Part shown: positions 1 to 64,000 of the stretch, piece by piece
Position numbering within the stretch: the stretch's first letter is position 1
How the letters are laid out: every line of letters begins with the position of its first letter
Assembly: GCF_000308695.1 (NCBI RefSeq)
Contig: NZ_BAGG01000124.1
Location: forward strand, 1-64,000
DNA: 64,000 nucleotides
Source of the DNA: Nocardia takedensis NBRC 100417
GTDB lineage: Bacteria; Actinomycetota; Actinomycetes; Mycobacteriales; Mycobacteriaceae
Direction: 5' to 3'
Notes under the pieces: model-generated
Databases searched by the model: none
Seen by the model: only the letters and a program-made list of their open reading frames with translations
Told to the model about the DNA's origin: nothing
Position numbers and translations under genes: made by a program

Positions 1-2543
1 CCGCAGGCTCCCGGCGCCCCGCAGGCCACCCAGCGCATCGCGCGTCCCGGCCAGGAGGGACGCCCCGCCAACGGTCGCCCCGGTTCGCTGAGCGAAGCCG
101 TCGCCGACCGCGAACGCCGCACCGGCCCCACCACCGGCCCGCGGCCTGCTGGCGCGCGGCCCACCACCGGCGCACGCCCCACCGTCGATGACCGCAACAC
201 CGGAGCCCGCCGCGTCAACGGCACGGGCACCGGCGAACGCCGCGCCGCCACCGCGGGCGGACCGCCCTCCGGCCCCCGCCCCGCCGCGGCAGCGGTGACG
301 CGAGCGGCCCCGGCGGCGGCAAGCGCGGCCCCGGACAGAAGCGCAAATTCCCCTGGAAGATCGTTCGTCGCGTCCTCTACGTCATGGTGGCCTTGGCCAT
401 CGTGCTGCCCAGCACCGTCTTCCTGATCGCCTACAGCACCGTCTCGGTACCCGAACCGGGCGACCTGAAAACCAATCAGGTCGCGACGATCTACGCCACC
501 GACGGCTCCACCGTGCTCAGCAAGGTGGTCCCGCCGCAGGGCAACCGCACCGATGTGACGATCGAACAGATCCCGCCGCACGTGCGCAACGCCGTCATCG
601 CCGCCGAGGACCGCGATTTCTACAGCAACCCCGGCTTCTCCATCAGCGGTTTCGTGCGCGCCGCGCGCGACAACGTGCTGGGCCGCGAGAGCGCGGGCGG
701 CGGTTCGACCATCACCCAGCAGTACGTGAAGAACGCGCTGGTCGGTGACGAACGCTCGCTCACCCGAAAGATGCGCGAACTCGTCATCTCGGCGAAGATG
801 GCGCGCCAGTGGAGCAAGGACGAAATCCTCGCCGCCTACCTGAACACCATCTACTTCGGCCGCGGCGCCTACGGCATCGACGCCGCCGCCAAGGCGTACT
901 TCGGCAAGCCCGTGCAGGAACTGTCGGTCGCCGAAGGCGCGGTGCTGGCCGCCACCATCCAGTTGCCCTCGCTGCTGGACCCGGAGAAGAACCCCGAAGG
1001 CGCCAAGACCCGCTGGGGATACGTGCTCGACGGCATGGTCGACGGCGGCAACCTCCAGGCCGCCGAACGTCAGGGCATGGTCTACCCGGCCGTGCAGCCC
1101 AACGCAGCCACCCAGGACAAGACCCTCGACACCGGCCCGGAAGGGCTGATCAAGACCCAGGTGCTCAAGGAACTGGCCTCGGCGGGCATCAGCGAACAGC
1201 AACTCAACACCGCCGGCCTGAACATCACCACCACGATCGACCCGAAGGCGCAGGAGGCGGCGGTCAACGCGGCCACCTCGAAGATGGACGGCGAACCCGA
1301 ACAGTTACGGACCGCGGTCGTGTCGATCGACCCGCGCACCGGCGCGGTGCGCGCCTACTACGGCGGGGCCGACGGCCAGGGCTACGACTTCGCCAACGCG
1401 GGCTTGCAGACCGGTTCCTCGTTCAAGGTGATCGGCTTGGCCGCCAACCTCGAACAGGGCGTCCCGCTGTCGCAGATGTACGACAGCTCGCCGCTGTCGA
1501 TCAACGGCATCAAGATCACCAACGTCGAAGGCGAGCAGTGCGGCACCTGCACCATCGCCGAAGCGTTGAAACGGTCGCTGAACACCAGCTTCTACCGGAT
1601 GCAGCTGGACATGGGCAACGGTCCGCAGAAGATCGCCGACATGGGGCACAAGCTCGGCATCCCCAAGGAGATCCCCGGCGTCGGCGCCACCCTGACCGAA
1701 CCCGACGGCTCCGGCCCGAACAACGGCATCGTGCTCGGCCAGTACCAGGCGCGTCCGCTGGACATGGCCTCCGCCTACGCCACCCTGGCCGCCTCCGGCA
1801 TGTACCACGCGCCGCATTTCGTGCAGAAGGTCGTCACCGCCGACGGGCAGGTGCTGCTCGACCGCGGTGACGTCGCGGGCGAACAGCGGGTCTCCGCGGC
1901 CGTCGCCGACAACGCCACCGCCGCGATGAAGCCGATCGCCGGCTACTCGCGCAACCACGGACTCGCGGGCGGTCGCGAATCGGCCGCCAAGACCGGTACC
2001 GCGCAGTTGCTCGACACCGGCGAGAACAAGGACGCCTGGATGGTCGGCTACACGCCGTCGCTGTCCACCGCCGTGTGGGTCGGCAGCGTCGACAACACCC
2101 CGCTGCGCAACTACGCGGGGTCGATGATCTACGGCTCCAGCCTGCCGTCGGACATCTGGAAGCTCACCATGGACGGCGCGCTGTCGGGCACGCCCAACGA
2201 GAACTTCCCGAAACCGGCCCCGATCAAGGGACAGTCCGGCGTACCGGAATGGACCGCGCCCTACACCCCGCCCTCGACCACCGAGTCGACCTTCGCGCCG
2301 CCTGTGGTCATCGCGCCGACCCAGGTCGAGATCCTGCCCGGCATCACCATCCCGGTGCCCGGCGTGCAGCCCAATCCGCAGTCCCAGCAACAACAGCCCT
2401 CGCGTGAACAGGACCCGGGGCCGATGCCCGGTCAGCCGATCGCGCCGAGCAACGGGGCGCAGCCGACCACCGGCAGCAGACCGGGCAACGGCAACGGCAA
2501 CGACTCCGAGGGTCAGGGCAACTACGGCACCATCCCGCGCTGA
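1..2543 (+). CDS. ponA: Class A penicillin-binding protein (transglycosylase/transpeptidase), 5' end missing and apparently frameshifted
   Basis: Bifunctional peptidoglycan synthase anchored in the membrane, polymerising glycan strands and cross-linking stem peptides. The GT51 domain shows the EDRDFYSNPG motif and GGSTITQQ. The transpeptidase has SxxK (SSFK, Ser codon at 1416), SLN (1575) and KTG (1989). A Pro/Gln-rich low-complexity tail follows. The ATG at 384 lies inside the only membrane helix, and the reading frame stays open and sensible upstream from about 290 (basic GKRGPGQKRKFPWK), so 384 is not the start. From position 1 to about 280 a different frame encodes a Pro/Arg/Thr-rich cytoplasmic extension typical of mycobacterial PonA1. 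The two join only if one base is missing between about 255 and 295. The true start is outside the window. Family assignment is secure. Confidence 0.93.
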
Positions 2544-2556
2544 CCCGCACACGCTT

Positions 2557-2589
2557 CGCGGCCCGGTTCCCCCAGGGGACCGGGCCGCG
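2557..2589 (+). terminator. Hairpin after ponA
   Basis: A GC-rich inverted repeat (arms CGCGGCCCGGTTCCCC and GGGGACCGGGCCGCG, one bulged T) starts 13 bases after the ponA stop. No U-run follows, as is usual for actinobacterial terminators. It separates ponA from the next gene. Confidence 0.5.
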
Positions 2590-2645
2590 TCGCGTCCGCG
2601 GCCCGTGCTCCGCGACCGCCACCGCACGCCCGGTAGCCTCGGACC

Positions 2646-4382
2646 GTGACCGATCAGCGACTGGTGGATGAGCGTGCGGACGCAATCGCACCGCCCGACC
2701 ACGGGGGGCAGGCCGATGGGCCACAGTTCGTCTCGCCCGCGCCGATAGCGCCCGATCTGCGTTCCGCCGACGACCGCGACCGGCCCAGCCGCACCGACCC
2801 GATGACAGCGCAACTGTCCACCATCGTCGGCGGCCCGGTCGGCGACCACGCGCTCCTCGGCCGCGTCCGGTTCTGGACGCCGCTGCGCGTGCTGTTCATG
2901 CTCGCGCTGGTCTTCCTGGCGCTCGGCTGGGCGGGCAAAGCGGGCTGCATCCAACAGACCCCCGGCCCCGACGGCCGCCCCACCCTCGACTGGCACGACG
3001 GCCGCCAGTACATCGCGATGTGCTACTCCGACACGGTGCCGCTCTACGGCGCCGAACGCCTCGACGAGGGCGCGTTCCCGTACAAGAAACAGTGGACCGA
3101 GGAAACCCCCGACGGCGGCACCGAGACCCGCTACATGGAATATCCGGTGCTGTCCGGGCTCTACCAGTACGTCGGGATGCAGATCGCCAAGACCTGGGAC
3201 GCGCTGCCGCTGCCCGGCGCGCTGCAAGTGGTCATCTACTTCAATGTGATCGCCGTCGGGCTCGCGCTCGCCTGGCTGGTCACCATCTGGGCGTCCTCGA
3301 TGCTCGCGGGCCGCCGCATCTGGGACGTCGCGCTCATCGCCTGCTCACCGCTGGTCCTGGTACACGCGTTCACCAACTTCGACGCCATCGCCACCGCGTT
3401 CGCCGCCACCGGCCTGCTCGCCTGGGCCAGGCGGCGCCCCGTCCTGGCCGGTGTCCTGCTCGGCCTCGGCGGTGCCGCGAAACTGTATCCGCTGCTACTG
3501 CTCGGCCCCCTGGTCATCCTGTGCCTGCGCGCGGACTCGCTGCGCCGCACCCCGTTCGGCCAATCCGGCCTGATCCGGATGGGCGACATCGACAGCCTCG
3601 ACGCCGCCACCACCTGGCTGCGCCAGACCCCCGCCCGCATCGAACACCTCAGCGGCCGCCCCCTCGGCGCCGCCGGCGTCACCGTCGGCGCGGCCGCAGG
3701 CACCTGGATCGCCGTCAACCTGCCGATCGCCGCCCTCTACCCCGCCGGGTGGCGGGAGTTCTTCCGCCTCAACACCACCCGCCACGCCGACCCCGACTCG
3801 ATCTACAACGTCATCACCTCGTTCACCGGTTGGCCCGGCTTCGACGGCTACCTGAACCACGGCGAACCCCCCGCCATCCTCAACGCCGTCTCCCTGCTGC
3901 TGTTCGTCCTGGCCTGCCTCGGCATCGCCTACCTCGCGCTCACCGCGCCCCGCCGCCCCCGCCTGGCCCAACTCGGCTTCCTGCTGATCGCGGCCTTCCT
4001 GCTCACCAACAAGGTGTGGAGCCCCCAGTACTCCCTGTGGCTGGTGCCGCTCGCCGTCCTCGCCCTCCCGCACCGCCGAATCCTGTTGGCCTGGATGACG
4101 ATCGACGCCCTGGTCTGGGTCCCCCGCATGTTCTACTACCTCGGCCTCGACCGAAAAGGTCTCCCCGAACAGTGGTTCACCGCCACCGTCGTCCTCCGCG
4201 ACCTCGCCGTCCTCGCCCTCTGCGCCCTCATCCTGCGCCAGATCCACCACCCCGAAGAAGACCTCGTCCGCCACGACCACCACGACGACCCCGTAGGCGG
4301 AATCCTCAACCGCGCCCCCGACCCCGACTCCCCCCTCCCCACCTTCCTCCGCCCCCACAAACCCCCCACCAAGGTCACTTGA
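2646..4382 (+). CDS. GT87-type polytopic membrane glycosyltransferase (mannosyltransferase-like)
   Basis: About 578 residues with roughly ten hydrophobic helices after a polar N-terminus of some 75 residues. It resembles the GT-C family 87 / DUF2029 proteins that use polyprenyl-phosphate sugars for lipoglycan synthesis, and it sits next to ponA as the Rv0051-type protein does in mycobacteria. Visible family features are CYSD near residue 120, EYPVLSGL, LLGLGGAAKLYP, AVNLPIA and NKVWSPQYSLWLVP. The start is a GTG with no clear Shine-Dalgarno, so it may be leaderless or start further in. It ends in an acidic/His/Pro tail and overlaps the convergent PIN gene by eight bases. A paralogue lies at 24544-25926. 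Donor and acceptor are not known from sequence. Confidence 0.85.
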   Translation: MTDQRLVDERADAIAPPDHGGQADGPQFVSPAPIAPDLRSADDRDRPSRTDPMTAQLSTIVGGPVGDHALLGRVRFWTPLRVLFMLALVFLALGWAGKAGCIQQTPGPDGRPTLDWHDGRQYIAMCYSDTVPLYGAERLDEGAFPYKKQWTEETPDGGTETRYMEYPVLSGLYQYVGMQIAKTWDALPLPGALQVVIYFNVIAVGLALAWLVTIWASSMLAGRRIWDVALIACSPLVLVHAFTNFDAIATAFAATGLLAWARRRPVLAGVLLGLGGAAKLYPLLLLGPLVILCLRADSLRRTPFGQSGLIRMGDIDSLDAATTWLRQTPARIEHLSGRPLGAAGVTVGAAAGTWIAVNLPIAALYPAGWREFFRLNTTRHADPDSIYNVITSFTGWPGFDGYLNHGEPPAILNAVSLLLFVLACLGIAYLALTAPRRPRLAQLGFLLIAAFLLTNKVWSPQYSLWLVPLAVLALPHRRILLAWMTIDALVWVPRMFYYLGLDRKGLPEQWFTATVVLRDLAVLALCALILRQIHHPEEDLVRHDHHDDPVGGILNRAPDPDSPLPTFLRPHKPPTKVT

Positions 4383-5038
4383 CGCCGGACCGATCGGTAT
4401 CAGCGGGAACTCGGACAGGCGCGGACGGAGCCCACAGACGCCTGTCCATCAGGGGCGTTGTCTCGATGGGGGCCAAACCGTCATCCAGGCCGCGCAACCG
4501 TCCGTAGATATCGCGCATCTGTGACCTGCCAGGCACCAGTCCTTTCCGCGCCGCCGCCTCGAGGATCGTCACGGTATCGACCAGTCGGATTCGGCCCACC
4601 GACGTTCCGGTGGCGCGGCGGTGATCGAGGTGACTCGCTTCGACGGCCGCCATCCGGGCACCGGCCCGATCATCGATGATCACTGTGACGTCCTGTCCCT
4701 GTTCGGCCTTGACGAGCGCATGGGCGACAACCATCAACTCCCCCCAAGTCCTTCGCCTGCTTCCGCCGCTCGCGCATCGTGATCCCCGCCAAGCGCCGCA
4801 CAACCGAGTGCAACTCCGGCCAGTCGTCGGAAAGGACGGCCATATAGGTCGGAGTCAACTTCGACCATTCTTTCTCGACCGCCGCGAATCTCGGATCGGA
4901 TTTCGACTTCCTGAGCACTTCGGCCTCGACCGTCTCCGGGGTGCTGAGTTTGCCCAGCACCCCGATCAACAGTCGGGTCTGATGTGTGGCAAGGAAGTTG
5001 AGAGCAGGACCCGCGTCGATGACCGGTCGTTCGCTCAC
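4375..5038 (-). pseudogene. PIN-like domain protein, frameshifted
   Basis: The N-terminal part (MSERPVIDAGPALNFLATHQ) has the PIN-type first acidic residue (D8) and a following conserved Glu region. The C-terminal part, in another frame, begins near ELMVVAHALVKAEQG and carries VIIDDRAGARMA, the second acidic cluster of PIN/DUF3368-like proteins. They fuse to KDLGELMVVAHAL if the run of six C on the plus strand at 4740-4745 is five. Both halves are otherwise well preserved, so a sequencing indel or a slippage-prone switch is as likely as a dead gene. The start ATG overlaps the stop of the upstream protease by four bases, making it the last gene of an XRE / ImmA-IrrE / PIN operon. A nuclease function is inferred from the fold only. 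Confidence 0.7.
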
Positions 5039-5868
5039 TCGATACCGCGATTCATGGCGGCATCGAACTCCTCCATATCAATCGAGACCTCGGGCAGATC
5101 GGAGGCGCTGCTCCACCTCGGCGCCGATGTCTGCTCGACCGGCCGTAGACCGGCCTGCCGCAACTCGTTCTCGACCTCGGTCGCGTTCAACCCTCGCAAG
5201 GTCGCGACGGTCTGAATGGACACCGCGTTCCGCATCCAGCCCGAAATGGCTCTGGCCAACAGTCGCTGCGGCGCGCGGCGACTGTTCGAGGCGTTCGACA
5301 ACGACTGATACCTGTCCAGCCAGCCGAACTCCGCTGCCAACGTGGGCGTCGACACCGACTTCCACTGTTCCTTCGTCTCTTCGCAGATCACCGCGCACTG
5401 CTCCATCGCGATGGCCGCGATCGCCGGTGAGACCAGAAATCTCTGGACGACAGCCGACAACATCGCACGGCCCTGACCCACATGCTCTCCGTCGAGCATC
5501 TGACGGATTCCTTCCTGAGGAATCAACAAGTGTCGCGCGAAGGCATTCGCGCGACGCTCGAGCGGATTCGTGGAATCGACCTGCGGTGCGCCCGACCAAT
5601 CCCCGAAGACGACATGGGCCAATTCATGCGCGAGAGTGCTGCGCTGACGCATCGGATGCGGGGTACGTGCGACAGCGATGTAGACCTGTCCGTCAACGCC
5701 GCGACGCATGGTGATTCCGTGTTGGTCCTGCTCGGTGTCCAGCACGGCGACATCCGCGCCGACCGTCTGCTCGATCAGGGTGACCAGATCGCCGAGCGGC
5801 GCGGAACCCAGGTTGTGCGATTCCCGGAACCGTACCGCCTCCCGTCGCGCTTCGGCTTCGACGCTCAT
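5035..5868 (-). CDS. ImmA/IrrE-family zinc metallopeptidase
   Basis: The 277-residue protein has the gluzincin signature HELAH at residues 81-85 and a third-ligand helix ERRANAFARHLLIP starting at E104, as in ImmA/IrrE proteins that cleave or inactivate XRE-type repressors. A C-terminal region of about 150 residues has no motif I recognise. It overlaps the upstream XRE gene and the downstream PIN gene by four bases each, so translation is probably coupled. Known relatives pair with XRE regulators in mobile-element control, stress response or toxin-antitoxin-like modules; that role here is inferred from order alone. Confidence 0.88.
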   Translation of the reverse strand: MSVEAEARREAVRFRESHNLGSAPLGDLVTLIEQTVGADVAVLDTEQDQHGITMRRGVDGQVYIAVARTPHPMRQRSTLAHELAHVVFGDWSGAPQVDSTNPLERRANAFARHLLIPQEGIRQMLDGEHVGQGRAMLSAVVQRFLVSPAIAAIAMEQCAVICEETKEQWKSVSTPTLAAEFGWLDRYQSLSNASNSRRAPQRLLARAISGWMRNAVSIQTVATLRGLNATEVENELRQAGLRPVEQTSAPRWSSASDLPEVSIDMEEFDAAMNRGIE

Positions 5869-6197
5869 ACGACCGCCGCTATCGACTGATCATCCAGATA
5901 GGCATCGAGTTCGATGAAATGCAGCACCTGCGCGTACATCGAATCCATCGGTACGCCGTTCGCCGATCGCGCCGCGCACCGCACCTCGCCGACCACCTCC
6001 GAGGCGCCGGTCAGCTCGGTCAGGACATACCCCGTTGCCGCGGCGATCGCGATCAACTCGTTCATTTTCGCCACCCGCTCGTTCCGAATGGTCCGCGACA
6101 GGGTCGCCTGAGAGATCCCGGTCACCGTCGCGAGTTCACGTTGACTCAGTCCCGCGGCCACGCCGGCGCGCTCTATCCGCTCACCCACGGTGGTCAT
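5865..6197 (-). CDS. XRE-family transcriptional regulator, first gene of ImmA/PIN operon
   Basis: A 110-residue protein with a lambda-repressor-type helix-turn-helix at about residues 17-40 (LSQRELATVTGISQATLSR). The rest is short and resembles the linker to which ImmA-type proteases respond. The ATG is preceded by a good GAGGAGG at suitable spacing. A perfect 9-bp inverted repeat lies just upstream (6214-6241) and is the obvious candidate autoregulatory operator. It probably represses the operon and is relieved by the downstream metallopeptidase, by analogy with ImmR/ImmA. Confidence 0.88.
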   Translation of the reverse strand: MTTVGERIERAGVAAGLSQRELATVTGISQATLSRTIRNERVAKMNELIAIAAATGYVLTELTGASEVVGEVRCAARSANGVPMDSMYAQVLHFIELDAYLDDQSIAAVV

Positions 6198-6213
6198 GAG
6201 CCGACCTCCTCGT

Positions 6214-6241
6214 CTGAATCACTCCGATAGATGTGATTCAG
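6214..6241. promoter_or_regulatory. Candidate operator of the XRE/ImmA/PIN operon
   Basis: Perfect inverted repeat CTGAATCAC - 10 bases - GTGATTCAG, 17 bases upstream of the XRE start codon. Symmetry and position fit a dimeric XRE repressor autoregulating its own operon. Confidence 0.7.
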
Positions 6242-6290
6242 TGTAGCGGCGCGGAACACAGACGAGCAATGACCTGCGCGTGCCCGCTGG

Positions 6291-6733
6291 TCAGATGGCG
6301 GCGATGGTGGTGGGGGCCCGTTCGGCGCGGGCGAGGGTGCGCAGGACGGCGGTTTGGCCGTGGCGGGTCACGGCGAGGCGGGTCAGGAGGTCGAGGACGG
6401 GTTCGTAGACGTGCGGCGGGAGGGGCGGGGTGGGGAGGTCGGCGCTGAGGGCGAGGTCGTCGGAGTGGACGACGAGTTCGAGCAGGCGGGTCAGGAGGAA
6501 GTCGTCCAGGAGCATCGCGCGGCCGAGGAAGGAGATGGCGGATCGGCCGGCGTCTCACTGCTCAACGCCCGCGCCACGTGGAACACCTGCGACCCGACAT
6601 GCCCCGCGAGCCCGCGCACACTGAATTCCTTCAGCACACTGGGCCGCTCCCACGCCGCCCCGACCGCCGGATCCCGCAACAACGCCAACACCGACGCCGT
6701 CGCCTCGAGATACGCACCCCTGATACCGGTCAT
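6291..6733 (-). pseudogene. Mycothiol-dependent / maleylpyruvate-isomerase-like (DinB-fold) protein, frameshifted
   Basis: The upstream half starts at an ATG (6733) after GGAGGGGTGGAG and reads MTGIRGAYLEATASVLALL through GHVGSQVFHVARAL, the N-terminal bundle of the TIGR03083-type family. The second half, in another frame, reads AISFLGRAMLLDDFLLTRL and ELVVHSDDLALSADLP, the family's conserved His-Asp segment. The frames switch near 6540-6560 without loss of sequence. The protein would be about 147 residues, short for the family, so it may also be C-terminally trimmed. A one-base sequence error or a recent mutation are both possible. Confidence 0.65.
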
Positions 6734-6829
6734 CTCCACCCCTCCCGCTGACGCCCGAATTACACCACAGCAGAACACCTTTCGTGCCGTCATGTGGCCG
6801 GCGTCATGTACGGACCGGCGATTTCCCCA

Positions 6830-6866
6830 GTCAAACCTTGACGATGTAGAGTCTTCAAAGCTTGAC
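6830..6866. promoter_or_regulatory. Two tandem GTCAA-N3-TTGAC palindromes in promoter of HicA-like/HTH pair
   Basis: Site 1 is GTCAAACCTTGAC (6830-6842, perfect). Site 2 is TTCAAAGCTTGAC (6854-6866, one arm base changed). Centres are 24 bp apart. The TTGACA of site 2 looks like a -35 element, with TACAAT at 6882-6887 as a possible -10 (short 14-base spacer). A GGAGG (6891-6895) precedes the TTG start. A protein bound here would block the promoter; the HTH protein two genes down is the natural candidate. Confidence 0.6.
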
Positions 6867-6908
6867 ATACCGCAAGATTTATACAATCCTGGAGGGGAAG
6901 AGAACAAC

Positions 6909-7175
6909 TTGAACAGCGATATCAGGGATCTTGCGACCTGGGCTCGTTCACAGGGATGGAAGGTGGAGGACACTGCCGCCGGTTACACCCGGTTCTTCGA
7001 CCCGGACGGTGAATACATCGCCCGGTACCCGGCCACGCCGAGCAATCCTCGTCGCCGGTTGGCCGACCTGACGGTGAAGTTGAAGGCCGCCGGGTTACCT
7101 GTACCTCCGCCGAGCAAGAAAGAGCAGCGCGCGGAACGCCGCAGAGCATCGATGGAAGGAGCGTGGGATCGATGA
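6909..7175 (+). CDS. Small HicA-like protein lacking the usual catalytic His
   Basis: An 88-residue protein from a TTG start chosen because GGAGGGGAAG lies nine bases upstream. The N-terminal 60 residues (IRDLATWARSQGWKVE, AAGYTRFFDPDGEYI, then RRRLADLTVKLKAAG) follow the helix-strand-strand-strand-helix pattern of HicA/YcfA mRNA interferases. The position where HicA has its catalytic His in GxH is a Tyr (GYTRF). The tail is basic. Its stop overlaps the next gene's ATG. Either the toxin is inactive or the family uses another chemistry. The assignment rests on pattern similarity and should be tested by structure prediction. Confidence 0.5.
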   Translation: MNSDIRDLATWARSQGWKVEDTAAGYTRFFDPDGEYIARYPATPSNPRRRLADLTVKLKAAGLPVPPPSKKEQRAERRRASMEGAWDR

Positions 7176-7768
7176 TGTGGGTGGTGACCTTGCGCTATGC
7201 GTCCGATGGGATCGATCGGGAGGTGCTCGATTCCTGGGAGGACGAGCTCGAAGACCTCGATGCGACAGCGGGACGCCTCCCCGGTACGGCAACCACGCTG
7301 ACGGTTTACATCGATGCGGTGGAACTCGTCGGCGCGTTGGCAGAGGCCGGACGGCTCGTGCGGCCGATCACCGGGCTCGACCCCGCGGGCGCGGAGGTGG
7401 TCGATGAGCGGACCTATCTCGACCGGGCCGACGAACCCACCCTTCCGCGGTTGGTTTCGGCGGTGGAGGTCGGCGACATGTTGGCGATTTCCCGGCAGCG
7501 CGTGCACCAACTCCAGAGCACAGTGGGATTTCCGGAACCGTTGTACCGCCTGCGAACCGGGCCGGTGTGGGATGCGAGGGCCATCGAAGCATTCGCGACG
7601 CGCTGGGATCGCCGCCCCGGACGCAGGGGCGGTGACGCGCGGATCAGCGGGCCGGAGCGTGTCGCGGACGCGCGATCGGCGGCTGATCTCGCGGCCGAGT
7701 TGGCGGTGCAGCCGCCGCGACGCACGATGTCGCGTGGTGGAGCGCCGCGCAAGCGAGCCGAGTCGTAG
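7172..7768 (+). CDS. Helix-turn-helix protein paired with HicA-like gene (putative antitoxin/repressor)
   Basis: A 198-residue protein. Residues 1-90 form an alpha/beta domain (MMWVVTLRYASDGI, then LTVYIDAVELVGALAEAG) that I cannot name. Residues 98-142 are an excisionase/MerR-like helix-turn-helix (VGDMLAISRQRVHQL, then VWDARAIEAFA). The C-terminus is basic and disordered. The start is the ATG that overlaps the preceding stop (ATGATG at 7172) with GGAAGGA 11 bases upstream; a GTG at 7163 has its Shine-Dalgarno too close. Two-gene coupling and tandem palindromes in front of the pair suggest an autoregulated toxin-antitoxin-like module. Confidence 0.6.
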   Translation: MMWVVTLRYASDGIDREVLDSWEDELEDLDATAGRLPGTATTLTVYIDAVELVGALAEAGRLVRPITGLDPAGAEVVDERTYLDRADEPTLPRLVSAVEVGDMLAISRQRVHQLQSTVGFPEPLYRLRTGPVWDARAIEAFATRWDRRPGRRGGDARISGPERVADARSAADLAAELAVQPPRRTMSRGGAPRKRAES

Positions 7769-7858
7769 CCGGGCCGAGCGTCCGACATCGGGCCGAATCG
7801 CGACGCGGCCCGGTGATTCCACAGCGAACGGATGCGGAAGTGTGCCTTCGGTCCGCGT

Positions 7859-9436
7859 TCAGGATTGGTGGGGGGTGCGGAGGAGGCGGGCTCGGTGGTG
7901 GGGGTCGGTGGGGAGGAGGTCGAGGGCGAGTTGCCAGGCGCTGGAGGTCCAGGGGTCGAACAGGGGGGTGTCTTCGACGGTGGGGAGGTGGCGGCAGGAT
8001 TGGGAGAGCAGGGAGACGGTGCTGTCGGCGGATTCGGATTCGTCGCTGCCGACGATGACGATGGACAGGCCGATCAGGTCGCCGCGGGTGATGAGGGAGG
8101 CGATGCGGACGGCGTCGGAGGCTTGGTAACCGTGCGGGAAATCGGCGGCGACCAGCACGCGGTGCACGGTGGGCGGGACGAAATGTCCGCTGGTGTAGGC
8201 CATCTCGGCGAGTTCGGCGGCGTCGGCGAGGGCTTGCAGGCGCGGTGAGATGTCGGCGTGGTCGGTGACGACGGGGCCGTTGAGGAGGCCGGCGAGCGGG
8301 GTGACGAGGTCGCGGAACGCGCCGGTCAGGTCGATGACGTCCATGCTGGTGCGGCGGGCGGGGTCGGCGACGAGCAGACGGGCCAGCAGCGCGCCGACGA
8401 CGGGGACCACGGCGGCGGTGATCTCGGTGTCGATCCACAGCGGGCGGGTCAGCGGTACGGGGACGCAGTATGGGATGCGCAGCGGTCCGCGTTCGGCGGC
8501 GTACAGCTCACCCAGGCGGATGCCGTCGCTGGCGCGGGGCGGTCCGTCCCAGGCGGGCGAGTTCCAGGAGGCGAGCGCGGCGGGCAGTCGCCGGTCGGCT
8601 TCGGCGAGTTCGCGGATGAGTTGGTCGGCGTCGCGCCGGTGGCTCGTCTCGGCGGTCGCGACGAGTTCGTCGGCGCGGTGCTGCGCGTCGCGGCGGGCCT
8701 GGTCGGCGGCGGGGGTGTTGCGGGTCGCGGGGTCGGCGACGGCGGCGGACAGTTCGCTGTCGAGTCGTTGGGCCGCGTAGTCGCGGGCGGCGATCAGCGC
8801 GGCGGCCGAGCGGGCGGCGTCCTCGAAGATCATCCACAGCCGTTCGAGCCCGTGCGCGACCTCGACCGGTGCGGGCGGGGCGTGCGGCGCGGGTTGCGGG
8901 CCGCGGATGGTGTCGCGGCCGTGGTCGGGGGCGGGTTGCGCGGCGGCGGGCGCGGGGCCGTCCACTTCCACGCCGTGCGCGGGCAGCAGGACGGCGAGTC
9001 CGCCCGCGTACCCCTGGCCGACCGCGCGGACCTTCCAGTCCGGTCCGCGCCGGTACACCTCGAGGCAGATCAGCGCCGTCTCGCCCGCGGTGGGGGTGAT
9101 CGCGAATTCGGCGGTGACCGCGCCGTTCTCGGTGAGCGCGACCGTCACCGAACCGAGTCCGGCGGCGGGGTCGGGCGCGGCCGGGTCGGCGCTGACGACG
9201 AGCAGGACGGCTTTCGCGTCGGCGCGGATCTCGGCGGGCGTGATGCCGACCGCGCCGTCCGACAGCACCACGCCGTCGGTGGCGGGCTGGTTGTAGAAGA
9301 CGAAATCCGCCTGGTCCGCGACCCGCAGGTTCTCGCCGACGACCAGCGCCGAGACGTCCAGCGCGGCGTCGGCGCGCGCCGTGAATTCTAGGGTTCCGCC
9401 GGTCAGTGGCGTGTTCTGACCGGCCTTCAACTGCAT
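7859..9436 (-). CDS. TerD-domain protein with helical and C-terminal alpha/beta extension
   Basis: About 525 residues. Residues 1-165 are a TerD-like beta-sandwich (MQLKAGQNTPLTGGTLEFT, LEVYRRGPDWKVRAVGQGY) of Ter stress systems, usually calcium-binding. The calcium loop GDNxxGEGxGDDE is absent and the DxDLDAS strand is reduced to ALDVSALVV, so binding is doubtful. A Pro-rich linker, about 100 residues of helix/coiled coil and a 220-residue alpha/beta region follow. The last region has strands like SMDVIDLTG and IGLSIVIVGSDESE but no Walker A. The ATG at 9436 is preferred over the GTG at 9466 because TerD proteins begin right there and GAGG sits six bases upstream. It follows another TerD gene in an operon. 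Confidence 0.85.
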   Translation of the reverse strand: MQLKAGQNTPLTGGTLEFTARADAALDVSALVVGENLRVADQADFVFYNQPATDGVVLSDGAVGITPAEIRADAKAVLLVVSADPAAPDPAAGLGSVTVALTENGAVTAEFAITPTAGETALICLEVYRRGPDWKVRAVGQGYAGGLAVLLPAHGVEVDGPAPAAAQPAPDHGRDTIRGPQPAPHAPPAPVEVAHGLERLWMIFEDAARSAAALIAARDYAAQRLDSELSAAVADPATRNTPAADQARRDAQHRADELVATAETSHRRDADQLIRELAEADRRLPAALASWNSPAWDGPPRASDGIRLGELYAAERGPLRIPYCVPVPLTRPLWIDTEITAAVVPVVGALLARLLVADPARRTSMDVIDLTGAFRDLVTPLAGLLNGPVVTDHADISPRLQALADAAELAEMAYTSGHFVPPTVHRVLVAADFPHGYQASDAVRIASLITRGDLIGLSIVIVGSDESESADSTVSLLSQSCRHLPTVEDTPLFDPWTSSAWQLALDLLPTDPHHRARLLRTPHQS

Positions 9437-9470
9437 CACGTCCTCAACCTCGTCGTGCGACCTCACGCGT

Positions 9471-10781
9471 TCACAGGAAGCGGCCGAGTTGCGGAATGGC
9501 CTCGCCGGGATGCTTGGCCTGGAACCCTTCGCCGATGGCCTGCAATTTCCAGTCGCCGCCGACCCGGAACACCTTCGACATCACCATCGCCGTGAACTTC
9601 ATGCCGCCGGCGAGGGTGTAGCGGGCGAGTTCGGCGTTGTTGGCGCCGTCGACCAGGCGGCAGAACGCGTTCTGCACCTGCTCGAAGGTGTGGCCCTTGT
9701 AGGAGGTGACGATGAACATCAGCGTGGTGATGTGCGCGGGAATCCTGGTGAGGTCGACCAGGATCACCTCGTCGTCGCCTTCGCCCTCGCCGGTGAGGTT
9801 GTCGCCTTGGTGGCGGATCGACCCGTCCTTGGAGGAGAGCTGACCGTAGTAGGCGTAGTCGGCGGGGTTCTGGTCGGCGAACATGATGACCGACGCGTCG
9901 AGGTCGATGTCGACGGTGCGGTTGCCGAACATGCCGCGGGTCTGCACCGGATCCCAGCCGAGCCCCATCTTGACGAAGGTCAGCGCGGCCCCGCCCTCCT
10001 TGCGCAGGGTGACCCGCTGCCCCTTCTGGAGGCTGACCGGTCGGTCCTTGCTCAGGCTGACCTCGCCGGTGGGTTGCGGCGGCGCGGGCGGCGGGTAGTT
10101 CTGGCCGGTGGGCGGGTAGTTGCCGGTGGGCGGGCCGTAGCCGGGGCCGGGCGGCGGCGGATAGCTCTGCCCGGTGGCCGCGTACTGCGGGGCCTGCTGG
10201 GTGGGCGGCGGCGCGACGGGCGGTTGGTAGACGGGCGGCGGCGGGGCCTGCTGCGGTTGCGCGGCGGGCGCGGGCGAGTCCTCGACGGTGACACCGTGAT
10301 CGGTGACCAGCGCGGCGAAACCGCCCGCGTAGCCTTGGCCGACCGCGCGCACCTTCCAGGAGCCCTGGCGGCGGTACAGCTCGAGCGCGATGACGATCGA
10401 CTCCGTCTGCAAGCCCTCGATCTGGTAGGCGTACAGCTGGTTTCCGGCCCCGTCGGCGACGATCGCGGTGGGCGCGGGGAACTGGCCGAAGTTGCTGGAG
10501 GCGTCGTCGAGGGTGATGACGGCGCGGATCTGATCGATGTCCTGCGGGACGGCGCTCAGCGACACCGCGAGCGAGGCCGCCTGGCCCGCGGGCGCGGGTT
10601 GCAGCCGCACGCCGGGGCCGCTGGGCTGGTTGAAGAACACGAAGTCCGCGTCGGACCTGACCTTGCCTCGTTCGGTCACCAGCAGGGCGGACAGGTCCGC
10701 CGGCGCCGTCAGCTGGACGGAGATCACCACGTCATCGGAGGCCAGCGGACCGTTCTGGCCCTTGGCAAGTGTTGCGGACAA
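9471..10781 (-). CDS. Double TerD-domain protein with Pro-rich linker
   Basis: About 436 residues from a TTG (10781) with AAGGG six bases upstream; the longer open frame upstream has no family sequence. The N-terminal TerD domain (LSATLAKGQNGPLASDDVVI ... WKVRAVGQGYAGGF) lacks calcium-loop acids. A Pro/Gln/Tyr-rich linker of about 85 residues (PPTGNYPPTGQNYPP-type repeats) leads to a second TerD domain with the full DIDLDAS and GDNLTGEGEGDDE calcium signature. So only the C-terminal domain is predicted to bind metal. It is divergent from the AIM24 cluster and followed by the other TerD gene after five bases. Cytoplasmic; no signal peptide. Confidence 0.87.
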   Translation of the reverse strand: MSATLAKGQNGPLASDDVVISVQLTAPADLSALLVTERGKVRSDADFVFFNQPSGPGVRLQPAPAGQAASLAVSLSAVPQDIDQIRAVITLDDASSNFGQFPAPTAIVADGAGNQLYAYQIEGLQTESIVIALELYRRQGSWKVRAVGQGYAGGFAALVTDHGVTVEDSPAPAAQPQQAPPPPVYQPPVAPPPTQQAPQYAATGQSYPPPPGPGYGPPTGNYPPTGQNYPPPAPPQPTGEVSLSKDRPVSLQKGQRVTLRKEGGAALTFVKMGLGWDPVQTRGMFGNRTVDIDLDASVIMFADQNPADYAYYGQLSSKDGSIRHQGDNLTGEGEGDDEVILVDLTRIPAHITTLMFIVTSYKGHTFEQVQNAFCRLVDGANNAELARYTLAGGMKFTAMVMSKVFRVGGDWKLQAIGEGFQAKHPGEAIPQLGRFL

Positions 10782-10903
10782 GGTCGACCCTTCGCTTGTC
10801 GGTGCGTTCGGTTGCCACTCTACGAGAAACGGGCGGGCCACGATTGCGGTAAAGGCCGGGTCGATACGGACACTCCGGTGAACAGGGAACACCGGCGATC
10901 GAT

Positions 10904-10918
10904 CGGTTACTGTGACCG
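10904..10918. promoter_or_regulatory. Imperfect palindrome between divergent Ter operons
   Basis: CGGTTACTGTGACCG is symmetric at 12 of 15 positions and lies in the 269-base divergent region between the TerD gene and the AIM24 genes. It is a possible shared operator, on symmetry and position only. Confidence 0.35.
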
Positions 10919-11050
10919 CACACGGGAGAGCGCGTGGATACACCGCGGTGGCGGCACGCGATCTACGGGGTGCGGGAAAACCCGCGGAACTGGAATGGAA
11001 CGTGGCGAGGACTCCCACATTCCCGGACTACTAAGCAGGCAAACTCCCCC

Positions 11051-11674
11051 ATGGCGCAACTGTTCGAACAGTCGAAGAAGGTGATCGAGGCCCATCTGTC
11101 CGGAACCAGTATCCGGGCGATCGCGGGCTCGATGATCGCCTATGAAGGAAACGTCCAGTTCAAGTCGGCCGGGTTCGGCGGCGGCGACGGCATTCTGGCC
11201 GGGATGAAGCGGCGGGCGACGGGCGAGAAGCTGTCGCTGATGGAGTGCGGCGGCAACGGCCGGGTGTTCTTCGCCGTCAACGGCCAGGACGTCACCGTCG
11301 TGAACCTGAACAACGAGACCTTGCAGGTGGAGTCCCAGCAGTTGCTGGCCTTCGCCGGAAACCTGCGCACCGACGTGCGTTTCGCGGGCGTGCGCGGCGC
11401 GTCGACGGGCGCGGGCCTGTTCACCACCACGGTGTCGGGCCAGGGTCAGGTGGCCTTGTTGTCGGCGGGCGGCCCGCTCATCCACCTCGAGGTCTCACCG
11501 CAGTATCCGCTGGTGGTGGACCCGGACGCGTTCGTCGCGGCGCAGGGCAATCTCCAGCAGTCCTTCGTCACCGACGTCTCGTGGCGCACGATGGTCGGCC
11601 AGGACGCGGGCGAGGCGTTCTCGCTGCGCTGGGACGGTCAGGGCGTGGTGTTGATCCAGCCGGCGGAACGGTAA
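11051..11674 (+). CDS. AIM24-family protein (first of three)
   Basis: A 207-residue AIM24/TerD-associated beta-fold protein. It shows the two-fold pattern of the family: EGNVQFKSAGFGG, GRVFFAVNGQDV, then LFTTTVSGQGQVALLSAGG and VVDPDAFVAAQGNLQQS. The start is the ATG giving MAQLFEQSKKVIEAHLSG; only a weak AGCAGG precedes it. Such proteins accompany TerD genes in actinobacteria, and their biochemical role is not established. It starts the run of three paralogues. Confidence 0.85.
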   Translation: MAQLFEQSKKVIEAHLSGTSIRAIAGSMIAYEGNVQFKSAGFGGGDGILAGMKRRATGEKLSLMECGGNGRVFFAVNGQDVTVVNLNNETLQVESQQLLAFAGNLRTDVRFAGVRGASTGAGLFTTTVSGQGQVALLSAGGPLIHLEVSPQYPLVVDPDAFVAAQGNLQQSFVTDVSWRTMVGQDAGEAFSLRWDGQGVVLIQPAER

Positions 11675-11684
11675 GGGCGGGGCG

Positions 11685-12389
11685 ATGTTCGAGAAAGTCA
11701 ACGGCAAGGTCGTCAAGGTCAATGTCGGGATGGCGGGCGGCGTGGTCGCGCGCACCGGCGCGATGCTGTTCTACACCGGGCAGGTCTCCTTCGCCCCGCA
11801 CCAGATCCCGGGCGGGCAGAGCATGCCCGGGGTGGGCGGCGGTCTGATGGGGATGGCGGGCCGCATGATGGCGGGCGAGCACGAGCGGACCATGCTGGCC
11901 CAGGGCAACGGCGAGGTGCACTACGGGCTGGCCGGTCTGGAGGTGCACGTGGTGCAGATGCAGCCGGGCGCGACCTTGCGGGTCGAGGCGTCGCGGTTGC
12001 TGGCCAACAGCGCGGGCTTGCAGAGCTCGATCGTCTCGGTGATGAGTTCGGGCGGCGGTGGCGGTGGCGGCGGCGGCATCATGGGCGCGCTGCGCGGCGC
12101 GGCGGCGGGCGCGCTGACCGGTCAGGGCATGTTCACCACCCAGCTCAGCGGTCAGGGTTCGGCGGTGCTGCTGGCCCACGGCGGATTCCTGGAGTTGCAG
12201 GTCGGCGGGCCGAACCCGATCGTGGTCGACCCGCAGGCGTTCGTCGCCGCCTACGGCAACGTGCAGACCGAATTGAAGTCGGCGCTCAGCTGGCGTGACG
12301 CGGTGGGCCGCGGCGCGGGCGAGGCGATGCAGTTGCACTGCGTCGGTCAGGGTGTCGTGTACGTGCAGGCCTCCGAGGAGAAGTTGTAG
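11685..12389 (+). CDS. AIM24-family protein (second of three)
   Basis: A 234-residue paralogue ten bases downstream of the first. Features: MFEKVNGKVVKVNVGMAGGV, a Met/Gly-rich loop, an eight-to-nine-Gly stretch near residue 125, then MFTTQLSGQGSAVLLAHGG and VVDPQAFVAAYGNVQTEL. The Gly-rich insert links the two sheets and is absent from the neighbours. No signal peptide or catalytic motif. Very likely co-transcribed with the flanking AIM24 genes. Confidence 0.85.
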   Translation: MFEKVNGKVVKVNVGMAGGVVARTGAMLFYTGQVSFAPHQIPGGQSMPGVGGGLMGMAGRMMAGEHERTMLAQGNGEVHYGLAGLEVHVVQMQPGATLRVEASRLLANSAGLQSSIVSVMSSGGGGGGGGGIMGALRGAAAGALTGQGMFTTQLSGQGSAVLLAHGGFLELQVGGPNPIVVDPQAFVAAYGNVQTELKSALSWRDAVGRGAGEAMQLHCVGQGVVYVQASEEKL

Positions 12390-12392
12390 ACC

Positions 12393-13154
12393 ATGGCCCA
12401 GGTATTCAGTCCCATGAATCTCGGTGAGAGCGACAACATCCCGGGAAACGACTACGCCTACTGCATCGATCTGACCAAACCGTGGTTCATGCGCAAGGGC
12501 GCGATGATCGCCTACTACGGGCAGATGAACTTCCAGACGCTGACCCACGGCCTGCACGGCGGGTTGATGCACATGGTGTCCCAGCAGTTCTCGGCGCCGC
12601 TGTTCACCGGTGACTACGTGGTGGTCGAGGGCCACGGCAAACTGCTGATCGGCGACCGTGGCTACAACATCAACTCCTACGACCTGGAGGAGGGCAATCT
12701 GACGATCCGCGCGGCGAATCTGCTGGCCTTCGATCCCGGTCTGTCGCTGAACCAGTCGATCGTGCCCGGGTTCCTGACCCTGATCGGCACCGGTAAGTTC
12801 CTGGCCTCCTCCAACGGCCCGGTGATGTTCGCCGAACCGCCGCTGCGGGTCGATCCGGAGTCGCTGGTCGGGTGGGCGGACTGTCCGTCGCCGAGTCATC
12901 ACTACGACCACCAGTGGGTGTCGAGTTTCCTGGCGGCGGGCGCGGCGCGCTTCGGCGTGAACTCCGGTGAGGAGCGGCAGTTCGATTTCACCGGCGCGGG
13001 CACGGTGCTGATCCAGTCCAGCGAGAAGGTGATGAGCGATTCGGTGCTGGTGCGCACCATCGAGGGCCAATTGCAGAGCGGGATGACGGTGGGCGGACTC
13101 CAGCGCATCCAGTCGGTGATCGCCCAGCAGTTGGCGGGTCAACAGCAGTACTGA
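12393..13154 (+). CDS. AIM24-family protein (third of three)
   Basis: A 253-residue paralogue starting three bases after the previous stop. It reads MAQVFSPMNLGESDNIPG, then MRKGAMIAYYGQMNFQTL, and later GYNINSYDLEEGNLTIRAANL and LVGWADCPSPSHHYDHQW. The more divergent His/Asp segment (SHHYDHQW) is not seen in the other two. The tandem spacing suggests a stoichiometric complex of the three, but that is inference. Confidence 0.85.
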   Translation: MAQVFSPMNLGESDNIPGNDYAYCIDLTKPWFMRKGAMIAYYGQMNFQTLTHGLHGGLMHMVSQQFSAPLFTGDYVVVEGHGKLLIGDRGYNINSYDLEEGNLTIRAANLLAFDPGLSLNQSIVPGFLTLIGTGKFLASSNGPVMFAEPPLRVDPESLVGWADCPSPSHHYDHQWVSSFLAAGAARFGVNSGEERQFDFTGAGTVLIQSSEKVMSDSVLVRTIEGQLQSGMTVGGLQRIQSVIAQQLAGQQQY

Positions 13155-13191
13155 GCGCGGCCGGGTCGGCCCCGGCGGTTAGGGTGCTCGG

Positions 13192-14691
13192 GTGACGCGC
13201 ACCCTCGCCTCCGGGGCCGCCTGGTTCGTCGGCCTGGCCACCGCTTTGACCTGCGCTGTCGGTGTGGCGGCGGCCGCGCCCATCCCGTCGGTGCCCGCGG
13301 GGCCGGGCGTCCCCGAATTCCTGGGGGCACCCGCGACGCCGGCGCCGGTCAGCGGTGTCACGCCCGCGCCGCAGCATCCGTTCCTCGCGAACACCGGCGA
13401 TTCGGGCATCCACAACGACGGGTGGATGAGCGACACCTATACCCGGCCCGGGCCGCTGGGCGTCGGCACGCGGGTGGATTCGCTGCTGCTGGCCAGCGAG
13501 TGCGGGTCGATCGCCTTCGACCGCGCGGGCCGTATCGTCGCCACCTGCATCGGCGCGTCGACCGGGCTGTATCTGATCGACCCGACCACGTTGACGGTGC
13601 TGGGCAGTCATCCGCTGCCCGGCCGGAACGCGTTGGATCTGCTGAAGCCGGGCGCGTTCTCGAATTTCGGCGGGGGCGGCTACTTCTATCTCGACAACCG
13701 CGATCGCGCGGTGATCGGCACGAACACCGGGCATCTGCTGGTCTTCGCGCAGACCCCGGCGGCCGACGGATTCGTGGTGGAGCGCGACTACGACCTGACC
13801 TCCGTGCTGCGGCCCGGCGAGACGTTGAATTCCGCGCTGCCGGACTCCGACGGGCTGATCTGGTTCGTCGCCAAGACCAACGGCGTCGTCGGCACGCTCG
13901 ATCCGGACTCCGGCGCGATCCACGTGCTGCGCCTCGGCGAGGGCGAGAACGGTCAGATCGAGAACTCGTTCGCGGTCGGCGCGAACGGCGACGTTTACGT
14001 CGCCACCAACCGTGAACTGCTGCGTTTCGACGCGGGCGCGGACGGTGCGCCGGAGATCACCTGGCGGGTCGTCTACGCCAACAGCGGTCAGCGCAAACCG
14101 GGTCAGGTGGACGACGGCACCGGCACCACGCCGACGGTGCTGCCGGACGGCTATGTCGCGATCACCGACAACGCCGACCCGATGAACGTGGTCGTCTACC
14201 GGACCGCGCCGGACGCGACCGACCGTGAGGTGTGCGCGGTGCCGGTGTTCGCGCCGGGTGCGAGCGCGACGGAGAATTCGCTGATCGGCGCGGGTCGGTC
14301 GCTGATCGTGGAGAACAATTTCGGCTACACCGGCCCGCAGTCGACCATGTTCGGGCGCACCACCACTCCCGGTTTCGCCCGCGTCGACATCGATGCCGAC
14401 GGACAGGGGTGCACGCTGGCCTGGACCAACGACACGGTGGCCGCGCCGAGCGTGGTGCCGAAGCTCTCGCTGGCGACCGGCCTGATCTACACCTACACCA
14501 AGGGCGAGCAGCCCACCGATCCCTGGTACTGGACGGCGTTGGACTTCCGCACGGGTGCGGTCGTGTTCCAGCGGTTGGCCGGTGTCGGCTTCGGTTTCAA
14601 CAACAACTACGCGGGTCTCGCGCTGGGTCCCGACGGCGCCGCCTACCTCGGCACGCTCGGTGGCCTGATCTCCCTGCGCGATGCCCGCTGA
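13192..14691 (+). CDS. Secreted beta-propeller-like protein
   Basis: A 499-residue protein from a GTG start with a clear Sec signal peptide (hydrophobic stretch to VAAAAPIPS near residue 30). The mature part has repeated blades of about 50 residues (for example FDRAGRIVATCIG, SDGLIWFVAKTNGVVGTLD, GANGDVYVATNRELLRFD, GPDGAAYLGTLGGL), as in SMP-30/quinoprotein or strictosidine-synthase-like propellers. The few Cys could form disulfides. It lies 37 bases after the AIM24 cluster on the same strand. No catalytic residue set could be assigned. Confidence 0.7.
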   Translation: MTRTLASGAAWFVGLATALTCAVGVAAAAPIPSVPAGPGVPEFLGAPATPAPVSGVTPAPQHPFLANTGDSGIHNDGWMSDTYTRPGPLGVGTRVDSLLLASECGSIAFDRAGRIVATCIGASTGLYLIDPTTLTVLGSHPLPGRNALDLLKPGAFSNFGGGGYFYLDNRDRAVIGTNTGHLLVFAQTPAADGFVVERDYDLTSVLRPGETLNSALPDSDGLIWFVAKTNGVVGTLDPDSGAIHVLRLGEGENGQIENSFAVGANGDVYVATNRELLRFDAGADGAPEITWRVVYANSGQRKPGQVDDGTGTTPTVLPDGYVAITDNADPMNVVVYRTAPDATDREVCAVPVFAPGASATENSLIGAGRSLIVENNFGYTGPQSTMFGRTTTPGFARVDIDADGQGCTLAWTNDTVAAPSVVPKLSLATGLIYTYTKGEQPTDPWYWTALDFRTGAVVFQRLAGVGFGFNNNYAGLALGPDGAAYLGTLGGLISLRDAR

Positions 14692-14787
14692 CCTGCCCCA
14701 TTGATGCGAAAAGTGAATGAGTAACACGTGCGACACCTTGCCCGATCAGCCCCGTGGACGACCGGATCGACAACAGAGGGGCAGCCG

Positions 14788-15840
14788 ATGGCGCAGCACC
14801 GCACCAGGAGACGAATCGCGCTCGCGGCGGCGCTGAGCGTGATATCGCTCGGGATCGGGCTCGCCCCCGCCTCCGCCGAACCGCCCACCGCCCCCGGTGT
14901 CGTCCAGCCCTCGGTGCAGGCCCCCGACGGGTCCTACATCAAGAAGATCGACGTCAAGGACGCGCGCAACGTGCGCCTGCACGTCCACTCGGCGGCGATG
15001 AACACCACCGTCCTGGTCGATGTGCTGCGGCCCTCGGACGTCTCGGAGCCGAAGCCCTCGCTGTACCTGTTCAACGGCGCGGGCGGCGGCATGGACGCGG
15101 CCTCCTGGCGGCGCAACACCGACGCGCTGGAATTTCTCGGCACCAAGGACATCAACGTCATCCAGGTGCTGGGCGGCGCGTGGAGTTTCTACACCGACTG
15201 GATCAACCCGGACCCGGTGCTCGGCGTGAACAAGTGGCAGACCTTCACCACCGAGGAACTGCCCCCGCTGGTCGACGCGGCGCTGGGGACCAACGGCGTC
15301 AACGCCATCGCGGCCCTGTCGATGACGGGCACCTCCGTGCTGAACTACGCCATCGCCAAGCCGGGCCTGTTCCGCAGCGTCGCCGCCTACAGCGGGATCG
15401 CGCAGGTCAGCGACCCGGTGGGCCAGGAGATGGTGAAGCTGACGGTGGAGACGTGGGGCGGCGGCGACACCCGCAACATGTGGGGCCCCGCCGACAGCCC
15501 GATGTGGGCCGCCAACGACCCGATGGTCAACGCCGACAAACTGCGCGGCACCCACCTGTTCTTCTCCACCGGCAACGGCGTGCCCGGCGAATTCGATCAG
15601 GCGGGCGGCAAGTTCCGAATGGAGTCTCCGGCGGAGACCCCGCAGACGGTGGCCCTCGGCGCGATCATCGAGGCCGGTGTGAACTGGTCCAACCACAACA
15701 TGAACGACCGCCTCAACCAGCTCGGCATCCCGGCCAAATTCGTCTACCGGAACACCGGAACCCACTCGTGGGGGTACTGGCAGGACGACCTGAAGTCGTC
15801 GTGGCCGGTGCTGGCCGAGGGATTGTTCAGCGCTCCCTGA
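14788..15840 (+). CDS. Secreted antigen 85 / mycolyltransferase-like esterase
   Basis: A 350-residue alpha/beta hydrolase with signal peptide (ALAAALSVISLGIGLAPASA). It matches the antigen-85 (FbpA/B/C) fold: LYLFNGAGGGMDAASW for the oxyanion side, nucleophile in AALSMTGTSVLNYA, and the C-terminal GTHSWGYWQDDL carrying the catalytic His as in Ag85. Ag85 enzymes move mycolic acids between trehalose monomycolate and arabinogalactan at the cell envelope. The fibronectin-binding segment and exact acyl specificity cannot be read here. The ATG at 14788 has AGAGGG at seven bases; an upstream ATG would precede the signal peptide awkwardly. Convergent with the HAD gene. Confidence 0.88.
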   Translation: MAQHRTRRRIALAAALSVISLGIGLAPASAEPPTAPGVVQPSVQAPDGSYIKKIDVKDARNVRLHVHSAAMNTTVLVDVLRPSDVSEPKPSLYLFNGAGGGMDAASWRRNTDALEFLGTKDINVIQVLGGAWSFYTDWINPDPVLGVNKWQTFTTEELPPLVDAALGTNGVNAIAALSMTGTSVLNYAIAKPGLFRSVAAYSGIAQVSDPVGQEMVKLTVETWGGGDTRNMWGPADSPMWAANDPMVNADKLRGTHLFFSTGNGVPGEFDQAGGKFRMESPAETPQTVALGAIIEAGVNWSNHNMNDRLNQLGIPAKFVYRNTGTHSWGYWQDDLKSSWPVLAEGLFSAP

Positions 15841-15875
15841 GCCGCGACGACCTGATCGCCGACGACCGCCGCGGC

Positions 15876-16763
15876 TCAGGCCGCGTCGAGGAACCAGTCG
15901 ATGATCTCCTCCCCGGCGAGAATGCCGGTGGCCCGGGTGATCGTCAGGTTCGGATGCGTCCAGTTGAGCAGTTCGAGTTCACCGTGCCGGGGGCGGATCG
16001 CCGAATCGGCGGCGCGCAGCATCTCCGCGTCCAGCGCGCCGTCTCCGGCGGCCAGGGTGCGCGCGTCCTCGGCGAGTTCGCCGGAGTCGAGCAGTCTGCG
16101 CCGCACCTCGGCGACGGCGATGCTCTTGCACACCGCGTCCGGCATCGTGTAGATCTTGCGTCCCTGCTGCGAGGCCGACCAACCGCGCGCCCGGCACCAC
16201 TGGTCCCATTCGGCGAGGAACCCGTCGGGCACCGCTTTAGGCTTGACCACCAGATAGCAGAACAGGTGGTCGGCGATCCGGAACTTCGACACCCACGAAT
16301 CGTCCACGCGGGCCCGCAGTTCCGCGCTGACCTCGGACAACGTCGCGCCGCCCGAGCGGACCTTCGCGTCGACGTCGATGCGCCAGCGCATATCCGGGAC
16401 GCCGTCGACCAGGATGTTGCCGCCGTTGCTGGTGATCGCGTAACGCCACGGCGCGCCGGGCAACTGGATCCTGGTGAACTGCTTGATGGTCCGCGTGGTC
16501 GTGGGAATCACCGCGGCGGGTTCGGTGAGCGACTGCATGCGCAGCGCGGCGGCGGTGGTCATGAACGACAGCGGCGCGCCCTCGAGATGTTCCACGCACA
16601 CCGTGGGCACCTCGTCGGTGGTGCTGAAAGCGTTGCGCGAGTAGATCATCGTCCGATCCAGGTCGGTGGCGATCAACGCGTATCTGAGTCGGTGACGGCG
16701 ACCGTGCGGCCATCCGTGGTCGCGTAGGTCACCGTCGTCGTGGGATTGCTGAACCAGCACCAT
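15876..16763 (-). CDS. HAD-superfamily phosphatase of the Ter-associated biosynthetic module
   Basis: About 295 residues. The HAD motif I DxDxT appears as IATDLDRTMIYS, motif II as ITSNGG, and the motif III/IV region as KSIAV ... LAAGDGALDAEML. This is the Cof/sucrose-phosphatase-like type found with PRTase and CitE-like genes in Ter operons. It is the last gene of the reverse-strand operon. The start is uncertain: the ATG at 16763, five bases after the previous stop, is used here, but the first 27 residues are His/Asp/Arg-rich and unlike the family. A TTG at 16676 would begin LIATDLDRT directly but has no ribosome site. Confidence 0.82.
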   Translation of the reverse strand: MVLVQQSHDDGDLRDHGWPHGRRHRLRYALIATDLDRTMIYSRNAFSTTDEVPTVCVEHLEGAPLSFMTTAAALRMQSLTEPAAVIPTTTRTIKQFTRIQLPGAPWRYAITSNGGNILVDGVPDMRWRIDVDAKVRSGGATLSEVSAELRARVDDSWVSKFRIADHLFCYLVVKPKAVPDGFLAEWDQWCRARGWSASQQGRKIYTMPDAVCKSIAVAEVRRRLLDSGELAEDARTLAAGDGALDAEMLRAADSAIRPRHGELELLNWTHPNLTITRATGILAGEEIIDWFLDAA

Positions 16764-16768
16764 CGGGG

Positions 16769-17929
16769 CTACCGCACTTCCTTGATCAGACCCATGCACG
16801 AATACGCCAGATCGGGCACCACATCCACCGGCACGCCCCTGGCCTCGGCCAGTAGTCGCAGGTGCGCGTGTTCGGGGGCGTCGGCCTCGCGCACCAGCAC
16901 GCGCCACGGCACGCGGCGCAACAGCACCCGGGTCGTCTCGCCCACACCGGGTTTGACGAAGTTGACGCTCGCGATGCCGTATTCCTCGCGCACCTTCTCC
17001 ACCGACGCCCATCCCGACCAGGTCGGGGTGCGGTCGCCGCCGGTGACGGCGGCCAGTTCGGCGGGCACCGCGTCGCGCACGCTGTCGAATTCCGCGGCGA
17101 CGGTGTCGAGCATCCGCACCGACACGTCGGCCTCGGCCAGTTCGCGGTAGAACTTCGCGCCATGGAAATCGCCGGGACCGATCACCGTGTCGTTGAGGAC
17201 GGTGCGCGAGATGAGCCCGGAGACCGTGGAATTCAGGCATGCGGAGGCGATGAGGAAATCGTCACGTGTTCCGTAGGTGCGCACGCACTGCCCAGGGTCG
17301 GCGAGGACGGCGAGTTCGTCGTCGAAGCGCGCGCCGCCTGCCGCGTGGTAGGCGTCGAGCGCCTCGGTCAGTTCGCGGGTGATCGCGCCCTTGCCCGTCC
17401 ACCCGTCCACGAACACCACCGAGGCCGGATCGTGGTGGCGGGCCAGATAGTCCAGCGCGACGGCGTCGACGCCGCGGTCGCGCACGATCGACACCGCGTA
17501 GTGCGGGACGTCGAGGCTCTGCTCGCCGCCGCGCGCCGCCAGCCACCGTTTCATCAGGATGCCGACCGGCGTGCCCGCCCTGGCCAGCGACACCAGCACG
17601 ATATCCGTGCCGCGTTCGGCGACCACGAGTTCGGCGACCGTACCCACGGCCAGCGCCAACCGTCGCGCGCTGTCGGCGAGGACCTGCTCGAACAGGTCGC
17701 GGTAGGCGGCATCGGGCTGGTATTCGATCGGCAGCGATTCCGCGTAGTGGGCCTCGCCCGCCTGGATGCGCTGTTCGCGTTCGGCGATGTCGGCTTCCAG
17801 GTCCAGCTCGGACAGATCCTTCAACAACCACGAGACCTCGTGCGCCGCATACGATCCGAACTCCGGCCCGTGCAGCGGGGTGGGTAGGGCGAGCGCCGAT
17901 CCCGGCGAAGTGTTCGACAGCTGACTCAA
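16769..17929 (-). CDS. Phosphoribosyltransferase-like protein with PELOTA domain (StiP-annotated family)
   Basis: A 386-residue protein. Residues 60-240 are a PRTase-like domain: LVSLARAGTPVGIL (108-125) and a PRPP-type loop VVFVDGWTGKGAITREL at 171-187. The C-terminal 75 residues (TTRVLLRRVPWRVLVREA ... AEARGVPVDVVPDLAYS) are an L7Ae/PELOTA-like RNA-binding fold. This combination occurs in Ter operons and was proposed, with CitE, HAD and a second PRTase, to build a nucleoside-like compound. The ATG overlaps the stop of the upstream PRTase gene by four bases. Confidence 0.85.
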   Translation of the reverse strand: MSQLSNTSPGSALALPTPLHGPEFGSYAAHEVSWLLKDLSELDLEADIAEREQRIQAGEAHYAESLPIEYQPDAAYRDLFEQVLADSARRLALAVGTVAELVVAERGTDIVLVSLARAGTPVGILMKRWLAARGGEQSLDVPHYAVSIVRDRGVDAVALDYLARHHDPASVVFVDGWTGKGAITRELTEALDAYHAAGGARFDDELAVLADPGQCVRTYGTRDDFLIASACLNSTVSGLISRTVLNDTVIGPGDFHGAKFYRELAEADVSVRMLDTVAAEFDSVRDAVPAELAAVTGGDRTPTWSGWASVEKVREEYGIASVNFVKPGVGETTRVLLRRVPWRVLVREADAPEHAHLRLLAEARGVPVDVVPDLAYSCMGLIKEVR

Positions 17930-19317
17930 CGGGGCTCCACCGGATTCTCTGGTGCGGACATCCCGGCATCACCGACGGGAACGAGACGCACGCCGTCGCG
18001 GTCGGCGTGCAGGACACGCGGATCGGCGCAGGGGACGACGGCGAGCACCACGTCCTCGCCCGCGGCGGTGAGCACATCGATGAGCCCACCTTCGGCGCGG
18101 AGTTCGGCGGTGTCGGCGGGCGCGTCGAGCACCACGACCAGCACCGGGTTCTCGACGTGGGTCGTGTCCGCGCCGAATTCGGGGCCGTCGGACCAGCGCG
18201 CGTTGTAGAGGTAGCGCCGCGCCGCCGGGTCGAATTCGGGTGCGGCGAAACCGAATCCGCGCCGCAGCGGGTAGCCCGGTTCGTCCAGGACGTAGGCGGG
18301 TGAGCGGGTGGTGGTCTGGAATCGCGTCGGAATCCCCGACTCGCGCAGTTCGTCGGCCAGCCGCAGCGGCAGGTACATCAGCTCTTCGTGGCCGATGACG
18401 ATCGCGGGCCGCCCCGGCGCGACCGCGCCCAGATGGTCGCGCAGATCGGCCGCGGCGAGGACCACCGCGGCGTCGAACGCGCCGGCGTCGACGTCACGGA
18501 ACCCGTGCCTGCCGCCTTCGGGAACCGCGGCGGGCCAGGACAATTCGACCCGCGTCACCGTGCCGCGGCGTTCCGCCACCGGATTGAGGGTGTGGTCCGG
18601 CAACGCCATGACCCGCTCGCGGATGCCCTCGGGCAGGTGGGTGCGCCCAGACACCAGGCAGACCGTGTCGATGCGCACGCCGAGTTCGGTCTCCACCGCG
18701 CGGAAGCTCTCGTGATCGGCCTCCGACCGCATGTCGACCAGCGAGGCCAGCACGTAGTGCGCGCGCGGGGCGAAGGCGTGCAAGGCGCGCAACGCGTCCA
18801 ACGCGGTACGGCCGGTGGAGATCTCGTCGTCGACCATGACCAGCGGCAGGTCGCCCTGGAACACGCTCGCCGGGGCGGGCTGCAACAGGTGCGTCGTCGC
18901 GTGCGAATGCCCTTCCTCGAAACTCGTCAGGGTCTCGGCCTCGGGCACGTCACGGCGGGTGGAGTGCAGATAGCAGCGCGCGTCCAACCGCGCCGCCACG
19001 ATGTGCCCGAGACCGGTGGCCGTCTCGGCGAAACCGAGGACCAGCGCGTCCGCACCGCCGAGAACCTCGCGCACCAGGTCGCCGAGACGGTCGCCCGCTT
19101 CCAGGACCGCGCGCGGATCGGTGGGCAGATGTTTGCCCAGCACCGTCGACACCAGCAGGTGCGCCCGCTTCGGATTGCGCCGCAAACCCACCTCGAGCAA
19201 GGTCGCGATCGTCAGGTCGGCGGGCAGCACCGCCGCCCCCGCACCGCCGTGACCGCGCACGTGCCGAAGGGCGATCCCCAGTTCCCTGGTCGCCCACGGC
19301 TCGGATCGAGCACTCAC
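17926..19317 (-). CDS. Phosphoribosyltransferase-like protein with TRSP domain
   Basis: A 463-residue protein. An Orotate-PRTase-like domain occupies residues 40-230, with GFAETATGLGHIVAARL (95-111) and PRPP loop VMVDDEISTGRTALDAL (160-176). The C-terminal half (VVLAAADLRDHLG, VIGHEELMYLPLRLADEL, FQTTTRSPAYV) matches the TRSP domain found fused to it in Ter systems. The GTG start overlaps the CitE-like stop (GTGA), and its own stop overlaps the next ATG, so the three genes are translationally coupled. Catalytic competence looks intact from the acidic PRPP loop. Confidence 0.86.
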   Translation of the reverse strand: MSARSEPWATRELGIALRHVRGHGGAGAAVLPADLTIATLLEVGLRRNPKRAHLLVSTVLGKHLPTDPRAVLEAGDRLGDLVREVLGGADALVLGFAETATGLGHIVAARLDARCYLHSTRRDVPEAETLTSFEEGHSHATTHLLQPAPASVFQGDLPLVMVDDEISTGRTALDALRALHAFAPRAHYVLASLVDMRSEADHESFRAVETELGVRIDTVCLVSGRTHLPEGIRERVMALPDHTLNPVAERRGTVTRVELSWPAAVPEGGRHGFRDVDAGAFDAAVVLAAADLRDHLGAVAPGRPAIVIGHEELMYLPLRLADELRESGIPTRFQTTTRSPAYVLDEPGYPLRRGFGFAAPEFDPAARRYLYNARWSDGPEFGADTTHVENPVLVVVLDAPADTAELRAEGGLIDVLTAAGEDVVLAVVPCADPRVLHADRDGVRLVPVGDAGMSAPENPVEPR

Positions 19318-20525
19318 ACCTGCACCGCCGCGGTCAGCAGATCCACGAAGGACACTCCTTTGTTGGCCACGCCGAACACCCGGGCCCGCAGCAACGTCTG
19401 CCGGGCCCAACTGCGATGCGGGCGCATCTCGTTCATCTTGTTGCGGTACTCCGAGGCCGCGACCCCGCCCACGTCGACCTGGAGGATGTCCAGCGCGTCG
19501 GAGTACTCCTCGTGGGTGACCACCGACAGCGCGTGCACCGCCGCCACATGCGAGGGATGGATCACCGTCTTGCCCTGGATGCCGTTGGCCCGGTCCAGGG
19601 TGATCTCGCGCAGTAAACCGTCCAGATCGCGCGAGACCAGGTACCGGCGGAACGGCACCGCGTCGGACTCCTCGAACGGCGCGGTGCGCAGCAACGGACG
19701 GAACATGCGCTCGTGATCGGCGAAGTACTCCCACACCGGGCCCGTGATCACATAGCCGGTGCCGTCGGTGCGGCCCAGGTAGTTCACGATGTCGGCGATC
19801 ACGTCGGCGACCACGCGCACGTCGTAGATCGTCAGGTCGCGGTCGCGGCGGATGCCGAAGGTCGAGCACATGTCGGTGGCGCCGACACGCACCGCCAGCA
19901 CCCGTTCGCGGTGCTCGGCCAGCATCGCGGCGATCCGACCCAACTCGTGGTCGCGGGTCTGCCGGTGCACCAGCGCCGCCGACTCCAACACCGGCATCCC
20001 GTACAGCGGCCGGTCCAGCGCGCGGCCCGCCGCCTCGAGCGCGTCGAGATACTTCTGCCCCGTGGCGCTGTCGAACTTGGGGAACACGAACCCCACCAGC
20101 GCTGCGGCGCCCGCGCCGAGACGCTCCACGATCTCGCCCACGGTGTCCGCGTCGCGCACCCGGATGAACAGCAGCGGATTCGGATCGGGACTGCTCGCCA
20201 GCAGATCCAACGTCTCCACCGCGCGCTGCTTGGCCGATTCGACCTCGTGATCGGCGACCGCGTCCTCGAGATCGATCACCATCGAGCACACCCCGTGATC
20301 GGAGCGTTTGCGTATGGTCTCGGCCAGGTCCGGTCTGGTCGCGGGCGCGTACAGCGTCGCGCCCAAGGCGTACGCCAACAGTTCTCGGTCAGTGTGCGCG
20401 CCGAAAGGCTCGGGTTGCCGATGGAAAAGGTGCCGTGCGTCCGGTCCGTGCAGCTGCCGAAAATGGCGCAGCGGCAGTGCCTTCCGCAGGGAAACCTCCT
20501 GCTGGACGGCGATGCCTGCGGTCAT
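19314..20525 (-). CDS. CitE / HpcH-HpaI aldolase-like protein of the Ter module
   Basis: A 403-residue TIM-barrel lyase. Signature regions: LYAPATRPDLAETI, MVIDLEDAVADHEV (metal/acid region), LFIRVRDADTVGEI, VRVGATDMCSTFGI and GKTVIHPSHVAAVHAL (the CitE C-terminal substrate loop). Such enzymes act on CoA thioesters or oxo-acids with magnesium. In Ter operons the member is longer than canonical CitE, as here. Good Shine-Dalgarno GAGG precedes the ATG. The predicted role is in the same metabolite pathway as the two PRTases and the HAD; the substrate is unknown. Confidence 0.86.
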   Translation of the reverse strand: MTAGIAVQQEVSLRKALPLRHFRQLHGPDARHLFHRQPEPFGAHTDRELLAYALGATLYAPATRPDLAETIRKRSDHGVCSMVIDLEDAVADHEVESAKQRAVETLDLLASSPDPNPLLFIRVRDADTVGEIVERLGAGAAALVGFVFPKFDSATGQKYLDALEAAGRALDRPLYGMPVLESAALVHRQTRDHELGRIAAMLAEHRERVLAVRVGATDMCSTFGIRRDRDLTIYDVRVVADVIADIVNYLGRTDGTGYVITGPVWEYFADHERMFRPLLRTAPFEESDAVPFRRYLVSRDLDGLLREITLDRANGIQGKTVIHPSHVAAVHALSVVTHEEYSDALDILQVDVGGVAASEYRNKMNEMRPHRSWARQTLLRARVFGVANKGVSFVDLLTAAVQV

Positions 20526-20538
20526 CGAGGGCCCATCC

Positions 20539-21753
20539 TCATTCTCGTCGTTGTCCTACGTGTTTTCTCATGCGATCCACCACACCGGCGATGAAATCGG
20601 TGACGGCATCCAGTTCCGCCACATACGCCCGGTAATCGGGATGACGTCCCGACAGTGTTTCCGAAATTCGATCGATACGGTCGACCTGTGCGTCGAGCAC
20701 AGATCCCCACTCGGCGACGAGCCCCCGGCTCACCGCCAGCATCTGCGCGTCCCGCAGCCGGAATCGTACGGCCTCCGCTTTCGCGCGCGGGTCGGCACGG
20801 ACCTCACGCAGCAGGGCGAGCCTACGGGTCACGGCGTCGATCTGCTGCTCGGCCTCGGCCAGGCTGCCCCTGGCGGACGTGGTCAATTCAAGTGCGGACT
20901 CCGGATTGTTCTGGTCGGCCGCCGCGCGCGCCCGTTCCAAGGCGTCGGCGGCGGCGCTGATGGCGCGCTGACTTTCCCGCTCATTGTTGGCCAAGTCCGC
21001 CGAACTCGCAGCGTTGAACTCACGCAGCAGCGCCGAGTACGCGGGCGCGAGCCCCTCGGCGCGGTTGCGCACCGCCGACAACCTGGTGTTCACCGAGGTG
21101 AGGGCGGTTTTCGCGGCCTCCTGTCGAGAGGGGGCCTGCGCCAAGGCATCCGCCAGTTCCCGGCTGACCGCCTCCAGTCGATTGGCTGCCCTTCGCTGCT
21201 CGGCGATCCCGCTGCGGGCGGCCGCCTCCAGTGTGAGCAGAGCCTCATCGACCGCGGCCGCGTGGCGCAGCACCGACGGGTAGCCCGCGAACTCCGACTC
21301 CGCGGCCCGACCGCGCACCCGCGCGGCGCTCGCCTTCACCTGCGCGACCAGTTGCGGGACGGTCGCGCGCACCCCCAACGCCTGCTCCAACACCGCCTGA
21401 TTCCCGCGATAGAACTCGTCCACCGCGCGCGCCGCGTCACCGAGCGACGCCGTGACGGCGGCGGCCCGCTCGGGCCCCTGCGGGAACGGCGTCCCGTCGC
21501 GTTCGGCGGCCTCGAGTTCCTCGGTCAGCGCCAGATACCGGCCCGCCGCGTCGTAACACCGCGAGCGCACCGGCTCCCACGCCGACCCCAGCGCACGCTC
21601 GGGGAACACCTCGTCGCAGGCGTGCACGGCGTCCTCGGCCACGCTCTGTCGCCGGTCCATGTCGAGGAACGCGTCCGCGAGCTGCGAGCGCGCCTGCTGA
21701 ATCCATTCGCTGTTCCGGGAGGACCGGAACCAGCCACGCCTACGGCCTGCCAC
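20539..21753 (-). CDS. Long alpha-helical coiled-coil protein, first gene of Ter reverse operon
   Basis: About 404 residues from the GTG at 21753 (MAGRRRGWFRSSRNSEWI), chosen as the first start before family-like sequence; the longer open frame upstream reads as non-coding. Almost the whole chain is Ala/Glu/Arg-rich helix with heptads (for example AVDEFYRGNQAVLEQALG, LEAVSRELADALAQAPSRQ). No membrane segment or enzyme motif. Comparable helical proteins lie beside TerD genes in actinobacteria and may scaffold the complex. It is divergent from terD (21946). Confidence 0.75.
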   Translation of the reverse strand: MAGRRRGWFRSSRNSEWIQQARSQLADAFLDMDRRQSVAEDAVHACDEVFPERALGSAWEPVRSRCYDAAGRYLALTEELEAAERDGTPFPQGPERAAAVTASLGDAARAVDEFYRGNQAVLEQALGVRATVPQLVAQVKASAARVRGRAAESEFAGYPSVLRHAAAVDEALLTLEAAARSGIAEQRRAANRLEAVSRELADALAQAPSRQEAAKTALTSVNTRLSAVRNRAEGLAPAYSALLREFNAASSADLANNERESQRAISAAADALERARAAADQNNPESALELTTSARGSLAEAEQQIDAVTRRLALLREVRADPRAKAEAVRFRLRDAQMLAVSRGLVAEWGSVLDAQVDRIDRISETLSGRHPDYRAYVAELDAVTDFIAGVVDRMRKHVGQRRE

Positions 21754-21945
21754 GCCCCGATGGTAGGTCCTGAACCGACCGGTCGACGGTGGAAGTCCGG
21801 GAGGCGACCGCAGACGACAGTGCTGTTCGCCGGGGGTTACCCCACTTTCTACGCAAGTTCGCCGAAACCTACTACTGTCGTAACTCGTACCCGGCGATTC
21901 GGACATGCTGGGACCACAGACGGACTATTCGAAAGGGAATCCCGC

Positions 21946-22521
21946 ATGGGTGTCAGTTTGTCCAAGGGCGGCAATGTCTCGCTGACCAAGGCGGCGCCGA
22001 ACCTTACCGCTGTCGCCGTCGGTCTGGGGTGGGACGTCCGCTCCACCACCGGCACCGACTTCGACCTCGACGCCAGCGCCATCGCGACCGGCGCGGACAA
22101 GAAGGTGCTCTCCGATCAGCACTTCGTGTTCTTCAACAACCTGAAGTCCCCCGAAGGCGCGATCGAGCACACCGGGGACAACACCACCGGCGAGGGCGAA
22201 GGCGACGACGAGGTCATCAACGTCGACCTGGCCAACACCCCGCCCACCATCGAGAGCATCTTCTTCCCGGTCTCGATCTACGACGCGGAGACCCGTCAGC
22301 AGTCCTTCGGCCAGGTCCGCAACGCCTACATCCGGGTCGTCGACCGCAGCAACGGCAGCGAACTGGCCCGCTACGACCTCACCGAGGACGCCTCCACCGA
22401 GACCGCGATGGTCTTCGGCGAGCTCTACCGCAACGGCGCCGAGTGGAAGTTCCGCGCCATCGGCCAGGGCTACGCCTCGGGCCTGTCCGGCATCGCGCGC
22501 GACTACGGCGTGAACGTCTAG
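21946..22521 (+). CDS. terD: TerD, canonical calcium-binding stress protein
   Basis: A 191-residue single-domain TerD/TerE protein starting MGVSLSKGGNVSLTKAAP. Both calcium sites look complete: FDLDASAIA near residue 40 and HTGDNTTGEGEGDDEVI near residue 70. The classic C-terminal GAEWKFRAIGQGYASGLSG follows. GAAAGGG precedes the ATG. TerD proteins confer tolerance to tellurite and membrane or DNA stress by an unclear mechanism and associate with TerC-type membrane proteins, which here is the next gene. A strong hairpin follows. Confidence 0.95.
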   Translation: MGVSLSKGGNVSLTKAAPNLTAVAVGLGWDVRSTTGTDFDLDASAIATGADKKVLSDQHFVFFNNLKSPEGAIEHTGDNTTGEGEGDDEVINVDLANTPPTIESIFFPVSIYDAETRQQSFGQVRNAYIRVVDRSNGSELARYDLTEDASTETAMVFGELYRNGAEWKFRAIGQGYASGLSGIARDYGVNV

Positions 22522-22540
22522 CCACAACGCTTTCGGCGCG

Positions 22541-22568
22541 GGAGGGGGCTCGGCGACGAGCCCCCTCC
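22541..22568 (+). terminator. Hairpin after terD
   Basis: A perfect 12-bp stem (GGAGGGGGCTCG / CGAGCCCCCTCC) with GCGA loop, 19 bases after the terD stop. It may attenuate rather than end transcription, since the TerC-like gene follows on the same strand. Confidence 0.7.
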
Positions 22569-22689
22569 TCGCGCGTGCGCCACACCCGAGCGCCCGGAAT
22601 TCGGCGCATCGTTGGACATACGGCGGTTCAACGGCCACGCTGGTACCGATTTCGCCGATTCTGTTCCCAAGCAACGAAAGGTCCCTCGC

Positions 22690-23796
22690 GTGGTCCTGCG
22701 TATATTCGGCCTCTCCGGCGTTGTCACGGTGGTGTCGCTGGTGGTGGCGTTCCTCTACGGCGGCCCCGAGGCGCTCATCCTGTGCGCCATCCTCGGCATC
22801 CTCGAAGTCTCGTTGTCCTTCGACAACGCCGTCATCAACGCCACCGTCCTCCAGCGGATGAGCGAATTCTGGCAGAAGATCTTCCTCACCGTCGGCGTTC
22901 TGATCGCCGTGTTCGGCATGCGGTTGGTCTTCCCGCTGGCGATCGTGTGGATCACCGCCGGGCTGAACCCGGTCGAAGCCCTCGACCTGGCGCTGAACCC
23001 GCCGCCGAACGACGGCGCCTATTTCGAGAACGGCGACCCGAGCTACGAGACGCTCATCACCGACGCCCACCCGCAGATCGCGGCCTTCGGCGGCATGTTC
23101 CTGGCGCTGCTGTTCCTGAACTTCATCTTCGAAGAGCGTGAGATCACCTGGCTGGCGTGGCTGGAGAAGCCGCTGGCCAAGGCGGGCAAGCTCGACATGC
23201 TCTCGGTCGTGGTCGCGGGCGGTGCGCTGGTGCTGGTCGCCGAACTGCTCGCCGACGACGACAAGCGCGCCACCGTCCTGGTCGCGGGCCTGCTCGGCAT
23301 GATCACCTACATCGCGGTCGACGGTCTGGGCTCGATGTTCCACACCGACGAACTCGAGGAGCAGTCCGGTCCGTCCGATCTGGCCAAGGCCACCGGTAAA
23401 GCCGGCTTCTTCCTGTTCCTCTACCTGGAGGTCCTCGACGCGTCGTTCTCCTTCGACGGCGTGATCGGCGCGTTCGCCATCACCTCCGACCCGATCATCA
23501 TCGCCCTGGGCCTCGGCCTGATCGGTGCGATGTTCGTCCGGTCCATCACGGTGTACCTGGTCCGCCAGGGCACGCTCTCGGAGTACGTGTACCTCGAGCA
23601 CGGCGCGCACTGGGCGATCGGCGCGCTGGCCACCATCCTGTTGGTCTCCATCGGCGTGCACGTCAACGAGATCATCACCGGCCTGGTCGGTGTCGCGTTC
23701 ATCGGCGCGGCGTTGGTGTCCAGCATCCTGCGCAACCGCCGCAACGGCGATGCCGACGAGATCGAGAGCGAACGCTCCGCCACGCCGGTAGGCTGA
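22690..23796 (+). CDS. DUF475 / TerC-like integral membrane protein
   Basis: A 368-residue protein with about nine membrane helices. The TerC signature appears twice in altered form: ILEVSLSFDNAVINATVL in the second helix and YLEVLDASFSFDGVIGAFA later, the DUF475 version. TerC proteins sit in the membrane and are linked to metal (often manganese) handling and tellurite resistance with TerD. GTG at 22690 is used (VLRIFGLSGVVT) with GAAAGG ten bases upstream. The Arg/Asp/Glu-rich tail is cytoplasmic. A hairpin ending in TTT follows. Confidence 0.9.
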   Translation: MVLRIFGLSGVVTVVSLVVAFLYGGPEALILCAILGILEVSLSFDNAVINATVLQRMSEFWQKIFLTVGVLIAVFGMRLVFPLAIVWITAGLNPVEALDLALNPPPNDGAYFENGDPSYETLITDAHPQIAAFGGMFLALLFLNFIFEEREITWLAWLEKPLAKAGKLDMLSVVVAGGALVLVAELLADDDKRATVLVAGLLGMITYIAVDGLGSMFHTDELEEQSGPSDLAKATGKAGFFLFLYLEVLDASFSFDGVIGAFAITSDPIIIALGLGLIGAMFVRSITVYLVRQGTLSEYVYLEHGAHWAIGALATILLVSIGVHVNEIITGLVGVAFIGAALVSSILRNRRNGDADEIESERSATPVG

Positions 23797-23823
23797 TCGG
23801 CGGCACGCAGCCGACCGACCTCG

Positions 23824-23858
23824 AGTGGCAGCGGGTCCGAACCGGAACCGCTGCCACT
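23824..23858 (+). terminator. Rho-independent-type terminator after TerC-like gene
   Basis: Perfect 11-bp stem AGTGGCAGCGG / CCGCTGCCACT, 13-base loop, followed by TT. It lies 27 bases after the stop. Confidence 0.7.
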
Positions 23859-23927
23859 TTCGCGTTTCGACGACTCCCGTGTCACGGCATTTTTCCGGCA
23901 CGAGGATTCACGAGGGGGATCGCGCCG

Positions 23928-24542
23928 ATGACTCCACCCGAGAGCGTCGACCTGGCCACGGTGACGCTGTCCAAGGCCACTCCGAGCATCAACCTCACCA
24001 AACCCGGTGACGCGCAAGGTGTGATGCGAGTGAATCTGAACTGGTCCAAGGGCCGGCGCGGAATCTTCCGGCGCGGCAAGCCCGTCGACCTCGACCTGGG
24101 CTGCCTCTACGAATTGGCCGACGGGACCAAAGGCGTCGTGCAGGCCATCGGCGACAACTTCGGGAACCTCGACGCCGCACCGTATATCCGCCTCGACGGC
24201 GACGACCGCAGCGGAGCCGACGCCGCGGGCGAGACCATGCACATCGACCTGAGCCGTCCCGAAGTCTTCAAGCGGGTGCTCATCTTCGCCTTCATCTACG
24301 ACGGCGTGCCCAACTGGGCCGCCGCCGACGGGGTGGTCACCCTGTATCCCACCAGCGGGCCGCGGGTCGAGGTGCGACTCGACTCCCCGGTGAACGGCGC
24401 CCGCTCGTGCGCGGTCGCGCTGTTGCAGAACCAGGGCCCGGGGATCACCGTGCACCGGGAAGTGAACTACATCAACGGAACCCAGCGCTACATCGACGAG
24501 GCGTACCGGTGGGGCATGCAGTGGCACAGCACGAGCAAATAG
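23928..24542 (+). CDS. TerD/TerA-family protein
   Basis: A 204-residue divergent TerD-superfamily member: VTLSKATPSINLTKPG, VDLDLGCLYELADGTKG, then DDRSGADAAGETMHIDLSRP in the position of the calcium loop, with acids spaced differently from TerD. The C-terminal half ends NYINGTQRYIDEAYRWGMQW, closer to TerA/TerF-like proteins. It probably binds metal, with altered ligands. Last forward gene of the Ter block; its stop is one base from the convergent GT87 paralogue. Confidence 0.84.
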   Translation: MTPPESVDLATVTLSKATPSINLTKPGDAQGVMRVNLNWSKGRRGIFRRGKPVDLDLGCLYELADGTKGVVQAIGDNFGNLDAAPYIRLDGDDRSGADAAGETMHIDLSRPEVFKRVLIFAFIYDGVPNWAAADGVVTLYPTSGPRVEVRLDSPVNGARSCAVALLQNQGPGITVHREVNYINGTQRYIDEAYRWGMQWHSTSK

Positions 24543-24543
24543 C

Positions 24544-25926
24544 TCACGCCCGTTCCGCGGCCACCAATTGCCCGGTGTCCCGCGAGCTTTCGGGTGGCGC
24601 GAGCGTGGCCGCGCGCCACCGCGCGCCCACGAACAGGAAGAACAGCACCACCAGCAGGATCGCGCGCCCCCACACCCCGAACTGCACGACGCTCTCGATC
24701 GTGTCCACCGGATCGCCCGTGCCGATCGTGTAGAAGTAGCGGAACACCCCCACACCCACCGCCGCGTCGGCCAGCAGGTAGCCCGCGATCAGCGGGAACG
24801 GCACCTTCAGCAACACCAGGAACGGCAGCAGCCACAGCGTGTACTGCGGTGAGTGCACCTTGTGGAACAGCAGGAAGCCGCACAGCATCGCGCCGCTGAC
24901 GCCCACCCACGGGAACACCCCCGTCGCCAGGTACCGCTGCCGCCCCAGCCAGATCGCCAGCGCGAACGAGCCGAGCACCAGCAGCGGCGAGGCCACCGAA
25001 ACGGTGTCCTGGAACGCGGATTCGCTGTCGGCGCCGTCCTCGAAGAGCAACCGCAGACCCCAGTACCAGACGGAATTGGTGGTGATGTCGGCCTGGCGCA
25101 TCTGCTGGAAGGCGATCGAGGCCCGCCACCCCTCGTAGCCCGCCAGCGCGAAGGGCAGGTTCACCGCGACCACGGTGCCGATCGCGGCGGCCGCCGTCAG
25201 CAGCGCGCCGCGCACGTCCAGCGGGCGGCCCCGATCCCGCGCCGCGCCGTTGGTCAGCACGTAGATCAGCAGCGGCAGGACGAAGATCCCCGGATACAAC
25301 TTCAGACAGAAGCCGAGACCGAGCAGCACCGCAGCGACCACGCCCCTGCTCCGCAGCGAATACCGCGGCAGATACCCCACCACGTAGATCGCGGCGACCG
25401 CCGTGGCGACCACCGGCAACTCCCAGTTGTGGAAGGCGTAGAGCACCAGCGGCGGACCGGCCGCCCACAGCAACGCGGCCCGACCCGCCATCCGATACAG
25501 CAGCCAGGCGATCAGCAGCGCGAACGGCGCCAGCAACAGCGCGGTGTAGGCCAGGAACTGCGCGTCGGTCTCCGCGCCGATCGCGCCCACCCACATCAGC
25601 ACGCCGCTGAGCACCGGGTATTCCACCGCGCCGCCGGTCAGCGTGCCGTCGTCGGTGATGCCGCCGCCGATGTAGGGGAAGACGTGGTTGTCGATGTCAC
25701 GGCCGATCCACAGCAACTGGATGTCGGAGTAACAGACCTCCGCGTCCTTGCGGACCTCGAACGCGGCGCTGCGACCGCTGTCGTCGACCGGACCGGTCGC
25801 GCAGCGCGCCTTGTTCGCGTACCCGAGTGCCAGCGTGACCGCGCACAACAGCAGGATCGCCAGGGCGAACACCCGGCGGCGGACCACGCGATCCGCGAAC
25901 AGCTCGCTGGCGGGTCCGATCGGCAT
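24544..25926 (-). CDS. GT87-type polytopic membrane glycosyltransferase (paralogue)
   Basis: A 460-residue protein with about ten to eleven helices. It is clearly paralogous to the 2646-4382 gene: ALGYANKARC, CYSDIQLLWIGR, VEYPVLSGVLMW, LGLGFCLKLYPG, AVNLPFALAGYEGWR and HKVHSPQYTLWLLP align block by block. It lacks the long acidic ends of the first copy. As a GT-C enzyme it should use a polyprenyl-phosphate sugar in lipoglycan or arabinogalactan assembly. It lies next to rpsF as the Rv0051 locus does in mycobacteria but in opposite orientation. Confidence 0.85.
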   Translation of the reverse strand: MPIGPASELFADRVVRRRVFALAILLLCAVTLALGYANKARCATGPVDDSGRSAAFEVRKDAEVCYSDIQLLWIGRDIDNHVFPYIGGGITDDGTLTGGAVEYPVLSGVLMWVGAIGAETDAQFLAYTALLLAPFALLIAWLLYRMAGRAALLWAAGPPLVLYAFHNWELPVVATAVAAIYVVGYLPRYSLRSRGVVAAVLLGLGFCLKLYPGIFVLPLLIYVLTNGAARDRGRPLDVRGALLTAAAAIGTVVAVNLPFALAGYEGWRASIAFQQMRQADITTNSVWYWGLRLLFEDGADSESAFQDTVSVASPLLVLGSFALAIWLGRQRYLATGVFPWVGVSGAMLCGFLLFHKVHSPQYTLWLLPFLVLLKVPFPLIAGYLLADAAVGVGVFRYFYTIGTGDPVDTIESVVQFGVWGRAILLVVLFFLFVGARWRAATLAPPESSRDTGQLVAAERA

Positions 25927-26010
25927 GGACCCACCCTAGAGGAGGGCGGATTTCCGAGGTCAGGGCCTGGTCATGTAGCCTATCCGGGTTGCTGACGCAA
26001 CGACCCTCCT

Positions 26011-26029
26011 GCCACGGACCGTCCGTGGC
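26011..26029 (+). promoter_or_regulatory. Hairpin in rpsF leader
   Basis: GCCACGGA - CCG - TCCGTGGC forms an 8-bp stem 30 bases before the rpsF start. A CCG-containing loop just before rpsF recalls S6:S18 leader motifs that let these proteins regulate their own mRNA, but the full consensus was not checked. Confidence 0.35.
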
Positions 26030-26059
26030 CGTTATGAGTCCACAGGAGGTGATTGGTCC

Positions 26060-26347
26060 GTGCGTCATTATGAAGTGATGGTCATCCTCGACCCCAGTCT
26101 CGACGAGCGCACTGTTGGTCCGTCGCTGGACAACTTGCTCACCGTTGTGAAGACCGAAGGCGGCAAGATCGACAAGGTCGACATCTGGGGCCGTCGCCGG
26201 CTGGCCTACGAGATCCGCAAGCAGGCCGAGGGCATCTACGCGGTGGTCGATCTGACCGCGACCCCGGCCACGGTGAGCGAGCTCGATCGCCAGCTCGGCC
26301 TCAACGAGTCGGTGCTGCGCACCAAGGTTCTGCGCCACGACAAGTAG
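26060..26347 (+). CDS. rpsF: 30S ribosomal protein S6
   Basis: A 95-residue S6: [16 protein letters not shown] at the N-terminus and [23 protein letters not shown] in the middle, full length for the family. GTG start with a strong AGGAGGTG. S6 binds S18 in the 30S platform. Head of the conserved rpsF-ssb-rpsR-rplI cluster. Confidence 0.98.
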
Positions 26348-26443
26348 TTCCCACCAGCACTCGATCGCGTCGGTGCCTGACTCTAGGCTCTAGCGCGACA
26401 AGCGAGTGCACGGCGGACTGCACACCCGAGCAGGAGGAACCTC

Positions 26444-27001
26444 ATGGCAGCAGGCGACACGGTCATCACCGTCATCGGAAATCTGACGGCCGACCCCGAG
26501 CTTCGATTCACGCCCGCGGGCGCCGCGGTGGCGAATTTCACCGTCGCGTCGACTCCCCGTGTTTTCGACCGTAATACGAACGAATGGAAAGACGGCGAAG
26601 CGCTCTTCCTGCGCTGCAACATCTGGCGTGAAGCCGCGGAGAATGTCGCTGAAAGCCTGACCCGGGGCGCTCGCGTGATCGTGAGCGGACGACTCAAGCA
26701 GCGCTCCTACGAAACCCGCGAGGGTGAGAAGCGCACGGTCGTCGAACTCGAGGTCGACGAGGTCGGCCCCTCGCTGCGCTACGCGACCGCGAAGGTCAAC
26801 AAGGCCAATCGCGGTGGCGGTGGCGGCGGCGGATTCGGCGGCGGCAACAGTGGCGGTGGTGGCGGCAACAACAGCTACAACTCCGCTCCCTCCGGTGGTG
26901 GCGGTGGTCGTTCCGGCGGAGCCGACGACGACCCCTGGGGCAGTGCGCCCGCGGCGGGTTCCTTCGGGGGCGGCCGCGTAGACGACGAACCGCCGTTCTG
27001 A
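26444..27001 (+). CDS. ssb: Single-stranded DNA-binding protein
   Basis: A 185-residue SSB. The OB-fold ([54 protein letters not shown]) covers residues 1-115. A Gly-rich flexible linker of about 50 residues follows, and the acidic tip DDEPPF recruits partner proteins. GAGGAGG precedes the ATG. It lies between rpsF and rpsR as in most bacteria, coordinating replication and translation gene expression. Confidence 0.98.
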
Positions 27002-27078
27002 TACGGCTCTCATCGGCCCGGCTCGGACGCGCTCGACGCGAAAGAGCCGGACCATCAGTGATTACGGAGTAACACGAC

Positions 27079-27330
27079 ATGCCTAAAGCGCCCGCGCGCG
27101 AAAAGGTGCTGAAGAAGAAGGCCTGCGCGTTCTGCAAGGAAGCCAAGGCCGGTACCGTTTCGATCGATTACAAGGACACGACGCTGCTGCGCAAGTACGT
27201 CAGCGACCGGGGCAAGATCCGCGCCCGCCGTGTCACCGGCAACTGCGTGCAGCACCAGCGCGATATCGCCGTTGCCGTCAAGAACTCTCGTGAGGTCGCC
27301 CTGCTGCCTTACGTGTCGACGGCTCGCTGA
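27079..27330 (+). CDS. rpsR: 30S ribosomal protein S18 (zinc-ribbon form)
   Basis: An 83-residue S18 with CAFC near the N-terminus and GNCVQHQ further on, giving the Cys/His set of the zinc-binding C+ form. The core [17 protein letters not shown] is typical. Actinobacteria often carry a second, zinc-free S18 elsewhere that replaces this copy under zinc limitation. Confidence 0.97.
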
Positions 27331-27346
27331 GAAGGGTGACACGCAC

Positions 27347-27799
27347 ATGAAGCTGATTCTGACCGCTGATGTCGACAACCTCGGTGCGCCCGGCGACACC
27401 GTGGAGGTCAAGGACGGTTACGGCCGCAACTTCCTGCTGCCGCGCGGTCTCGCGATCGTGGCGAGCCGTGGCGCGCAGAAGCAGGTCGAGGGCATCCGCC
27501 GGGCGCAGGACGCGCGTCGGGTCCGCGACCTCGATCACGCCAACGAGCTGAAGCAGGCCATCGAGGGCCTGGAGTCGGTCTCGCTGACCGTGAAGACGGC
27601 GGGCACCGGCAAGCTGTTCGGTTCGGTCACCCAGTCCGACGTCGCCGCGGCCATCAAGACCGCCGGTGGCCCGGTCGTCGACAAGCGCAGCATCGAACTG
27701 CCGAAGTCGCACATCAAGACCACCGGCAAGCACCGCGTCGTGGTGCACCTGCACCCGGATGTCGCGGCCAAGTTCGACCTCCAGGTCGCCGCGAACTGA
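27347..27799 (+). CDS. rplI: 50S ribosomal protein L9
   Basis: A 150-residue L9 starting [20 protein letters not shown] with the family signature [17 protein letters not shown]. The long central helix and C-terminal domain ([18 protein letters not shown]) are present. GAAGGG lies ten bases before the ATG. It is 16 bases after rpsR, and a strong terminator follows. Confidence 0.98.
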
Positions 27800-27827
27800 T
27801 TTCTTCCGCCTCGGCGGATCATTCGGT

Positions 27828-27867
27828 CGAAGACCACTTCCTCGCGTATGCACGGAAGTGGTCTTCG
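27828..27867 (+). terminator. Terminator of the rpsF-rplI operon
   Basis: Perfect 14-bp stem CGAAGACCACTTCC / GGAAGTGGTCTTCG with a 12-base loop, 28 bases after the rplI stop; a small CCGCC/GGCGG hairpin lies just before it (27806-27817). Confidence 0.8.
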
Positions 27868-27948
27868 GCTGTGCGCGCACGTCCGGTTCGGTCAATTGCG
27901 GGCTGTTAGCCATTCGACGGTTGTCGATGTGCCGACACGGTTCGTTAT

Positions 27949-27963
27949 GGTGTGGACCACACC
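27949..27963. promoter_or_regulatory. Perfect 7-1-7 palindrome
   Basis: GGTGTGGACCACACC is fully symmetric around one A. It looks like a GntR/LacI/TetR-class operator. It also overlaps a reversed DnaA-box-like TGTGGACCA. No cognate regulator is identifiable here. Confidence 0.45.
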
Positions 27964-28036
27964 CGTGTGATTTCCCCGGGCCTTCTACCTCCCGTTATTC
28001 GCCCTGTGGATTACCGAGAAAACCGACCGAGCGAAA

Positions 28037-28052
28037 TGTGATCCAGGTCATA
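28037..28052. promoter_or_regulatory. CRP/GlxR-like binding site
   Basis: TGTGATCCAGGTCATA matches TGTGA-N6-TCACA at nine of ten fixed positions. Actinobacterial CRP-type regulators use this consensus. It lies about 470 bases upstream of dnaB. Confidence 0.45.
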
Positions 28053-28195
28053 AACCGGACGCTCGCCGTTAACCCAACACGCCCGGCTGTTCAACTTCGC
28101 CGACACGCCGAGACTTCATTGATCCACACCCGGATAGATGTCGAAATCACTATCTATCAGCGGGTTCATGGTGGCCGAGCTGGGTTTTCCCCAAG

Positions 28196-28247
28196 TTGTC
28201 CACAGGGGGTGCACACGGTTGGGTAAACAGTCCCCAAGTTATCCACA
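28196..28247 (+). promoter_or_regulatory. Pair of consensus DnaA boxes
   Basis: TTGTCCACA (28196-28204) and TTATCCACA (28239-28247), same orientation, 43 bases apart, each inside the longer repeat CCCCAAGTTRTCCACAG. They match the mycobacterial and E. coli DnaA box consensus exactly. Possible roles are DnaA control of dnaB or DnaA titration; the chromosomal origin itself is expected next to dnaA, outside this window. Confidence 0.7.
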
Positions 28248-28426
28248 GCTGTGTGCACAGGGGTGATTGTGGAGCGCCCACCGCGTGCCCTAGGTTCGTC
28301 CCGAAGCCGTGGGCGAGCCCGTGGACGTGCGGGAATCGGAACTCTCGGAAGCGGTTTGCTGGAACCGTTCCGAACAGGCCGAGCCCGCAGCGTCGTTCGT
28401 GTTCGCACACGCCGAAAACTGTCGGT

Positions 28427-28457
28427 ACCCGGGAGTAGAAACTCCGGGTAGAAACTC
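28427..28457 (+). promoter_or_regulatory. Hairpin plus 13-base direct repeat ahead of dnaB
   Basis: ACCCGG(G)AGT - AGAA - ACTCCGGGT forms a ten-pair stem with one bulged G, and GTAGAAACTC is repeated at 28435 and 28448. It lies 50 bases before the dnaB start; it could act as an operator or in the dnaB leader RNA. Confidence 0.4.
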
Positions 28458-28506
28458 ATCTCGGGCGCCGACCCGATCGTGGGGTTAGAGAGGACGGTCG
28501 AGTCAG

Positions 28507-30891
28507 GTGACGACCACCGATGACCGCGGGCACACGAACTACCCGCCCGAACCTCCCGGTGAAGACTTCGGCCGCCAACCCCCACACGACATGGCCGCCG
28601 AACAGTCCGTCCTCGGCGGCATGCTGCTGAGCAAGGACGCCATCGCCGACGTCGTGGAAGTGTTGCGCCCCGGCGATTTCTACCGCCCCGCCCACCAAGC
28701 CGTCTACGACGCGATCCTCGACCTCTACGGCCGCGGCGAACCCGCCGACCCCGTCACCGTCGCCGCCGGACTCGACCGCCGCGGCGAACTCAAACGCATC
28801 GGCGGCGCCCCCTACCTCGTCACCCTCACCCAGACCGTCCCCACCGCCGCCAACGCGGGCTTCTACGCCGAGATCGTCGCCGAGAAGGCCATCCTGCGCC
28901 GCCTGGTCGAAGCGGGCACCCGCATCGTGCAATACGGCTACGCGGGCGCCGACGGACAAGACGTCGCCGAAGTCGTCGACCGCGCCCAGGCCGAGGTCTA
29001 CGAAGTCACCGAACGCCGCACCACCGAAGACTTCCTCCCCCTCGAGGAACTCCTCCAACCCACCATGGACGAAATAGATTCCATCGCCTCCCGCGGCGGC
29101 ATCTCCCTCGGCGTCCCCACCGGCTTCACCGAACTCGACGAACTCACCAACGGCCTGCACCCCGGCCAGATGATCATCGTCGCCGCGCGCCCCGGCGTCG
29201 GCAAGGCACTCGCCCTCGACACCCCGCTGCCCACGCCGACCGGCTGGACCACCATGGGCGAGGTCCGTGTCGGCGACGAACTCCTCGACGCGCAGGGCCG
29301 ACCCACCCGCGTCGTGGCCGCCACCGACGTACTGGCCGGACGGCCTTGCTACGAGGTCGAATTCTCCGACGGCTCCGTCCTCGTCGCCGACGAACAGCAC
29401 CAGTGGCTCACCGAGACCAGGGCGTCGCGGCGTTCGGCGCGACAAGCCGCGCTCGGACGCAACCGCCAACGCAACCAACGCACCTTCGCCGAAGTCCGCA
29501 CCACCGCGCAGATCGCCGCCACCGTGCGCTGCGACACCGCCGACCGCCGCCTCCAGCACTCGGTCACCAACACCGCCCCCTTGCACCTCCCCGAAGCAGA
29601 CCTTCTCGTCCCGCCCTACACTCTCGGCGCGTGGCTCGGCGACGGCACCTCCGCCGCCGCCCAACTCACCACCGCCGACCCCGAGATAGTCGCCCGCGTC
29701 GAAGGGGACGGCATCTTGGATGATTTCCAGGCGCGGTTGCGGACCGTCGGGGTGCTCGGTGACAAGCACATTCCGATCGGTTACCTGCGCGGGTCGGAGA
29801 CGCAACGGCGCGCGTTGCTCGCGGGGCTGCTGGACACCGACGGCACCGTGACTGCGGGCGGGTCGGTGCAGTTCGCGGTGACGAGCGCCCGATTGATCGA
29901 AGACGTGCGCGAACTGATCGTCGGACTCGGATACCGCTGCCAGATCTCGACCAAACGGGTGCGAGGGCGCACCGAAGATTCCTCGACCTGCTACACCCTC
30001 ACCTTCGCCACCGAGGACGAAGTGTTCGGCCTGCACCGCAAGGCGATCCTGCACAAGGAGCGCCGCGCAGGGCGCGGCGTCACCCGCTCGAATTCGCGGT
30101 TCATCGTGGCTGTCCGCCCGGTCGCGAGCGTCCCGGTGCGCTGCGTCGAAGTGGATAATTCGGCGCACCTCTACCTGGCGGGCCGCTCGATGATCCCCAC
30201 CCACAATTCCACGCTCGGCATGGATTTCATGCGGAGTTGTTCGGTGAAGCATGGGTTGGCCAGTGTCATCTTCTCGCTGGAGATGAGTCGGACCGAGATC
30301 GTGATGCGTCTGCTGTCGGCAGAGGCGAAGATCAAACTCGGGGATATGCGGTCCGGGCGGATGAGCGACGACGACTGGACGAAATTGGCGCGGCGGATGA
30401 GTGAGATCAGCGAAGCGCCGCTGTTCGTGGACGATTCGCCGAACCTGACGATGATGGAGATCCGCGCGAAGGCGCGGCGGCTCAAACAGCGCCACGATCT
30501 GCGCTTGGTGGTGGTCGACTACCTCCAGCTGATGACCTCCGGCAAGAAGGTCGAATCGCGTCAGCAGGAAGTCTCGGACTTCTCCCGAAACCTCAAACTG
30601 CTCGCCAAGGAACTCGAGGTTCCGGTGGTCGCGATCAGTCAGCTCAACCGGGGCCCCGAACAACGCACCGACAAACGCCCCATGGTCTCCGACCTGCGTG
30701 AATCGGGTTCACTCGAACAGGACGCCGACATGGTCATCCTGCTGCACCGCCCCGACGCCTTCGAACGCGACGACCCCCGCGGCGGCGAAGCCGACCTCAT
30801 CGTCGGCAAACACCGCAACGGCCCCACCGCCACCATCACCGTCGCCCACCAACTCCACCTCTCCCGCTTCGTGGACATGGCCAGGGGCTAG
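28507..30891 (+). CDS. dnaB: Replicative DNA helicase DnaB interrupted by an intein
   Basis: A 794-residue precursor. Extein 1 (1-233) has the N-terminal helical domain (MAAEQSVLGGMLLSKDAI) and linker, ending at the Walker A lysine in ARPGVGK. Residues 234-567 are an intein. Extein 2 resumes with STLGMDFMRS, restoring GVGKST, then shows IFSLEMSRTEIVMRL, LRLVVVDYLQLM (Walker B/DnaB H2), QLNRGPEQR and DLRESGSLEQDAD. The spliced helicase is about 460 residues, normal length. The GTG start is poorly supported by a ribosome site (GAGAGGA about 12 to 18 bases upstream). DnaB unwinds DNA at the replication fork as a hexamer. Insertion exactly at the P-loop means splicing is required for activity. 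Confidence 0.97.
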   Translation: MTTTDDRGHTNYPPEPPGEDFGRQPPHDMAAEQSVLGGMLLSKDAIADVVEVLRPGDFYRPAHQAVYDAILDLYGRGEPADPVTVAAGLDRRGELKRIGGAPYLVTLTQTVPTAANAGFYAEIVAEKAILRRLVEAGTRIVQYGYAGADGQDVAEVVDRAQAEVYEVTERRTTEDFLPLEELLQPTMDEIDSIASRGGISLGVPTGFTELDELTNGLHPGQMIIVAARPGVGKALALDTPLPTPTGWTTMGEVRVGDELLDAQGRPTRVVAATDVLAGRPCYEVEFSDGSVLVADEQHQWLTETRASRRSARQAALGRNRQRNQRTFAEVRTTAQIAATVRCDTADRRLQHSVTNTAPLHLPEADLLVPPYTLGAWLGDGTSAAAQLTTADPEIVARVEGDGILDDFQARLRTVGVLGDKHIPIGYLRGSETQRRALLAGLLDTDGTVTAGGSVQFAVTSARLIEDVRELIVGLGYRCQISTKRVRGRTEDSSTCYTLTFATEDEVFGLHRKAILHKERRAGRGVTRSNSRFIVAVRPVASVPVRCVEVDNSAHLYLAGRSMIPTHNSTLGMDFMRSCSVKHGLASVIFSLEMSRTEIVMRLLSAEAKIKLGDMRSGRMSDDDWTKLARRMSEISEAPLFVDDSPNLTMMEIRAKARRLKQRHDLRLVVVDYLQLMTSGKKVESRQQEVSDFSRNLKLLAKELEVPVVAISQLNRGPEQRTDKRPMVSDLRESGSLEQDADMVILLHRPDAFERDDPRGGEADLIVGKHRNGPTATITVAHQLHLSRFVDMARG
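29206..30207 (+). mobile_element. Class 3 intein with LAGLIDADG homing endonuclease in DnaB
   Basis: This 334-residue element starts with Ala rather than Cys/Ser (ALALDTPLP) and ends HN before extein Ser. It carries the class 3 Trp-Cys-Thr triad: W67 two residues after the block B His (ADEQHQW), C313 in block F (VRCVEVDNSAHLYLAG) and T332 in block G (IPTHN). These use the internal Cys for the first branched intermediate. Two endonuclease motifs, LGAWLGDGT and LLAGLLDTDGT, look intact, so homing may still be possible. The insertion point in the P-loop is the known DnaB-b-type site. Confidence 0.92.
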
Positions 30892-31129
30892 TCCGATTCG
30901 TTCCGGCGAGCGGGACGACAATTCTCGTGAGGTGACGCGCGGGGCGGGACCGGACTGTCATGGAAAGCGTCAGTGACGGTGGGTGGGGTGGGTCGCAGGA
31001 GGATACGGAAGTGTCACGGGTCGCATTCGCGTAACGCGCGGGGCTGGTACCGCGACGTTCCTGGTGAACATGGCCCTTCGGGGGGGCCTGGTCCTTCCAG
31101 CGCACTTCACGAGAATTGGGGATTAGGGC

Positions 31130-32878
31130 ATGGCATTGCGTGGGTATCTCGATCGCTCCCGGGCCTTCTTCGAACGACATCGGATGGCCTCGGCTGTCGC
31201 CGCACCGGCGGCGCTCGGGGTGGTGGCGTTGGTCGCCGCCTCGTTGACGCTGACATCGTCGCCCCGAAACGACGAGACGCTGCTCACGACGTCGGTGACC
31301 GAATGCCGGGATATGGTCACGATCTCGGTGGCCGGTCGCGGGGATACGCCCGTGGAGGGCACCACGCGGATGCTGGTGGACGCGAACGGCAACGCGCTGC
31401 CCGCGGCGATGGCGGGCGACCACAACAGCGAGTGGGTGGATCCGGTGGTGAACGCGCCCGCGGGTGCGGTCGGCCCGGACGCCTATGCCGCGATCTATAT
31501 CGCCTACCCGGCGAACATGGCCTCCTACGAGGACGCGGTGAACACCGGTGTGGCCAACACCAGGCAGGTCATGCGTGAGATCGCGCAGGCTTGCCCCGAT
31601 ACGCGGTTCTCGATCGTCGGCTACAGCGAGGGCGCGGATGTGGTGCGCCGGGTGGCGATGGAGGTCGGCCATCAGGAGCAGGGCGCGGACGGCAAGTACG
31701 GGATCGTCGACCCGGACCAGGTGGTGGGCGTGGTGATCCTCGCGGACGCGGGTCGCGGCCTGGACGACGGTCCGTTCCCGGGTGCGGAGAACCCGTACGG
31801 CAATCCGGACAATTTCGATCAGAAGTATCAGACCGGCAAGAACACGGCGGCGGGCCAGGGCGCGCTGCCGGGGACCAGCGGCGATTTCGGCGCGCTGAAC
31901 GGCAAGATCGCCTCGTTCTGCTCCGACGGTGACCTGACGTGCGCGGCGCCGGAGAACATCTCGCTGTTGCAGTTGGTGGTGAACGTCGGCAGGCAGTTGA
32001 ACGTCGACGCGTTGGAGAAGGAAGGGTTGACGCCCGCGACCGGTCAGGACGTCGCGGTGACGTTGGGCAAGATCGCGCTGCTCGCGTTCGCCGACATCCA
32101 GAAGCAGGACAATTGGATGGCGAGCGACGAGACGTTCCTCGATGTGCTGCTGCGGGTCTCGGACCCGGCCTACGACCCGAACAAGGTGGTGACGCCGGTG
32201 GCGAAGCAGGACAAGATCGACACCGAGGAGATGTCGCCGCTGGCCTACCTGCCGCAGAAGGTGCTCAACGAGATCATCGGGCTGATCGTCACGAACCAGA
32301 ACACGATCCCGGTCGTGATGAGCGATCCGTATCAGCTGACGCTGGGCCCGAATCACAGCGGTCATCACTTCGACTACTGGGAGGACGCGGACGCGGGCAA
32401 CGGCAAGCCGCTGACCTCGGCCGAATACGCGGCGGCGTGGTTGACGCATCTGGCGAAGCAGGCGCAGGCCGGTGAGCCGGTGGACAAGGCCGCGAAGCCG
32501 AATCAGAGCGATATGGCCGCGGTGCAGCAGGCGGTGGTCGAGTCGACCACCAAGAAGTCGGCTGCCCCGTCGACCACGCCGACCACCACGTCCGCGGCTC
32601 CGGCCACCTCGACCGCGACCACGACGCCGTCGACCACCGCGCCGACGACGACGGGTTCCGCGCCTGCGACCACCACTCCCGAGAGCACCACGCCGAGCAC
32701 CACGACGGCTCCGACGACGACCGTGACGCCGGAACCGGTGACAGCGGAGTCGACCGCCCCGCAGTCGCCGCAGCCGGGACGCAGTTCGGTGGTCGAGCAT
32801 TCCGCCCCGGTCACCGTGATCCCGCCGACCACGACCGCGGCCGAGTCCTCGACGGAAGCGCCGACGACCACCCGCTGA
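31130..32878 (+). CDS. Cutinase-like serine esterase with N-terminal anchor and Thr/Pro-rich tail
   Basis: A 582-residue exported protein. Residues 20-43 form a signal anchor (SAVAAPAALGVVALVAASLT). The cutinase-type alpha/beta hydrolase has nucleophile S166 in IVGYSEGADVV, an Asp in SFCSDGDLTCAAP and a His in GPNHSGHHFDYW. Cutinase-like (Culp) proteins in this group are lipases/phospholipases or envelope lipid enzymes. A large insert of about 130 residues lies between the Asp and His. The last 110 residues are Thr/Pro/Ser-rich (TTTPTTT-like), resembling cell-wall-spanning or O-mannosylated stalks. Substrate unknown. Confidence 0.83.
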   Translation: MALRGYLDRSRAFFERHRMASAVAAPAALGVVALVAASLTLTSSPRNDETLLTTSVTECRDMVTISVAGRGDTPVEGTTRMLVDANGNALPAAMAGDHNSEWVDPVVNAPAGAVGPDAYAAIYIAYPANMASYEDAVNTGVANTRQVMREIAQACPDTRFSIVGYSEGADVVRRVAMEVGHQEQGADGKYGIVDPDQVVGVVILADAGRGLDDGPFPGAENPYGNPDNFDQKYQTGKNTAAGQGALPGTSGDFGALNGKIASFCSDGDLTCAAPENISLLQLVVNVGRQLNVDALEKEGLTPATGQDVAVTLGKIALLAFADIQKQDNWMASDETFLDVLLRVSDPAYDPNKVVTPVAKQDKIDTEEMSPLAYLPQKVLNEIIGLIVTNQNTIPVVMSDPYQLTLGPNHSGHHFDYWEDADAGNGKPLTSAEYAAAWLTHLAKQAQAGEPVDKAAKPNQSDMAAVQQAVVESTTKKSAAPSTTPTTTSAAPATSTATTTPSTTAPTTTGSAPATTTPESTTPSTTTAPTTTVTPEPVTAESTAPQSPQPGRSSVVEHSAPVTVIPPTTTAAESSTEAPTTTR

Positions 32879-32889
32879 CCGGAACGATT

Positions 32890-32925
32890 CCGCGCGCCGC
32901 ACCTCGGAAGGGGTGCGGCGCGCGG
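32890..32925 (+). terminator. Terminator after cutinase-like gene
   Basis: A 14-bp stem CCGCGCGCCGCACC / GGTGCGGCGCGCGG with an eight-base loop, followed by CATTT. It lies 12 bases past the stop. Confidence 0.75.
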
Positions 32926-32959
32926 CATTTCGGCCGTCGACCGCGCGGGTGCGGATAGG

Positions 32960-33583
32960 GTGGCGAGGGTGCACGACATCGCCGCCGCCTACGACGACAT
33001 CGCCGCGCTCTACGACGACCACGTCCGCGACCTGCTGGCCGCCCGGCCGTTCGAGCGCCCGATGATCGACCTGTTCGCCGAGTACGTGGAGCCGGGGCCG
33101 GTGGCCGATCTGGGCTGCGGTCAGGGCCGTGTCACCCGCTATCTGGCCGATCGGGGTCTGCCGATCACGGGAATGGACGCCTCGACCGGCCTGCTGGCCC
33201 TGGCGCGGGAGCGTCACCCGGATCTGACCTTCCGCGAGGGCACGCTCGAGACCCTCGACTTCGCCGACGGGGAGCTGGCCGGGCTGCTGGCCTGGTATTC
33301 GCTGATCCATCTGCCGCCGGATCGTGTGACGGGCGTGTTAAGCGAATTCGCGCGGGTACTCCGTCCCCGAGGGCTCGCACTGCTCGCTTTTCCGGCCACC
33401 GACGAACCGATCGACGTGGACGCTTTCGATCATCGGGTCGCACCCGCCCACCGTTGGTCGCCGCGCAGGCTCGCCGAGTTGTGTCGCGATCGAGGGTTGG
33501 TCGAGGTGTGCCGGATGGTGCGCCGACCGGAACCCGACGAACGGTTCGATCAGGCCTGTCTGTTGCTCCGCAAGGAGCACTGA
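32960..33583 (+). CDS. Class I SAM-dependent methyltransferase
   Basis: A 207-residue methyltransferase-11/25-type protein. Motif I is VADLGCGQGRVTRYLADRG near residue 48, followed by ITGMDASTGLLALARER, the motif II-like GELAGLLAWYSLIHLPP, and VLRPRGLALLAFP. The substrate cannot be inferred. Two GTG starts are possible (32960, 32969); the first includes the family-like N-terminus with either choice. Monocistronic by context, between two hairpins. Confidence 0.85.
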   Translation: MARVHDIAAAYDDIAALYDDHVRDLLAARPFERPMIDLFAEYVEPGPVADLGCGQGRVTRYLADRGLPITGMDASTGLLALARERHPDLTFREGTLETLDFADGELAGLLAWYSLIHLPPDRVTGVLSEFARVLRPRGLALLAFPATDEPIDVDAFDHRVAPAHRWSPRRLAELCRDRGLVEVCRMVRRPEPDERFDQACLLLRKEH

Positions 33584-33597
33584 ACGCCGAATACCGA

Positions 33598-33624
33598 AGC
33601 CCCGGTGGAGTTTCCACCGGGGCT
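33598..33624 (+). terminator. Terminator after methyltransferase gene
   Basis: Perfect 12-bp stem AGCCCCGGTGGA / TCCACCGGGGCT with a three-base loop, 14 bases after the stop. Confidence 0.78.
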
Positions 33625-33702
33625 GGTCTCGCCTCCCGTGCGCGCCCCTCGACAACGCGGTCGACCACCGCCGAACACCCACGACGCCTCAGGGGGCGAC
33701 CA

Positions 33703-35058
33703 ATGGAAATCGTGTCACCGATCGATGCCCTGTTCCTGTTAGCGGAATCCCGCGAACATCCCATGCACGTGGGCGGGCTCATGCTGTTCGAGCCGCCCGA
33801 GGGCGCCGGACCGGACTTCCTGCGTGACATCCACGCGCGGCTGTTGACCCGCGACGAATTCCATCCGACTTTCCGCAAACGCCCGGCGACCTGGTTGAGC
33901 GCGCCGCAGATGGCCTGGACGCGCGATGACGAGGTGGAGTTGGCCTATCACGTCCGCCACGAAGCGCTGCCCGCGCCCGCGGGCGAGTACGAACTGCTGG
34001 AACTGGCCGCCCGCCTGCACAGCACCCTGCTGGACCGGCATCGCCCGCTGTGGGAGATGCATCTGATCGAGGGCTTGGCCGACGGCCGTTTCGCGATGTA
34101 CACGAAGATGCACCACGCGCTGATCGACGGGGTGTCCGGGCAGCGGGTGCTGCGCAAGGCGATGTCGGAGGACCCGGCCGACGATCATCTCGGCACGCCG
34201 TGGAATCCGCCGCGCGGCACCGGGCGGTCGACCGAGCCGGGGTCGCGGCTGGGTTTCATGCGCGATCTGTGGTCGGCGGCGACCTCGGTGCCCGCGTTGA
34301 CGCGCACGGTCACCGAGGCGCTGCTGCACCAGCAGTTGACGTTGCCTTTCGCCGCGCCGCGCACGCTGCTCAACGGCCCGATCGGGGGCGCGCGGCGCGC
34401 GGCGATCCGGTCGTGGCCGCTGGAGCGGCTGGAACTGGTGGGCAAGGCGAGCGGGGCGACGGTCAACGACGTGGTGTTGGCGATGTCGTCGGGGGCGTTG
34501 CGCCGGTTCCTGCTCGAGCGCGAGGCGCTGCCGGACAAGCCGTTGATCGCGATGGTGCCGATGTCGCTGCGCGGTGCGCAGGACAAGGAGCCGGACGGGA
34601 ACAAGGTCTGCGCGATCCTGTGCAATCTGGCCACCGATCTGGCCGATCCGGTGGCCCGGTTGACGGCGATCCGGGAGTCGACCGGGCGCAACAAGGAGGT
34701 CTACCAGTCGCTGTCGAACACCCAGGCGATGGCGTTGTCGGCGTTGACGTTGAGTCCGGTGGCGATGTCGCTGCTGCCGGCGTTGACGGCGGTGGCCGAT
34801 CCGCCGTTCAACATCGTCATCTCGAATGTGCCAGGGCCGCGCACGCCGTTGTTCTGGGGTGGGGCGCGGTTGGACGCGGCCTATCCGATGTCGCTGCCGA
34901 TCGACGGTCAGGCGGCCAACATCACCGTGACGACGGTGGGCGACCAGTTGGATTTCGGTCTGGTCGCCTGCCGCAGCAGTGTGCCGGATCTGGAGGTGCT
35001 GCTCGAGCACCTGGAGGCCACGTTGGCCGAGTTGGAGGCCGCGGTCGACACGGTGTGA
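33703..35058 (+). CDS. Wax ester synthase / diacylglycerol acyltransferase (WS/DGAT) family protein
   Basis: A 451-residue member starting MEIVSPIDALFLLAESREHP, which is the canonical family start; GGGGG precedes the ATG by six to seven bases. The active-site motif HHxxxDG is HHALIDG at 137-143. Further conserved blocks are VNDVVLAMSSGALRRFL, MVPMSLRG and FNIVISNVPGPRTPLFWGGA. These enzymes make triacylglycerol or wax esters from acyl-CoA for storage; mycolata carry many copies. Membrane-associated but without a true transmembrane segment. Confidence 0.93.
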   Translation: MEIVSPIDALFLLAESREHPMHVGGLMLFEPPEGAGPDFLRDIHARLLTRDEFHPTFRKRPATWLSAPQMAWTRDDEVELAYHVRHEALPAPAGEYELLELAARLHSTLLDRHRPLWEMHLIEGLADGRFAMYTKMHHALIDGVSGQRVLRKAMSEDPADDHLGTPWNPPRGTGRSTEPGSRLGFMRDLWSAATSVPALTRTVTEALLHQQLTLPFAAPRTLLNGPIGGARRAAIRSWPLERLELVGKASGATVNDVVLAMSSGALRRFLLEREALPDKPLIAMVPMSLRGAQDKEPDGNKVCAILCNLATDLADPVARLTAIRESTGRNKEVYQSLSNTQAMALSALTLSPVAMSLLPALTAVADPPFNIVISNVPGPRTPLFWGGARLDAAYPMSLPIDGQAANITVTTVGDQLDFGLVACRSSVPDLEVLLEHLEATLAELEAAVDTV

Positions 35059-35093
35059 CCACGACGGTCTTCGGCGAAGGTCTTCTCCGCAAA

Positions 35094-35107
35094 AACTAGA
35101 ACGTGTT
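35094..35107. promoter_or_regulatory. KstR-like operator upstream of nitronate-monooxygenase-like gene
   Basis: AACTAGAACGTGTT contains TnnAACnnGTT, matching the palindromic KstR motif (TnnAACnnGTTnnA) at all but its last base, and is flanked by A/T. KstR represses steroid/cholesterol catabolic genes in mycolata. The site lies 205 bases from the next start codon. Confidence 0.4.
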
Positions 35108-35248
35108 ACTGTCACAATATGGTGCACCCACCGATGGGACGGCTCGCCGGCGCGCAATGGCGATACCCGCGTTACGCGGGTCATTCCACCGATATGGGCA
35201 GCCGCTCGCCACGATCGCACCAAGCACGGCGTGGCGAGCACGAAAACT

Positions 35249-35260
35249 CGTTCTAGAACG
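35249..35260. promoter_or_regulatory. Perfect 12-bp palindrome CGTTCTAGAACG
   Basis: It is located 51 bases before the flavoprotein start codon, and shares the TAGAACGT core with the upstream KstR-like site. Two related sites in one promoter suggest real regulation, most likely by a TetR-family repressor. Confidence 0.5.
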
Positions 35261-35311
35261 TTGTCGGTCCGCGGTTCGCGACCGTGGAGCCAGTAAGGGA
35301 GACCAGCACCG

Positions 35312-36433
35312 ATGCGTACCGAAATCTGCGACCGGCTGGGGATCGAATTCCCCATCTTCGCCTTCACCCACTGCCGCGACGTCGCGGCCGCGGTCAGCAA
35401 CGCCGGTGGAATCGGCGTGCTCGGCGCGGTCGGCTTCACCGCCGAACAGCTCGAGGTCGAGCTCGCCTGGCTCGACGAGCACGTCACCGGCGTGTACGGC
35501 GTCGACCTGGTCATCCCCTCCAAGTACGAGGGCAAGGGCATCGACGGACTCAGCCCCGAGGAACTGGAAGCCAAACTGGCCGAACTCGTTCCGCAGGGAC
35601 ACCGCGACTTCGCCGAGAAGATCCTGGCCGACCACGGCGTCCCCAAGCTGCCCGACGGCGAACACCACAACCAGTTGCTCGGCTGGACCGCGACCACCGT
35701 CGCCCCGCAGATCGAGGTGATCCTGCGCCACCCCAAGGCCAAGCTGGTCGCCAACGCGCTGGGCACCCCGCCCGCCGAATTCATCTCCCAGATCCAGGAT
35801 TCCGGCCGCCTCATCGGCGCGCTGTGCGGATCGGTCAAGCACGCGCTCAACCACAAGAACGCGGGCCTGGACTTCGTGGTCTGCCAGGGCACCGAGGGCG
35901 GCGGGCACTGCGGCGAGGTCAGCTCGCTGGTGCTGTGGCCGCAGGTCGTCGACGCCGTCGGAGACCTGCCGGTGCTGGCCGCGGGCGGCATCGGCAACGG
36001 CCGCCAGGTCGCGGCCGCGATGGCGATGGGCGCCGCGGGCGCGTGGACCGGGTCGATCTGGCTGACCGTCGAGGAGGCCAACGTGCCGCCCGCGCAGATG
36101 CAGTCCTACATCGACGCCTCCAGCAACGACACCATCCGCTCGCGCGCCTGGACCGGCAAGCCGGCCCGCATGCTGCGCAACGATTGGACCGACGCCTGGG
36201 AGAACCCGGACAACCCCAAGCCGCTGCCCATGCCGTTGCAGATGATGGTCGCCCTCGACGGCGTCAAGCGCGGCCACCGGTACCCGGAGGCCGCCAAGGA
36301 CGTCAACTTCAACCCGGTCGGCCAGGTCGTCGGCATGATGAACAAGGTCGAGCGCTCCGCCGACGTCATCGCGCGGCTCATCGGGGAGTACGTGGAAGCC
36401 TGCGAGCGACTCAACAAGCTCAACGAGGGCTAG
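35312..36433 (+). CDS. Nitronate monooxygenase-like FMN protein
   Basis: A 373-residue TIM-barrel flavoprotein of the NMO / 2-nitropropane dioxygenase superfamily: FPIFAFTHCRDVAAAVSNAGG, CQGTEGGGHCGEVSS (His region near FMN), VLAAGGIGNGRQVAAAMAMGA and WTGSIWLTVEE. It has an extended segment at 60-120 (VIPSKYEGKGIDGLSPEE) not seen in the 45657 relative. Known members oxidise nitronates or reduce ring-derived CoA intermediates in steroid degradation. AAGGGAG precedes the ATG. Together with the KstR-like site upstream, a catabolic role is plausible but unproven. Confidence 0.88.
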   Translation: MRTEICDRLGIEFPIFAFTHCRDVAAAVSNAGGIGVLGAVGFTAEQLEVELAWLDEHVTGVYGVDLVIPSKYEGKGIDGLSPEELEAKLAELVPQGHRDFAEKILADHGVPKLPDGEHHNQLLGWTATTVAPQIEVILRHPKAKLVANALGTPPAEFISQIQDSGRLIGALCGSVKHALNHKNAGLDFVVCQGTEGGGHCGEVSSLVLWPQVVDAVGDLPVLAAGGIGNGRQVAAAMAMGAAGAWTGSIWLTVEEANVPPAQMQSYIDASSNDTIRSRAWTGKPARMLRNDWTDAWENPDNPKPLPMPLQMMVALDGVKRGHRYPEAAKDVNFNPVGQVVGMMNKVERSADVIARLIGEYVEACERLNKLNEG

Positions 36434-36435
36434 AG

Positions 36436-37410
36436 TCAGGCGGGCCATTCCGGCCAGCGCGGATGCTCGCGTTCCAGGACCGGATCGGTGATGCCGCCCC
36501 AGCACGCCAGTCGGGCGGCATCCCACCCCGCCAACTCCGAACCGCGCGCGTACACCGCCTGATAGAACGCCAGCGCCGCACCGACGGGGTCGTCGGTGCG
36601 GCGCGCGGCGTCGTAGGCGAAGTAGGCCGAATGACCCGACCCCGCGTCCACCCACCGCGCGCCGGCGGGCAGCGGACAGCCGGCGAGTCCGTCGGGTTCG
36701 GGGGCGACGTAGGAATAGAACGTCGGCTCGGGCACTTTCTCGTCGCCGAACCAGAACCCCGAACTGACCTCCTCGCGCGAATACGCCTCGCGGGTCACCG
36801 AATCCACCGAGGCGGGCATCTCCACGCGCCGGTCGGAGAACCGTTGGACCGCGAGATCGAAGGTGTGCCAGAAGAACTGGACCGGACTGACCTTGCCGGA
36901 GTACGTCGCGGTGAACTCCTCCATGATCCGGCCGACCCGACTGAGAGCCTGAAAAGCGTTGCGCGCCTTGTCCGGATCGTAGTCGGCGTGCTCGGTGTCC
37001 TCGGCGAACGGCCGGGCGGCGTCGGGCAGGTCGAACGGGTGCGGATGCGGCACGAGGACCTCGACGCCCAGATCGGCCAGACCGCTCATCACCTCGCGAT
37101 GGAATTCGGCGACCGACCGGTTCGGCAGGTCGATCTCGACCTCGACACCGCGGTCGTCGGCCAGGCGCAGCACGTGGTCGAAGAAGTCGAACGCGCAGGT
37201 GAACACCGGGCCGTTGGCGGAACGCCCCAGCGGCACGGTGGTCAGACCGCGCGCGGTGAGGCGGTAGGTGATGTGCCACCAGTGGTTGCGGCGGATGCCC
37301 TCGGCCAGCGCGATCTTGCCGACGACCTGGGTGAACCGGTGCAGCGTCTCCTTGGTGGGACGCCACGACTCGTAGGGCAGGGCGGGCAGTGCCTCGGCGG
37401 AGTCGGTCAT
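36436..37410 (-). CDS. DUF5996-family protein
   Basis: About 324 residues starting MTDSAEALPALPYESWRPT, the family's usual first block. Conserved His/Asp-containing stretches include IRRNHWWHITYRLTARGL, FTCAFDFFDHVLRL and SPVQFFWHTFDLAVQRFSDR, and the ending SELAGWDAARLACWGG. No function is known. The ATG at 37410 is preferred to the GTG 21 bases earlier. Convergent with the flavoprotein gene, two bases apart. Confidence 0.75.
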   Translation of the reverse strand: MTDSAEALPALPYESWRPTKETLHRFTQVVGKIALAEGIRRNHWWHITYRLTARGLTTVPLGRSANGPVFTCAFDFFDHVLRLADDRGVEVEIDLPNRSVAEFHREVMSGLADLGVEVLVPHPHPFDLPDAARPFAEDTEHADYDPDKARNAFQALSRVGRIMEEFTATYSGKVSPVQFFWHTFDLAVQRFSDRRVEMPASVDSVTREAYSREEVSSGFWFGDEKVPEPTFYSYVAPEPDGLAGCPLPAGARWVDAGSGHSAYFAYDAARRTDDPVGAALAFYQAVYARGSELAGWDAARLACWGGITDPVLEREHPRWPEWPA

Positions 37411-37503
37411 GACCGCTACGGTACGGACCACCCCGGCCGTATGCTGGAAGTTAGCCGCAATCGCGGATCGACCGGGACCGATTCGTCTGAGACAACGGAG
37501 GCG

Positions 37504-38277
37504 TCACGCCGTGGCGGCGTGCGCGCCCTCGGCCTGCTCGACCGCGCCGAGCTGATCCTCGAACTTCGCGACCACCTTGTCGTGGTACATCACGAACAGG
37601 TCGTCGAACAGCGCCAACTGCGCCTGCGACGGACCCGAGCCCGACTCCCACACCGCCACCAGCGCGCGCCAGACGAGCACGTGCAGATCCGCCGCGCCCG
37701 CGAAGAACGCCTCGACCGCCTCGGGCACCTCCAACACCATCTCCCCGATGGAATTGAAGATTGCCCGCTGCATGCTGAGCCCGAGCGAGGTGAGCAGTCG
37801 GCGCACCAACTCCACCTCGATCGCCAGGATCCGGCGCAGATCCGGAACCTCCTGACGGGCAAGGGCTTCGAGTTCGTCGATGGCGGTCTTCAACTCGGCC
37901 GGATCGATGTCCTGCTCGGATTCGGTGTAGCCGAGCAGCGCGCCCATCACGATGCCGCGCTCGACCTCGACCACGTCGCGGAACATCTCGATCGCGACCT
38001 CGGGCATGGGGATCGAGAACCGGAACAGATGCCGGTACACGTCGATGCCGCCCGCCTCGCGCACGTCGCGGATGGTGAACCCCTTGCCGCGGCGGGCCTC
38101 GACGAAGCCGTAGGACTCCAGCCGACCCAGGGTCAGCTGCGCGGTGGCCCGGTTCATCTCGAATTCCTCGGCGACCTGGCGCACCGAGGGCATCAACTGC
38201 CCCGGCTGATACTCCCCTGCGGCAACCCGGCGCGCCAGTTCGTCGGCGACGTCGGCGACTACCGTGTGGGATCCCAT
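37504..38277 (-). CDS. GntR-family transcriptional regulator (FadR-like)
   Basis: A 257-residue regulator. Residues 5-75 are a winged helix (ELARRVAAGEYQPGQLMPS, VRQVAEEFEMNRATAQLTLG, VEARRGKGFTIRD). The C-terminal helical FCD/FadR-type ligand domain includes FRDVVEVERGIVMGALL and DLRRILAIEVELVRRLL. It is divergent from the ABC1 kinase; the inverted repeat at 38375-38395 and the repeat at 38328 are in the shared promoter. The ligand is probably an acid or acyl-CoA. Confidence 0.88.
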   Translation of the reverse strand: MGSHTVVADVADELARRVAAGEYQPGQLMPSVRQVAEEFEMNRATAQLTLGRLESYGFVEARRGKGFTIRDVREAGGIDVYRHLFRFSIPMPEVAIEMFRDVVEVERGIVMGALLGYTESEQDIDPAELKTAIDELEALARQEVPDLRRILAIEVELVRRLLTSLGLSMQRAIFNSIGEMVLEVPEAVEAFFAGAADLHVLVWRALVAVWESGSGPSQAQLALFDDLFVMYHDKVVAKFEDQLGAVEQAEGAHAATA

Positions 38278-38327
38278 CGCGATGCCACCCTTTCGTCCTC
38301 TGGTGCCCGTGACAACTCGTCTCAGCT

Positions 38328-38341
38328 ACGTCCCAGACAGT
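38328..38341 (+). repeat. 14-base direct repeat, copy 1, flanking ABC1 kinase gene
   Basis: ACGTCCCAGACAGT occurs here, between the GntR and ABC1 genes, and again unchanged at 39932-39945, beginning on the last base of the ABC1 stop codon. Possible regulator binding sites or a scar of gene insertion. Confidence 0.6.
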
Positions 38342-38374
38342 CTAGGCCGCGGTTCGGGCGACCGCACCTGTGTA

Positions 38375-38395
38375 ACACTGTTCTGCGCACAGTGT
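38375..38395. promoter_or_regulatory. Inverted repeat in GntR/ABC1 divergent promoter
   Basis: ACACTGT - TCTGCGC - ACAGTGT, a perfect 7-bp inverted repeat ending ten bases before the ABC1 start codon. Position would allow repression of the kinase gene by the divergent GntR protein or another regulator. Confidence 0.6.
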
Positions 38396-38405
38396 GAGGT
38401 GATTC

Positions 38406-39932
38406 ATGACCATTCAACGCGGATTCGACCGCCGGGACGCGGATCAGCGGGGAATCGACCGCCGGGACGCGGAATCGACCGACCTGGGCACGCGCGTTCC
38501 CGAACTCGGCGCCGGCGGCACCCCACCGGTGCGGACCGCGGTGCGCAACGCCAAACTCGCCGCGCTGCCCGTCGCCTTCGCGGGCCGCCGCGCGCTCGGC
38601 TTCGGACGGCGCGCGCTCGGCCACTCACCCGCCGAGATCGATCGCGACATCCGCACGCGCACCGCGCGCCACATCTTCGAGGTCCTCGGCGAACTGAAGG
38701 GTTGCGCCACCAAACTCGGCCAACTGCTGGCCATCTACGAACTCGCGCTGCCGCCGGAACTGTCCGAGCCCTACAAGATCGCGCTGAGCGAACTCCAGGA
38801 CTCCGCGCCCGCCATGCTGCCCGCCACCGTGCGCGCGACGATGGCCGCTCACCTCGGCCCGCACTGGCGCACGCGCTTCCGCGAGTTCGACGACCGGCGC
38901 GCCGCGGCCGCCTCGCTCGGGCAGGTGCACCGGGCGGTGTGGCACGACGGGCGCGAGGTCGCGGTCAAGATCATGTACCCGGGGGCCCGCGAATCGGTGC
39001 AGGGCGATCTCGCGCAGTTGCGCAGGCTGTCCACCTTCGCGGGAGTGTTCGTGCCGGGCGCCGACGTCAAGGCCGTCACCGAGGCGATCTGCGCGTGCCT
39101 GCTCGAGGAACTCGACTACGCCGTCGAGGCGCGCTACCAGCGCGCGTTCGCCGCCGCGTTCGCCGACGACCCGGACTTCCGGGTCCCCGACGTGGTCGAA
39201 CAATACGGGGACGTGCTGATCACCGAATGGCTCGACGGCGTCCCGCTCTCGCGCCTGGTCACCACCGGCACCCAGCGGGAACGCGACCGCGCGGGCATGC
39301 GGATGGTGCGTTTCGTACTCGACGGGTGCGCGCGCACCACCCTGCTCTACGGCGATCCGCACCCCGGCAATTTCCGGGTGCTGCCCGACGGCAGACTCGG
39401 CGTGGTCGACTTCGGCGCGTGCTGCGTGTGGCCGCCGGAAGGTTTCGAGGATCTGGCGGTCGACTACTGCCGGGCCATCTTCGAGGGCGGGCCGTCGGAG
39501 TTGGCCGAGGCCACCCGGCGGCACGGATTCGTCCAGGCCGGGCGGGTGTTCGATGTGGACGCGCTGTTCAAGGCGATGCTGCCGTGCGGTGAACCGCTGC
39601 GGCACCCCACCTTCCGCATGTCCTCGCCGTGGCTGCGCAGGCAGGTGGTGCGCGCGACCAGGCCGAAACTGTCGAATGTGGCGCGCGAATGCACGATTCC
39701 CGCCTATTTCGTCCCGTTCGCGCGGTCCTCGCTGACGTTGATCGGCGCGTTGGCGCAGTTGGAGACCGAGGGCGCCTACCGCGACGAGGTGGTGCGCTCG
39801 ATCCCCGCCCTGGCCGAGGTGTTCGACCGGGTGGATCAGCGCGCGAGCGGGCCGGTGGATCTGGCGGCGGCTCGGGAGCGGCGGGCCTCTTCGGGCGCTG
39901 TCACCGCAGGTCCAGACCGTACCCGCCGGTAA
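38406..39932 (+). CDS. ABC1/AarF (UbiB)-family atypical kinase
   Basis: A 508-residue protein with the family signatures: KxGQ extension as CATKLGQLLAIYELALPPEL, Ala-rich nucleotide loop AAAASLGQVHRAV, the Lys in VAVKIMYPG, YGDPHPGNFRVL and VVDFGACC. These kinases regulate isoprenoid quinone or lipid pathways; the KxGQ motif fits ATPase-like activity. N-terminal residues 6-25 hold a tandem ten-residue repeat (GFDRRDADQR / GIDRRDAEST). No transmembrane tail is apparent. The ATG is preceded by GTGAGGTG. Confidence 0.9.
   Translation: MTIQRGFDRRDADQRGIDRRDAESTDLGTRVPELGAGGTPPVRTAVRNAKLAALPVAFAGRRALGFGRRALGHSPAEIDRDIRTRTARHIFEVLGELKGCATKLGQLLAIYELALPPELSEPYKIALSELQDSAPAMLPATVRATMAAHLGPHWRTRFREFDDRRAAAASLGQVHRAVWHDGREVAVKIMYPGARESVQGDLAQLRRLSTFAGVFVPGADVKAVTEAICACLLEELDYAVEARYQRAFAAAFADDPDFRVPDVVEQYGDVLITEWLDGVPLSRLVTTGTQRERDRAGMRMVRFVLDGCARTTLLYGDPHPGNFRVLPDGRLGVVDFGACCVWPPEGFEDLAVDYCRAIFEGGPSELAEATRRHGFVQAGRVFDVDALFKAMLPCGEPLRHPTFRMSSPWLRRQVVRATRPKLSNVARECTIPAYFVPFARSSLTLIGALAQLETEGAYRDEVVRSIPALAEVFDRVDQRASGPVDLAAARERRASSGAVTAGPDRTRR
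38421..38480 (+). repeat. Tandem 30-base repeat in ABC1 N-terminal coding region
   Basis: Units 38421-38450 and 38451-38480 are the same at 22 of the first 23 bases and then diverge. They encode two ten-residue Asp/Arg-rich repeats at the extreme N-terminus. The unit length is a multiple of three, so copy number could vary without frame loss. Confidence 0.6.
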
Positions 39933-39945
39933 CGTCCCAGACAGT
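39932..39945 (+). repeat. 14-base direct repeat, copy 2
   Basis: Second exact copy of ACGTCCCAGACAGT, beginning on the last base of the ABC1 kinase stop codon, 1.6 kb from the first. Confidence 0.6.
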
Positions 39946-39958
39946 TCGTGTCGGCGTG

Positions 39959-40552
39959 TCAGCCAGCCAGCCAGTCCCGCCAATGCGGGGCGACCAGCGT
40001 CGCCATCAAACCGTAGCCCGCAGCACCGGGATGCGCGCCGTCGCCCGCCGCCACCTCGCGCATCCACACCGGACTCTCCCGCAGCGCCCGGTGCACCCGC
40101 ACGTAGCGCACGCGCGCGTCCGCGCACACCTCGGCGAACCGGTCGTCGAGCGCGGCGACCCGGTCGGCGTGCTCGGGATCGGCGACCGGCGGCGGCGACA
40201 CCACCAGCACCGACCACTCGTATTCGGCGGCCCGCTCCAGCATCATCGCCAGCATCGCCGCCGAGACGTCGGGACGCACCCGCTCCCGCCCGCCGAGCGC
40301 CGTCGCGTCGTTGACGCCGAACGACAGCACCACCCGCCCGTCACACCCCGCGGGCAACCGCTGCTCGCACTCCCCCAACCACCGCGCCCCGATATCCACC
40401 GACGTCTGCCGCCGCACCCCCAGGTTGTAGAGGGTCGGCGCGAACTCGACCGAGTCCACCGCGAGTCGCCCCACCCACCCCAGGAATTCGGGATCACCCA
40501 CACCGGCGACATAGGAATCCCCGACACAGCAGATACGCAGATCACGAGCCAC
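39959..40552 (-). CDS. SGNH/GDSL hydrolase
   Basis: About 197 residues. Block I is ICCVGDSYVAGVGDPEFLGW with the nucleophile Ser, block III LSFGVNDATALGG with Asn, and block V GDGAHPGAAGYGLMA with Asp and His. This is a full catalytic set for an esterase/lipase without signal peptide. The GTG at 40552 (VARDLRICCVGDS) fits family N-termini better than the longer frame. Substrate not inferable. Confidence 0.85.
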   Translation of the reverse strand: MARDLRICCVGDSYVAGVGDPEFLGWVGRLAVDSVEFAPTLYNLGVRRQTSVDIGARWLGECEQRLPAGCDGRVVLSFGVNDATALGGRERVRPDVSAAMLAMMLERAAEYEWSVLVVSPPPVADPEHADRVAALDDRFAEVCADARVRYVRVHRALRESPVWMREVAAGDGAHPGAAGYGLMATLVAPHWRDWLAG

Positions 40553-40610
40553 GCGAATATCCTGCCCCGTCCCGAACACCCATGGGGGACGGGCCTTCCG
40601 ACCGGTTGAC

Positions 40611-41030
40611 TCAGTCCGCCCAGGGATCGATGACGGACACGCCCGCCGCCTCGAACGGCCCGGTGTCGCGGGTGGCGACGGCCATATCCGCCGCCGCGGC
40701 GATCGCCGCGATCATGGCGTCGGCGACACCGAGCGCCGCCCCGGCGAGACGGGCCGCGGCCATGAGGCGGGCGTATGCCGCCGCGGCACCGCTGTCGTAG
40801 GGCAGGACGCGACCGTCGAACAGCGGCAGGACCCTGGTCTCCAGTTGACGGGTGAGCAGATCACGGCGTTGCCCGGCGGGTAGGACCGCCGCGCCGAATC
40901 GCAGTTCACCGACCGTGACGGCGCTCAGGTACAGGGTCCGCACGTCCTGCGCGTCGATCCACTCCACGACCCGACTGTCCGGAGCCTTGCGGAGCGGTTC
41001 GCTGATGACATTGGTGTCGAGGATGATCAC
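40611..41030 (-). CDS. vapC: VapC-family PIN ribonuclease toxin
   Basis: A 139-residue PIN domain beginning VIILDTNVISEPLRKAPD. The acidic residues are D5, E42 (VTVGELRFGA), D104 (GVADAMIA) and D122 (TRDTGPF), a complete metal-binding set. FitB-like subgroup. The GTG overlaps the VapB stop by four bases (GTGA), typical of translational coupling. VapC toxins cleave tRNA or rRNA and are held by VapB. Confidence 0.92.
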   Translation of the reverse strand: MIILDTNVISEPLRKAPDSRVVEWIDAQDVRTLYLSAVTVGELRFGAAVLPAGQRRDLLTRQLETRVLPLFDGRVLPYDSGAAAAYARLMAAARLAGAALGVADAMIAAIAAAADMAVATRDTGPFEAAGVSVIDPWAD

Positions 41031-41281
41031 CGGTCGAGATCCAGCGGTGCGGCGGGTTCGTCGTCCCTGGCGGTGAGGGCGGCGTATTCCTCGTCGGTCA
41101 CCTCGATCTCGCGGCCGACCTCGGCGAGCAACGAGCCGAGTTTGACCCGGTCCTCGGGCAGTACGGCCTCGGTGATGATCGCTCGCAGTTCGGCTTCCGC
41201 GCTCCGACCGCGCGCGGCGGCGCGCATCTTGACGGCGCGGTGTACCTCGTCGGGGAGGTTGCGGATGGTCACGTTCGCCAC
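41027..41281 (-). CDS. vapB: VapB/FitA-type ribbon-helix-helix antitoxin
   Basis: An 84-residue antitoxin. Residues 2-38 are a ribbon-helix-helix (ANVTIRNLPDEVHRAVKMRA, AELRAIITEAV) of the FitA type, and the acidic C-terminal part (EIEVTDEEYAALTARDDE) should wrap the toxin. The GTG at 41281 (MANVTIRNLP) is used because AGGTGA lies five bases upstream; a GTG nine bases earlier is also possible. Direct repeats upstream are the likely operator. Confidence 0.88.
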   Translation of the reverse strand: MANVTIRNLPDEVHRAVKMRAAARGRSAEAELRAIITEAVLPEDRVKLGSLLAEVGREIEVTDEEYAALTARDDEPAAPLDLDR

Positions 41282-41309
41282 TGCTGTCACCTGATCCAGT
41301 CTGCCATCG

Positions 41310-41340
41310 ATGCAAGCACTTAGGCCACGATGCTAGCACT
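41310..41340. promoter_or_regulatory. Direct repeats in VapBC promoter
   Basis: ATGCAAGCACT (41310) and ATGCTAGCACT (41330) differ in one base and start 20 bp apart, close to two helical turns. They fit paired ribbon-helix-helix binding by VapB and lie in the divergent region between vapB and the oxygenase gene. Confidence 0.55.
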
Positions 41341-41450
41341 CGATGGTTATCGGAGGCCAGGAGGAATGGGGCGGGGGTGCTCGCGGACCGGGGTCGATTA
41401 CGGGGGCGGGAGTCAATAGGATCGCGAGGGTGTTCCGGGAGGGAGTCGAG

Positions 41451-42248
41451 ATGACGGGAGCTGGGGTGGCGGGGGGAGTTCGGGGGCGGGCGCAGCCCGC
41501 GTGGTTCACGGAGTTGTTCGCGCATCGGCGGTGGATACGGCGCACGCGGCCGTTTCCGCACATCTACGCGCGTGACGTGTTCGCGGCCGAGTTCTACGAG
41601 CGGCTCGCCGAGGAGTACACGCGGATCCGGCGGGAGCGCGGTACGGAATTCCGGGCCACGGCGGTGAACTACAGCGCCACCGGGATGACGTTGGCCGAGG
41701 TGCGCGACGGGCCGTTGGCGCTGTTCACCACGCGGGAATGGCACGACCTCGTCGCGGGGGTCACGGGGATCGCGGCCACCGGTGACGTCGAGGGGTCGGT
41801 GCACAACCATCCGCCGGGGTCGCCCGGTGGGTGGCCGCACCACGATCTCACCCCGGCCTGGTTCGGCGGTCCCGAGCCGGGGCCGGACGAGATACGCCTG
41901 CCCGATCCGCGGGTCGCGCTGAAATCCGGGCCGATCAGCCCGGAGGTGCGCGCGCGGGAGCTGGTGCGCGCGGTGGCGGTCATGTTCTACCTGGGCAATC
42001 CGGGATGGCGGCCGGGCGACGGCGGCGAGACGGCGCTCTACGCCGATATCGCCGGTCCCACACCGTATCCCGCGCTGCTGGTGCCGCCGCTGGACAACTC
42101 GATGGTGATCTTCGAGTGCACGCCGCGATCCTGGCACACCTTCGCGGGCGGCAACACCGCCGAACGCAACAGCGTGGTCATGTGGCTGCACCGGCCGAAG
42201 AACGAAGCGGTCCTGCGGTGGGGAGGAGACAACATTGTCCAGTGGTGA
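41451..42248 (+). CDS. 2-oxoglutarate/Fe(II)-dependent oxygenase-like protein
   Basis: About 265 residues. The jelly-roll iron triad can be read as HxD in WPHHDLTPAWF and the distal His in ECTPRSWHTFAGG; the 2OG-binding Arg is in ERNSVVMWL. An earlier segment FPHIYARDVFAAEFYERLAEEY matches the start of prolyl-4-hydroxylase-like proteins. The ATG at 41451 has GGGAGGGAG just upstream; the longer open frame before it is Gly-rich filler. It overlaps the SDR gene by 14 bases, so the two should work together. Substrate unknown. Confidence 0.75.
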   Translation: MTGAGVAGGVRGRAQPAWFTELFAHRRWIRRTRPFPHIYARDVFAAEFYERLAEEYTRIRRERGTEFRATAVNYSATGMTLAEVRDGPLALFTTREWHDLVAGVTGIAATGDVEGSVHNHPPGSPGGWPHHDLTPAWFGGPEPGPDEIRLPDPRVALKSGPISPEVRARELVRAVAVMFYLGNPGWRPGDGGETALYADIAGPTPYPALLVPPLDNSMVIFECTPRSWHTFAGGNTAERNSVVMWLHRPKNEAVLRWGGDNIVQW

Positions 42249-43008
42249 ACGTCAGGGGGCGCGCCGGGTCTGCCTGATCACCGGGGCGGGCGGTCTGCTC
42301 GGCGACGCGTTCTGCCGCGCCGCCCACCTCGACTACGACATCGTCGCGGTGCATCGCGGGCGTGTCCCGGCGGTGCCGTCACAGCACGAATGGTTCATCG
42401 ATCCGTTCGATCCGGACGGCGCGGTCCCGGAGAACGGGTCGCGGGTCCACCTCATCGAGGCCGATCTCGCCGAGCCGGGCGCGGTGGAGCGGGTGGTGGA
42501 TCTGGCGTTGGCCCGCTTCGGCGGGGTCGACCTGCTGGTCAACAACGCGGCGCACCTGCGGATGTTCCCGATGGGCGTGGTCGACGGTGACGCGGCCCTC
42601 GACGATTTCGAGCGCACGTTCACCACCAACGTGGCGGTGCCGCTGCGACTGGCGACCCGCTTGGCGCAGCGTTGCTGGCTGCACGACGACGTGACCAACC
42701 GCGCGCGCAACCGCGGGGTCGTGAACGTGTCGAGCCTGTCGGGGTCGACGGTGTATCCGGGCGGGCAGACGCTCTACGCGGCGTCCAAGGCGGCGTTGAA
42801 CCAGTTGACCAGGAATCTCGCGGCCGAGTTCGCCGAATTCGGTGTGCGCGTCAACGCGATCGCGCCGACCGCGTTCCCGCAGGTGGTTCCCACCGAGACG
42901 GTGGTGCGCTCGATCCTGGAACTGGATCGCGGGGCGATGTCGGGGTCGGTGTTCGCGGTGGACGCGGCGAACGAGCAGCGGGGGCGGCACGCGCTTTCCA
43001 CGCCGTGA
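42235..43008 (+). CDS. Short-chain dehydrogenase/reductase
   Basis: A 257-residue classical SDR with TGAGGLLGDAF (cofactor glycine motif near 16), NNAA (near 100), catalytic Ser in NVSSLSGS, and YAASK with the Tyr and Lys. The start is a TTG 14 bases inside the preceding gene, supported by GGGGAGGAG. The C-terminus (GSVFAVDAANEQRGRH) is short. With the overlapping oxygenase it could oxidise then reduce a common substrate. Closest in style to pteridine-reductase/3-ketoacyl reductase-like SDRs; assignment of substrate is not possible. Confidence 0.88.
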   Translation: MSSGERQGARRVCLITGAGGLLGDAFCRAAHLDYDIVAVHRGRVPAVPSQHEWFIDPFDPDGAVPENGSRVHLIEADLAEPGAVERVVDLALARFGGVDLLVNNAAHLRMFPMGVVDGDAALDDFERTFTTNVAVPLRLATRLAQRCWLHDDVTNRARNRGVVNVSSLSGSTVYPGGQTLYAASKAALNQLTRNLAAEFAEFGVRVNAIAPTAFPQVVPTETVVRSILELDRGAMSGSVFAVDAANEQRGRHALSTP

Positions 43009-43231
43009 GGCGGCGAAGGCGCTGATCAGAACGGGTACGGCCGTGCCGGTACCCTCCCGCTCAGGGATGTCGACAGGGTCTCTGGCAGGCTGATCAGCGC
43101 CCGGGCGGCAGCGCGCGAGGTCGAACCGCCGCGGCGTGTCAGTGTCGATCGGGTCCGGAAACCTGCTGCATACTCACGCTCTGCGCGGTGGACGGCGTAG
43201 CGCCAACTCGATCCGAAAGTGCCGATACGAC

Positions 43232-45604
43232 ATGCGAGTCGACGGGCGGGACATCCCGGTCACGGGCAGCCTGCTACAACCGCTGATCCGGCGGACCACT
43301 GACATCGTCCGTGTCGTGCTCGCGGCGCTGTGGTTGGCCGTCGTCATCGCCGCCTCGGTGATCACCCGGCCGGAGTGGCTGGCCCTGGAGCGGTCGGTCT
43401 CCGACATCGTCGGCTTCCTCACCCCGGACCAGTCGAATCTGGTCTATCTGATCTACGGCATCGCGATCCTGATCCTGCCGTTCGCGATCCTGGTCGAACT
43501 GATCATCGGCAGGCAGTGGAAGCTGCTGGCCGGGTACGCGGCGGCGGGTCTGGTGGCCGGACTGCTGCTCTCGATCACCGGCACCGGACTGTCCGCGCCG
43601 AGATGGCACCTCCAGGTGCCCGATCGGCTGGACACCTTCCTGTCGCAGTTCCTCGACGATCCGCGCTGGATCGCGATGTTGGCGGCGGTGCTGACGGTGT
43701 CGAGTCCGTGGCTGCCGACACGACCCCGGCGCTGGCTGTGGTTCCTGCTGTTGGCGTTCGCGCCCATGCACTTGGTGGTCAGCACCGTCGTCCCGGCGCG
43801 GGCGATGTTCGGCCTGGCGGTGGGGTGGCTGGTCGGCGCGGTCATCGTCTGGGTGGTGGGCACGCCCGCGCTGGAGGTGCCGTTGGACGCGGCGGTGCGG
43901 ATGCTGGCGCGGCGCGGGCACACCGTGACCGCGTTGACGGTGGTGCGCCCGGCCGGTCCGGCCCCGCTGACGTTGGCCGCGGCGGTCGAGGGCGCCGACC
44001 ACGAGTTGATGATCGAGTTGTACGGCAAGAACCAGCGCAGTTGGGGCGCGCTGCGGATGCTGTGGCGCTGGTTGACCTTCCGCAGCAGCGAGACGGCGGC
44101 GCTGCACGGGTCGATGCATCGCGCGGTCGAGCACCGGGCGCTGATGACGATCGCCGCCGACGATCTGGGGCTGGCCGCGCAGACGGCGGTCGGGGTGGCG
44201 GCGCTGGATCGCGGCTGGATGCTGTACGCGCACACCACGCCGCGCGGCGCCCCGTTGTCCGACCATGCCGAGTCGGCGCTGCCGGGGGTCTGGACGGCGT
44301 TGGACCTGCTGCACCGCGGCCAGATCTCGCACGGTGACCTGCGTCCGGCGGAGATCAGGATCGAGGACGGCGGCACCTTGTTCGCCGGATTCGGCAGCGC
44401 CGAGTTCGGGCCCTCCGACACCCAGATCCAGTCCGACATCGCCCAGTTGCTGGTGGCGACGACGGCGATCTTCGGCAAGGAGACCGCGGTGCGCGCGGCG
44501 ATCGAGGCGCTCGGCGAGCAGGCGATCCTGCTGGCTTCGCGGCGGCTGACGAAATCGGCGATGCCGGGCGGTATCCGCAAGTCGGTGCCGGAGTGGGGTT
44601 CGAAGGTGTCGCAGGCGCGCGAGGAGGTGCGCAAGCAGACGGGGCAGGACCGCATCGAGGCCGATCAGATCACCCGGTTCAGCCGCAACCAGATCATCCA
44701 GTTGGTGCTGCTGATCGGCCTGGTCTACGTCGCCTACCCGTTCATCAGCGCGGTACCGACGTTCTTCACCCAGCTCAGGACGGCCAACTGGTGGTGGGCG
44801 CTGCTGGGGCTCGCGGTCTCGGCGCTGACCTACGTGGGCGCGGCGGCGGCGCTGTGGGCGTGCGCGTCGGGGTTGGTGAGTTTCAAGAACCTGGTGATCA
44901 TGCAGATCGCCAACACCTTCGCCGCGACGACGACGCCCGCGCGGGTCGGCGGTCTGGCGTTGAGCGTGCGGTTCCTCCAGAAGGGCGGGTTGGGCGCGGT
45001 GCGCGCGACCGCCGCGGTGGCGCTGCAACAGGCGGTGCAGATCAGCACGCACCTGAGCCTGCTGGTGCTGTTCAGCATCGTGGCGGGCACTTCGGCGGAT
45101 CTGTCGCATTTCGTGCCGGACGCGATGATCATCTACCTGGCGGTCGGTGTCGCGGTGGGCATCATCGGCACGTTCATGTTCGTGCCGAAACTGCGTCGCT
45201 GGCTGAACACCTCGGTGCGCCCGCAACTCCAGGAAGTGCTGGGCGAACTGGGTCAGTTGGCGCGCGACCCGAAACGCTTCGCCACGATCGTGCTCGGATG
45301 CGCGGCGATCACCCTGGGGCAGGCGGGCGCGCTGTGGGCCAGCGTCGAGGCGTTCGGGGGCGGAACGACTTTCGTGACGGTCACGATCGTCACGATGATC
45401 GGCGGCACGCTGGCCTCGGCCGCGCCGACACCGGGCGGCGTCGGCGCGGTGGAGGCGGCGCTGATCGGCGGTCTGGCCGCCTTCGGCGTGCCCGCGGCGG
45501 TGGCGGTGCCCTCGGTCCTGCTCTATCGCGTGCTGACCTGCTGGCTGCCGGTGTTCTGCGGGTGGTTCACGATGCGCTGGATGACCGAGCGCAACATGAT
45601 CTGA
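43232..45604 (+). CDS. Large membrane protein: pseudokinase-like domain and LPG-synthase-type flippase domain
   Basis: About 790 residues. Residues 20-220 hold several helices, residues about 225-455 a soluble domain, and the C-terminal 300 residues eight helices of the lysylphosphatidylglycerol_TM/UPF0104 type (FFTQLRTANWWWALLGL, ANTFAATTTPARVGGLALSV, LASAAPTPGGVGAVEAALIGG). The soluble part has a degenerate kinase-like core: HGDLRPAEIRIEDGG where HxDxxxxN is expected and FAGFGSAEFG where DFG is expected, so the metal Asp and Asn are lost. The ATG at 43232 (MRVDGRDIPVTGS) is chosen; a GTG at 43136 is also open. A lipid flippase under control of a pseudokinase is inferred. Confidence 0.82.
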   Translation: MRVDGRDIPVTGSLLQPLIRRTTDIVRVVLAALWLAVVIAASVITRPEWLALERSVSDIVGFLTPDQSNLVYLIYGIAILILPFAILVELIIGRQWKLLAGYAAAGLVAGLLLSITGTGLSAPRWHLQVPDRLDTFLSQFLDDPRWIAMLAAVLTVSSPWLPTRPRRWLWFLLLAFAPMHLVVSTVVPARAMFGLAVGWLVGAVIVWVVGTPALEVPLDAAVRMLARRGHTVTALTVVRPAGPAPLTLAAAVEGADHELMIELYGKNQRSWGALRMLWRWLTFRSSETAALHGSMHRAVEHRALMTIAADDLGLAAQTAVGVAALDRGWMLYAHTTPRGAPLSDHAESALPGVWTALDLLHRGQISHGDLRPAEIRIEDGGTLFAGFGSAEFGPSDTQIQSDIAQLLVATTAIFGKETAVRAAIEALGEQAILLASRRLTKSAMPGGIRKSVPEWGSKVSQAREEVRKQTGQDRIEADQITRFSRNQIIQLVLLIGLVYVAYPFISAVPTFFTQLRTANWWWALLGLAVSALTYVGAAAALWACASGLVSFKNLVIMQIANTFAATTTPARVGGLALSVRFLQKGGLGAVRATAAVALQQAVQISTHLSLLVLFSIVAGTSADLSHFVPDAMIIYLAVGVAVGIIGTFMFVPKLRRWLNTSVRPQLQEVLGELGQLARDPKRFATIVLGCAAITLGQAGALWASVEAFGGGTTFVTVTIVTMIGGTLASAAPTPGGVGAVEAALIGGLAAFGVPAAVAVPSVLLYRVLTCWLPVFCGWFTMRWMTERNMI

Positions 45605-45609
45605 GAACG

Positions 45610-45646
45610 CGAGAACCCCGGGCCGCGTCGCCGCCCGGGGTTCTCG
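45610..45646. terminator. Bidirectional terminator hairpin
   Basis: A 14-bp stem CGAGAACCCCGGGC / GCCCGGGGTTCTCG with a nine-base loop between the convergent flippase-like and flavoprotein genes. Confidence 0.82.
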
Positions 45647-45656
45647 AGGGTAGGGA

Positions 45657-47015
<1,359 letters not shown>

Positions 47016-48587
47016 ATGACCACTGGTGCACATGCGCTCGACGAACCGCTCCGGTCTCGGCGCAACCACTGGAACAACCAGATCGCGACACACGCCCAGG
47101 TGCGTCCGGACGAAGTCGCCCTCCGGTTCCGTGGGCAGGACACCACGTGGCGGCAGCTCAACGACCGCTCGCTGAAATTCGCCGACGGCCTGTCGCGCCG
47201 CGGCGTCGGCTTCGGCGACCGCGTGCTGATCCTCGCGCTGAACTACCCCGAATACCTGGAAGCCGTCTTCGGCATCACCGCACTCGGCGCGATCGCCGTC
47301 CCGGTGAACTTCCGGCTCACCCCGCCCGAGGTCGCCTACATCGTCAGCGACAGCGGGGCCAAGGCCATCGTCACCGACACGATGCTCCAGCCGCTGGCCG
47401 CCGCGGTCAAGGCGCAGGCCCCCGACCTCGACACCCTGATCGTCATCGGCGGCACGTCCGCCGACGGCGCCATCGGCTTCGAGGACTTCCTGGCCGAGGA
47501 GGGGGAAGCGCACACCCCGCTCGACATCCCCGAGGACACCCCCTCGCTGATCATGTACACCTCGGGCACCACCGGCAGCCCGAAGGGCGCGATCCTGTCG
47601 CACGCCAACATGAACGCCCAGGCGCTGACCTGTATCCGCGCGCTGGCCCTCGAGTCGAACGCGGTCGCCTTCCTGACCTCGCCGCTGTTCCACATCGCGG
47701 GCATCGGCAGCCTCACCCCGGCCTGGGTGCTGGGCACCAAGACCGTGCTGCACCCGCTGGGCGCCTTCGACGCCACCGAATTCCTCGACGCGCTCGAAGC
47801 CGAACAGGCCACCACCGCCTTCTGCGTGCCCGCGCAGTGGCAGCTGATCTGCGCCGAGCCCACCGTCAAGGAGCGCAAGCTGGCGCTCGAGGCGCTGAGC
47901 TGGGGCGCCGCGCCCGCCTCCACCACCGTGCTCGAGGCGATGGCCGACTGCTTCCCGACCGCGTTCAACGTCGCGGTGTTCGGCCAGACCGAGATGTCGC
48001 CGATCACCTGCGTGCTCGAGGGCAAGGACGCGATCCGCAAGATCGGCTCGGTCGGCAAGCCCATCCCGACCATCCAGTCCCGCATCGTCGACGACGAGAT
48101 GAACGACGTCGCGCCCGGCGAGATCGGCGAGATCGTCTACCGCGGCCCGACCATGATGCAGGGCTACTGGAACAAGCCGGAAGCGACCGCCGAGGCGTTC
48201 GCGGGCGGCTGGTTCCACTCCGGTGACCTGGTGCGCCAGGACGAGGAGGGCTTCATCTACGTCGTGGACCGCAAGAAGGACATGATCATCTCCGGCGGCG
48301 AGAACATCTACTGCGCCGAGGTCGAGAACGTCCTGTTCGCCCACCCGAAGATCCGCGAGGCCGCGGTCATCGGCCGGTCGCACGAGAAGTGGGGCGAGGT
48401 CCCGGTGGCCATCATCGCGCTGCACAACCCGGACGACGAACTGACGATCGCCGATCTCGAACCGTTCCTCAACGAGAACCTGGCCCGCTACAAGCACCCG
48501 AAGGATCTGGTGCTGGTCGCCGAACTGCCGCGCAACGCCAGCGGCAAGGTCGTCAAGGTGCAGTTGCGCAAGGACTACTCGTCCTGA
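47016..48587 (+). CDS. Fatty-acyl-CoA ligase (FadD-type)
   Basis: A 523-residue ANL-superfamily enzyme. The P-loop is MYTSGTTGSPKGAILS; further motifs are FGQTEMSP (A5), GWFHSGDLVRQDEEGFIYVVDRKKDMI (A7/A8), ISGGENIYCAEVE and the catalytic Lys in NASGKVVKVQLRK (A10). Presence of the ligase-type linker and no FAAL insertion favours CoA ligase. AAGGAG before the ATG decides the start; the frame upstream is open but unlike the family. The 3' end lies in a triplicated sequence. The acyl substrate is not predictable. Confidence 0.92.
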   Translation: MTTGAHALDEPLRSRRNHWNNQIATHAQVRPDEVALRFRGQDTTWRQLNDRSLKFADGLSRRGVGFGDRVLILALNYPEYLEAVFGITALGAIAVPVNFRLTPPEVAYIVSDSGAKAIVTDTMLQPLAAAVKAQAPDLDTLIVIGGTSADGAIGFEDFLAEEGEAHTPLDIPEDTPSLIMYTSGTTGSPKGAILSHANMNAQALTCIRALALESNAVAFLTSPLFHIAGIGSLTPAWVLGTKTVLHPLGAFDATEFLDALEAEQATTAFCVPAQWQLICAEPTVKERKLALEALSWGAAPASTTVLEAMADCFPTAFNVAVFGQTEMSPITCVLEGKDAIRKIGSVGKPIPTIQSRIVDDEMNDVAPGEIGEIVYRGPTMMQGYWNKPEATAEAFAGGWFHSGDLVRQDEEGFIYVVDRKKDMIISGGENIYCAEVENVLFAHPKIREAAVIGRSHEKWGEVPVAIIALHNPDDELTIADLEPFLNENLARYKHPKDLVLVAELPRNASGKVVKVQLRKDYSS

Positions 48588-48632
48588 CGGACCGGGACTA
48601 CTCGTCCTGACGGACAGGACTACTCGTCCTGA
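48572..48632 (+). repeat. Triple near-tandem repeat of the fadD stop-codon region
   Basis: GGACTACTCGTCCTGA occurs at 48572, 48595 and 48617 (periods 23 and 22). The first copy encodes the natural C-terminus and stop, and the other two are non-coding copies out of frame. The pattern suggests slipped-strand duplication. Confidence 0.85.
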
Positions 48633-48680
48633 TGAGCACCCCCTCCTCGTGAACTGGGTCGCGGGAGGCGGGTAACGGGG

Positions 48681-48718
48681 GCGGCGCGGATACGTTCGGA
48701 TCGACGTATCCGCGCCGC
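48681..48718. terminator. Bidirectional terminator hairpin
   Basis: Perfect 15-bp stem GCGGCGCGGATACGT / ACGTATCCGCGCCGC with an eight-base loop, followed by AGTCTTTTC on the plus strand. It separates fadD from the convergent TetR gene. Confidence 0.88.
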
Positions 48719-48748
48719 AGTCTTTTCGAAGTCCTGATCGCGGACCGC

Positions 48749-49357
48749 TCAGCCGAGGGATTCGGCGCGGTCGCGGCCGTGCAGCGACTTCTCCAGGCCG
48801 GGGGCGACCAGATCCTCCAGACGGCGATAGGCGTCGGCGGCGGTCAACGGCGGGTCCGCGTCGACGATCATGCCGAGCAGTCCGACGATGCCCCAGGACA
48901 GGAAGGTCAAGGGGGCGGCCAATTCCCGCTCGTCCACGTCGAAGGTGACGGTCAACCGTTCGGCCAGGATCTTGGCCACCATGCCGCGCGTCGCGCGCAA
49001 CAGCACCGCGTTGGCCTTCGCGCCCAGCAGCGCGCGGTAGACCTGCGGGTTCTGCGCGGCGGTGCCGAACAGCGTGTACACCGGGGCCAGCGGTTCGTCG
49101 ATCGACGGCGCCGCCGGGTCGTCCGGGTCGGGCCGGGCGGCGGTGAACGTGGCGCGCAGGTATTCGGTGCTGCTGACCAGCAGCAGATCGTCCTTGTCGC
49201 GGAAATGGGCGTAGAAGGTGGAGCGGCCGATATCGGCGCGTTCCAAGATGTCGGCGACCGAGATACGGTCGTAGCCGCGCTCGAGCATGAGTTCGATCAG
49301 CGCCCGGTTCAGCAGGTTCCGGGTGCGCCGGACGCGGCGATCGGTGTCGCGGTTCAT
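48749..49357 (-). CDS. TetR-family transcriptional regulator
   Basis: A 202-residue regulator. The N-terminal helix-turn-helix is NLLNRALIELMLERGYDRIS VADILERADIGRSTFYAHFRDKDDLL, a clear TetR signature; the C-terminal ligand domain is not diagnostic (MVAKILAERL, LLGMIVDADPPLTAADAY). The ATG at 49357 gives MNRDTDRRVRRTRN; the frame upstream is not family-like. It is divergent from the ACP-PKS-FAAL operon across 351 bases and is the obvious candidate regulator. Confidence 0.9.
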   Translation of the reverse strand: MNRDTDRRVRRTRNLLNRALIELMLERGYDRISVADILERADIGRSTFYAHFRDKDDLLLVSSTEYLRATFTAARPDPDDPAAPSIDEPLAPVYTLFGTAAQNPQVYRALLGAKANAVLLRATRGMVAKILAERLTVTFDVDERELAAPLTFLSWGIVGLLGMIVDADPPLTAADAYRRLEDLVAPGLEKSLHGRDRAESLG

Positions 49358-49708
49358 CGGCCGCGCCCGGCGACGGAACTCGAGCGGCGGTCGGTCGGGC
49401 GGGAAATCGGTGTGCGCATGGGTCCTCCGGCGAAGCGCGCGGAAACCGCCGACGGGTCGGGGTCGCCCGCACTTCGCACCTGGTCGAGCCGGTGATGCCC
49501 CAACGATCATGGACACTCGGCCGGAAACAGACAACCGTACGGCGCGCTCGGACGGCGCGCCAAAGCCGACCCCGCCCGCCCGCGTGGCGCGAAACCGGCA
49601 GGCGGACAGCACAAACGGCATTCTCTGTTCGGTCCGTCACTGCGGCATAATCGCTGGGGAACCGCCGCACGGACCCGCCGGACCGGGCGAGCGGAGAGGG
49701 AGGACGCG
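49358..49708 (+). promoter_or_regulatory. Divergent regulatory region of TetR and the ACP-PKS-FAAL operon
   Basis: 351 bases with no gene. CATAAT at 49646-49651 is a good -10 hexamer for the operon, with only a weak -35 near 49622. GGCGCGC is repeated at 49541-49547 and 49554-49561 (start spacing 13), a possible operator. AGAGGGAGG precedes the ACP ATG. Confidence 0.5.
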
Positions 49709-49990
49709 ATGCGGCCCGAGCTGTCGGATGGGCACGAAGGGATCGGATACGGACGGGGAAGGCGCGCCGCGCTACTCACGGCCGCCGTGAACGCTGTCGC
49801 CGACCTGCTCGGCATCGCCCCCGACGCGGTCCCCACCGGCATGCCCTTCAGCGATCTCGGGCTCACTTCCACCCAGCTCGCGCGCCTGACAGCCCAGCTC
49901 GAAGATGCGATGGGTGTCGAGGTGACGCTGACCGCCCTCTACGACCACCCCGACATCGAACAGCTTGTCGAGCATCTCGCGATGCGATGA
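49709..49990 (+). CDS. Free-standing acyl carrier protein
   Basis: A 93-residue ACP. The phosphopantetheine site is S54 in SDLGLTSTQLARL (Thr in place of the usual Asp before the Ser). The helix II/III region LEDAMGVEVTLTALYDHPDIEQLVEHL is typical of PKS-type carriers. A strong AGGGAGG precedes the ATG. Its stop overlaps the PKS ATG (ATGA). Likely partner of the FAAL at the far end of the operon, which would load an acyl chain onto it for the PKS. Confidence 0.9.
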   Translation: MRPELSDGHEGIGYGRGRRAALLTAAVNAVADLLGIAPDAVPTGMPFSDLGLTSTQLARLTAQLEDAMGVEVTLTALYDHPDIEQLVEHLAMR

Positions 49991-52900
49991 CCGCCACCGA
50001 ACCCGCCCGCTCGCCCGCGCATGCGCCGGTCGCCATCGTCGGGATGGGCTGTCGGCTGCCCGGCGCCGACGGCCTCGACGCCTACTGGCGGTTGCTGCTC
50101 GACGGCCGCGACGTCACCGGCGCTCCCCCGCCCGGCCGCGCGGTCACCCGGCGCGGCGGCTACCTCCCCGACATCGACCGCTTCGACAACGACTGGTTCG
50201 CGATCTCCGCCCGCGAAGCCGCCGTGATGGACCCGCAGCAGCGGCTTGCTCTGGAAGTCGCCGTGGAAGCGGTCGACGACGCCGGCCTGGGGCACCGGGT
50301 GCGCGGCAGCGGCGGCGCGGTGGTCTTCGGCGCGTGCGGCTACGACCACGGCATCACGGTGCTCGGCGCGGGCGGACACGACGCGCCCTACGCGGTCACC
50401 GGATCGGCGCTGAGCATCATCGCCAATCGCCTGTCCTACGTGCTGGATCTGCGCGGACCGAGTCTGGTGGTGGACAGCGCCTGCTCGTCGTCGCTGGCCG
50501 CCGTCGACATCGCGGTGCGGCTGCTGGCCGACGAGACAGTGCCGTTCGCGCTGGTCGGCGGGGTCAACCTGACGCTGTTGCCGCACACCTCGGACTATCT
50601 GGCCGACAGCGGATTCCTCGCCGAGGACGGGCGCTGCAAACCGTTCGACGCCGCCGCCGACGGATACACCCGCGGTGACGGTTGCGGGGTGCTGGTGCTG
50701 CGTCGCAGCGCCGACGCGCACCGCGCGGGCGAGCGGGTCTACGCCGAGGTCGCCGGGGCGGCGGTCGGTTCCGACGGTCGCTCCAACGGGTTGTACGCGC
50801 CCAACGGCCGCGCCCAACGCGACACCGTGCGCGCGGCGTGGCGGCGGGCCGGTCTCGACCCGCGTCGCGCGGGTTACGTCGAATGTCACGGCACCGGGAC
50901 CGCGCTCGGCGACGCGGTGGAGGTCGGCGCGCTGGCGACGGTGCTGGCGCGACCCGAACCCGACCCGCCGATCTGGATCGGTTCGGCGAAATCCAATCTC
51001 GGGCACCTCGAGGCGGCAGCGGGCGCGGCGGGGCTGATCAAGACCGCACTGTCGATCCACCACGGCGTCATCGCGCCGACCGCGCACTTCCGCACCGAGA
51101 ATCCGCTGCTGAAACTGTCCGAGCGCGGATTGCGGGTGCCGACAGCCCCCGTCGACTGGACCGCCACACCGCCCGGACAGCGACTGGCGGGCGTGAGTTC
51201 GTTCGGCTTCGGCGGCACCAACGCGCACGTCGTGCTGCGCGGAGTCGACCCGGCGCTGCCCGCGCGCGCCGCCGAACCGCCGGTGCTGATCCCGATCACC
51301 GGACGCGACGTCGCCGACCTGCGCCGCCACGCCGCCGACTGCGCCGACCTGCTCGACGTCGAGGACCGGGACCTGCGCCGGGTCGCCGTGGCCGCCGCGC
51401 GGACCCTGCCCGAACAGGTGCGCGCCGCCGTCCTCGCCCACGACGCCGACCAGGCGATCCAGCGGTTGCGCGCGCTGTCGGCCGGAGAATCGGGCACCGG
51501 GATCACCGGGCCGAGCGCGACCCGGCGACGCGGCGGCGTGCTGTTCCTGTTCTCCGGTCAAGGCGGACAACACATCCGGATGGGTCGGGCACTGGCCGCC
51601 CGCCACCCGGTCTTCGCCCGCGCGCTGACCGCCGCGGCCGACGCCGTCGCCGCCGCGGGCGGCCCGAAGGTGTGGACGCCGCGCCACGGATTCGGCGCAC
51701 TCGGCGCCGACCCCGACGCCACCGCCCTCGTACAGCCCGCGGTGTTCGCCTACCAGGTCGCGCTGGCCGAACTGTTCGCCGCGTGGGGCGTGCGGCCCGA
51801 CGCCATCATCGGGCACAGCATGGGCGAGATCGCGGCCGCCGTCGCCGCCGGAGCCCTCCCGCTCGCCGACGCCGCGCGGGTCGTCGTCGCCCGCAGCGCG
51901 GCACTGGGCACCCTCGACGGACTCGGCGCGATGGCGCTGCTCGAGACCACCCCGGAAGAAGCCGCGCACCTGGTCGAACCGGTGCGTGCCGAAGTCGCGA
52001 TCGCGGCGGTCAACGGGCCGCGCTCGGTGGTCGTCTCCGGCGACCCGCGCTACGTGGAGACTGTGGTGCGCCGGGCCAAGCGCCGCGACATCTTCGCCCG
52101 CCGCGTAGCCGTCGAATTCGCCGCGCACAGTCCGCAGGTCGCCGCCGTGCTGCCCGACTTCCGCGCCGCGCTCACCGACCTCGAACCGCGCCCGCCCGCG
52201 CGACGTCTCTACTCCACCGCGCGGCGCGGCGCACTGCTCGACGACACCGACATGGACGCCGACTACTGGATCGAGAACGCCTCCGGCACCGTCGAACTCG
52301 CCGCCGCGCTGGAACGCGCCGCCGACGAGGGACACACCACCGTCGTCGAGATCGCGCCGCACCCGGTGCTGATCCCGGCCGTGCGCGAATACCCCGAATT
52401 CCGGGAATCGGCGCATCCGGGCGTCACCCGCGAGGACGAGGCGGGCGCGTTCCTGGACTGTCTGGCCCGCCTGCACGTCGAAGGCCGCGCGGTGGACTGG
52501 TCGGCGCTCGGCCCCTTCACCGGCCCCGCCGGGCGCAGACGCTGGCACCGACGACAGTTCCCGCCGCTGGTCACCGTCGAGATCGCCCCCGACGTACCGG
52601 AATTCGTCACCGACCGACTCGAGGACCACATCGTCGCCTCGGTCCCCACCGTGCCCGCGGTGTACTGGCTGCGCAGACTGCTGCACCTCGCGCACGCCGA
52701 GACCGCCACCGTCGTCCGCGATTTCGTCGTCCACGAGATGACCGAACTGCGCGCGCTGTCCCGGGTCGAGTACCGCGGCGAGGACGAACTGCGGGTGATC
52801 GCGGGCGGCAGAACCCTCGCGGCGGCCGTCGCGAGCGGCGACCCGTCCCCCGCCGACATCGTCGCCTGGATGCGATCGGCCGACGCCAACCGCGCGCTGC

Positions 52901-55002
52901 ACCACCAGATGCACAGCCTGGAAGCCGGCTACTTCTACGCCGAACTGCGCGGGCGGCAACTGGAATACGGGCCGCGGTTCCGTCCGTTGCGCCGCATCGC
53001 CACCGGCGAAGGCCGCGCGCTGGGCACCTTCGAGGACGCCGACCTGCACAGCACCGCCACCCTCGACGGCTGCCTGCACCTGCTCGCGGCGGCCTGCTGG
53101 GAAGACCTGCCCGAGGAGATCGTGCCGCTGCCGGTCGGCATCGACGCCGCGTGGCTGTCCACCGAGGCGGGCCGCGTGGTGTTGCAGGGGCACGCGCTGA
53201 TCCGCGAACGCACCGGCGCCGGCCTGGTCGGCGACGTCGTCGCCACCGATCAGCACGGCGCGCCCGTCCTCGCGCTGATCGGAGTCCACGTCCGCTTCGC
53301 GCACGCCGCCGCCCCGGCGCGCGCGCTCACCGCGCCCCGCGAACTGCCGCCGAGCGGGCTGCCCGCGTTCCGGCGCGAAACCTGGCAGGCCCTGCACCCC
53401 GACGTCCTCACCGCCCACGCCGACACCGGAGACAAGCACCCCCGCCGGGTACTGGTCGTCGGCGAATCCGACCTGGCCCGAGGACTGGCACGGGAACTGG
53501 AGGCGCGCGTGCCCACCGAACGCGTCGCCCGCGAACCCGAAGGCGCGCTCGCCGTACTGACCTCCACCCTGCTGCGCCGCACCGCCGCCGAACGCCTCGC
53601 CGTGGCGCTGGTGTGGCCCCCCGACGGCGACGAATCGGTCGCCGCGCTCGGCCGGGTGGTCGGCGTGCTGCAACACCTGCGCTCCCACGACGCGGTCGGC
53701 GCGCTCACCGTCATCCTGCCGCGGGGGCATTCGAGCAACGCCCACGCCGCCGCCGCGCTGGTCCGGTCGCTGCAACTGGAATCCGGCCGGGCGATCCGAC
53801 TGGCCTGGGCCGACCAGCGGGACGGCAACGTGGAAGTGCTCGCCGCGCTGGTCACCGCCGAACCCGACGCCGCCGTCCCCGACGAGATCCGGCTCAGCGG
53901 CGGCGATCCCGCGATCCGACGATTCACCGTCGCCGAGGCCGACACCGCGCCGCCCACCATCGACCCGGGCGGCACCTACGTGGTCACCGGCGGACTCGGC
54001 GCGCTCGGCGCGGTCGCGGTGCGCTGGCTGCTCGACGCGGGCGCCCACGACGTCGTCGTCCTGACCCGCTCACCGCGGCCGGTGCCTGCCCTGCTCGACG
54101 GCTCCGAGGACCGCATCGTCGTCGTCCGCTGCGACGCCGCCGACCACAGCGACCTGGACAACGCGCTGCGCGACATCCGCGAATGCGGGTCGACCATCCG
54201 CGGCGTCGTCCACGCGGCGGGCACCCTGGAGGACGCGGCCTTCGAGGCCGTCACCGCCGACCAGATCGCCCGCCTCGCCGCCGCCAAAGCGGTCGCCGCC
54301 GCCAACCTGCTCACCCTCACCGCGGGCGACCCGCTGGATTTCCTGCTGCTGTTCTCCTCCGCCACCGGCGCGCTCGGCGCACCGGGGCAAGCCGCCTACG
54401 CCGCCGCCAACGCGGCCATGGACGCACTCGCCGCCGGCGCGGAACGGCGGGTGCTCAGCATCGGCTGGGGCGTCTGGGAATCCGGGCTCGCCGAATCCGC
54501 GGGCGGCGCGATCCACCTGCGCCGCGCCGGCATCGCCGCCGTCGACACCCGGCGCGGCGCGGAACTGCTCGCGCGGGCCCTGCGCCACACCGAGCCCTAC
54601 CTGCTCGCCGTCGACTACACGCCCACCGCCGACACCGCACCGGTCGCCGGACGCCTGCGCAGCCTGCTGGCCCCACGCCGCGACCTCGCCCCGGCACCGG
54701 TCGAACCGACCGCACCCGCCCCGACGCCGCCCCCGCCCACCGGTCCCGAACCGCTCACCGCGATCATCCGCCGGGTGCTGGCCGCCACCGTCGACCTGCC
54801 CGCCGAATCCATCGACTCCACCGCCGATTTCAACGACCTCGGGTTGAGTTCCCTGCTCGCCATCGAACTGCGCCGCGCCCTGGAGACCCGCTTGAGCATC
54901 GCCATCTCGACCGCGGAACTGTTCCGTCACCCCACCGTCGCGGCCCTCGGCGCGGCCCTCGCCGACCGCGTCGCCGCCGCGCACACCGGCGAAGCCTCGT
55001 GA
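49987..55002 (+). CDS. Type I polyketide synthase, KS-AT-DH-KR-ACP
   Basis: A 1671-residue single module. KS: C166 (VDSACSSSLAAVD), H301 (ECHGTGTA) and H340 (KSNLGHLE). AT: S611 in GHSMGE, while the specificity segment reads EFAAHSP instead of HAFH or YASH, so the extender is uncertain. DH-like region about 860-1140: HIVASVPTVP (the usual Gly is Ser) and ATLDGCLHLL, so activity is possible. KR: TGGLGALGAVAV at about 1334 and SSATGALGAPGQAAYAAANAAMD with Tyr and Asn; HAAGTLEDAAF suggests a B-type. ACP: S1622 in LGLSSLLAIEL. No ER and no thioesterase. Overlaps its neighbours by four bases on each side. Confidence 0.95.
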   Translation: MTATEPARSPAHAPVAIVGMGCRLPGADGLDAYWRLLLDGRDVTGAPPPGRAVTRRGGYLPDIDRFDNDWFAISAREAAVMDPQQRLALEVAVEAVDDAGLGHRVRGSGGAVVFGACGYDHGITVLGAGGHDAPYAVTGSALSIIANRLSYVLDLRGPSLVVDSACSSSLAAVDIAVRLLADETVPFALVGGVNLTLLPHTSDYLADSGFLAEDGRCKPFDAAADGYTRGDGCGVLVLRRSADAHRAGERVYAEVAGAAVGSDGRSNGLYAPNGRAQRDTVRAAWRRAGLDPRRAGYVECHGTGTALGDAVEVGALATVLARPEPDPPIWIGSAKSNLGHLEAAAGAAGLIKTALSIHHGVIAPTAHFRTENPLLKLSERGLRVPTAPVDWTATPPGQRLAGVSSFGFGGTNAHVVLRGVDPALPARAAEPPVLIPITGRDVADLRRHAADCADLLDVEDRDLRRVAVAAARTLPEQVRAAVLAHDADQAIQRLRALSAGESGTGITGPSATRRRGGVLFLFSGQGGQHIRMGRALAARHPVFARALTAAADAVAAAGGPKVWTPRHGFGALGADPDATALVQPAVFAYQVALAELFAAWGVRPDAIIGHSMGEIAAAVAAGALPLADAARVVVARSAALGTLDGLGAMALLETTPEEAAHLVEPVRAEVAIAAVNGPRSVVVSGDPRYVETVVRRAKRRDIFARRVAVEFAAHSPQVAAVLPDFRAALTDLEPRPPARRLYSTARRGALLDDTDMDADYWIENASGTVELAAALERAADEGHTTVVEIAPHPVLIPAVREYPEFRESAHPGVTREDEAGAFLDCLARLHVEGRAVDWSALGPFTGPAGRRRWHRRQFPPLVTVEIAPDVPEFVTDRLEDHIVASVPTVPAVYWLRRLLHLAHAETATVVRDFVVHEMTELRALSRVEYRGEDELRVIAGGRTLAAAVASGDPSPADIVAWMRSADANRALHHQMHSLEAGYFYAELRGRQLEYGPRFRPLRRIATGEGRALGTFEDADLHSTATLDGCLHLLAAACWEDLPEEIVPLPVGIDAAWLSTEAGRVVLQGHALIRERTGAGLVGDVVATDQHGAPVLALIGVHVRFAHAAAPARALTAPRELPPSGLPAFRRETWQALHPDVLTAHADTGDKHPRRVLVVGESDLARGLARELEARVPTERVAREPEGALAVLTSTLLRRTAAERLAVALVWPPDGDESVAALGRVVGVLQHLRSHDAVGALTVILPRGHSSNAHAAAALVRSLQLESGRAIRLAWADQRDGNVEVLAALVTAEPDAAVPDEIRLSGGDPAIRRFTVAEADTAPPTIDPGGTYVVTGGLGALGAVAVRWLLDAGAHDVVVLTRSPRPVPALLDGSEDRIVVVRCDAADHSDLDNALRDIRECGSTIRGVVHAAGTLEDAAFEAVTADQIARLAAAKAVAAANLLTLTAGDPLDFLLLFSSATGALGAPGQAAYAAANAAMDALAAGAERRVLSIGWGVWESGLAESAGGAIHLRRAGIAAVDTRRGAELLARALRHTEPYLLAVDYTPTADTAPVAGRLRSLLAPRRDLAPAPVEPTAPAPTPPPPTGPEPLTAIIRRVLAATVDLPAESIDSTADFNDLGLSSLLAIELRRALETRLSIAISTAELFRHPTVAALGAALADRVAAAHTGEAS

Positions 55003-56864
55003 ACCCCGCCGACACGCTGCCCGCGCGCCTGGCCCGCTGGGCGCGGGTCCGCCCCGACACCACCGCCTACACGGCCCTCGAATTCCGCGGCCACGAACGC
55101 CTCTCGCACACCCTCGACTACGCCCGACTACACGGGGCCGCCGAAGCGACGGCACGGCGGCTGCGAAACCACAGCGACCCCGGCGACCGGGTCGCGATCC
55201 TCTGCGAACACGGACTCGACTACGTCGTCGCCTTCCTCGGCTGCCTCTACAGCGGACGCGTCGCGGTGCCGCTACTGCCGATCACCGGCGCGCGCAACAC
55301 CGAACGCGTCGACCGGGTACTCGCCGACGCCCGACCCGCGATCGCACTCGTCTCGCCCGGCGACACCGTCACGAAGGCAGCGGTGGAATCCGCTGTGCGG
55401 CAAGTGCTGTCACCTGAATCCCGCGCGAGCTACGGTGGTGCGGGCGCTGTCGGCCCGGCCGGTGACAGCTCGGCCGGTGAGGGCCGCACGGCCCGCAAGA
55501 CCGATGTCGCCTATCTGCAATACACCTCGGGATCGACCAAAGCACCTGCGGGCGTGCGCATCACGCACGCGAATCTGACCGCAGCCCTGGGGCAACTCCG
55601 CGAGGCCGTGCCCGTGGCCGTCGAGCGCCCGATCGTGACTTGGCTGCCGTTCTTCCACGACATGGGCCTGGTGATCGGGCTCGCGCTACCGCTCTACTGC
55701 GGGGTGCCGGGCGTGACGATGGCACCCTTGGATTTCGCGAAACGTCCGATCCGCTGGTTGCGCGCCTGCTCCGAGCACCGCGCCGGACTGACCGGCAGCC
55801 CCAACTTCGGTCTGGCACTGGCGGTCTCGGCCACCACGGACGCCGAACGCTCCGGTCTGGACCTGTCCGCTCTCGACGTCGTCCTCAACGGCGCGGAACC
55901 CGTCCGCGCCGAAGCCCTCACCGAATTCACCCGCGTCTACGCCCCCCACGGCTTCCGCCACCGCGCACACACCCCGGGCTACGGCCTCGCCGAAGCCACC
56001 CTCTCGGTCACCATCGCCGCCCCCTCCGCCGAACCGGTCGCCCACCACTTCGACCGCGCCGCCCTGAGCCGAGGCGTCGCGGTCCCCGTCGCAGACCATC
56101 CCGACAACGGGAGCAGTGCTGACGGATTCGGCGGTGACAGTGGCGGCGGCGGTGCGGCAGGGTCGTTGCTGTTGGTGGGGTGTGGGGCTCCGGTGGGGCA
56201 GCGGGTGGCGGTGATCGATGCGCGGGCGCGGGCGGTTCCGGATGGGCGGGTGGGCGAGATCTGGGTCTCGGGGCCGAATGTCGGCGGGGGCTATCACCTG
56301 GACCCGGTCGCGTCCGCCGCGACGTTCGGGGCCGAGCGCGCCGACGAGGCGACCGGCGGTTGGTTGCGTACCGGTGACCTGGGCTTCCTGTTCGACGGAC
56401 AGCTCTATATCGCGGGCCGCGCGAAGGATCTGATCGTCGTCGACGGGCGCAACCACTACCCGTCCGACATCGAGTCCACCGCCACGGCCGCGACGCCGCA
56501 CCTGCGCGCGGGCCATCTCACCGCCTTCGGCCACGACGACGGCGCGCGCGAAGACCTGGTGATCGTCGCCGAAGTCGTCGCCGATCTGCCCGCCGAGGTC
56601 GACCCGGTCGACCTCGCCCGCCGCGTCCGCTCGGCTGTCGCCGCCGCCCACGAGGTCATGCCCGCCGCGGTGGTGCTGGTCGCACCGGGCCGCATCCCGC
56701 GCACCTCCAGCGGGAAGGTGCGCCGCGGTGATTGCCACACCTTGTTCGCCGACGGCCTGCTCCCGGTCCTCGCGGCGGTCGGCACCGTGCCGAACGGAGG
56801 AGCCGGACGGGCGAATCCCGCGGGCGACCGCCGACGCCGCGGTGTGCCGCCACGACAGCCCTGA
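54999..56864 (+). CDS. Fatty acyl-AMP ligase (FAAL)
   Basis: A 621-residue ANL enzyme: QYTSGSTKAPAGVRITHANL (P-loop), TWLPFFHDMGLVIGLALPLY, LNGAEPVRAEALTEF, PGYGLAEATLSVTI and GRAKDLIVVDGRNHYPSDIE, all of the FAAL type, and the C-terminal Lys in TSSGKVRRG. FAALs make acyl-adenylates and load them on ACPs rather than CoA. A Gly/Ser-rich insertion (residues about 365-385) and a divergent stretch at 143-165 are odd but in non-conserved loops. The GTG overlaps the PKS stop (GTGA). Confidence 0.92.
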   Translation: MNPADTLPARLARWARVRPDTTAYTALEFRGHERLSHTLDYARLHGAAEATARRLRNHSDPGDRVAILCEHGLDYVVAFLGCLYSGRVAVPLLPITGARNTERVDRVLADARPAIALVSPGDTVTKAAVESAVRQVLSPESRASYGGAGAVGPAGDSSAGEGRTARKTDVAYLQYTSGSTKAPAGVRITHANLTAALGQLREAVPVAVERPIVTWLPFFHDMGLVIGLALPLYCGVPGVTMAPLDFAKRPIRWLRACSEHRAGLTGSPNFGLALAVSATTDAERSGLDLSALDVVLNGAEPVRAEALTEFTRVYAPHGFRHRAHTPGYGLAEATLSVTIAAPSAEPVAHHFDRAALSRGVAVPVADHPDNGSSADGFGGDSGGGGAAGSLLLVGCGAPVGQRVAVIDARARAVPDGRVGEIWVSGPNVGGGYHLDPVASAATFGAERADEATGGWLRTGDLGFLFDGQLYIAGRAKDLIVVDGRNHYPSDIESTATAATPHLRAGHLTAFGHDDGAREDLVIVAEVVADLPAEVDPVDLARRVRSAVAAAHEVMPAAVVLVAPGRIPRTSSGKVRRGDCHTLFADGLLPVLAAVGTVPNGGAGRANPAGDRRRRGVPPRQP

Positions 56865-56915
56865 CGCGCCCGCTCCGCTCACGGTGATCCGACACCGGTC
56901 GGGCGATGATGAGCT

Positions 56916-57305
56916 ATGACCTCCGAAGCGATCGCCGTGACCTGGAAGCATCATCCGGACGAGCACGATTACCCGGCCGCCGCCGACTATCTCGAATTGC
57001 TCGGTGAGCCGGATGTGGTGGACGCGGTGGTGCGGCGGTTGCGGGACGCGCCGATCGTGCACAAGAAGGCCAAGGACATTCTGCGGGCGGCGCGGCTGGA
57101 ATTGCTGTCGGCCGACAATCCGCATGTGCGCCGCGATCTGATCAAGATCAACAATGGCAAGGCGCTGTCGCCGATCCTGCTGGTGCGCGGCGATTTCCGG
57201 CACGACGTGCCGGTGGTGATCGCCGACGGCTACCACCGGGTATGCGCGATCCACTGGGCCGACGAGGACATCGAGATCCCGGCCAAGATCGCTTCGCTGC
57301 CGTGA
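56916..57305 (+). CDS. Small ParB/Srx-like protein
   Basis: A 129-residue protein. The C-terminal part (LIKINNGKALSPILLVRGD, then VVIADGYHRVCAIHWADED) resembles the ParB/sulfiredoxin nucleotide-binding motif GxHR, here DGYHR. The N-terminus is helical. No known function. Its stop overlaps the antiporter's GTG (GTGA), a coupling that suggests joint expression. Confidence 0.6.
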   Translation: MTSEAIAVTWKHHPDEHDYPAAADYLELLGEPDVVDAVVRRLRDAPIVHKKAKDILRAARLELLSADNPHVRRDLIKINNGKALSPILLVRGDFRHDVPVVIADGYHRVCAIHWADEDIEIPAKIASLP

Positions 57306-58448
57306 CCTTCTCCACCCTCGCGCTGGTGATCGCCCTCGGGTTGTGCGGTCCGCTGTTCGCGGTGCGCACCGCCTGGCACGTGCCGGTGATCCTGGGCGAA
57401 CTGGTGGCCGGAATCGTATTCGGCGCCACCGGGTTCGGGGTACTGCACACCTCGGACCCGGTCTTCGTGTTCCTGGCCGACATGGGTTTCGCGATGGTGA
57501 TGTTCGTGGCGGGCACCCATGTGCCGGTGCGCGATCCGGCGGTGCGGTCGGCGCTGGGCGTGGGCGCGCTGCGGGCGGTGCTGGTCGGCGTCCTGGCGGC
57601 GGCGGGCGGTTACGGCATCGCGGCCTGGTTCGGCACCGGTCACGGCGCGATCTACGCGGTGCTGCTCGCGTCGTCTTCGGCGGCGCTGGTGTTGCCGATC
57701 ATCGATTCGGCGGATCTGTCCGGTCGCCGGGTGCTCGCGCTGACCGCGCAGGTGGCGATCGCGGACACGGCGTGCGTCGTGGCTCTGCCGCTGGTCATCG
57801 ATCCCGGCAACGCGGCGCGGGCGGCATTCGGCGCGGCGGCGGTGGCGGCGTGCGCGGGCGTGATGTTCCTGGTGCTGCGGTACCTGGAGAATTCGGGGTT
57901 GCGCCGCCGGGTGCACCGTCTCTCGGAGCGGCGCGGGTTCGCGCTGGAACTGCGGGTGAGCCTGGCGCTGCTGTTCGTGCTGTGCGCGGTCGCCACCCCG
58001 CACGCATGTCTCGATCATGTTGGCGGGCTTCGCCTGCGGACTGGCGGTCGCGGGCATCGGGGAACCTCGTCGGGTGGCCAAGCAACTGTTCGCCATCAAC
58101 GACGGATTCCTCGCGCCGCTGTTCTTCGTCTGGCTGGGCGCACGACTCAACCTGCGGGAATTCGGCGAGCATCCGCGGTTGATCGCGCTCGGCGTCGCAC
58201 TGGGGGTGGGGGCGGTCGCGGCGCATCTGGTCACGCGGGTCGCGGGACAGCCACTCGCCTACGGCGCCTTGGCCGCGGCACAGATCGGGGTGCCGGTGGC
58301 GGCGGTGACGGTGGGCACGCAACTGCACGTGCTGGTTCCGGGGGAATCCTCGGCGATCATGCTCGGCGCGTTGATCACCATCGGGACGGCCGCGCTCGCG
58401 TCGAGCCGGATCGCCGCTCGGCAGCGCGATCCGGTCCGACGGAGTTAG
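57302..58448 (+). pseudogene. CPA2-type cation/proton antiporter, frameshifted
   Basis: The first part (MTFSTLALVIALGLCGPLFA, LVAGIVFGATGFGVLHTSDP) and the second part in another frame (SIMLAGFACGLAVAGIGEPR, LFAINDGFLAPLFFVWLGAR) make a normal Na+/H+-exchanger-type membrane protein of about 11 helices if one C is removed from the run of four at about 57996-57999. This gives VCAVATRTHVSIMLAGF across the joint. Each half retains conserved helices, so a consensus error is likely. CPA2 exchangers exchange monovalent cations for protons or glutathione-linked stress signals. Confidence 0.75.
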
Positions 58449-58848
58449 GGCAGGTCGTCCGGCGACCCGTCGCGCCCGAGGAGACGGTCGGTTTCGCGAC
58501 GTTCGCGTTTGGTGGGACGCCCGGTGCCGCGATCACGTCGCGGCATGGAAGCCAGCAGTTCCCGCGACGGCGGCGGCGGACTGCGGTCGATCAGACATTG
58601 CGCCGCGAGCGGCGCGCTGACCCGCTTGGTGACGATCCGTTCCACGACGACGATGCGTTCGACGCCCGCGGCGCGGATGCGCACCTCGTCACCGATCTTG
58701 ACCTGCTGGGCCGGTTTGGCCGCGACGCCGTTGACGCGGACGTGGCCGCCCGGCAGGCTTCGGCGGCAGCGGATCTCGTCTTGAACAGGCGTACCGACCA
58801 CGTCCACGAATCGACGCGGGCCTGGGACGCCTGTTCCGGCGAGGGCAC
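58445..58848 (-). pseudogene. S4 RNA-binding domain (Hsp15-like) protein, frameshifted
   Basis: One frame encodes VDSWTWSVRLFKTRSAAAEAC and another GGHVRVNGVAAKPAQQVKIG, the two halves of a canonical S4 domain (RVDRWLWAVRLFKTRSAA...GHVRVNG). They join as AEACRGGHVRVNG if the run of G on the minus strand at about 58752 had one more base. The tail (RDRGTGRPTKRERRETDRLL) is typical of the Hsp15 family. S4 proteins of this kind bind stalled 50S subunits. Start is a GTG at 58848, just after the endopeptidase gene. Confidence 0.75.
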
Positions 58849-58851
58849 CGA

Positions 58852-59514
58852 TCAGATGACGCGACGCGCGGTGACAACGTCATCGGCGTCGAGGTTGGTG
58901 TAGGAGACCGGGGTGCCGGACTGGACCGCGTTGAGCAGCTTGCCGTCGCCGGCGTAGATGCCGACGTGGCCGCCGCCGTTGGTGATGACGATGTCACCCG
59001 GCTGGAGGTTGTGGAAGGCCACCGGAGCGCCCACGTGGGACTGCTCGAAGCTGGTGCGCGGCAGTTCGACACCGGCCTGACGGTAGGCCCACTGCACGAG
59101 ACCGGAGCAGTCGAAGCTGACCGGACCCGCCGCGCCCCAGGAGTACTGGGCGCCGACCTTGGTCTTGGCGGCGTCGAGCGCGATCGAGGCGGGCGACTGC
59201 ATCTGCTGCGGCTGCATCATGTCGCCGAACAGACCGCCCTCGGGGATCTGGGGCAGCGTGCCCAGCGTCATCGGCGGGATGGCGGGCTGGGCGGCGAGGG
59301 CCTGCTCCAGCTGCTTGTTCAGTTCCTGGACCGGGGCGTCGAATTCCTGCGGAACCGGAACGTCGAAATCGCCTAGGCCGGGGATGTTGATGGTGGCAGC
59401 CATCGCGGGGATGGCGGGCATCGCGCCGGTCGTCGCGGCCACCGCACCCATCACGATCGCGCCTTTGACGGAATTCGGCAAGCGAGATTCCCGCTGCAAG
59501 CTGTGTTTACCCAC
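58852..59514 (-). CDS. Secreted NlpC/P60 peptidoglycan endopeptidase
   Basis: A 220-residue protein with signal peptide (GAIVMGAVAATTGAMPAIPAMAA). The C-terminal NlpC/P60 domain has catalytic C136 (SFDCSGLVQWAYRQAG), H183 (NGGGHVGIYAGDGK) and, as third residue, N195 (LLNA) instead of the more common His. A Pro/Met/Gln-rich linker of about 60 residues precedes the domain. The enzyme cleaves D-Glu-mDAP type bonds in stem peptides. It is behind a ydaO riboswitch, so cyclic-di-AMP should control it. GTG start. Confidence 0.93.
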   Translation of the reverse strand: MGKHSLQRESRLPNSVKGAIVMGAVAATTGAMPAIPAMAATINIPGLGDFDVPVPQEFDAPVQELNKQLEQALAAQPAIPPMTLGTLPQIPEGGLFGDMMQPQQMQSPASIALDAAKTKVGAQYSWGAAGPVSFDCSGLVQWAYRQAGVELPRTSFEQSHVGAPVAFHNLQPGDIVITNGGGHVGIYAGDGKLLNAVQSGTPVSYTNLDADDVVTARRVI

Positions 59515-59539
59515 CGAGCTGAGTCTCCGATCTTCCTGC

Positions 59540-59654
59540 TCGTCCCGCCGACCGAGTTAGCTGACGGGTTCGGGCCGGGAAGATCGGCCCTACCGCGCCG
59601 GCGACTATACCGTTGCGGATTCACCCCAGACGAACCTGTGGGTCCCCGGTACGA
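59540..59654 (-). promoter_or_regulatory. ydaO/yuaA-type cyclic-di-AMP riboswitch
   Basis: Read on the minus strand, the leader has GGGGACCCACAGGTTCG, GGGGTGAATCC, GGTATAGTCGCCGGC, GCGGTAGGG and CCCGTCAGCTAACTCGGT, in the order and spacing of the ydaO consensus. Closing stem TCGT(A)CCG pairs with CGG(G)ACGA. It lies 25 bases before the endopeptidase start, a common location in actinobacteria (rpf/nlpC genes). Confidence 0.94.
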
Positions 59655-59890
59655 CCATCGAAGCGTGCTGCTTCGAAGGCCGTTTAGGCGGTGACTCGGT
59701 GGCGCCGTTCTCTGACGAAGCGACAGACTCCACTAAGTCACGAGAAGATTACGATGCCGTCGCACTGTTGTCCAGCGCACAGACCAGCCTTTTCGTGAAC
59801 TCTGTGAAAAGTCACCCTCCGCGCGGGAATACGGGTCGCGCCGCCGAAGGTCACGATCGGGTCTCGAAATCGTTCGACGGTCTCGGACGC

Positions 59891-60166
59891 TCAGCGCTCG
59901 AGCGCGGATAACCGCTGCTCGAGGTGGGTGATGTACCGCCGCGCCTCGGCCAGTTGGACCTCGAGTTGGCCGAGTGCGATCACCAGCGGACCCACCGCGA
60001 GATCGGCGACCAGTTCGGGATCGTCCAACCCGCCTTCGATGGCGCCCAGGATGTTGGTGCGGATCATCTCCGCCTGGCGCGCGCCGCGCGGGACGGGCCA
60101 CGAGGCGACGGCCTCGGAGACCGTCGGCAGATCGTCGGGCACCTCGAACTCGAACTCCCCGGACAT
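59891..60166 (-). CDS. Small hypothetical protein with helical C-terminus
   Basis: A 91-residue acidic protein starting MSGEFEFEVPDDLPTVSEAV. The last 45 residues are Leu/Ala/Glu-rich helix (VIALGQLEVQLAEARRYITHLEQRL), likely coiled coil. AAAGGGGTG precedes the ATG. No family recognised; divergent from the ATPase gene. Confidence 0.6.
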   Translation of the reverse strand: MSGEFEFEVPDDLPTVSEAVASWPVPRGARQAEMIRTNILGAIEGGLDDPELVADLAVGPLVIALGQLEVQLAEARRYITHLEQRLSALER

Positions 60167-60305
60167 GACACCCCTTTCCCGCCTCGCGCTGACCTGTTCA
60201 GGCTAGAGACTCCGGCACCGATCACCAAGGCGGAAATAGCCGTGTCTACAACATGCCGTAGATTGCCCGAGAAACCTGTGTCGGAAGCGGCTACGGTGTT
60301 CGAGC

Positions 60306-61487
60306 ATGGACCCCGTGCGGAATCCGTATGCTCCCGGAGCCGGACAGCGCCCACCCGAACTGGCCGGGCGCGGAAAGCAACTCACCGCTTTCGACATCGT
60401 GCTGGAACGGATCTCGCGCGGCAGGCCCGAACGCAGCGTCATGCTCACCGGTCTGCGCGGCGTGGGGAAGACCGTGCTGCTCAACCAACTCCGCTCGGCC
60501 GCGGTCTCGCGCGGGTGGGGCACCGGCAAGATCGAGGCGCGGCCCGACCAGGAATTGCGCCGACCGTTGTCCTCGGCGCTGCACATGGCCGCCCGCGCGA
60601 TCGCGATGTCGCATCGCAATCCGGAGCGGGTCGACGATTTCCTCGGCATCCTCAAGGCATTCGCGCTGCGCGCCACCGCCGACAAGGGCATGCGGGAACG
60701 CTGGCAGCCCGGTATCGACGTACCCGCCGTCGCGGGTCGCGCCGATTCGGGCGACATCGAGATCGATCTGGTGGAACTGCTCAAGGAGGCCGCGGCCCTC
60801 GCGGGCGATATCGGCGTCGGGATCGCGATCTTCATCGACGAGATGCAGGATCTCGGTCCGGCCGACATCTCCGCGATCTGCGGGGCCTGCCACGAACTGA
60901 GTCAGGACGCCGCCCCACTGATCGTGGTCGGCGCGGGCCTGCCGCACCTGCCCGCGGTGCTGTCGGCCTCCAAGAGCTATTCCGAGCGCTTGTTCAGCTA
61001 TCACCGCATCGATCGGCTCGACCGCGAGTCGGCCAATCAGGCGCTCATCGCGCCCGCCGAACGCGAGGACGTGGCCTTCACCACCGAGGCCCTCGACGCC
61101 CTCTACGAAAAGGCCGACGGCTACCCCTATTTCGTGCAGGCGTACGGCAAGGCCGCCTGGGATCAGGCTCCGGAGAGCCCCATCACGGCCCAGGACGTCG
61201 AGGTCGCCGCTCCCACCGCCGAGGAGGAACTCGCGGTCGGCTTCTTCGGATCCCGTTACGACAGGGCAACTCCCGCCGAGCGCGAGTACATGCGGGCCAT
61301 GGCGGACCTGTCCGGCGACGACGGACCGGTCGCCACCTCCGCCGTGGCGACGGAACTCAACCGCAAGCCCGCCTCCCTCTCCCCCGCGCGCGACGGGTTG
61401 ATCAAGAAGGGCCTGATCTATTCGGCCGAGCGCGGCACCATCGGGTTCACGGTCCCGCACTTCGGCCGCTACCTGCGCAGCGTCTGA
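60306..61487 (+). CDS. ORC/CDC6-like AAA-type ATPase
   Basis: A 393-residue protein. Walker A is GLRGVGKT at 49-56 and Walker B IAIFIDEMQDLG near 178, followed by VVGAGLPHLPAVLSASKSYSERLF (sensor/box VII region) and a winged-helix-like C-terminus (ATELNRKPASLSPARDGLIKKGL). Such ORC1/CDC6-like or archaeal-ATPase-type proteins are scattered in actinobacteria and often have no known function. Single gene with its own promoter; AT-rich sequence follows the stop. Confidence 0.8.
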   Translation: MDPVRNPYAPGAGQRPPELAGRGKQLTAFDIVLERISRGRPERSVMLTGLRGVGKTVLLNQLRSAAVSRGWGTGKIEARPDQELRRPLSSALHMAARAIAMSHRNPERVDDFLGILKAFALRATADKGMRERWQPGIDVPAVAGRADSGDIEIDLVELLKEAAALAGDIGVGIAIFIDEMQDLGPADISAICGACHELSQDAAPLIVVGAGLPHLPAVLSASKSYSERLFSYHRIDRLDRESANQALIAPAEREDVAFTTEALDALYEKADGYPYFVQAYGKAAWDQAPESPITAQDVEVAAPTAEEELAVGFFGSRYDRATPAEREYMRAMADLSGDDGPVATSAVATELNRKPASLSPARDGLIKKGLIYSAERGTIGFTVPHFGRYLRSV

Positions 61488-61602
61488 GGCGAGTATTCAG
61501 TACTCTTGGATATTTTTTAGAAACCTATAGATGTTCACGAAAGCTCGAGCGAACCGGGCGTTGCCGGTCCGCCGCCAGGCGATCGACCGCGATTACGGCG
61601 AC

Positions 61603-62022
61603 TCAGGGCGTGTTCGGGAGTCGACGGTTCCCCGCGACGAGTTCGTCGGCGAGATCCTCGTACTCGGCGGCCGCCTCGGCGAGGCGACCCCACACGCCGT
61701 CCAGACCGTCGGCGGGACCGACCAAGGCCGCGTAGGCGGTGGCGGTGTGGCGGGCGATCCGGTCCACGACCGCGCCGACGGTCTCGGGATGCACCGCGGC
61801 GGTGTCGGGCGCTTCGGGCAGTTGGGCGCGGACCCACCGGTCGATCTCGCGGACCAAGCCCGCCGCGCGCGCGTCGAGGTGGTCGCCGATGTGCTGCTCC
61901 ACCGACCGCCGCTCGTGCAGCGAGGTGAGCGCGTGTGCGGCGCGCAGCATCGGATGCCCGGCATGGTCGACGCCGCGACATGCCTGGAGAACTTCCCCAC
62001 GACTGGGAAATCGCTCGTTCAA
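61603..62022 (-). CDS. DUF4254-like helical protein
   Basis: About 139 residues: LNERFPSRGEVLQACRGVDH, LRAAHALTSLHERRSVEQHIG, LVREIDRWVRAQLPEAP, ending DLADELVAGNRRLPNTP. This agrees with DUF4254 proteins, which I cannot functionally place. The TTG at 62022 is chosen because GGGAGG lies about eight bases upstream and homology-like sequence starts there; an ATG at 62091 would add a Cys-rich 23 residues (MSCAGCGCADIP). Confidence 0.6.
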   Translation of the reverse strand: MNERFPSRGEVLQACRGVDHAGHPMLRAAHALTSLHERRSVEQHIGDHLDARAAGLVREIDRWVRAQLPEAPDTAAVHPETVGAVVDRIARHTATAYAALVGPADGLDGVWGRLAEAAAEYEDLADELVAGNRRLPNTP

Positions 62023-62374
62023 CCCCGATCCCTCCCATTCCGAAGGCTCCCCGACGGGAATGTCGGCGCACCCGCACCCGGCGCACGACATCCCGGAGAT
62101 CGAATACTCCCACGCCGACCGGACCCTCTCGAAGTCCGGTGAATCTAGCGCTCTCTAGCACTTCGCGTAGATGGGCGTAGAGACGCACGCGATCGGGTTG
62201 TCTACTTTTATCTAGCTCATTCGCTACACGGTCGAATATCCCGCTGATCGACCACCGGACTCGGTTGCACAACGTGTCCGTAACGCCCGGTATGAGCGGC
62301 TAACGCGCTGGAAATCCCCAGCGACAAGCGGACAAGAACGCTCCGTCCTCGGGTTCTGTGCGACAGGAGGGATC

Positions 62375-63325
62375 ATGTCCACCACCACTGCCCGCGACGC
62401 CGCCGACGGCAGGCGTCTGACGGTGACCACCGACGACGGGGTGCCGATCGCCGTCCACCGGTACGGCGGCGCGGACGCCCGACTGACCGTGGTCTTCGTA
62501 CACGGCCACTGCCTGCGCACCGATTCGTGGTCCTACCTGCGCGAACATCTCGCGCGCCGCTGGGGAGCCGACATCGGGATGGTGTTCTACGACCACCGCG
62601 GACACGGCGAATCCGGCAGTGCCGCGCCCGCGACCTACACGATCGACCAACTCGGCCGCGACCTGGACGCGGTGCTGCGCGTGATCGTCCCGACCGGGCC
62701 GATCGTCTTGGTCGGCCATTCGATGGGCGCGATGGTGACCTTGGCCTACGCGCGACTGTTCCCGCACACGATCGGCACGCGGGTGGTGGGCGTCGGGTTG
62801 ATCGCGGGCGCGGCGGGCGGCGTCACCCGGATCGGGCTCGGCCGGTTCCTGCACCGGTACGCGGTGGCCTCGCTCCAGGTGGCGGTGGTGCGCGCGCCGC
62901 GAATGATGCAGGCGTCCAAGCAGATGACCCGGCGGATCTTCGAGCCGATCGTGCGCGAGGCCCAGTTCGGCACGCGCGCGGTCAATCCGCGGATGGCGGC
63001 GATCGCGACGGCGATGCTCAACGACACCCCACTGCTGACCATGTCGAGTTTCCTGGCTTCGTTCATCGCCTTCGACGAGACCGCGACGTTGCACCGACTC
63101 GGCGCCATACCCGCCCTGGTGCTGGCGGGCACGGCGGACATCGTCGTCCCGTACGCGCATTCGGTCGTGCTGGCCTCGCAGTTGGCGTGCGCGGAACTGG
63201 TGGCCGTCGACGGCGCGGGGCACAGCGTGATCCTGGAGCGCGCGGAGGAGGTGGCGCTGTCGCTGGTGGCGCTGGTGGACCGGGTGCTCGCCGCTGGTGC
63301 GGCGCCCTACGCGACCGCGGGCTGA
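62375..63325 (+). CDS. Alpha/beta hydrolase
   Basis: A 316-residue hydrolase. Oxyanion region VVFVHGHCLRTDSWSYL, nucleophile S116 in VLVGHSMGAMVTLA, Asp in VLAGTADIVVPYAH, His in DGAGHSVILERAEE. No signal peptide. Family includes esterases, haloperoxidase-like and lactonases; the cap domain (FLHRYAVASLQVAVV ... MQASKQMTRRIF) is not diagnostic. GGAGG precedes the ATG. Confidence 0.9.
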   Translation: MSTTTARDAADGRRLTVTTDDGVPIAVHRYGGADARLTVVFVHGHCLRTDSWSYLREHLARRWGADIGMVFYDHRGHGESGSAAPATYTIDQLGRDLDAVLRVIVPTGPIVLVGHSMGAMVTLAYARLFPHTIGTRVVGVGLIAGAAGGVTRIGLGRFLHRYAVASLQVAVVRAPRMMQASKQMTRRIFEPIVREAQFGTRAVNPRMAAIATAMLNDTPLLTMSSFLASFIAFDETATLHRLGAIPALVLAGTADIVVPYAHSVVLASQLACAELVAVDGAGHSVILERAEEVALSLVALVDRVLAAGAAPYATAG

Positions 63326-63588
63326 CCCGATTCCGCTGTCGACCCCGGTTGCGGGATCCGGCCGACGCGCGCAGGCTGGGAGAAGTCGCGACGAGGACAG
63401 GCAATCATTGGGCAACTGCACAATGTTTCCCATCCCACGAGCCTGATCCCGATTTGTTCTGTACTGTGTTGTAGATCACGTTGTGTGGTGGATCACACGA
63501 CTCGGCCCCGCGCGTCCCGAGCAATGGCGCACGACCAAGGGCGGGCAGGCCGAGATTCCCGATCCGCTCACCATCACAGGAGGTAACG

Positions 63589-63876
63589 ATGACACGCAGC
63601 GACATCGCGGAACTACGCTACGCGGTCGGCCAACTCCGGCAATCCATCGGCGCACTGCGGACGCACTACGGTGACGCGAAGACCGTCCGCAGGCTGGAAA
63701 ACGACTTGGAGCGGCTCGTCATCGATGCCGAGGAGTTCGAACAGGCACCGCCGCCGGAGGTGCCGCTCCGGCCACAGGACACCATCTACGTCCCCGACAG
63801 CAAATCCGACGAAGCCGCCTGGATGGGCGCGCAGGACGAAGGTCTGGGCTTCCACTCCCGGCCCCGCACCAAGTAG
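63589..63876 (+). CDS. Small coiled-coil hypothetical protein
   Basis: A 95-residue protein with AGGAGG six bases before the ATG. Residues 1-50 form a likely coiled coil (ELRYAVGQLRQSIGALRTHYG, VRRLENDLERLVIDAEEF); the rest is Pro/Asp-rich and disordered. No family recognised. The promoter region upstream repeats GATCAC (63473, 63491). Confidence 0.7.
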   Translation: MTRSDIAELRYAVGQLRQSIGALRTHYGDAKTVRRLENDLERLVIDAEEFEQAPPPEVPLRPQDTIYVPDSKSDEAAWMGAQDEGLGFHSRPRTK

Positions 63877-63883
63877 GTCGACG

Positions 63884-63907
63884 GGTGGGCGGACCGCACC
63901 GCCCACC
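63884..63907 (+). terminator. Hairpin after small coiled-coil gene
   Basis: GGTGGGCGG / CCGCCCACC, nine pairs with a six-base loop, 7 bases after the stop. The last 90 bases of the window hold nothing I recognise. Confidence 0.6.
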
Positions 63908-64000
63908 TTCCGGTCAGGCCCGGTGCCGACCGGGTCGACGCGCGGGCCGCACCCCGTGGAAGCGCGCCCCGCGCGGGGCCTCCACCTCGGGTGCGGTGTC

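Follow-up and report, generated by a model that had tools for sequence, protein, structure and literature searches.

What does a compact operon of one ACP, one PKS module and one FAAL do in Nocardia, and why would many relatives keep its PKS once catalytic residues have been lost? We analyzed such an operon in a 64,000-nucleotide window, the whole stretch of Nocardia takedensis NBRC 100417 DNA under study. It comprises a free-standing ACP (49709..49990, + strand; 93 aa, Pfam PF00550 at 1.3e-15, phosphopantetheine Ser in DLGLTSTQ), a one-module type I PKS with the layout KS-AT-DH-KR-ACP (49987..55002, + strand; 1671 aa) and a FAAL (fatty acyl-AMP ligase; 54999..56864, + strand; GTG start, 621 aa). 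ORF coordinates place a 4-base overlap at each junction (49987-49990 for ACP/PKS and 54999-55002 for PKS/FAAL), and a TetR-family regulator (48749..49357, - strand; 202 aa from the likely start within a longer reading frame to 49621, Pfam TetR_N) is divergent from the set. ORF coordinates and Pfam thus bear out the preliminary description in its gene content, overlaps and divergent regulator. The regulator is a local feature, found at 7 of 125 loci. A non-coding block in the TetR-ACP gap (49491..49538, no strand), conserved between the window and two relatives in an alignment of the three intergenic regions, is a candidate promoter/operator, and a palindrome scan of the gap returned one G+C-rich repeat.

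We then profiled the PKS domain by domain, all on the + strand. Pfam matched KS, AT, DH, KR and PP-binding families, with no match to an ER, a TE or an N-terminal ACP. The KS (50026..51351, residues 14-455; Pfam) retains Cys166, His301 and His340, and the AT (51544..52389, residues 520-801) carries GHSMGE with Ser611, FAAH with His714, and two family elements, GGPKVWTPRHGF and RRAKRR. The DH (52624..53319, about residues 880-1111; Pfam PS-DH at 2.4e-17) has His881 and Asp1027; the KR (53479..54480) consists of a structural half (about 1165-1328) and a catalytic half (1329-1498) with GGLGALG, Ser1458 and Tyr1471; and the C-terminal ACP (54766..54960, residues 1594-1658) has Ser1622. All ten of these tested residues, which we take to have their usual catalytic roles, are intact in the window copy, as in a reducing one-module type I PKS. 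Loss of KS or AT residues, singled out in the preliminary description as evidence against its reading, was looked for and is absent. The closest PDB relatives of the PKS are DEBS modules and MAS, whose ATs are methylmalonyl-type. The window AT motif FAAHSPQV resembles YASHSPQI of DEBS and ASHSPQV of MAS and is nearer to methylmalonyl- than to malonyl-type ATs, so a methylmalonyl extender and a 2-methyl-2-enoyl product are a tentative suggestion, no stronger than a guess from the motif. A plasmid search with the PKS returned only relatives below 60% identity.

The ligase matches the AMP-binding family PF00501 at 1.6e-52, with the P-loop LQYTSGSTKAP and the C-terminal Lys motif IPRTSSGKVRR (including TSSGK) intact. 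Its best NCBIfam matches are fatty-acid--AMP ligase models, with scores below their cut-offs, and 15 PDB sequences match at E <= 1e-60 under the names FadD23, FadD28, FadD32, acyl-CoA synthase, fatty acyl-adenylate ligase, polyketide synthase (3) and saframycin synthetase B (1). The matched "polyketide synthase" and saframycin synthetase B entries are tabulated as FAALs in PMC11837247. By these comparisons, the window ligase appears nearer to FAALs than to CoA ligases. Its nearest named loci are in N. aurea (63%), N. arizonensis (62%) and N. bovistercoris (61%), and identities outside Nocardia are 46% or less among the matches listed. Saccharothrix, Kutzneria, Streptomyces, Actinomadura and Actinoplanes (L127, L129, L130, L131, L133) have another recurring FAAL cluster, in which the FAAL lies beside a stand-alone KS, a protein of 280 aa and two PKS-like proteins of larger size.

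Product release was sought among the neighboring genes. Pfam found no Pap acyltransferase or MmpL among those scanned (45657, 47016, TetR, 56916, the antiporter, 58852, 60441 and 62375), in agreement with the earlier statement that neither adjoins the operon. The companion statement that no thioesterase is adjacent stands in part: the scanned genes include no dedicated release gene, but an alpha/beta hydrolase 5.5 kb downstream of the operon (62375-63325) passes the Pfam Thioesterase cut-off (37.8 vs 26.4 bits). We rejected this hydrolase as a dedicated release gene because it is a general conserved neighbor, and the conserved neighbors of the operon are general genes. Two further downstream genes deserve mention. 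A 129-aa gene directly after the FAAL (56916-57305) belongs to no Pfam family and occurs at 12 of 56 Ser-type and 23 of 57 Gly-type loci (types defined below), and a CPA2-type antiporter gene (57242-58448) is seemingly split by a frame change near 58000, either by an assembly error or in reality, and is uninterrupted in relatives at about 380 aa.

Taken with family knowledge, from which each chemical step is drawn, the domains fit a likely scheme. The FAAL would adenylate a fatty acid and load it onto the free ACP, from which the KS would take the acyl chain; the AT would load an extender, perhaps methylmalonyl, onto the C-terminal ACP; and after a single condensation, KR and DH action would yield an ACP-bound (2-methyl-)2-enoyl chain, which an acyltransferase or hydrolase from another part of the genome would release. 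A TE is likewise missing from MAS-type synthases, which pass their product to an acyltransferase. An iterative PKS making a polyene or aromatic product instead of one extension appears unlikely. KS-AT-DH-KR-ACP is also the layout of iterative bacterial PKSs such as the 6-methylsalicylate synthases, but a fatty starter is suggested by the presence of a FAAL and a free ACP in the operon, and the top PDB relatives are DEBS modules and MAS.

The operon was further compared with known FAAL-PKS systems. In mycobacterial lipid loci (FadD21/Pks3-4, FadD23/Pks2, FadD28/MAS), a fatty acid passes from the FAAL to a one-module PKS that has no thioesterase of its own. The window operon shares this arrangement and counts MAS among its nearest solved relatives, but its PKS has no ER, a free ACP is part of the operon, and the scanned neighbors hold no Pap or MmpL gene; against the Pks2 model NF041183, the PKS scores 599 bits, far from the cut-off of 2400, unlike a MAS/Pks2-type enzyme. 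Nocardia is a mycolate-making genus, and the operon resembles FadD32/Pks13 in pairing a FAAL with a one-module PKS; unlike Pks13, the window PKS lacks an N-terminal ACP and a TE and has KR and DH, and it scores 664 bits against the Pks13 model NF040607 (cut-off 2100). The claim that the arrangement matches none of the mycobacterial lipid loci therefore holds for Pks13 and MAS/Pks2 by the Pfam and NCBIfam features tested. In the cyanobacterial olefin synthase, a FAAL and ACP are followed by KS-AT-KR-ACP and a sulfotransferase (PMC11837247). The window operon likewise has a FAAL and ACP feeding one PKS module, but as separate proteins and with a DH, and Pfam found no sulfotransferase in the PKS or the scanned neighbors, which sets it apart from olefin synthase. 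Release in that system also uses a thioesterase.

Next, we mapped the locus across 150 genomes of the genus. The FAAL query matched 73 of them at E <= 1e-120 (74 hits, including that of the window), and 72 of the 74 hits lie within 20 kb of a flank ortholog; the two exceptions are the second copy of G067 and the hit in G012. The flank AAA gene (60441) has an ortholog in 147 of 150 genomes and the flank acyl-CoA synthetase (47016) a match in 148, about 16 of these at 68-71% only. Synteny with near-universal flanks indicates a genus-level locus rather than a stray cluster, and presence of the cassette, judged by this conserved gene order, is not a matter of chance. The earlier view of the operon as an isolated orphan is thus overturned, with FAAL orthologs at the same locus in 72 of 150 Nocardia genomes.

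Our main set of 125 loci covered the locus itself in 123 genomes plus the second places in G067 and G012, and all six frames of these loci were scanned with domain models derived from intact copies. A later addition of 25 more genomes and three refetched loci gave 6 Gly copies, 3 Ser copies, which came from the refetched loci, and 15 loci without a PKS. In the resulting tally of 150 genomes, the AT is readable in 122; the PKS or cassette is partly covered in seven (G035, G055, G119, G127, G172, G184, G191); the contig is too short in one (G032); and two were not fetched (G015, G134). No PKS was found at the locus in the remaining 18, which are G054, G162, G171 and 15 more, where the search covered the 13-14 kb that precede the 60441 ortholog on its upstream side; the PKS protein is therefore dispensable in those lineages.

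A metallo-beta-lactamase-fold hydrolase with the motif HLHWDH in every copy lies in the fetched stretch of 81 of the 125 loci (e.g., L049:3323-4294), and we considered it as a release enzyme. It occurs at 40 of 56 Ser-type and 38 of 57 Gly-type loci, at 3 of 6 without a read PKS, and at none of the 4 partial PKS loci or the 2 second copies. It is also present at 15 of 15 further loci without a PKS and is missing in the window clade, the window genome having a 46% homolog on another contig only. The candidate was rejected because its presence is independent of PKS activity. Fifteen genomes with an acyl-CoA synthetase flank at 68-71% (L280-L294) have no PKS near the 60441 ortholog and have kept this hydrolase gene.

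The AT nucleophile position divides the readable copies into two types. Among 122 copies, 59 have Ser and 63 have Gly (56 and 57 in the main set); the label itself defines the groups, so that the informative points are the lack of any third residue and the features associated with each type. All ten tested catalytic residues are present in 54 of 56 Ser copies, the exceptions G043 and G196 both lacking the C-terminal ACP; a FAAL accompanies 53 of the 56, 53 of the 54 fully intact copies have both free ACP and FAAL, and domain matches show the complete cassette in the 3 further Ser copies. In the Gly group, the KS Cys is retained in 3 of 57, the KR Tyr in 7 of 57 and the KR glycines in 55 of 57. 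The C-terminal ACP Ser is found in 54 of 56 Ser copies vs 0 of 57 Gly copies, and the 6 further Gly copies gave no C-terminal ACP match. Most Gly copies are long open frames (647-1908 aa between stops, n=57), some of them in one-contig genomes (e.g., G048, G041, G177, G185), and the most reduced are proteins of about 650 aa made up of the AT, a short DH remnant and the NADPH-binding half of the KR. G020 is Gly-type and has neither FAAL nor ACP; the PKS of G066 is split between two reading frames, and its free ACP lies in two pieces. Of 46 named loci that were located via their FAAL and have a readable AT, seven are Gly-type: N. brasiliensis (two strains), N. vulneris, N. ninae, N. suismassiliense, N. 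colli and N. altamirensis. For comparison, all of the best-scoring 30 of 100 other AT matches in five Nocardia genomes have Ser.

In 44 of 57 Gly copies, both the FAAL and the free ACP have been lost, and a FAAL ORF remains in 13; its motifs are intact in 10 of these, and the free ACP Ser is kept in all 9 that are readable. Across the set, 66 free ACPs were read, and the phosphopantetheine Ser is kept in 65 of them; the remaining one has a gap at this position. In G012, G022 and G036 (L212, L070, L063), the FAAL ORF is retained but both its P-loop and its Lys motif are destroyed, which makes it another disarmed enzyme of the locus. Intact FAALs and free ACPs beside disarmed PKSs are what one might expect if the operon served to load a PKS or NRPS cluster elsewhere in the genome and were not a pathway of its own, as are the 48 KS matches in the window genome and the missing dedicated release gene among scanned neighbors. 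We nevertheless regard this alternative as improbable, given that the conserved neighbors at the locus, all general genes, include no co-located or co-conserved partner.

How often the Gly state arose was examined in a flank-protein tree (three genes, 113 of 125 rows kept) and in AT+KR trees (112 rows, 56 Gly; motif columns, 9 later copies and G066, whose KR is in another frame, left out). Gly copies are scattered among Ser copies in both. The AT+KR tree requires at least 7 state changes, 5 of which are forced by starred branches; it was built by a quick method, the stars are less sure with long rows, and changes are read as Gly gains on the premise that catalysis is not regained. A single ancient disarmed copy, spread by transfer or differential loss after one Ser-to-Gly change, would account for the same residue in all Gly copies, but we consider it very improbable: in both gene and flank trees, Gly copies have different Ser copies as their neighbors, and holding all Gly rows as one clade costs 160 log units and is rejected (AU p 1.2e-41). 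In addition, G161, a Gly copy on a long branch, pairs with the Ser-type G043 at 99% SH-aLRT in the quick tree. Under the model, more than one origin of the Gly state is firm. We are unsure of the exact count, which the long branches (G020, G161, G022, G036) and the quick tree method may inflate.

Next, we asked whether the Gly-type copies evolve under constraint, using pairwise dN/dS counts on hand-picked pairs of neighboring copies. AT values were 0.07-0.38 in 16 Gly pairs and 0.10-0.24 in 11 Ser pairs, and KR values 0.03-0.28 and 0.07-0.33, respectively. KS remnants in Gly pairs gave 0.05-0.40, and the DH stretches (42-230 codons, present in eight Gly pairs) 0 to 0.69 and once 1.54. The median AT value of 0.245 in Gly-type vs 0.15 in Ser-type copies indicates looser selection in the former. 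The Gly is encoded by GGG (27), GGT (18) and GGC (10) in the 55 of 57 copies read automatically (G068 and G150 were seen by eye), and the Ser by AGC (40) and AGT (16); with three Gly codons in use, the residue stays constant although its codon changes. Collectively, these sequence comparisons indicate that the Gly-type relatives, as distinct from the window copy, have lost catalytic residues while staying under purifying selection, in the manner of pseudoenzymes, with G066 and the DH remnants as exceptions.

Within the Gly-type AT, the Gly itself and a Glu three residues on are fixed in 57 of 57 copies and an Arg is present in 47 of 57, and the elements GGxRxWTPxxGF and RRAxRR occur at 92-100% in both AT types; these two elements are not the consensus of the 30 other Nocardia ATs aligned to the same model. 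The positions of the oxyanion Gln, Asn and His vary. Selection in Gly-type copies would thus act on the AT fold and not on its chemistry. Once catalysis is no longer required, a Gly in the strained turn of the nucleophile would be expected on general grounds to ease the fold. An AlphaFold2 model of the N. brasiliensis Gly-type KS-remnant-AT (mean pLDDT 72, about 80 over the AT) suggests that this AT can plausibly keep its fold; Foldseek aligned the model with KS-AT didomains at TM about 0.4-0.47 and rmsd near 25. A role for the Gly-type AT as a malonyl-CoA sensor was also considered and is weakened by the variable oxyanion positions.

The Gly-type copies could instead be slowly decaying relics whose frames are kept open by high G+C, the window operon then being an ordinary mono-modular PKS. 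Several observations agree with decay: the joint loss of FAAL and free ACP in most Gly copies, the variable AT pocket residues, the raised median AT dN/dS, the two DH-remnant pairs at 1.54 and 0.69, the broken frame of G066 and the 18 genomes without any PKS at the locus. It fits poorly with AT values of 0.38 or less and KR values of 0.28 or less in all 16 Gly pairs, with Gly in 63 of 63 copies through three codons in the 55 read, with the nearly universal KR glycines, and with open frames of 647-1908 aa, some in one-contig genomes. On balance, we consider decay unlikely, if still a serious contender.

To reconcile a working operon with conserved, disarmed relatives, we propose that the window holds a one-step fatty-acid extension operon and that a non-catalytic role of the PKS has outlived catalysis in relatives, an explanation to which we give about an even chance. 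The second role of the polypeptide would be carried by the AT fold and the NADPH-binding KR half. In other Nocardia, catalysis would have been lost several times independently, each time with a Ser-to-Gly change in the AT, and the protein would have stayed as a pseudoenzyme. The sequences give hints of such a role, for which scaffolding or partner binding is our likeliest guess over small-molecule sensing, because AT pocket residues drift while the family-specific AT motifs are near-fixed. Counting against it are the 18 genomes without a PKS, the looser selection on Gly-type ATs, the DH-remnant values and the frame-broken G066. A bolder reading makes the PKS bifunctional: its conserved job would be non-catalytic, as an AT-fold and NADPH-binding platform for partner binding or for reporting cell state, and synthesis would be the dispensable part, disarmed at least 5 times, each time by AT Ser-to-Gly. 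We put this forward tentatively, as possible but rather doubtful; the 15 added loci without a PKS lowered our confidence in it and in the second-role explanation alike.

A survey of Nocardia described conserved mono-modular type I PKS families (GCF 1, 11 and 14), and its authors' guess for GCF 11/14 was fatty acid precursor modification (PMC7413640). The window operon resembles GCF 11/14 in its conserved mono-modular PKS, and one of the mono-modular families may be this locus; in contrast to the locus relatives analyzed here, the accessible part of that survey describes no active-site loss for these families (PMC7413640). The matches listed in the open PMC literature included no paper on the operon or on inactive or disarmed Nocardia PKSs.

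Roughly half of the readable copies thus have this PKS module in intact form, and in the others it persists as a conserved but dead protein (59 Ser, 63 Gly). For genome mining, this is a caution, as many Nocardia "PKS" genes of this locus are probably unable to make a polyketide. PKS modules are otherwise treated as enzymes only, and the locus offers a direct way to ask about non-chemical PKS roles and about the routes by which a megaenzyme becomes a pseudoenzyme. If the bifunctional reading is true, Nocardia would hold, at one locus, a natural series from a full synthase to a 650-aa pseudo-PKS.
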